Below the pieces are notes generated by a model. It saw only the letters and a list, made by a program, of their open reading frames with translations. It had not been told where the DNA came from and searched no databases. Shown piece by piece: positions 1 through 22,856 of a stretch of 22,856 nucleotides of DNA (position 1 is its first letter; every line of letters starts with the position of its first letter). The stretch lies in IMG/VR virus record IMGVR_UViG_3300042904_000296, positions 1 through 22,856 of that record; one strand, 5' to 3'. The stretch comes from a virus. Both the position numbers and the translations under genes were made by a program.

Positions 1-332
1 CCGGATTGGTCGGCCAGCAACGTCCATCCCAGGATCGTCGAAGCGACGTGGATTTGCCGAGCGCCTTTGACTCCGCTGGTCAAGACAAGGCCGGACCCGT
101 CCACCGTGATTCCGATCGTCTCCACTCTGGCGTCGGCCGGAATCTGAGACATGACGGTGTGCGAATGCGGATCATCAGCCTTGCCGGCCAAAGCCGACAC
201 AAGTCCGGTGATGTCCGACTGCGCGTGCGTGTGAACCAGGTCGGCTTTTTCCGCCAACGCGGCTTCGATGTCGAATTCGTCCGAATCCGACCCTTCGTAC
301 GTTCGCGGAATGCCTGTTGGAAAGTCTTGCAT
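1..332 (-). CDS. Tail fibre protein, N-terminal part (runs off the window)
   Basis: An open frame starts at the ATG at 332 and continues off the left edge, so only the first 110 residues are seen. It begins MQDFPTGIPR. Residues 22-60 contain the pattern found in many phage tail fibres: an 'ALxxKAD' helix, then HTHAQSDITGL, then a second 'LAGKADDPHSHT' unit. The paired HxH elements (H34/H36 and H56/H58) resemble metal-binding histidines of trimeric fibre shafts. The following segment (IPADARVETIGITVDGSG) looks like the start of a beta-rich head domain. The start lies 4 bases after the stop of the DUF2793 gene, which fits operon order at the tail tip. The role in host recognition is inferred from the family. 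The C-terminal receptor-binding part is not in the window. Confidence 0.8.
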   Translation of the reverse strand, partial: MQDFPTGIPRTYEGSDSDEFDIEAALAEKADLVHTHAQSDITGLVSALAGKADDPHSHTVMSQIPADARVETIGITVDGSGLVLTSGVKGARQIHVASTILGWTLLADQS

Positions 333-336
333 GGTT

Positions 337-681
337 TCACGTCGTAGTGACCGTCTCCCAACCGCCCGTCTTCTGCACGATCAATTCGTCTTCGTCTTCG
401 ACGTACAAGACGGCTCCGACCGGGACGCTGGCGAACTTCCAACCGCTGACGTAGACGGCCAGCTTGCCATCCTTGTCGTCCCATGATCCGGTCCCGCCCG
501 TCGCGACGATGTAGGTGTCTCCCTGCGACGGCGAGCCGGGCGGCGTCGTCAGGTCGCGATCCTTGACCTTCGCGCCCATGATGGCGTCGATGAGGATCAA
601 CGCCTCGTTGTGCGTGACTTCCGATCCATCCTGGCCTTCCTCCAAGAAGGGCAAGGCCCATCGCGGCGTGTATTCAGGCAT
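337..681 (-). CDS. DUF2793-type phage tail protein
   Basis: This 114-aa protein matches the DUF2793 pattern seen near phage tail fibres. It starts MPEYTPRWALPFLEEGQDG, continues with EVTHNEALILIDAI, then a PPGSPSQGDTYIVATGGTGSW segment, and ends in a Trp/Gly-rich beta region (KTGGWETVTT). The lengths of the blocks and the order HNEAL, GDxYIV, W-DG-W are diagnostic. The start is supported by GGATTTGAAATG, which places GGA in Shine-Dalgarno position. It lies between a small hypothetical gene and the tail fibre gene. The family has no assigned biochemical function; a structural or fibre-attachment role is inferred from position only. Confidence 0.8.
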   Translation of the reverse strand: MPEYTPRWALPFLEEGQDGSEVTHNEALILIDAIMGAKVKDRDLTTPPGSPSQGDTYIVATGGTGSWDDKDGKLAVYVSGWKFASVPVGAVLYVEDEDELIVQKTGGWETVTTT

Positions 682-696
682 TTCAAATCCTCTTAA

Positions 697-936
697 TCAA
701 CCTTCTCGTTCTTTTCGGTATCGACGACGGGTCATCCGCAAAAGCCGCACTCCCTCCACCAATCCGCCGATGGCTTGGCAATAGCCGCCGCGATAAAAGA
801 CCTGCGTCCCTTCCTCCACCGCCGAACGATCCGCCATCGTCACCAACGCGATTCCGCCTGTCGGTCCCATGCGACGTTGCAAGGCGTCCACCAACCGCTC
901 CGTCTCCACCAAGTCCAACTCGTCGTCGGAAACCAT
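697..936 (-). CDS. Hypothetical 79-aa tail-region protein
   Basis: This small gene starts at the ATG at 936, preceded by GGAAGGTGTTTGAAATGG (a GGAAGG ribosome-binding site and the recurrent TTTGAAATG start context). The product begins MVSDDELDLVETERLVDALQ. It has an acidic N-terminus, a glycine-containing middle (MGPTGGIALVTMADRSAV) and a strongly basic C-terminus (RLLRMTRRRYRKEREG). The acidic N-terminal helix and the segment around residues 20-45 could be a small alpha/beta fold. It follows the tail-tip hub with a gap of 17 bases. I do not recognise the family. The longer reading frame upstream overlaps the hub gene and is not used. Confidence 0.7.
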   Translation of the reverse strand: MVSDDELDLVETERLVDALQRRMGPTGGIALVTMADRSAVEEGTQVFYRGGYCQAIGGLVEGVRLLRMTRRRYRKEREG

Positions 937-953
937 TTCAAACACCTTCCATG

Positions 954-3900
954 TTATGCTTCGGTAGGCTCGATCCAGAGCAACGGCGTGCCGGGATCGC
1001 CGCCCAACTTGCCGTCCAGGCCGCCCCAAATGATGACGCCTTCGGCGACGGCCATGATCTCGTCGATGACCTGCAACCATTTGGCCGGGGCGATTCGCAA
1101 GCCCTTGAGCGCGTCCGGCGCGGAAGGACTATAGTGCGGAGCCATGACGACGTACACGGGGCGAGGCGTGCCGCCGGCCTCCGTGTCGGCGTCCCTGCAT
1201 TCCTGCACGCGCCTTTGCATCGCGATCGCCCATGCGTCGATGTCATCCGTATAAACATAACAATCCGGGGCGAGGAATTGCAGCTTTTGGATGAATGGCG
1301 CTTGCTCCTCGTGCGCCGTCGCCATTTCCGATTCGTACGTCGGTCCCGAAGGTGTGGCGTGCGCGTACACCGAAGGCGGCCAAAGATAGCCGCCCATCGG
1401 GATCGGCGTCACCGTGTTGTCGGCCCATGAATCCTGCACTTCGTCCATCAAGTCGGCCATGAGCAAGGCGACGGCCGTCCGCTCGACGGAATCCAACGGG
1501 TCCGCGCCGATCGTCGGCTCGAACTCGGTCGCCTCCAAATCCCAAACCAAAATGTCGCTGCGGATCGGCGTCGGATTCCAATAGGCTTCGGCGGCGAAAC
1601 CGTGATGATGCAGGAAATCCTCTTCGCCCGTAGCGCCCAGCGCCGCGAATCGATAAGCGTCGCGAATGCGAGTTTCGTCGGCCGGATCGGTGTAGTCGGG
1701 AAAGCTGTTGGGGTCATCTTCCGCTGGATTGAAACGATTCAAGTTGGCGTCGTAGACCATGAACGCCACATCGAAGCCGAGCGGACGCATGTCCGGCATC
1801 CCGTCCCAAAAGCTCGCGTCATAGAAATTTTTGCCCGGCCAGCGGTCTTGTTGAATCCACCGGCTCAAGAGGCTCATGTTGAACGACGTGTCCTCATAGT
1901 CGTCGTCCGGCTCCAAAAGGCCGGAGCCTTCCACACCGCCCGGTTCTTCGGGGTCTTCCTCCTCCGGCGGCGGCTCGACATAAGCCGGCGTGTCGCTTTC
2001 AGGGTAGTAGACCGGATAAGAGGCGTTTCCCCGGCCGGGGTTGTCCAGATCGCGGTTGTCTTGATAAAGGACGACGTAGATCGGTTCGCCGGGCGTCAAG
2101 CCGTCCGTCGTCTGCATCGCCGCCGTGTAAGTCGCCTCCGCGTCGTTGGTGAGGATGATTCGCTTGTGCGAGTCGTCGGCCGTCCGGTAAATCCAAACCT
2201 CGTACTTCTCGCTCGGAGCGCCCATCGGAGCGCCCGACTTGCTGAACAGTTTGAAATACAACCGCGAACGACGAATCCAGGTGAAATGAAAATCGTCGGT
2301 CGCCGTGTCCCGCGTGATCTTGATCTGGCAGGGCGAAAAACACTTCAAAGGACGGCTGGTGCGAAGGATCGGACCTACTGCGTCCACATCGTCCCTCGTC
2401 GCTCCCTTCGGAACCGCCTTGTAATACTTCTCGACGTTGTGTTGGTCCTCGTCATAGCTCTTGGTGCGCACCGGCGGCACGCGGATCAAAACCACCTTGT
2501 CGCCGATGGCGTGTCCCGCCATGCGATCCTTGGTGTCCCGCCGGCCGCGAAGCAGCTTACGCAGCTTGTACGTCTTGGGGGCGATCAACTCCGCGTTGCA
2601 GAAGGCGACGATCTCGCCGGCTCCGTTGCTTCCCGTCGCGACGAACAAATGGTTCTGGCCGGCCAAGACTTCCAATTCCGTCTTGGTCGTCAATTCGCCT
2701 TCCAGCATTTCAACCGTCAAGCTGGTGCGGTCGTCCCAAATGTTCAAGGGACCGACGGCCGGCAGGGCGTCCACGGTTTCGCCCGCCATCGCCTCGCTTT
2801 CAAAGTCGATGTACTGGAACCACTCGCCGTCGGCGGCGATGGACTGATAGACCCGCACGCCTTTGAAAGTGATTTCCGGCTCTTGCAGGACGACGGCGCT
2901 GTAGAACCGACGATGCGGCGTGTCCGATCCCGGCAACAGCGGGATGTCCATCGGGATGAAATCGACGGTGGGGATGTCGTCCACACCCGGCTTCTGGATC
3001 ACCGGATCGTCCGCTTCGGCCGTGACCGTCAAAGTGTGGCTTTGCTCAGTGACGCCTTTGCATTCCAAGACGAAGTTGTGGCCTCGCGTGACGCTGGTGA
3101 CGCGGACGCGAACGATGCGGTTCCCGACCGGGAGATCGAGCAAGTCGGATTCGATGAATTTCAACTCGCTCGGCGGCATCGTCCAAGAAACATCGGTGTT
3201 CTCGGCGAACGATGACCAAAGCGAGCGGCGGGCGATCGTCTTGGCGTCGCTGGCCGACATGACGATCGGAAGTTCGATCGTGGCGATGTTCTTCGTCGGG
3301 GCGTTCAAGCGTCCATCGCCTTGAGCCTCTTTCTGAAAATCCGATTCGTAGTCGATATAGCTGACGACGACCCGCTGCGGCAAATCAAGGTCGGGATTCT
3401 GCGTCCGACTCACCTTGCGGACGACTTCCCCGCCTTCTTCCCTCGCCGCCAGCATGTCGGCCGAAACGAGTTGCGGCGTGAAATCCTTCCGCTTTCGGAA
3501 ATACAAGACCCCATCCCGCTCCTGCGCCACGAATTGAAACGCGAGCATCAAAGGCTCAAGCAATTTCAAAGGCGACTGCGGACCCGCCGTGCTGTAGCCG
3601 ACCACTTCCTCGCCTTGAAGCCAAATGGCGTCGATGTCCGTCGCGGCCTCCCGGCCGGAGCGGGACCAGATGGCTTCGACGGCTTGGGAGACGAGCGCTT
3701 GATCGGACTTGCGGACCTGGGCGTTGATGTTCGGGACTCGGCCGCCGAACTCGTTCAAGGCCAATTGCTCGATGACGAAATAAGCGGTGCCTCGATAAGC
3801 CGGGACTTCCCCGACGCCTTCAGCCGCCTCCATCAAGGGATCGGGAAGCTGGCCGAGCGTGCCTTGATAGACCGTGATTGCGGTGCAGTAGGCGGTGTCG

Positions 3901-4043
3901 GCGACGCCGTTCTCGTAGATCACGATCGAGTCGGCCCAAATCTTGTCGATGGCGACAATCGGACCTTCGCAGACCGCGACCGCCAGATCGACGAAATAGC
4001 TTCGCCGAACGACCGTTTGCCCGCCACCGCCGCCTAGTCCCAT
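954..4043 (-). CDS. GTA-like tail-tip hub protein with C-terminal TIM-barrel-like domain
   Basis: This 1029-aa protein corresponds to the main part of the large tail-tip (host-specificity J-like / rcc01698-like, Phage-tail_3) protein. After the glycine-rich start MGLGGGGGQT, residues 15-45 carry the SYFVDLAVAVCEGPI and IWADS motifs. Residues 83-110 carry the characteristic AYRGTAYFVIEQL...FGGRVPNI segment. Residues up to about 640 fit hub and fibronectin-like domains. An acidic proline-rich linker lies at about 689-708. The region from about 715 to the end looks like a glycoside-hydrolase-type barrel, with VWDLEATE near 828, a YLWPPS segment near 886 and AEGVIIWGG near 1003. This C-terminal part resembles the stand-alone protein at 19691-20644. 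In relatives the N-terminal piece encoded by the preceding gene is fused to this protein. The start follows TAGGAGTTTGAAATG. Confidence 0.85.
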   Translation of the reverse strand: MGLGGGGGQTVVRRSYFVDLAVAVCEGPIVAIDKIWADSIVIYENGVADTAYCTAITVYQGTLGQLPDPLMEAAEGVGEVPAYRGTAYFVIEQLALNEFGGRVPNINAQVRKSDQALVSQAVEAIWSRSGREAATDIDAIWLQGEEVVGYSTAGPQSPLKLLEPLMLAFQFVAQERDGVLYFRKRKDFTPQLVSADMLAAREEGGEVVRKVSRTQNPDLDLPQRVVVSYIDYESDFQKEAQGDGRLNAPTKNIATIELPIVMSASDAKTIARRSLWSSFAENTDVSWTMPPSELKFIESDLLDLPVGNRIVRVRVTSVTRGHNFVLECKGVTEQSHTLTVTAEADDPVIQKPGVDDIPTVDFIPMDIPLLPGSDTPHRRFYSAVVLQEPEITFKGVRVYQSIAADGEWFQYIDFESEAMAGETVDALPAVGPLNIWDDRTSLTVEMLEGELTTKTELEVLAGQNHLFVATGSNGAGEIVAFCNAELIAPKTYKLRKLLRGRRDTKDRMAGHAIGDKVVLIRVPPVRTKSYDEDQHNVEKYYKAVPKGATRDDVDAVGPILRTSRPLKCFSPCQIKITRDTATDDFHFTWIRRSRLYFKLFSKSGAPMGAPSEKYEVWIYRTADDSHKRIILTNDAEATYTAAMQTTDGLTPGEPIYVVLYQDNRDLDNPGRGNASYPVYYPESDTPAYVEPPPEEEDPEEPGGVEGSGLLEPDDDYEDTSFNMSLLSRWIQQDRWPGKNFYDASFWDGMPDMRPLGFDVAFMVYDANLNRFNPAEDDPNSFPDYTDPADETRIRDAYRFAALGATGEEDFLHHHGFAAEAYWNPTPIRSDILVWDLEATEFEPTIGADPLDSVERTAVALLMADLMDEVQDSWADNTVTPIPMGGYLWPPSVYAHATPSGPTYESEMATAHEEQAPFIQKLQFLAPDCYVYTDDIDAWAIAMQRRVQECRDADTEAGGTPRPVYVVMAPHYSPSAPDALKGLRIAPAKWLQVIDEIMAVAEGVIIWGGLDGKLGGDPGTPLLWIEPTEA

Positions 4044-4052
4044 TTCAAACTC

Positions 4053-4412
4053 CTATTTGCCGCCGACTTCCTCTTCGTCGGTCACTTCCCGCGTATTGCC
4101 GAGCCAGATCACTTGTCCCGGCACGCGGACGGCGCGGCCAAGGCAGAAGTGCATGGGCGTCCCGGCGCTGGCCGTCATAAATCGCAAGTCGTCGATTCGT
4201 GGACCCTGCAAGCTGCCGGAGTCCTTGCCGAACAGGGCGGGGAACACGAATGTCTGGTCGATGAACGATCCAGCGAATCCCAAGACGGTTCCGCCGATCG
4301 CGGAGCCGATCGTGGCGGCGGCGATCGAAGTTCCGAAGATGGAAACGGCTCCACTGCCGGCGATCGCGCCGCCGATCAATGATCCAAGGGGAGCCAGCGC
4401 CAGCACGGCCAT
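4053..4412 (-). CDS. Tail-tip protein N-terminal module, encoded as a separate gene
   Basis: The 119-aa product starts MAVLALAPLGSLIGGAIAG and consists of a Gly/Ala-rich helical segment (residues 1-50), an FIDQTFVFPALFG segment, then GPRIDDLRFMTASAGTPMHF and GRAVRVPGQVIWLGNTREV. This is the standard N-terminus of GTA-like tail-tip hub proteins, where 'GPR..DL..TAS.EG..I....GR.R..GQVIW' is followed directly by a Gly-rich linker and the hub. Here the reading frame ends right after EEEVGGK. A new gene then begins MGLGGGGG 9 bases later. The Ala/Gly-rich N-terminus could be mistaken for a membrane segment but is typical of the family. The start has the context GAGGGTTTGAAATGG and the gene is joined almost without gap to the NlpC/P60 gene. 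Confidence 0.8.
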   Translation of the reverse strand: MAVLALAPLGSLIGGAIAGSGAVSIFGTSIAAATIGSAIGGTVLGFAGSFIDQTFVFPALFGKDSGSLQGPRIDDLRFMTASAGTPMHFCLGRAVRVPGQVIWLGNTREVTDEEEVGGK

Positions 4413-4413
4413 T

Positions 4414-4842
4414 TCAAACCCTCACGTTATGAAACCGAAACGATCCCGCCAACCGCCTCATCCAACCCGCGTCCAAGCCGTTCTCGACCACGCGGCCGAT
4501 CGAGGCGTGCGTGTGGATCATGCCGTACGCGGACTTGATCCCCGCGTGCGTGGCTCGCCCCGGCCGGCGGGTCCAGAACACCAGCACGTCGCCTGGTTGC
4601 GGTTCGGCCACCGGGATCAACCATCGGCCAAGCTCATCCATGAGGTCCAGTCGCGAAGCGTGCCGATCATAATCGAGCCGGTCCTTAAATGGGGTTTTGG
4701 TAAATTGGGCAAGGTGAATCACCAAACCCACACAATCCATTCCCAAACCCTTTTTGCGGCCCTGATGATGATAAGGCGTACCCAAGCACGCCTTGGCCTC
4801 CAAAAACACGCTGGCGAGGCTGATAGGGCCATTGCCGGGCAT
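4414..4842 (-). CDS. NlpC/P60 family tail-associated cell-wall peptidase
   Basis: This 142-aa enzyme has the NlpC/P60 signature. The catalytic cysteine is C37 in GLGMDCVGLV, the catalytic histidine is H99 in RATHAGI, and the third polar residue is probably H110 or H112 in MIHTHASIG. The N-terminal ACLGTPYHHQG block and PQPGDVLVFW (residues 81-90) are also typical. Phage members of this family cleave peptide bonds in peptidoglycan stem peptides during entry and sit at the tail tip. Placement between BR0599/DUF2163 and the tail-tip protein is the standard GTA-like order, which supports the assignment. The stop TGA of this gene lies inside the TTTGAAATG start context of the next gene. Length is normal for the family. 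Confidence 0.88.
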   Translation of the reverse strand: MPGNGPISLASVFLEAKACLGTPYHHQGRKKGLGMDCVGLVIHLAQFTKTPFKDRLDYDRHASRLDLMDELGRWLIPVAEPQPGDVLVFWTRRPGRATHAGIKSAYGMIHTHASIGRVVENGLDAGWMRRLAGSFRFHNVRV

Positions 4843-4843
4843 T

Positions 4844-5038
4844 TTAAGTCCTCACCATCAAGGCCAAATGGGCGGCGCAGATCGCCACGGCGAAAAAGAA
4901 GGCGACGCCGGCATTGAACCAGAAACGATGATTTTTGTGGTGCAGTAGCCGGTCCCGCTGATTCACGATGGTCCAGACGAGGAACCAGACGGTCACGAAG
5001 TCGATCAGGTCCAAGACGATGAAGAAACTGGTTCTCAT
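4844..5038 (-). CDS. Small two-helix membrane protein, possible holin-like
   Basis: The 64-aa product has two clear hydrophobic segments: residues about 5-26 (FFIVLDLIDFVTVWFLVWTIV) and about 39-62 (ending FFFAVAICAAHLALMV). They are separated by a short basic loop (NQRDRLLHHKNHR). The ATG overlaps the stop of the BR0599 gene by 4 bases (ATGA) and the stop lies one base before the NlpC/P60 start (TAAAATG), so it is tightly coupled to both. Two-helix membrane proteins next to a peptidoglycan hydrolase are often holins, but this peptidase looks tail-associated, so a holin role is only a guess. A role in superinfection exclusion or membrane passage during entry is equally possible. I do not recognise a specific family. 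Confidence 0.72.
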   Translation of the reverse strand: MRTSFFIVLDLIDFVTVWFLVWTIVNQRDRLLHHKNHRFWFNAGVAFFFAVAICAAHLALMVRT

Positions 5039-5892
5039 CCTATCGGCCCTCGAATCATGGCGTCCGTGCCAATCAGGAATGGAAATCCTCCGAAGTTCGC
5101 CACGTTGTCATATTCCTTGCACGTCGAAAGGCGCAGGTCGCAGCCGGGATAGATTTCAAACGAGTCGCCCACTTCGATTGCATAAGGCGTTTCAAGCGCG
5201 AATGAAATCTGCCCGCCTGCGGTCGAATTGAAGACTTCATGTCGCAAGCCGGCGTTGTCGCCGGTCGTCCACACCACTTCGCCATAGTCGAAATAACCGT
5301 CCACGCCGTCGAGCGTCGGGGCGGTGAACACGCGATTCGACTCCTGCACGCTGCCGACGCTGGCCGTCTGCACCAACGTCTCTTTGGGATAGCGGCAAAC
5401 TTCGTCGCCGAACACATGGTCGCAATCGCGGGAATAGACCCTTCCCACGTCCTTGCGAAGCCAAGCCGGCTGACCGGAGAGTTGGGCTTTCCACATTTCA
5501 GCGGTGTAGGTGACGCCGGTGATGTAGTAGATGTTCTTTTGAAAGAATCCGGCGTGAGGATGGCGATGATCGACAAGAAGCTCGACGATCATGGCGTTCT
5601 GATATTTCCCGGCCGCCAAGTCGTCGTCGGTGATCGACTCGTCGGCGATGATGCCGACCGCCTCCAAATTGTGTTCGCGGACGCCGGCTTGCTTTTCCCG
5701 CGCGCTGGCGTCGAAGCCGCCGGCCGGAACATAGCTTTCCTCGGTCGTAGCGTAAGTGAACCGGAGCGGGGCGTTATGATCGGTAAAAAGGAAAACCTCT
5801 CCATCCGTCCGCTCGATCCGCCAAAGCGAGGCGAAGCGATGCACCTTGCGGAGAAGCAGACCTCTCATCGTTTCCGACAACGCCAACGGCAT
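5035..5892 (-). CDS. Phage BR0599/DUF2163 family tail protein
   Basis: The 285-aa protein beginning MPLALSETMRGLLLRKVHRF matches the BR0599/DUF2163 tail family found between DUF2460 and NlpC/P60 genes in GTA-like tails. Recognisable blocks are WRIERTDGEVFLFTDHN, FTYATTEESYVPAGGFDASA, a block 'LEAVGIIADESITDDDLAAGKY', RDCDHVFGDEVCRY in the middle, and a C-terminal GDSFEIYPGCDLRLSTC...F.NVANFGGFPFL. The Cys residues in the CDH, EVC, GCD and STC blocks are the conserved pattern; they resemble an iron-sulfur or zinc-binding cluster reported for tail-tip proteins of this group. I chose the internal ATG at 5892 because the longer frame overlaps the preceding gene. TGAAATG joins the two genes. Confidence 0.85.
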   Translation of the reverse strand: MPLALSETMRGLLLRKVHRFASLWRIERTDGEVFLFTDHNAPLRFTYATTEESYVPAGGFDASAREKQAGVREHNLEAVGIIADESITDDDLAAGKYQNAMIVELLVDHRHPHAGFFQKNIYYITGVTYTAEMWKAQLSGQPAWLRKDVGRVYSRDCDHVFGDEVCRYPKETLVQTASVGSVQESNRVFTAPTLDGVDGYFDYGEVVWTTGDNAGLRHEVFNSTAGGQISFALETPYAIEVGDSFEIYPGCDLRLSTCKEYDNVANFGGFPFLIGTDAMIRGPIG

Positions 5893-5893
5893 T

Positions 5894-6154
5894 TCATTCG
5901 CCCTTGTAATGGACTTTCTTGATCCAGGCCGTCCGAGTTCCGTTTTTGGCTGACTTGGGCAGACGAACATGGACATGCAAATCCATGCCCTGTTGCGATC
6001 CGCCCAACTTCGTCACCGGGATGTAGGTGCGGCCTTTGACGAACTTGATCTCCGACTTGGGAAGCTCGATCGTCTCCTTGCCCTGGACGCCATCCAAGGT
6101 GAATTCGCAGTTCTCGCCCGAATCGGCCGTCACGGTTCCATATGCCAAACCCAT
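5894..6154 (-). CDS. Hypothetical 86-aa tail-region protein
   Basis: The product begins MGLAYGTVTADSGENCEFTL and appears to be a small all-beta protein: alternating hydrophobic residues, IELPKSEIKFVKGRTYIPVT, then MDLHVHVRLPKSAKNGTR and a basic end. The start at 6154 is chosen because the upstream gene stops at 6156 and the junction reads GGAGTTTTGAAATGG, with GGAG in ribosome-binding position. The in-frame extension upstream would overlap the glycosyltransferase. It sits between a glycosyltransferase and the BR0599 gene, where GTA-like tails normally have nothing, so it may belong with the glycosyltransferase as an accessory pair. I do not recognise a family. Confidence 0.68.
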   Translation of the reverse strand: MGLAYGTVTADSGENCEFTLDGVQGKETIELPKSEIKFVKGRTYIPVTKLGGSQQGMDLHVHVRLPKSAKNGTRTAWIKKVHYKGE

Positions 6155-6155
6155 T

Positions 6156-7181
6156 TCAAAACTCCGTTCGTTCGATCCATTCCTTCCGCCATCGGAACAC
6201 TTCAAATTCCAACGGAAGGCTGGGGATCATGGTCTGCTCGTCATGCGATTGCGCGTTGTGCCGAAACAGTTTCTTTCCACCTTTCGGACGCAAGGTGAAC
6301 TTGTCCTTGCACCGATGCACGAACGCCGCCCGGCCATCCATGTCGTATTGTAGCAGCGAGTGGCCGACCATGCACCAGCGATGCGACGGCATGGAGTACG
6401 GAGTTTGAAAATACCTCCACGCCAGGGCGAAGGATTCCTTGTCGCCCCAAAACAATTTGTAATACCAATCGCTGTGATCGTTGATCCAATCCGCCAAGGC
6501 GAGTTGCCGCCAATGACGTTCGGTGTCCACGATCATCTGGCCGCTCTCAAAGCTCCATTGAGGCTTGTCGTCCACGCCGAGCGCGCGCCAAGTCGCCGGA
6601 GCCAGATCGTGCGCTTCGTCGTCCGGCCAAAACATCGCCCCGTCGCCTTGGGACATGTATTTGAAAAACAATCGCTGAACCGGTTGGACCGGATAGCAAT
6701 CGGCGTCCAGATACAGAACATGACGGGCGGCGGACTGACGCAGGGCGAATGGTTTCAAATGCCAACCACCGAAATTGCGGCGACAGGATCGGCAACCGCC
6801 ATAGGCTTGAGCGTTTCGGAGATGGACTTTCAACTCATCGAACAATTCCCATTGTGGCTCGGTCGGCATCTCCCCACGATCGCCCATGTAGAACACTTCG
6901 ATCCGACCTGTGAATCCAAGATGGCGTACGGCCTTGGCGACGATCCAAGCGCCCATCAAATAATCCCCGCCGCCGCAGATCACGACGCCGAAGCCATCCT
7001 TGTTCAAATAAGGACCATTCAAGCCGGCGGCGAATCGATTCATTTCCAAGACGTGAGCCAATTGCACGTTCCGCCAACCAATCGACGCCTTCGGCCATTC
7101 CTCGCCGGGAAGGGGAGGACGTTCGATCAAGGGAATGATCGCCTCGACCGGAGTGTTTCGTCGAACGTCGGAATATTTCAC
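6156..7181 (-). CDS. Glycosyltransferase, putative mannosyltransferase-like, GT-A type
   Basis: The 341-aa product resembles nucleotide-sugar-dependent glycosyltransferases of the MNN1-like mannosyltransferase type. An N-terminal beta-alpha unit (GVVICGGGDYLMGAWIVAKA) is followed by IEVFYMGDRGEMP, then GGWHLKPFALRQSAARHVLYLDADCYPV, which contains the DxD motif D159-A-D161 expected to bind the metal and sugar nucleotide. FESGQMIVDTERHW (about 211-224) matches the acceptor-side motif of the group. I chose the GTG at 7181 because its GTGA overlaps the TGA stop of the preceding gene by 4 bases. The ATG at 7265 would overlap that gene by 88 bases. There are no membrane segments, so it should act in the cytoplasm. 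The donor, the acceptor and the sugar are unknown. It may decorate tail proteins or host surface glycans. Confidence 0.78.
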   Translation of the reverse strand: MKYSDVRRNTPVEAIIPLIERPPLPGEEWPKASIGWRNVQLAHVLEMNRFAAGLNGPYLNKDGFGVVICGGGDYLMGAWIVAKAVRHLGFTGRIEVFYMGDRGEMPTEPQWELFDELKVHLRNAQAYGGCRSCRRNFGGWHLKPFALRQSAARHVLYLDADCYPVQPVQRLFFKYMSQGDGAMFWPDDEAHDLAPATWRALGVDDKPQWSFESGQMIVDTERHWRQLALADWINDHSDWYYKLFWGDKESFALAWRYFQTPYSMPSHRWCMVGHSLLQYDMDGRAAFVHRCKDKFTLRPKGGKKLFRHNAQSHDEQTMIPSLPLEFEVFRWRKEWIERTEF

Positions 7182-7618
7182 GATTGGACCGTTGGGAACC
7201 TTCGCTTGTTGCAGAAGCCGGAGCCGAGATAGACGTTGGCTTGCGCCAACCGCCCACCGCAACATTTGGCTCCCACTTCACATTCGACGTTCAGCTTGTC
7301 GGCGGTGTTGAAGCCTTTGAACGAGCCGCAGCTTTCGCAGATAGGGCGAACGGAATCGGCTCGCTCCTCGACCTGTCGCATGATCGCCTTGGCCTCCGGC
7401 GAATCCGGCAGATCGACCATGACGCCCAACTGCGAATTGGACACGGCCTTCTTGAAGCCTTTGAAACCCATCGGCACGCCGAAAGGGCAAGCGATTTCAA
7501 AGTTCAATGGCATTTCATAGACGGCCGACCAGCCTTTGCGATAGCGATCGTCGGCGGATCGGCATTCCCGGCAGTTGAGCCGATCCTTGCACATGGGGGT
7601 TTCAAGGAACTTCTGCAT
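7178..7618 (-). CDS. Cys-rich putative zinc-binding protein
   Basis: The 146-aa product starts MQKFLETPMCKDRLNCRECR, with C10, C16 and C19 forming a C-x5-C-x2-C cluster, then FEIACPFGVPMGF (C44). The C-terminal half carries CESCGSF (C94, C97), C113, the CC pair at 119-120, and C136. The spacing suggests one or two structural zinc sites rather than disulfides, since there is no signal peptide. Small proteins with CKDR..CR.CR N-termini occur near phage tail and glycosyltransferase genes, but I cannot name a function. The gene overlaps the glycosyltransferase by 4 bases, which suggests coupled translation and possibly a joint task. An alternative ATG at residue 9 gives a protein starting MCKDRLNCRE. 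Confidence 0.72.
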   Translation of the reverse strand: MQKFLETPMCKDRLNCRECRSADDRYRKGWSAVYEMPLNFEIACPFGVPMGFKGFKKAVSNSQLGVMVDLPDSPEAKAIMRQVEERADSVRPICESCGSFKGFNTADKLNVECEVGAKCCGGRLAQANVYLGSGFCNKRRFPTVQS

Positions 7619-7629
7619 TTCACATCATC

Positions 7630-8658
7630 CTAGAAGGCCACCGTGCAGGTGATGTCCAAGCCGCCGCCTCCGCTCACCGGATAATCCCCGTTCGCCGGGC
7701 ATCGGGATTCCGTCGTGTTGTTGAACAAGTACGACGGATAGGGCGTGAGAAGGACTTGCAACCGGACGGTCCAACCCACTTCCGTGCAAAAGAGGGTGGC
7801 TTGATAGAATCCCACCACCGGACTCGCCCATTGGCTCTCGCCGTCCCAAGTGACCGTGTAGACGCCGGCAGCGCCTTCAAACAGGTCCTCGCCGCCGATC
7901 GTGACGGTTCCGCTGGTGCGACAAGGGCCGGGAAGATCGTCGCAATCCTTGTCACCAAGCGGCGGATATACCGGGTCCGGGTCTTCGGGATCGACCGGAG
8001 GATCGGGAACGTCGTAGGGGTCCGGCGGTTCAGGCGGAACTTCATCCTCGATGCAGATCGACGTATGCCCTTCGCTTCGCACGACCGACTTGACCAAATC
8101 CAGTTCTTCGATCCATGCGTGCCAAACTCGCGTTCCGCCGTCCGTCTTGGCGAGGTAAACGTACGCTTTGCTGCCAGCCGGCAACTTCGCCATCTTTTTC
8201 AATTGGACGAAGACCTGCAACGGGTCTTCCGGCGGCAAGGCGATGGTTTCGCTGGTGAAGGCTCCATCCACGACCAGTTCGCCGGATTCCCGGCTGATGA
8301 CTTGAAAGTGTCCGTTGTTGCCGGAATTGGCGAAGCCACTGATCGTGACCCATTGCCTTGGCGGGAACAAGTTCAGATTGTTGCCGGCCGTAAGCGTGTC
8401 GCCGGCCGCCGAGATGTTCCGGTATCCGGCCGAGAACGAAGTTGAGTGCCATTCGATCCAAATATCGTAAGCGGAGTCGTTGATGAGGACGAACCGCAGA
8501 CCAAGCGTCAGAACGTCGTCCTCCGGCGGCATCACCACGGCGATGTCGGCTCCCGAAGGATTCAACCGTTGGATGACCGGGGATGCGATGTTGAGTTGCA
8601 GGCCGGATGAGAAGCTATGATGAGCCGCCCCGCCGAACAGGGATTCGAGTGTGACCAT
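7630..8658 (-). CDS. Beta-rich two-domain tail-region protein with Pro/Asp linker
   Basis: This 342-aa protein starts MVTLESLFGGAAHHSFSSG after GGGATTTGAAATGG. Residues 1-205 look like all-beta material (VLTLGLRFVLINDSAYDIWI, WVTISGFANSGNNGHFQVIS). Residues about 208-240 form a proline- and acid-rich linker (PPEPPDPYDVPDPPVDPEDP), similar in style to the linker in the tail-tip hub. The C-terminal domain (about 245-342) has four or five cysteines (DKDCDDLPGPC, LFCTEVGW, ESRCPANG, DITCTVAF) and ends in beta strands. I do not recognise either domain. Its place between DUF2460 and the Cys-rich gene suggests a decoration or adhesion protein of the distal tail. The upstream gene stops 16 bases before the start. 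Confidence 0.7.
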   Translation of the reverse strand: MVTLESLFGGAAHHSFSSGLQLNIASPVIQRLNPSGADIAVVMPPEDDVLTLGLRFVLINDSAYDIWIEWHSTSFSAGYRNISAAGDTLTAGNNLNLFPPRQWVTISGFANSGNNGHFQVISRESGELVVDGAFTSETIALPPEDPLQVFVQLKKMAKLPAGSKAYVYLAKTDGGTRVWHAWIEELDLVKSVVRSEGHTSICIEDEVPPEPPDPYDVPDPPVDPEDPDPVYPPLGDKDCDDLPGPCRTSGTVTIGGEDLFEGAAGVYTVTWDGESQWASPVVGFYQATLFCTEVGWTVRLQVLLTPYPSYLFNNTTESRCPANGDYPVSGGGGLDITCTVAF

Positions 8659-8673
8659 TTCAAATCCCTTCAA

Positions 8674-9630
8674 TCAGAGGACGTACCAGCTTTTCGCCCC
8701 GGCTCCATCGACCGTCAAGCCCAGGATCGCGCCCTGATCGACGGCGAGCGTCTTGACCGTCGCTCCGGCGAACGTCTTGAGCGTGAATGATTCAGGGCCG
8801 ATGTTGACCAGATGGAACATCGGGCCGCCGGGCGGGACATTGGTGAAATCGGGAAGCATGACCGACAAGCCGGCGACAGTCGTTTCAAAGACGTAAAACT
8901 TGGCGTAGCCGGCCGACAGAAGATAACTGGTCCGCAGACAGACTTCGACGGCCGCCCCGCAATACGAGTCCTCGTTCACTTCCAAGCCGTCCGCCAACTC
9001 GATGATCGGAAGGGATTCGACATGGCCGTGGCCGTAGTCGTCCAAGGCGGCCTGCAAGGCATTCAGGTCGATGCTCTTGTCGAAACGGACAGGCACTTCA
9101 AATTCAAAGCCTGCGGTGACGGAGACGCCGTTCCCCGGCGCACTGGTGAAGGTGACGATCCCCGTCGTCGTGTCCACGGTCCAACCGCTGCTTTGGTTGA
9201 CACCATCCAAGGCGATCTTGACGGTGCCGGAGATCGGCTTGGTGATGTTGCGGATCGTGGTTCCGCTGTCGTCCGTGTACCGCTTGACCAACTGGAACAA
9301 TTGCTTGGTGCCGTTGCCGCTTCCGAGAAGCTGGTCGGCGTTGGTCGTAGCGCCGATATGGTCGGCGTTGCTGGAAAAGTCCAAGGAGTCTTTGAAACGG
9401 AATCCGTTGGCCGCGCCGCCGCGAGCGATGAAGAAGGCCGTCATGGCGGCCAATTGTTCCCGGCTCTTGATGGCGTACGACACGTCGCCCATGCGCTTGC
9501 CCGCGCCAGACCATCGCCGCACGCGCTGCTCGCCGCCTGAATCCAATTCGATGACGCTGGTGTTGAAGCGAGGGCCGAAGGTCGTTCCGTAGCTGAGGAT
9601 CGCGGTCAAACTTATTTCGTGAAACGCCAT
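8674..9630 (-). CDS. DUF2460 distal tail protein with C-terminal extension
   Basis: The first 205 residues or so match DUF2460 (TIGR02217-type) distal tail proteins of GTA-like phages. The order is ISYGTTFGPRFNTSVIELDSGGEQR-like N-terminus, RRWSGAGKRMGDVSYAIKS, AAMTAFFIARGGAANGFRFKD, LFQLVKRYTD, then GTVKIALDGV..SGWTVDTTTGIVTFTSAPG and VPVRFDKS. These proteins form the ring joining the tail tube to the tail tip. Family members usually end near 210 residues. This one continues for about 110 residues of beta-rich sequence ending SWYVL, with LVNIGPESFTLKTFAGATVK resembling modules seen in phage decoration proteins. The ATG at 9630 follows a TAA 10 bases upstream. The ribosome-binding site is weak (GATGG). 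Confidence 0.85.
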   Translation of the reverse strand: MAFHEISLTAILSYGTTFGPRFNTSVIELDSGGEQRVRRWSGAGKRMGDVSYAIKSREQLAAMTAFFIARGGAANGFRFKDSLDFSSNADHIGATTNADQLLGSGNGTKQLFQLVKRYTDDSGTTIRNITKPISGTVKIALDGVNQSSGWTVDTTTGIVTFTSAPGNGVSVTAGFEFEVPVRFDKSIDLNALQAALDDYGHGHVESLPIIELADGLEVNEDSYCGAAVEVCLRTSYLLSAGYAKFYVFETTVAGLSVMLPDFTNVPPGGPMFHLVNIGPESFTLKTFAGATVKTLAVDQGAILGLTVDGAGAKSWYVL

Positions 9631-9642
9631 GATGACCCATCG

Positions 9643-11826
9643 TTAAGATTGACGGACGGCGCGAGCCATCCGAGCCGCGATCTGTCGCTCGCTCGCTTTG
9701 AAGCCAGCCACGTCTTGCACGCCATACACGTTCACGTTGACGGTGGAGCCGCCACCGCCGGCCACGCCCAATCGCCCGTCCGCCGTGCGGGACAGCGGCA
9801 TGACGGCTTCCGGCCCGCGTTCGCCCAAGACACCCATGCGTCCGCCACCGTACATGAAGCCATGCGGCGAGTTGAACACGCCGCCACTAGCGAACTTCGG
9901 AATGGGGGCAATGGCAGAAGCAGCAGAGAATCCCGCGCCAACTGCCGCTTGAGAGCCGGCGGCCACAGGGTTGAATCCACCACCACCAAACATATTCAAA
10001 AACCCGCCTGTCAATTGGCTGACCAATCCAGCCAACGGAGCCGTAACGGTTTGCCGGATGACAAGCCGAGAGATGTCCTCCAGCAGCGATCGCATGGCAT
10101 CACCGAACGATTTGACATGCAGAATCGCATCCTCGAAATTCCGGGCGAACGCCTCACCAACATCATCGGCAAAAGTCCGAATCCGCCGCAACTGACGACC
10201 GACTTTCTCCAACTTCGCTTCAACCTCTCCATTCAAAAGCTCGTTGCGAGTCGGCTGCGTAAACCGTTGTTGCGGATCGGAGTCGCGGATCGCTTTCAAC
10301 GATTCGTCGATCTGCTGCTTCCATTGGGAGATCGGAATGTCCAAGCCGGTTCCGACGAAAAGCTGCCTCGCCTTGTTCGACAAGGCTTCCATCGCTTTCA
10401 AAGCATCCTCCGCGCCAATGTCGCTAAAGGATTTATACGTCTTGTCCTCGAACTCCCTTTGGATGGCAAGTCGGCTTTGTCGTCCAATCTCCGCTACCTT
10501 TTGGATTTCAGCGGCATACTTGGCGTTGTTGGCACTGACTTGATCCAAAAAGCTGCCCGATCCGTCACCCAGGAAGGCGTCCTTGAACGCTCGGCCGATG
10601 ATCTTGAAATTCTCAGCCGCTTGTTGCAATTCCAATTGCAATTTTTGGATCGTCTCGATGGCGTGACTGCCGAACTCCTGAACGGGTTGAAAATTCTCGT
10701 ACGCCCATCGACCAATCTCATAACCCACCACCGCCGCCAATGAAACCATCAGCAGTTTCATCGACGTGGACGCCTTGTCCGTCGCCGTGGCCGCAAGGAA
10801 AATCTCCCTTGCCATGCCGGCGAACATTGAAACAGCTTGCAAGCCGATCACCACGCCCACCGAAATGGCGATGGTTTGGATGGCGTCGGCGAGAAGTCGA
10901 GCCAGCTTTTCATTCGCGGCGAATTGCGGCTGCAATCCCAACAGGACGCGGGCGGTGTCCGAAGTCACGATCGCCAAATACTTGAAATTGTCGATCAGGA
11001 AACGGAAGCCAGCTTTGAAACTAGTAGCGCCTTCCAAAGCCTGCACAAAGTCAGCCAACACAAAATCGATGTTCTCTTTCAAGCCCGTCCAAATGGCCTT
11101 CAAGCTGTTTTTTGCGCGCTGGGAAGTTCCCTCGAAATCCTCCTGCATCCCGTAAAGGATGGCTTGCACGGCCGCCTTGGCGTTCAAGCCACCGGCTTCG
11201 GCGATCTTCTGGACTTCGGTGACGGACACCTGAGCGGCGTCGGCCAGATATTGCCAGCCTTTGATGCCGGCGTTCGCAAGCTGTCGAGTGACTTCTTCCG
11301 CCTGCACGCGGTTCTTGGTGAGGATTTGACCCAGCGCCAAGGAAATACGCTGCATTCCTTGTTCGCCGGTTCCAAGCGCCGTAGCCGCATTGGCGACGGC
11401 TTTGATGCTGGGAAGCAAATCATCGGACGCGACGCCCAAAGCCGTCATGGTGCGGGCGGCTTGCGACAGATCACCGAAAGCGAAGATGGGATTCTCAAGC
11501 GCCAGCGCCTTGATTTCCCTCATCTTCTTGGCGGCTTCTTCGGCGCTTTTGAAAAAGGTTTGGAACGCCAATTCGGTCTGTTCCAACTCGCTAGCGACTG
11601 AAAACGCCCGGCGGACCACGGCAAAGCCGGAAAAAGCGCCCAACAACCGGCCCATCGAATTGGACAAGTCCTGAGCGGCGGAACTGCTGCTTTTGAAAAC
11701 CTGCGTGAGCCGGTTGTTGACGGAGACTACCGTTTGCGAGGCGTTGACGAATTGCAGAAGACGGCTATTCGCCGTCTGCACGCCGGACGAATCGACGATG
11801 ATGTTAAGTTGAGCCAGATCGGGCAT
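9643..11826 (-). CDS. Tail tape measure protein
   Basis: The 727-aa product is mostly helical with phage tape-measure hallmarks. The N-terminus LAQLNIIVDSSGVQTANSRL is followed by a helical segment. A tape-measure domain at about 85-260 includes FKSAEEAAKKMREIKALALE, FGDLSQAARTMTALGV, GEQGMQRISLALGQI, VTRQLANAGIKGWQYLAD and AIWTGLKENID. Hydrophobic helices occur in the middle (TIAISVGVVIGLQAVSMF). The C-terminus is Gly-rich (FASGGVFNSPHGFMYGGGRMG, LGERGPEAVMPLSRTADG, STVNVNVYGVQD), the standard lambda-like end. At about 0.15 nm per residue this predicts a tail near 110 nm, a family rule of thumb. The ATG at 11826 overlaps the T-like frame by 23 bases, as in lambda G-T-H order. GGCGGAAAAGA precedes it. 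Confidence 0.92.
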   Translation of the reverse strand: MPDLAQLNIIVDSSGVQTANSRLLQFVNASQTVVSVNNRLTQVFKSSSSAAQDLSNSMGRLLGAFSGFAVVRRAFSVASELEQTELAFQTFFKSAEEAAKKMREIKALALENPIFAFGDLSQAARTMTALGVASDDLLPSIKAVANAATALGTGEQGMQRISLALGQILTKNRVQAEEVTRQLANAGIKGWQYLADAAQVSVTEVQKIAEAGGLNAKAAVQAILYGMQEDFEGTSQRAKNSLKAIWTGLKENIDFVLADFVQALEGATSFKAGFRFLIDNFKYLAIVTSDTARVLLGLQPQFAANEKLARLLADAIQTIAISVGVVIGLQAVSMFAGMAREIFLAATATDKASTSMKLLMVSLAAVVGYEIGRWAYENFQPVQEFGSHAIETIQKLQLELQQAAENFKIIGRAFKDAFLGDGSGSFLDQVSANNAKYAAEIQKVAEIGRQSRLAIQREFEDKTYKSFSDIGAEDALKAMEALSNKARQLFVGTGLDIPISQWKQQIDESLKAIRDSDPQQRFTQPTRNELLNGEVEAKLEKVGRQLRRIRTFADDVGEAFARNFEDAILHVKSFGDAMRSLLEDISRLVIRQTVTAPLAGLVSQLTGGFLNMFGGGGFNPVAAGSQAAVGAGFSAASAIAPIPKFASGGVFNSPHGFMYGGGRMGVLGERGPEAVMPLSRTADGRLGVAGGGGSTVNVNVYGVQDVAGFKASERQIAARMARAVRQS

Positions 11827-12193
11827 TCTTTTCCGCCCATTCCCGAAGCCATGCGTCGTCCAACGCCTTGACGACCATCACTTCAAAAACACTCAATTCG
11901 ACCCGCATCAGCCGGCCCCATGCGTCGATCTCCGACAAGGAGATCGGATTGGGGCCGAATCCGCATGATCGAGTCTCGCACAACTGCCGGAACACGTCCC
12001 ACGCGAAAGCGAACTCGCTGAAATCCTCGGTTTCCGCTTCAAGGACTTCCCACTCGCTTACGTCCCATCCCAAGGCGGCGGCCTGTTCAAATGCCGCTTT
12101 ATACTGAACGCTGCCGGGAGCGCCGCCCTTCACCGCGAAGTTTCGTCTGAACTCCTTGCGCTTGGCTTCGACGAAACTCCTTAATCGTTTCCC
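11804..12193 (-). CDS. Tail assembly chaperone T-like extension, made by -1 frameshift from G
   Basis: This frame has no plausible start of its own close to its beginning. It joins the chaperone G frame through a slippery site at 12187-12193. After the shift the reading continues GKRLRSFVEAKRKEFRR and runs 127 residues beyond the site to the stop at 11804. The fusion is about 261 aa from the GTG start or 270 aa from the TTG start. The middle contains SVQYKAAFEQAAALGWDVSE and the end LREWAEKNARSGST. In lambda the GT fusion binds the tape measure and recruits the tail tube protein, and T is made only as this fusion. Position directly between G and the tape measure gene is exactly the lambda-like arrangement. 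The T part itself I recognise only by context. Confidence 0.8.
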   Translation of the reverse strand, partial: GKRLRSFVEAKRKEFRRNFAVKGGAPGSVQYKAAFEQAAALGWDVSEWEVLEAETEDFSEFAFAWDVFRQLCETRSCGFGPNPISLSEIDAWGRLMRVELSVFEVMVVKALDDAWLREWAEKNARSGST

Positions 12194-12588
12194 AGGAAAT
12201 TGTTCAAATCGGCCGAGAAGGCGTCCACTTGCTGCCGAAGCCAAGGCAGCTTGCGGTAGATCATCTTGGCGTTTTCGCGGGAGTAGGGAAGCTCGGCCTT
12301 CTCCCACACGACATGCTTCCACGACTTCGTGCAGAAGGCCAGGATTTCAATCCCGCCCTCCTCCACGTCGGCGGCGCTGGGCGAGCGTCCTTGGCTCCTC
12401 GCCTTCAACGCCTTGTCCGCGATCTTCTGCCGGGCGTTGGCGGCCTCCGACGAATCGGCGCTCAAGACGACGATTTCGACCGGCTCTTTCGTCGCCTCGT
12501 CAAACATGGGCTTTCGAGTGATCGGATGCACGACCTGCATCGCCACCGCTTGCTTTTCCTCTTTCACTTCCAAGTTGGACAAATCCAC
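12181..12588 (-). CDS. Tail assembly chaperone G
   Basis: This is the gene between the tail tube and the tape measure. The product contains VVHPITRKPMFDEATKEPVEI, a pattern of phage tail assembly chaperones (a short beta region describing 'HP.T..P'), then helices ending LNNFLGND. Two starts are possible. The GTG at 12588 has GGAG five bases upstream and gives 135 aa (MDLSNLEVKEEKQ). The TTG at 12615, one base after the tail tube stop, gives 144 aa but lacks a ribosome-binding site. I prefer the GTG. The last codons CTG GGA AAC GAT TAA contain the slippery heptamer that yields the GT fusion. The role is to chaperone the tape measure during tail assembly (family knowledge). Confidence 0.8.
   Translation of the reverse strand: MDLSNLEVKEEKQAVAMQVVHPITRKPMFDEATKEPVEIVVLSADSSEAANARQKIADKALKARSQGRSPSAADVEEGGIEILAFCTKSWKHVVWEKAELPYSRENAKMIYRKLPWLRQQVDAFSADLNNFLGND
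12187..12193 (-). promoter_or_regulatory. Programmed -1 ribosomal frameshift slippery site GGGAAAC
   Basis: On the coding strand the G gene reads CT-G-GGA-AAC-GAT-TAA, so the heptamer GGGAAAC is in the exact X-XXY-YYZ register. Slipping back one base re-pairs the two tRNAs on GGG and AAA, and reading continues CGA TTA AGG in the T frame. The site lies four codons (GGA, AAC, GAT, stop) from the end of G. Lambda uses GGGAAAG at the same place. I did not find a clear downstream pseudoknot by eye. Confidence 0.85.
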
Positions 12589-12616
12589 GTTCGCTCCAAG
12601 GTTTAAGGATTTCAAA

Positions 12617-13540
12617 TCACGCCGTAATGTCGCGAGTCAGGACGATCGACGATGCGCTGGACGGATCGTACAACGCCTGAAACGGAATGTTTTCGATGAC
12701 CGGCCCTTCGCGCGCAGGGTCTTTCATGTTGCCGGTGTACTTGATGCGCGGCAACAGCATGGTCATCGATTTCGTCGAAAGGTTGTCGGGGTCTTTCAAA
12801 ACGATTTCGAGATCGCTGGCCGACTCGTCGATGAACTTCGTGTAGAGCGCGTGGCTCTGGAAGATGGCTCGCATCTCGCCGGTGACGACGGCCGTACCCT
12901 CGAAAACGGCGGGCGAGAACTTGGACCCGATCACTGGCGACAAGACGCGATTACGCGCGATGGTGAAATTGACCCCGGTGACGACGGCGATCGGCGAGCC
13001 GTCTTCGGCGATCGTGCCGGTGAAAGTGTCGAACGGCTGGTCGGTGCCGGCGGCGTCGGGAGCGGCGTCCAAAGGCGTGCCGCTGGGCGTGCCGGCGCTC
13101 AAGCCCAAGCCGTTGAACGTCACCATCGGGATGGATTCCGGTTCCAAGCGAAACTCCATCGAATTGACGGCGCATCCCAGGAAGACTTCGTAGAGCGGGG
13201 TCACCAGCAATTGCCGCTCGATCGTCTTCGTCTTGACGGTCGGCGACAGCTTCAAGACGTTGCTGGCCCACGAAGCGCCGAAGCCCCACGAAAGCCAATC
13301 GTCGAGCGTGTTCAAGCCCCACTCGCAGCCGAAGCTGAACGCGACTTCATTGAAGCCATGCCTCAGGTCTTGGACTTGACCGTGGGAATGCGTCTCCTGG
13401 GACGCCAACATTCGCTTGGTGAGGTTGATGTTGCGGCTGATCGTCCGCTGGATCAACATGCTCGGCGTGGCCGGCGTCGTTCCCTGCGTCACTTCATCGA
13501 CATGGACGATGCGAACGCGCGTTCCGATTTCATAAGCCAT
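12617..13540 (-). CDS. Major tail tube protein
   Basis: The 307-aa product has features of phage tail tube proteins (Phage_tube_2-like). It begins MAYEIGTRVRIVHVDEVTQG. RTISRNINLTKRMLASQETH is followed by LRHGFNEVAFSFGCEWGLNT and LDDWLSWGFGA. The second half has FEGTAVVTGEMRAIFQSHALY, SDLEIVLKDPDN and a final beta segment LLPRIKYTGNMKDPAREGPV. Two similar halves, each with the pattern 'S..F...A..', suggest the duplicated tube fold. It precedes the chaperone G/T genes, as expected in siphovirus operons. The start has AAAGAGGC upstream. It should hexamerise around the tape measure to form the tail shaft; this is a family inference. Confidence 0.87.
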   Translation of the reverse strand: MAYEIGTRVRIVHVDEVTQGTTPATPSMLIQRTISRNINLTKRMLASQETHSHGQVQDLRHGFNEVAFSFGCEWGLNTLDDWLSWGFGASWASNVLKLSPTVKTKTIERQLLVTPLYEVFLGCAVNSMEFRLEPESIPMVTFNGLGLSAGTPSGTPLDAAPDAAGTDQPFDTFTGTIAEDGSPIAVVTGVNFTIARNRVLSPVIGSKFSPAVFEGTAVVTGEMRAIFQSHALYTKFIDESASDLEIVLKDPDNLSTKSMTMLLPRIKYTGNMKDPAREGPVIENIPFQALYDPSSASSIVLTRDITA

Positions 13541-13552
13541 CGCAAGCCTCTT

Positions 13553-14011
13553 TCATTCCAAGTTGGGCGCGTACGCCCGAAACTGCACGTTCACCGGCGC
13601 TTGAAACCACGCCTTGTCGTTGATCGACGCTTCCCGGCCCACCATCGTCCAAGTCCGCTGCACGCAGATTTGGATGCCACTCTCCATCATGTCGCCGCTG
13701 CTTGTTCCCGGCCGGAACAAATTCCCGATCGCTTGCGCCAACTTCTCAGGAACCTCGACGCCCCGGCCGTAGGGATGATGCACATCGTACCGGGCCACGG
13801 AGATCATTTCCAAGAGATTGTTGGCGATTCGTATCTCCGTACCCCACACCATCGTCTCGCGAATCCACGACGGCCTTGGTATTTCCACGCTCGGCGGCGT
13901 GAAATCCCGATTCTCCGTCGCGAACTGTCCCGCGTCCAACAGCCAGCGAAGGTCTTCATTCAATTGAAGACGCTTGCGGAAGGCGAGGCGTATGGGTTGA
14001 CGGTCGATCAT
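13553..14011 (-). CDS. Tail terminator / tail completion protein
   Basis: The 152-aa product starts MIDRQPIRLAFRKRLQLNED at an ATG overlapping the upstream stop (ATGA). It fits phage tail terminators (gpU/DUF4128-like). An N-terminal helix is followed by PSWIRETMVWGTEIRIANNL, then ISVARYDVHHPYGRGVEVPE, helix KLAQAIGNLF, and two beta strands (SGIQICVQRTWTMVGREA and WFQAPVNVQFRAYAP). The order of helix, strand, 'G...A..LA..I...F', and terminal strands is that of the family, and the position just before the tail tube gene supports it. The longer frame starting at 14095 overlaps the upstream gene and is rejected. Terminators cap the tail tube and bind the head-tail connector. Confidence 0.72.
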   Translation of the reverse strand: MIDRQPIRLAFRKRLQLNEDLRWLLDAGQFATENRDFTPPSVEIPRPSWIRETMVWGTEIRIANNLLEMISVARYDVHHPYGRGVEVPEKLAQAIGNLFRPGTSSGDMMESGIQICVQRTWTMVGREASINDKAWFQAPVNVQFRAYAPNLE

Positions 14012-14529
14012 GGAATCGAAGCGACGTATCGCGGCAAATTTGAAACCATCTGTGCGAAACCGATCCTCAAGGAGTAAGTAGGCACGCGATGCCAAGACTG
14101 CGGCGTGCCGTTCTCAAGATCGTACGAGTAATGGATGTTGTTAGTGATCCAAATGGAATCTCCCCATTTGGCGTTGGCGATCTTGGCATACTCCAAGGCA
14201 TTCTCGCTGACATAATCGTATCGATTCCAGTCCCACCACAAATCAGGCGAGTTGATGCCGACATTCCAATTGGCTCGATAACGACCCGTCCAAATCGGCG
14301 CGTCGTCCGTGACGAACTTGTAAACATCCTGTGCCAGAAGGTGCATGACCTTCTGACCTTTCGCCTTCGTCTTGCCGACCCAAGCCAACACCTGCTGATG
14401 AAAATTGGTGGCGCTGGGAAGAGGGGCGTCCACGCCATGCGTTTGAAACGGCGAGAACGGACCTTGGTTCCGTGGATTGGGAACGATCGGTTGGTTGGTC
14501 GGAATGTAAGGATTCGGAAAGCGACTCAT
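14008..14529 (-). CDS. HK97 gp10-like neck protein
   Basis: The 173-aa protein starts MSRFPNPYIPTNQPIVPNPR, with an unusual proline/asparagine-rich N-terminus of about 45 residues. The gp10-like region follows: helix KVMHLLAQDVYKFVTDDAPI, then the characteristic PIWTGRYRANWNVGIN (family pattern 'P.DTG..R.NW'), WITNNIHYSYDLENGTPQSW (family 'I.NN..Y...LE.G') and a final helix. These blocks are typical of HK97 gp10-like proteins at the head-tail junction. The ATG overlaps the upstream stop by 4 bases (ATGA). The proline-rich leader is longer than usual for the family and could be an extra attachment arm. Confidence 0.8.
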   Translation of the reverse strand: MSRFPNPYIPTNQPIVPNPRNQGPFSPFQTHGVDAPLPSATNFHQQVLAWVGKTKAKGQKVMHLLAQDVYKFVTDDAPIWTGRYRANWNVGINSPDLWWDWNRYDYVSENALEYAKIANAKWGDSIWITNNIHYSYDLENGTPQSWHRVPTYSLRIGFAQMVSNLPRYVASIP

Positions 14530-14909
14530 GCCGACAGCCCCAACTTCCAAAGGATCGTTTCATCGCCGCCGTTGATCGGCTCGACGGCCACGACCCGGAA
14601 CACTCGACGACCCCAATGAACATGCAAACCGACCGTCGGTTCGATCGCCAAGCTCTTGGCGTCGGTGTAGACCTGCAAGGCGCTGGTCAAGACGTTGCTG
14701 GCTTCCGACCGCTCGGCGATCTTCCCTTGTTCGATCTTCCAACGCTCCGGCGGCGTGATTCGGATCGTGTACTCGACATCGTTCAGCTTCACTTCCGAGC
14801 CGGTGAGCGGATCATATTCATGGCGAGGATCGACGAGCGTGGCGGTGCCGCCGAACTTCGACAGCAGCGTTTGCGAGATGCGTCGAAATGTTTCATCGAG
14901 CAAAGCCAT
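14526..14909 (-). CDS. Head closure (head-tail joining) protein
   Basis: The 127-aa product begins MALLDETFRRISQTLLSKFG, then GGTATLVDPRHEYDPLTGSEV, IRITPPERWKIEQGKIAERSE, SALQVYTDAKSLAIEPTVGL and HVHWGRRVFRVVAVEPINGGDE. This all-beta pattern with the 'Y.P.TG' turn and the 'G...RV..V......GD' ending is that of phage head closure or stopper proteins. It sits between the connector and gp10-like genes, the normal order. The ATG at 14909 is chosen because the upstream gene ends at 14911 and the junction reads GGACTTGAAATGG. The longer frame overlaps the upstream gene. Confidence 0.72.
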   Translation of the reverse strand: MALLDETFRRISQTLLSKFGGTATLVDPRHEYDPLTGSEVKLNDVEYTIRITPPERWKIEQGKIAERSEASNVLTSALQVYTDAKSLAIEPTVGLHVHWGRRVFRVVAVEPINGGDETILWKLGLSA

Positions 14910-14910
14910 T

Positions 14911-15435
14911 TCAAGTCCGAACCAATCGCCGTTGTTTCCAAGACCCGCCGCTTCCACCGATCGGCTCGCCTAGCAGGGCCAGAAGCGACAGGACGTGCGG
15001 CGGGAACACGCTCAACACTTCGCCCCTGTCGATCTTGATCTTCAAAGGCCCGATCGTCGCCTCGCTGATCCCAAGGCCCAGCACGTCCGGCTCCTGGTCC
15101 GTCCGGTTCCCTTCGATGAGCGACAGGGCGAATTCCGCCGTCGCCCGTTTCAAAAGTTCAGGGATCGTGTCGTAGTCATACCAGCGCCCATCGGCATCCT
15201 GGACGCCCGCGCGAGGCCACGACAACCGCTGCGTGTTGGTTCGGATCGTCCCTTTCCAAATCATCATCCGGTCAAGAAGCGAAGTCGCCCAAATGAGCGC
15301 TTTTTCACGGTCGCCGGAAGTGGCGGCCGTCCATGCGTCAGCGCCAAGCCGCTGGTCCGTCAAGTATGCCGTCGCCTCTGCCTCAGTGCAGTAGGAGTTG
15401 GCGTCTGCGGCGGCCGGCGTGGCGATGAGCGTCAT
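14911..15435 (-). CDS. Head-tail connector, DnaT-like/gp6-like protein
   Basis: The 174-aa product opens MTLIATPAAADANSYCTEAEATAYL, the typical start of phage adaptor proteins annotated as DnaT-like (pattern 'ANSY....EA..Y'). Helical segments follow: DREKALIWATSLLDRMM, RTNTQRLSWPRAGVQDADGR and TIPELLKRATAEFALSLIEG. The LSWPRAGV block is especially characteristic. Such proteins form the ring joining the portal to the neck. The DNA-binding name is an annotation habit and I do not claim it. GGAG lies eight bases before the ATG. It is the first gene of the head-tail junction block; the tailspike cassette lies upstream. Confidence 0.75.
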   Translation of the reverse strand: MTLIATPAAADANSYCTEAEATAYLTDQRLGADAWTAATSGDREKALIWATSLLDRMMIWKGTIRTNTQRLSWPRAGVQDADGRWYDYDTIPELLKRATAEFALSLIEGNRTDQEPDVLGLGISEATIGPLKIKIDRGEVLSVFPPHVLSLLALLGEPIGGSGGSWKQRRLVRT

Positions 15436-15471
15436 TTGGGCGACTCCGTTTCAAGACTTCCAAGCCGCCGA

Positions 15472-15813
15472 TCACTTCTTGCGGTCGGCCAGCTTCGTCT
15501 GCGCGTTCTGCACTTCCCGCGACGGCGTTTGAGCGACCTTCGTCGGGTCGGTGGACGACACCGGATTCGGATTCGGCTCGGCAGGCTTCCGGCCGGCGAG
15601 TTCGTCGGCTTCCTTCTTGGCCTGCTCCTTGCGGAGCTTCGCCTGCTCCTCCTGCTCGTCTTCGGCCAAGCCCTCGTCGGCGTCCTGTTGAAGCTGGTCG
15701 GGCGTGACTTCTTCGATCTTGGTGTGGAGCTTTTCGTCGAACTCCGTCTCGTTGATGATCGCTTCCTTCTTGCTCTTCTTCACCTTCACGCGAATCGTCT
15801 TCGGCTGTGCCAT
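15472..15813 (-). CDS. Small highly charged hypothetical protein
   Basis: The 113-aa product is extremely charged. It has a basic start MAQPKTIRVKVKKSKKEAI, an acidic/glutamine helix with heptad-like spacing (KLHTKIEEVTPDQLQQDADE, then EDEQEEQAKLRKEQAKKEAD) and a Pro/Asn-rich tail (PAEPNPNPVSSTDPTK). The middle could form a coiled coil. It has no cysteine and no membrane segment. AAGGGATG precedes the ATG. Small proteins of this kind often lie near capsid or connector genes, sometimes as scaffold-like or head fibre components, but I cannot assign a family. About 36 bases separate it from the connector gene. Confidence 0.7.
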   Translation of the reverse strand: MAQPKTIRVKVKKSKKEAIINETEFDEKLHTKIEEVTPDQLQQDADEGLAEDEQEEQAKLRKEQAKKEADELAGRKPAEPNPNPVSSTDPTKVAQTPSREVQNAQTKLADRKK

Positions 15814-15828
15814 GACATCCCTTTCAAA

Positions 15829-16767
15829 CTAAGCCGGCAACGGCGCTCGATACACGATCAAGTCGCCGGAGCCATAAACCTTCTTGTCGGTCAAGTCCCA
15901 CAGCTTGTAAGAATGCTGGACGCCCAACATCCCAGCCGTGTCGTCTTCTGGTATTGTAGCGGCCACACGGTCAAAAACACCGGGGTTGCCGTCGGAATCC
16001 GATTCCGTCAAATCCGCCACGACGGAAACCAGCACTTCATCATCATCCTTGCCGTGGACGACCAGTTGGAAGTCGTGACCTTCCACGTTCACCGGATCAC
16101 CGGCGTCGTCCACGATCTGCCAAACCTTGAACGCCTCCTCGTTTTGGAAGATCACCCAATTGCCAAGGAGATCGCCGCTGGTGGGTGTTCCCGCTCCAAT
16201 CGAAACCGATTCACTTCGGTATGCAGGGATTTCAAAGTAATCCGTACGAACGCCGCTGGGAATCTCGACAGTGACTTCCAACGTCACAGTGTCGCCGTCG
16301 TTGTAGCTGGGAACTTCGACTTCCAGCCAAATCTTGCCTTCGCCAAGGGACGACCACGCGCCTTCCGCCGCGACGGCTGAATTGTTGACGAGGACTCGGA
16401 ACGTGATGTCGATGTCGTCGATCGGAACCAACAAGCCCTGATCGTAAACAGGGAACGCGACGGCGAAGGTGGAATCCGTCGGATAGAAACGACGATACAG
16501 CGGGACGCGGTGATACTTCACCTGCTGCCAGCCGTTCACTTCAAACGTCGTCTCGACGAACAGATTGTCGTCCGGCTGATAGGTCGGGATCAGATACGAT
16601 CCGCCGACCAACCCCGTTCCCAAACTGGCATAGCTCGCCGAAGCGCCGACAAGGACTTCGCCGTTCTTGATGACGCGGCTGGTCGTGGACGAAGGGGAAG
16701 TCTTGGCTCCGGCCTCATAGACCGGAAACCGAAATCGAAACGTCTCGCCTCGACGATAACTTTCCAT
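15829..16767 (-). CDS. Tandem beta-module protein, possible baseplate or fibre component
   Basis: The 312-aa product contains two similar N-terminal modules. Residues 5-95 start RRGETFRFRFPVYEAGAK and end VKYHRVPLYRR. Residues 96-187 start DSTFAVAFPVYDQGLLVP and end DYFEIPAYRSE. Each begins with an 'F.FPVY..G' strand, has a central 'ASLG.G' or 'SSLGEG' turn, and ends with a 'P.YR' strand. The third part (about 190-312) has QIVDDAGDPVNVEGHDFQLV and ends YGSGDLIVYRAPLPA, a pattern like the N-terminal domain of BppU-type upper baseplate proteins. It precedes the small charged gene and follows the tailspike-like gene. The start has GAGGATTTGAAATGG. Confidence 0.72.
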   Translation of the reverse strand: MESYRRGETFRFRFPVYEAGAKTSPSSTTSRVIKNGEVLVGASASYASLGTGLVGGSYLIPTYQPDDNLFVETTFEVNGWQQVKYHRVPLYRRFYPTDSTFAVAFPVYDQGLLVPIDDIDITFRVLVNNSAVAAEGAWSSLGEGKIWLEVEVPSYNDGDTVTLEVTVEIPSGVRTDYFEIPAYRSESVSIGAGTPTSGDLLGNWVIFQNEEAFKVWQIVDDAGDPVNVEGHDFQLVVHGKDDDEVLVSVVADLTESDSDGNPGVFDRVAATIPEDDTAGMLGVQHSYKLWDLTDKKVYGSGDLIVYRAPLPA

Positions 16768-16776
16768 TTCAAATCC

Positions 16777-19689
16777 TCAAGCCGCTTGGCGTTCCGAGTA
16801 ACCGGCCAGATCAAGCGCCCCGATGTCGATCATGCTGAATTCACCGCTGGCCGGGCCGATCTGAATCCAGTTGGTTCCATCATACCGGAACCGAAGCGTT
16901 TTTCGCGTTCCATTGCTCGGCGCGGTGAACGTCTCCATCTTGAACACAGCATCCCAAGTGATCGCGCCCATCGCTCCACCTGACGAGTTCAGGATTTCAA
17001 GATCGATAGTCTGTCCAGCCAACGGATTGCTCGGCGCGGCGATGGCGAACGCCGTTCCGTTCGTCACGGCGATCCGTTGAAAATCAGCAGCCCTCGCATC
17101 AAGCGTGACCGTCGCTCCATAAGTGGCCGCGACATATGCTTGTCCAGGCAACAACTTGATGCCGCCTGTACCACGATATTTCAAACCGCCGGATTCACTG
17201 TAAAGGATGGAACCGCCGGTCGGATTGGACACAGGAGCCGCCGCACGATCACCGATGAACAGCACCTTGTCGCCAGTGCCAAAACTGCCGGTCCCGAACA
17301 ATCCAAGGTTGCCGCTGTTGGCGTTGAGATAGGACGCCCCGCCGCCCCGCAAATTGAGCCGATGATTGACGGTGGAAGTCGAGTCGTAGAAATCTACCCG
17401 CGTCGCCCCCGCGCCCGTCGTTTGGCTGAAAAAGTAAATCTGGCTGGAACTGGTTCCATCGCCAGCAAGAGCGTCGATGGTCATCGTCGTCGATCCGGTC
17501 GGAGCGGTTCGCGAAATGCCGCCTTGGAACAAGCCGGTGTAGTTCGTCGCCGACGTGGCGCGGAATGAGCCGGACGCGATCGCAAGATTCAAATTGGCCG
17601 TTCCGGTGGTGGTGAACGCCCCGCCGTCCAGATTCAACGGCGACGCGCCGCCATCCGTGATGTAATTCTTGGCGACCAGCACATCTTTCAAATCAGCGGT
17701 GGCAGCGGCCGGCGTGCCGATGTTTCGCGTGGCGACGTACGTTCCGCTGGGCGCGGGCGTAATCGAGCAATCGTCGAAGACATACCGCATCGACGTGTCG
17801 GCCGGATTGCCAAGCGCCGACGCCGCCGTGATGCCTGTCACTCGACGAATGTAGACGTTGGTTTTGATCCCGTAGTTCGTGATCCGAAGGCCGTTGGCCG
17901 GTGGATCGCTTGGATTGTCTTTGACGACCAAATCCTCGATCCGCATGTTGCGCAGTTGCACGCCGTCCGTCCCGCCGCCGTTGCCGAGGATGTAGGTGAT
18001 GTATCCTGCGTTCGCCGCCGCGACCGCCGAACGGTCCCAACGACCCGTCACAAGCACGTTGTCGATCGAAAGGTTTATATTGCAAGAGCCGGGCGTCAGA
18101 CCTTGGCTCGTCTGCAAAAAAGCGGTGAGGTTGGGCGTCGAATCCGACTCCATGACGGCATCAATTTTGAAAACGATGTTGCCGCCGGAGCCGGCTCCCA
18201 AGTCCGAACTCGGCGACAGGCCAGTGAGGTAGGTATTCGTTCCGCCGAACGCGATGTAGGTGTTCGGAACGTACGTCACGTCCAGATTGACGTTGCTGCT
18301 AAAATCCTCAGTCGCCGAAGTGGATGCGATCGAACCGTTTTGAATGCCGCCGGTGACAAGGACGGCCACCGGGGCGTCCCATTCCTTTACACGGATTTTG
18401 CCATCCACATTCTTGGAGCCGGCGAGGTAGATCGCACGATGGCATTTCTCCGCGTTGATGCGGAAGAACGAGTTGTGGCCGCTCTTGTAGGTCGCCACCG
18501 GATAGCCGACATCGTTGGTATACAACGACACATTGAAATTGTCGCTGCCGCCCACGGCGTCGTCCGCATAGTTGCCGGAATACAGACCGTACCCCATTCC
18601 CGTCAACCGACCATTGTTGACGATGAAACCCCTGACGTTGGTCTGAACGATGAAGCCGCTTGTTCCTCGCCGATATGTCGGCTGGATCGCAGAAGGCGAA
18701 CTTACCCATTGGGAAACGCCTTCAAGGATCGGATTCTCGATGGCGACGTTCTGGCAAGAGACGAATTTGAAAAATCCCCAACCGTTCGTGTTGAACGTGA
18801 AATCGTCGCTGGTGACGAGCGTCGCCCCATCAAAGACGATCCGAACGCCTTGCAAGCCGCTGAACGACATCAAGGCGTTGGGCCAGTAGACCGGCGTGCC
18901 GTTGTTGTTGGAATTCAATCCGACCAGATAACGACCGGGCGGAATAAGGATCGATCCGCCGCCTTCGGCCTGCAAGGCGGTCGCAGCGTTTTGAAACGAC
19001 AATGTGTCATTGGTGCCGATCCGCATCCGCTTGTTCAAGACGCTGGCAGTCGCGGTCGTGTCGATGGTGCAAGACTCTCCATCACCGGCGACGGCCGTAA
19101 TGATCCCGATCAACGTCTTGTTCGATCCAGTGCTGGGTTGGGCCGTTCCTGCGTTCTCCACGGAAAGCGTCTTGCCGATGTCGGCCGCGACGAAATCGGC
19201 GTTGGCGCTGCTGATCGTGGCGCTGGTCGCCGTGGTCACGGCGTCGGTCACTTCGCGCGTGTCGCCGGCCGCTCCATATTCTTTGACGCTGATAACGTCC
19301 GGTCGCTTGCCGATTTCATTCCAGTTCGTGCCGTCATACGAAAACGCGACGGCTCGCGTACGCCCATTCGGCGGCGAAAGGAAAATCGAATTGAATTTGT
19401 AGATCGAGTTCCACGTCACTTCTCCCATCGCGCCACCGCTGTCATTGCTGATGCTGATGACGAGCGTTTGGCCGGCGGTCGGCCGCGAGGGGGCGTTGAT
19501 GGTGAAGGCGGTGGCATCGGTGACGACGATCCGCTGCGTCATCCCGGCACGCGCGTCCGGCGTCATGCTGGACGAATAGGTGATCGCCTTGATGCCGTAG
19601 TTCTGCGGCCCGCCGAAATCAAACTGCGCCTGAACCGGCAAGGCGATCAGGAACGCCACCAGCAAAAAGGATTTCAAAATCGCTTTCAT
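16777..19689 (-). CDS. Beta-helix tailspike-like protein with Sec signal peptide
   Basis: The 970-aa protein starts MKAILKSFLLVAFLIALPVQ, a clear Sec signal with a likely cleavage after VQA at about residue 21. A pectate-lyase-3-like right-handed beta-helix begins near residue 132 (DVISVKEYGAAGDTREVTDA, IPPGRYLVG, then many 'V.I.N....G...G' rungs) and runs to about residue 640. A module at residues 43-128 (MTPDARAG... to YDGTNWNEIG) is repeated near the C-terminus at about 857-944 (TLDARAAD... to YDGTNWIQIG). Between them are collar-like repeats such as SGNLGLFGTGSFGTGDKVLF. Such proteins bind or cleave polysaccharide. Catalytic residues cannot be assigned by eye. The signal peptide is unusual for a virion protein. 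The ATG follows GAGGGACGATTGAG. Confidence 0.82.
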   Translation of the reverse strand: MKAILKSFLLVAFLIALPVQAQFDFGGPQNYGIKAITYSSSMTPDARAGMTQRIVVTDATAFTINAPSRPTAGQTLVISISNDSGGAMGEVTWNSIYKFNSIFLSPPNGRTRAVAFSYDGTNWNEIGKRPDVISVKEYGAAGDTREVTDAVTTATSATISSANADFVAADIGKTLSVENAGTAQPSTGSNKTLIGIITAVAGDGESCTIDTTATASVLNKRMRIGTNDTLSFQNAATALQAEGGGSILIPPGRYLVGLNSNNNGTPVYWPNALMSFSGLQGVRIVFDGATLVTSDDFTFNTNGWGFFKFVSCQNVAIENPILEGVSQWVSSPSAIQPTYRRGTSGFIVQTNVRGFIVNNGRLTGMGYGLYSGNYADDAVGGSDNFNVSLYTNDVGYPVATYKSGHNSFFRINAEKCHRAIYLAGSKNVDGKIRVKEWDAPVAVLVTGGIQNGSIASTSATEDFSSNVNLDVTYVPNTYIAFGGTNTYLTGLSPSSDLGAGSGGNIVFKIDAVMESDSTPNLTAFLQTSQGLTPGSCNINLSIDNVLVTGRWDRSAVAAANAGYITYILGNGGGTDGVQLRNMRIEDLVVKDNPSDPPANGLRITNYGIKTNVYIRRVTGITAASALGNPADTSMRYVFDDCSITPAPSGTYVATRNIGTPAAATADLKDVLVAKNYITDGGASPLNLDGGAFTTTGTANLNLAIASGSFRATSATNYTGLFQGGISRTAPTGSTTMTIDALAGDGTSSSQIYFFSQTTGAGATRVDFYDSTSTVNHRLNLRGGGASYLNANSGNLGLFGTGSFGTGDKVLFIGDRAAAPVSNPTGGSILYSESGGLKYRGTGGIKLLPGQAYVAATYGATVTLDARAADFQRIAVTNGTAFAIAAPSNPLAGQTIDLEILNSSGGAMGAITWDAVFKMETFTAPSNGTRKTLRFRYDGTNWIQIGPASGEFSMIDIGALDLAGYSERQAA

Positions 19690-19690
19690 C

Positions 19691-20644
19691 TCAATCGTCC
19701 CTCTTGTGATACCCCGCCGACTTCATCCAATCGATCAAGACCTTCCACCACGGATCGTCGCGTTTGAAATTGTTATCGCCGTTCCGACGACTGCCGCGAT
19801 CGTCGTAAAGGAACATCCCTTCCGTTTCCTTCATGGTCGTGTCGATCACGAACGACCAGTCCTTGTCGCCGATGTATTGGTTGACCTTCGGCCCGCCCCG
19901 GTAATCCCATGCCGTGAAAGTATAAACGGGAACGCCGGGAAAAGCCCGTCGAAGGTAGGCGAGGTTCGGATCGAACCGCTCGGCCTTCCACCGCTTGATG
20001 TCGTCGTGCATGACGTACGACAAGTCCCAGGCGATCCCGCCCAGCCTTTGCACGAACGGAAGGAATTGGGCGTTGGCCTCGTCCTGCAAATTCTTCTCCG
20101 GCCCCAAAGCCGGCGGCCAGTTGTAGAAGAATACCTTGCTCGGCGTCATGCCGTAATAGACTTGCTCCTGCTGGAACTCGTCAAGAAATTTCAACAGCTT
20201 GGTCACGAACGCCCGTCGAGTGCGGGGCGAAACGTCGGTGCGGACGCCGGACGTGTTCCAACGATCATCCTCAAAGTCGAAAACCACGTCCTGACTCAAG
20301 GCCAGCCCACCGTACGCCGGCTTGCCGTCCACCTCCTTGGGCGGGCCGTTGTATCCTTGGCGGGGAAGCTGCATGGCGAAGTTGTTGTAGGCATACCAGT
20401 TTTCATACGGCGGTTGTGGCTCGACGCCCGCCGCAACCCGGCCCCACCGACGGAACAAATGCCGCATCGCGTCGTAATTCAGGAACGGATTCACGTTGTC
20501 CTGATCGGATGGGAAAGTACCCATCTGGAAGCCGCCATCCATCACAAGAAGGCAGGGTTTGAAACCCCATTTCCTTAGATCAGGAGCTTGTAACTGGCAC
20601 GTTACATCATAAATCGATTTCAAATCACTCATTGATTCCACCAT
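19691..20644 (-). CDS. TIM-barrel-like glycosidase-type protein
   Basis: The 317-aa product starts MVESMSDLKSIYDVTCQLQA at an ATG overlapping the upstream stop by one base (TGATG); the ATG at residue 5 is an alternative. It reads like an (alpha/beta)8 enzyme. Strand KPCLLVMDGGFQM (29-41) is followed by SQDVVFDFEDDRWN (117-130), with E125 a possible catalytic acid. KVFFYNWPPALG (170-181), IAWDLSYVMHDD (204-215), PVYTFTAWDYRGG (239-251) and EGMFLYDDRG (275-284) follow. The same order of DxE, WPP, 'Y.....DI..W', 'PVY' and 'EG' blocks occurs in the C-terminal domain of the tail-tip hub (954-4043). There is no signal peptide. The family and substrate are not identified. The AT-rich N-terminus may derive from the insertion upstream. 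Confidence 0.66.
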   Translation of the reverse strand: MVESMSDLKSIYDVTCQLQAPDLRKWGFKPCLLVMDGGFQMGTFPSDQDNVNPFLNYDAMRHLFRRWGRVAAGVEPQPPYENWYAYNNFAMQLPRQGYNGPPKEVDGKPAYGGLALSQDVVFDFEDDRWNTSGVRTDVSPRTRRAFVTKLLKFLDEFQQEQVYYGMTPSKVFFYNWPPALGPEKNLQDEANAQFLPFVQRLGGIAWDLSYVMHDDIKRWKAERFDPNLAYLRRAFPGVPVYTFTAWDYRGGPKVNQYIGDKDWSFVIDTTMKETEGMFLYDDRGSRRNGDNNFKRDDPWWKVLIDWMKSAGYHKRDD

Positions 20645-21288
20645 CAGGTTCTTCGTTGACTTGGAATATTTAATGAGTCTTCCAAACTCCAACCTCGGTC
20701 TAAGCGTGCGTAAAACGCCTCACGATCAATGCCGTATTCTTTTGCCCAATCTGTCGCACATTGCATTCGACCTTTATAAGTCAACATTCTGGAACTTCGC
20801 CTGTTCCGAGCTTGCTCGCCTGATGTCGCCCACCGACAATTTTGACGACTGTAACCTTTTGCATTGTTTATTCGATCTATCGAGTATGCCAACGAAGGTC
20901 TTTTTCCCATGTCTTCAAGAAAATTAACGAACGAATTTCGCCACCGCCTGCAAACTTTTATGCCTTTCCCGCCATAACGATGGTAAGAATCGTTTGAAAC
21001 CGAATGACATCTCGAAATCATGCCTGCCCAGACACGATACTCAGGAGTTCCAAACCCTCCATGTTTGTATCCTTGATTGTTATCTTTGCGAAGACATCCA
21101 CAACTTTTCACCACACCTGTTCTTAAGTTACAAGTTGTGACGATCTTTTCATTCCCGCAAGCACATTCACACCGCCAGATTGTTTTGCCATGCTTGTTCC
21201 TTCCGCACTTCTGCATCACAATCAAGCGGCCGAATTTCAAACCCTCTAGGCAAAAACCATTTGATCGGGTAAACTTCTTCTCAGACAC
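20644..21288 (-). CDS. HNH/zinc-ribbon phage protein, putative homing endonuclease
   Basis: The 214-aa product starts at GTG 21288 after a strong AAGGAGG. It belongs to a widespread phage family. EGLKFGRLIVMQKCGRNKHG precedes a zinc-ribbon-like block with C40, C42, C44, C53, C63 and C65 (WRCECACGNE...KSCGCL). YRVWAGMISRCHSV and YGGKGIKVCRRW follow, then the HNH-like core SIDRINNAKGYSRQNCRWAT (136-155), EQARNRRSSRMLTY, and a C-terminal helix (WAKEYGIDREAFYARLDRGW) suggestive of DNA binding. Base composition is lower in GC than the neighbours (about 40-52% by hand in two 60-base samples). That fits a mobile insertion. Nuclease activity is inferred; members are often annotated only as hypothetical. 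Confidence 0.78.
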   Translation of the reverse strand: MSEKKFTRSNGFCLEGLKFGRLIVMQKCGRNKHGKTIWRCECACGNEKIVTTCNLRTGVVKSCGCLRKDNNQGYKHGGFGTPEYRVWAGMISRCHSVSNDSYHRYGGKGIKVCRRWRNSFVNFLEDMGKRPSLAYSIDRINNAKGYSRQNCRWATSGEQARNRRSSRMLTYKGRMQCATDWAKEYGIDREAFYARLDRGWSLEDSLNIPSQRRT

Positions 21289-21371
21289 GTTGGCCTCCTT
21301 CTTAGGCGAACTTGTTCAGGGTCGTTCAGGCGGTTCCAACGCCTGCTCGGCCCGTTTTCATTGTACTCAAA
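21289..21371 (-). other. Largest intergenic gap (83 bases)
   Basis: This is the longest non-coding stretch in the window. It contains the strong AAGGAGG ribosome-binding site for the HNH-like gene at its left end and a weak inverted repeat AGGCG/CGCCT. The repeat has no U-tract, so I do not call a terminator. No -35/-10 promoter of convincing quality was seen. The stretch lies at the boundary of the AT-richer HNH gene. Confidence 0.4.

Positions 21372-22856: not shown

Follow-up and report, generated by a model that had tools for sequence, protein, structure and literature searches.

Genomic Organization of the Tail Operon

The window (the whole stretch of DNA analyzed here, a 22,856-base uncultured virus record from IMG/VR) carries, on its minus strand, the tail operon of a GTA-like siphophage. 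In order of transcription, the operon starts with a Phage_tube_2 tail tube protein, followed by a tail assembly chaperone, a TMP_3 tape measure protein and a DUF2460 protein. Next come a protein of approximately 342 aa, a 146-aa cysteine-rich (Cys-rich) protein, a putative glycosyltransferase (GT) and an 86-aa protein, leading to a baseplate hub protein that bears both Gp84_N and BR0599 domains. Downstream of the hub, a 64-aa hydrophobic ORF, an NlpC/P60 protein, a 119-aa ORF matching a tail protein and an Rcc01698-like tip protein were annotated. The main features are listed below.

9643..11826, minus strand: tape measure protein TMP_3.
8674..9630, minus strand: DUF2460 distal tail protein, upstream border of the slot (profile E-value = 1e-60).
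7630..8658, minus strand: variable tail protein with a Pro-rich linker, first gene of the slot; homologue at the same place in the sister virus (record L024, see below).
7178..7618, minus strand: Cys-rich partner, 146 aa with 10 Cys; cysteines kept in the sister virus, counterpart fused to the GT in viral record L046.
7178..7181, minus strand: GTGA stop/start overlap between the Cys-rich gene and the GT gene.
6156..7181, minus strand: putative glycosyltransferase, 341 aa from a probable GTG start; PF11051/GT71-like GT-A fold (predicted), DxD motif.
5894..6154, minus strand: 86-aa orphan, no homologue found.
5035..5892, minus strand: baseplate hub with Gp84_N and BR0599, downstream border of the slot (E-values = 7e-30 and 9e-22).
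954..4043, minus strand: Rcc01698-like tail tip (megatron) protein.

The three genes that the initial annotation had placed between DUF2460 and BR0599 (GT, Cys-rich and 86-aa) are indeed present on the minus strand, with the 86-aa gene (5894–6154) lying just outside the 6156–7618 interval, and the GTGA overlap that it described for the Cys-rich and GT genes is seen at 7181–7178. The borders of the 86-aa gene are tight, as it starts just past the GT stop and ends just ahead of the hub start. A recent import of the block was also considered, for which base composition gives no signal (GC content of 55–57% in the Cys-rich, GT and 86-aa genes versus 58% in the window). The tail module of RcGTA (g11–g15) consists of a tape measure, a distal tail protein, a hub, an NlpC-type peptidase and a megatron protein (PMC7296036), and the window has those tail genes in the same order. 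It differs from RcGTA by four extra genes in the slot that separates distal tail protein and hub.

The Glycosyltransferase

The GT was listed as an ORF at 6156–7265. Its close relatives align only from residue 28–32 on, and the first residues of its AlphaFold model are of low confidence. Because both homology and model confidence begin at approximately residue 29, translation probably begins at the GTG of position 7181, 28 codons inside the listed ORF, which yields a protein of 341 aa. Its description as a DxD enzyme of mannosyltransferase type was borne out by the match with Pfam PF11051 (Mannosyl_trans3; E-value = 6.5e-18, 65.5 bits with a cut-off of 22) and by the DxD residues (D187, D189), which are invariant in an alignment of 61 relatives. 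The G274-D275-K276 stretch, W283 and other residues are also invariant among these relatives. The sequence motif of the GT was found in 0 of 100 shuffles of the window. Structural comparison was based on an AlphaFold model with a pLDDT of 88 and a pTM of 0.89. Foldseek indicated as closest structure the yeast alpha-1,3-mannosyltransferase MNT2 of family GT71 (E-value = 3e-11), and VIA-align superposed the model with MNT2 (PDB 7xjv) at Z = 21.1 and an rmsd of 3.4 over 295 residues with 15% identity, the next family being glycogenin/GT8 (Z = 16.6). By every test available, the protein is a glycosyltransferase, with a predicted GT-A fold of the PF11051/GT71-like type. It shares with the GT71 mannosyltransferase the fold, the DxD motif and the Mannosyl_trans3 domain, but it is viral, distant in sequence (the 15% identity given above) and devoid of a membrane anchor. 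Transmembrane segments were found in none of the GT, Cys-rich and 86-aa proteins, so the GT is expected to work in the cytoplasm, using a nucleotide sugar. Searches of PHROGs and NCBIfam gave no convincing match for any of the three.

Sister Virus and Distribution of the Family

Scans of IMG/VR with a single protein (GT, hub or Cys-rich) returned no relatives, and relatives of the GT were found by a DNA motif scan followed by a profile scan of the same collection. The closest relative of the block is a 97-kb virus record (L016/L024/G001, hereafter the sister virus or L024). Synteny study showed the order tape measure, DUF2460, tail protein homologue, Cys-rich protein, GT, hub and Rcc01698-like protein, with 40% identity to the window in the GT (E-value = 1e-68) and 38% in the hub. 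The search for the block in other tail operons, which the initial annotation had suggested, was successful for the Cys-rich/GT pair and its tail context. The tail protein at 7630–8658 has its homologue at the same position in L024 (E-value = 3e-15) and shows N-terminal similarity to a 422-aa protein of L002. No counterpart of the 86-aa protein turned up in the sister virus or the other loci compared, so a conserved three-gene block is not supported. By synteny, the conserved unit is one of two genes (Cys-rich and GT), or three with the tail protein, and the 86-aa gene lies outside it.

The profile scan of IMG/VR yielded 170 stretches encoding a GT relative, of which 80 were kept as loci; together with bacterial genome contigs, these 80 loci yield 95 distinct groups of GTs when clustered at 90% identity. 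Many of the genomes belong to Planctomycetota and Verrucomicrobiota. Four members of the family used as tblastn queries against 50,697 phage records (E-value of 1e-5 or 1e-3) gave no match, and, within the collections searched, members of the family come only from uncultured viruses and from genomes of bacteria. The GT tree places the window with L024 (support of 100/98) and then with L046 (89/88); the N-terminal Cys domain is common to these three.

Regarding the tail context of the family, a tape measure gene is located 1.8–5.8 kb upstream of the GT and on the same strand in 23 of the 50 viral groups (21 after removal of two self-seeded cases), a count that is a lower bound, as tape measures diverge fast and some loci are short. 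Tail-linked rows cluster on the GT tree (9 changes versus 20 in shuffles), and 40 of the 41 genome-derived GT groups have no tape measure detected nearby. In an Isosphaeraceae genome (L105), a chromosome-sized contig of 4.8 Mb contains a prophage-like locus in which a member of the family lies downstream of a tape measure. Other neighbors were recorded as well. An FkbM methyltransferase is fused to the GT or found beside it in L012, L025 and L060; the count of FkbM neighbors was excluded, being contaminated by GT-methyltransferase fusions. In one phage clade, a radical SAM protein is encoded directly or closely downstream of the Cys-rich/GT pair (L033:3913–4767, adjacent; L029:9719–10588; L049:11376–12227).

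The DUF2460–Hub Slot

According to the initial annotation, standard GTA-like tails have no genes of this kind between DUF2460 and the hub. This is true for standard GTA tails, but the slot is not always empty in GTA-like tails. Searching IMG/VR with the DUF2460 profile gave 77 measurable DUF2460–hub slots, 41 of them under 150 bp and 36 longer, i.e., about half of the slots in related phages are empty. The longer slots that were inspected contain varied cargo, and judged by this gene content the slot serves as an accessory site of a general kind. Among the surveyed slots, a PF11051 GT is found in those of the window and L024 only.

Several of the other slots deserve description. In L217, a related phage, the slot encodes at 6971–8086 a protein with GT2 and Glyco_transf_7C domains (PF00535 and PF02709) behind a variable tail protein, and its domain make-up resembles that of polypeptide GalNAc-transferases. 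The finding of another GT family in this position, seen in one case, would fit with selection for glycosylation at the site. The slot of L172 (5627–7446) contains a phage lysozyme and short proteins and probably represents a lysis cassette inside the tail operon. Several GTA-like prophages (L172, L177, L195, L197, L213) have approximately 1.8 kb between DUF2460 and the hub. Finally, the slot of L149 (5798–9256) bears a 1022-aa ORF with 36 cysteines and then, immediately ahead of the hub, a Cys-rich protein of 128 aa; it has no PF11051 GT.

The Cysteine-Rich Partner

The cysteines of the 146-aa protein are arranged in two clusters (C10, C16, C19, C44 and C94, C97, C113, C119/C120, C136), and the protein probably binds metal. 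All ten are kept in the sister virus at about 40–41% identity (E-value = 7.5e-27). Its structure model is poor (pLDDT of 43). A profile built from the window and L024 proteins detects the N-terminal domain in L034, just upstream of the GT (E-value = 1.1e-5, the hit from which the link to L034 is drawn), and in L046, where the domain forms the N-terminal part of the GT polypeptide (E-value = 3.3e-5). The domain of the window, with the pattern C-x5-C-x2-C-R ... C-P-F/H-G, is thus shared by three other phages, in one of them as a fusion with the GT. Written as a regular expression, the pattern occurs near GTs only in 1.8 Mb of sequence, a result that is illustrative, since the expressions for the Cys patterns were chosen after the data had been seen. 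The 719-aa viral protein of L046 (7707–9866) consists of the Cys-rich N-terminus, the PF11051 GT and a second, GT2-like domain, and its C-terminal stretch matches Erv1/Alr with 31 bits over a cut-off of 27.6. Among 34 records, no Erv1/Alr match was found besides that of L046.

Partners were also counted with a generic criterion, namely a protein of 60–260 aa with at least 6 Cys and at least 5% Cys that ends at most 150 bp upstream of the GT, or the same Cys density in an N-terminal extension of the GT. Such a partner is present in 13 of the 50 viral GT groups versus 9 of 270 other large genes of the same loci (odds ratio of 10, p = 1.3e-6), the extension clause having been applied to the GTs and not to the background. 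The thresholds are generic and were fixed after a first look at the neighborhoods, and four settings give p values from 3e-5 to 6e-7. The remaining 37 of the 50 viral groups have no Cys-rich partner by this criterion.

Fusion in L046, adjacency and gene overlap are good evidence that the Cys-rich protein and the GT work together. The initial annotation had extended joint action to all three genes; this stands for the pair, which overlaps in the window, is conserved in other phages and is fused in one of them, and not for the 86-aa protein, which is not conserved. Other partner types found next to GTs have the patterns C-x2-C ... C-x2-C-G-C ... C-P (weakly DUF6171-like) and CGxxxRxxxLN, and from their patterns they look similar in kind to the type of the window. 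A single family for all Cys partners is not proposed, as the window-type and DUF6171-like profiles aligned over 14 columns at 5% probability only. The PF19668 (DUF6171) profile does not match the Cys-rich proteins of the window or L024, and its hits in L033 and L047 are sub-threshold.

Proposed Function of the Pair

We propose, with a probability of roughly 0.5, that the two genes form a dedicated tail-decoration module in which the GT glycosylates a tail-tip protein with the help of the Cys-rich partner. Late in infection, coupled translation from the tail operon would deliver the Cys-rich protein together with a soluble GT71-like enzyme. The latter would take a sugar from a nucleotide-sugar donor, which by analogy of fold may be GDP-mannose, and place it on a tail-tip protein during assembly. 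The acceptor would most likely be the variable protein encoded one gene upstream (7630–8658), whose Pro-rich linker comprises residues 213–237 of the listed ORF, or another tip protein exposed at the surface. The Cys-rich protein would bind the GT and/or present the acceptor, and the phage would benefit from a tip sugar that alters receptor binding or shields the tip. Related pairs in the tail genes of many uncultured viruses point to particles that carry sugars added by the viruses themselves. Two observations speak against the proposal, namely that family members occur in bacterial genomes with no tape measure detected nearby (40 of 41 genome-derived groups) and that most viral groups have no Cys-rich partner by the generic criterion.

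It is unlikely, although this is the alternative that survives best, that the GT modifies a host surface glycan for seroconversion or superinfection exclusion and simply travels in an accessory site among the tail genes. A tail role is not proven by location alone, because the slots of other phages also hold unrelated cargo such as phage lysozyme. Moreover, phage GTs that alter host surface glycans are well known (works cited in PMC12619734). We favor virion glycosylation over host surface sugars because the proteins have no transmembrane segments and there is no gtrA/gtrB-type gene among the window genes scanned. With the gtr clusters of serotype-converting phages the window has in common a phage-encoded GT, but this GT is soluble rather than membrane-bound, it is embedded in a tail operon, and Pfam gave no match to the GtrA flippase or GtrB among the window genes scanned. 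The tail-gene context of the GT is also repeated in distinct lineages, and a late structural operon does not have the expression class that lysogenic conversion calls for.

The Cys-rich protein could itself be the acceptor, i.e., a small, glycosylated and metal-bound tail ornament. The tight coupling of the genes, the fusion in L046 and the Cys-rich protein that stands before the hub of L149 in the absence of a PF11051 GT are in line with such a role, which we nevertheless regard as quite unlikely, given that in L046 the acceptor would be a part of the enzyme. We are more doubtful still that the Cys-rich protein serves the tail hub by inserting a metal or Fe-S cluster, with the GT as an incidental neighbor. 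The hub of RcGTA does carry an Fe-S cluster, bound by four cysteines that are conserved (PMC7296036), and the Cys-rich protein of L149 lies directly before the hub, but L029, L033, L034 and L046 pair a Cys-rich protein with a GT and have no such hub detected near the GT. Glycosylation of phage DNA bases, as by the diverse phage GTs known for DNA hypermodification (Pyle et al. 2024, cited in PMC12619734), is highly improbable, as the fold of the GT is closest to a glycan mannosyltransferase, no thymidylate-synthase/hydroxymethylase homologue was found in the 97-kb sister record, and such homologues occur in 1 of 25 GT-bearing records, most of which, like the window, are fragments.

If the GT and its partner do decorate the tail tip, virion glycosylation would extend to a large set of uncultured phages and to a different enzyme family, and the sugar would be placed at the receptor-binding end of the tail. 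The enzyme and partner would form a compact pair whose acceptor could be found by co-expression. A wider reading is put forward tentatively, as one that we would not expect to hold in full: a widespread and so far undescribed tail-glycosylation module of uncultured phages, at least some of them phages of Planctomycetota, where the Cys-rich metal-binding protein would be the acceptor-selecting subunit of the GT71-like enzyme and GT families would interchange within a dedicated slot beside a variable tip protein.

Comparison with Known Virion Glycosylation Systems

Glycosylation of phage particle proteins is documented in a handful of mycobacteriophages. Corndog, Che8 and Myrna are mycobacteriophages with virion glycosylation, glycosylated capsids and tail tubes are known from this group, and the genes involved include gp35–gp38 of Corndog and gp110 of Che8 (PMC4351075, PMC12363180). 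That virion proteins of Corndog are glycosylated was shown later (Freeman et al. 2023, cited by both PMC12363180 and PMC12619734). The structural operon of Corndog encodes GTs and an O-methyltransferase (PMC4351075), and the GTs were not identified in the virion by SDS-PAGE/MS (PMC4351075, PMC12363180). The suggestion of a wholly new kind of module goes too far in view of these phages, since virion glycosylation was already known and the GTs of Corndog lie in a structural operon (PMC4351075, PMC12363180).

Similarly to Corndog, the window and L024 harbor a GT gene inside a virion structural operon, here between DUF2460 and the hub. The set of O-methyltransferase and GTs in Corndog also resembles the FkbM (L012, L025, L060) and radical SAM (L033) neighborhoods of the family; among the window genes scanned, no O-methyltransferase neighbor was found. 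The two systems differ in several respects. The window GT apparently belongs to another family, as indicated by the tblastn result for the 50,697 phage records, with which distant kinship would still be compatible. It is located in the tail-tip slot, whereas the Corndog GTs lie between portal and protease, and it has a Cys-rich partner. Virion glycosylation is a known idea, and the searchable literature, which includes few subscription journals, yielded no description of a PF11051 GT in this position with a Cys-rich partner.

Other Features of the Window

Between the hub and the NlpC/P60 gene, the 64-aa ORF (4844–5038) contains strongly hydrophobic segments and has no homologue found; it is possibly a small membrane protein. 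Two further proteins, at 16777–19689 (970 aa) and 21372–22853 (493 aa), are without a Pfam match, and the C-terminal part of the former weakly matches a PHROG tail protein (E-value = 5.6e-8).
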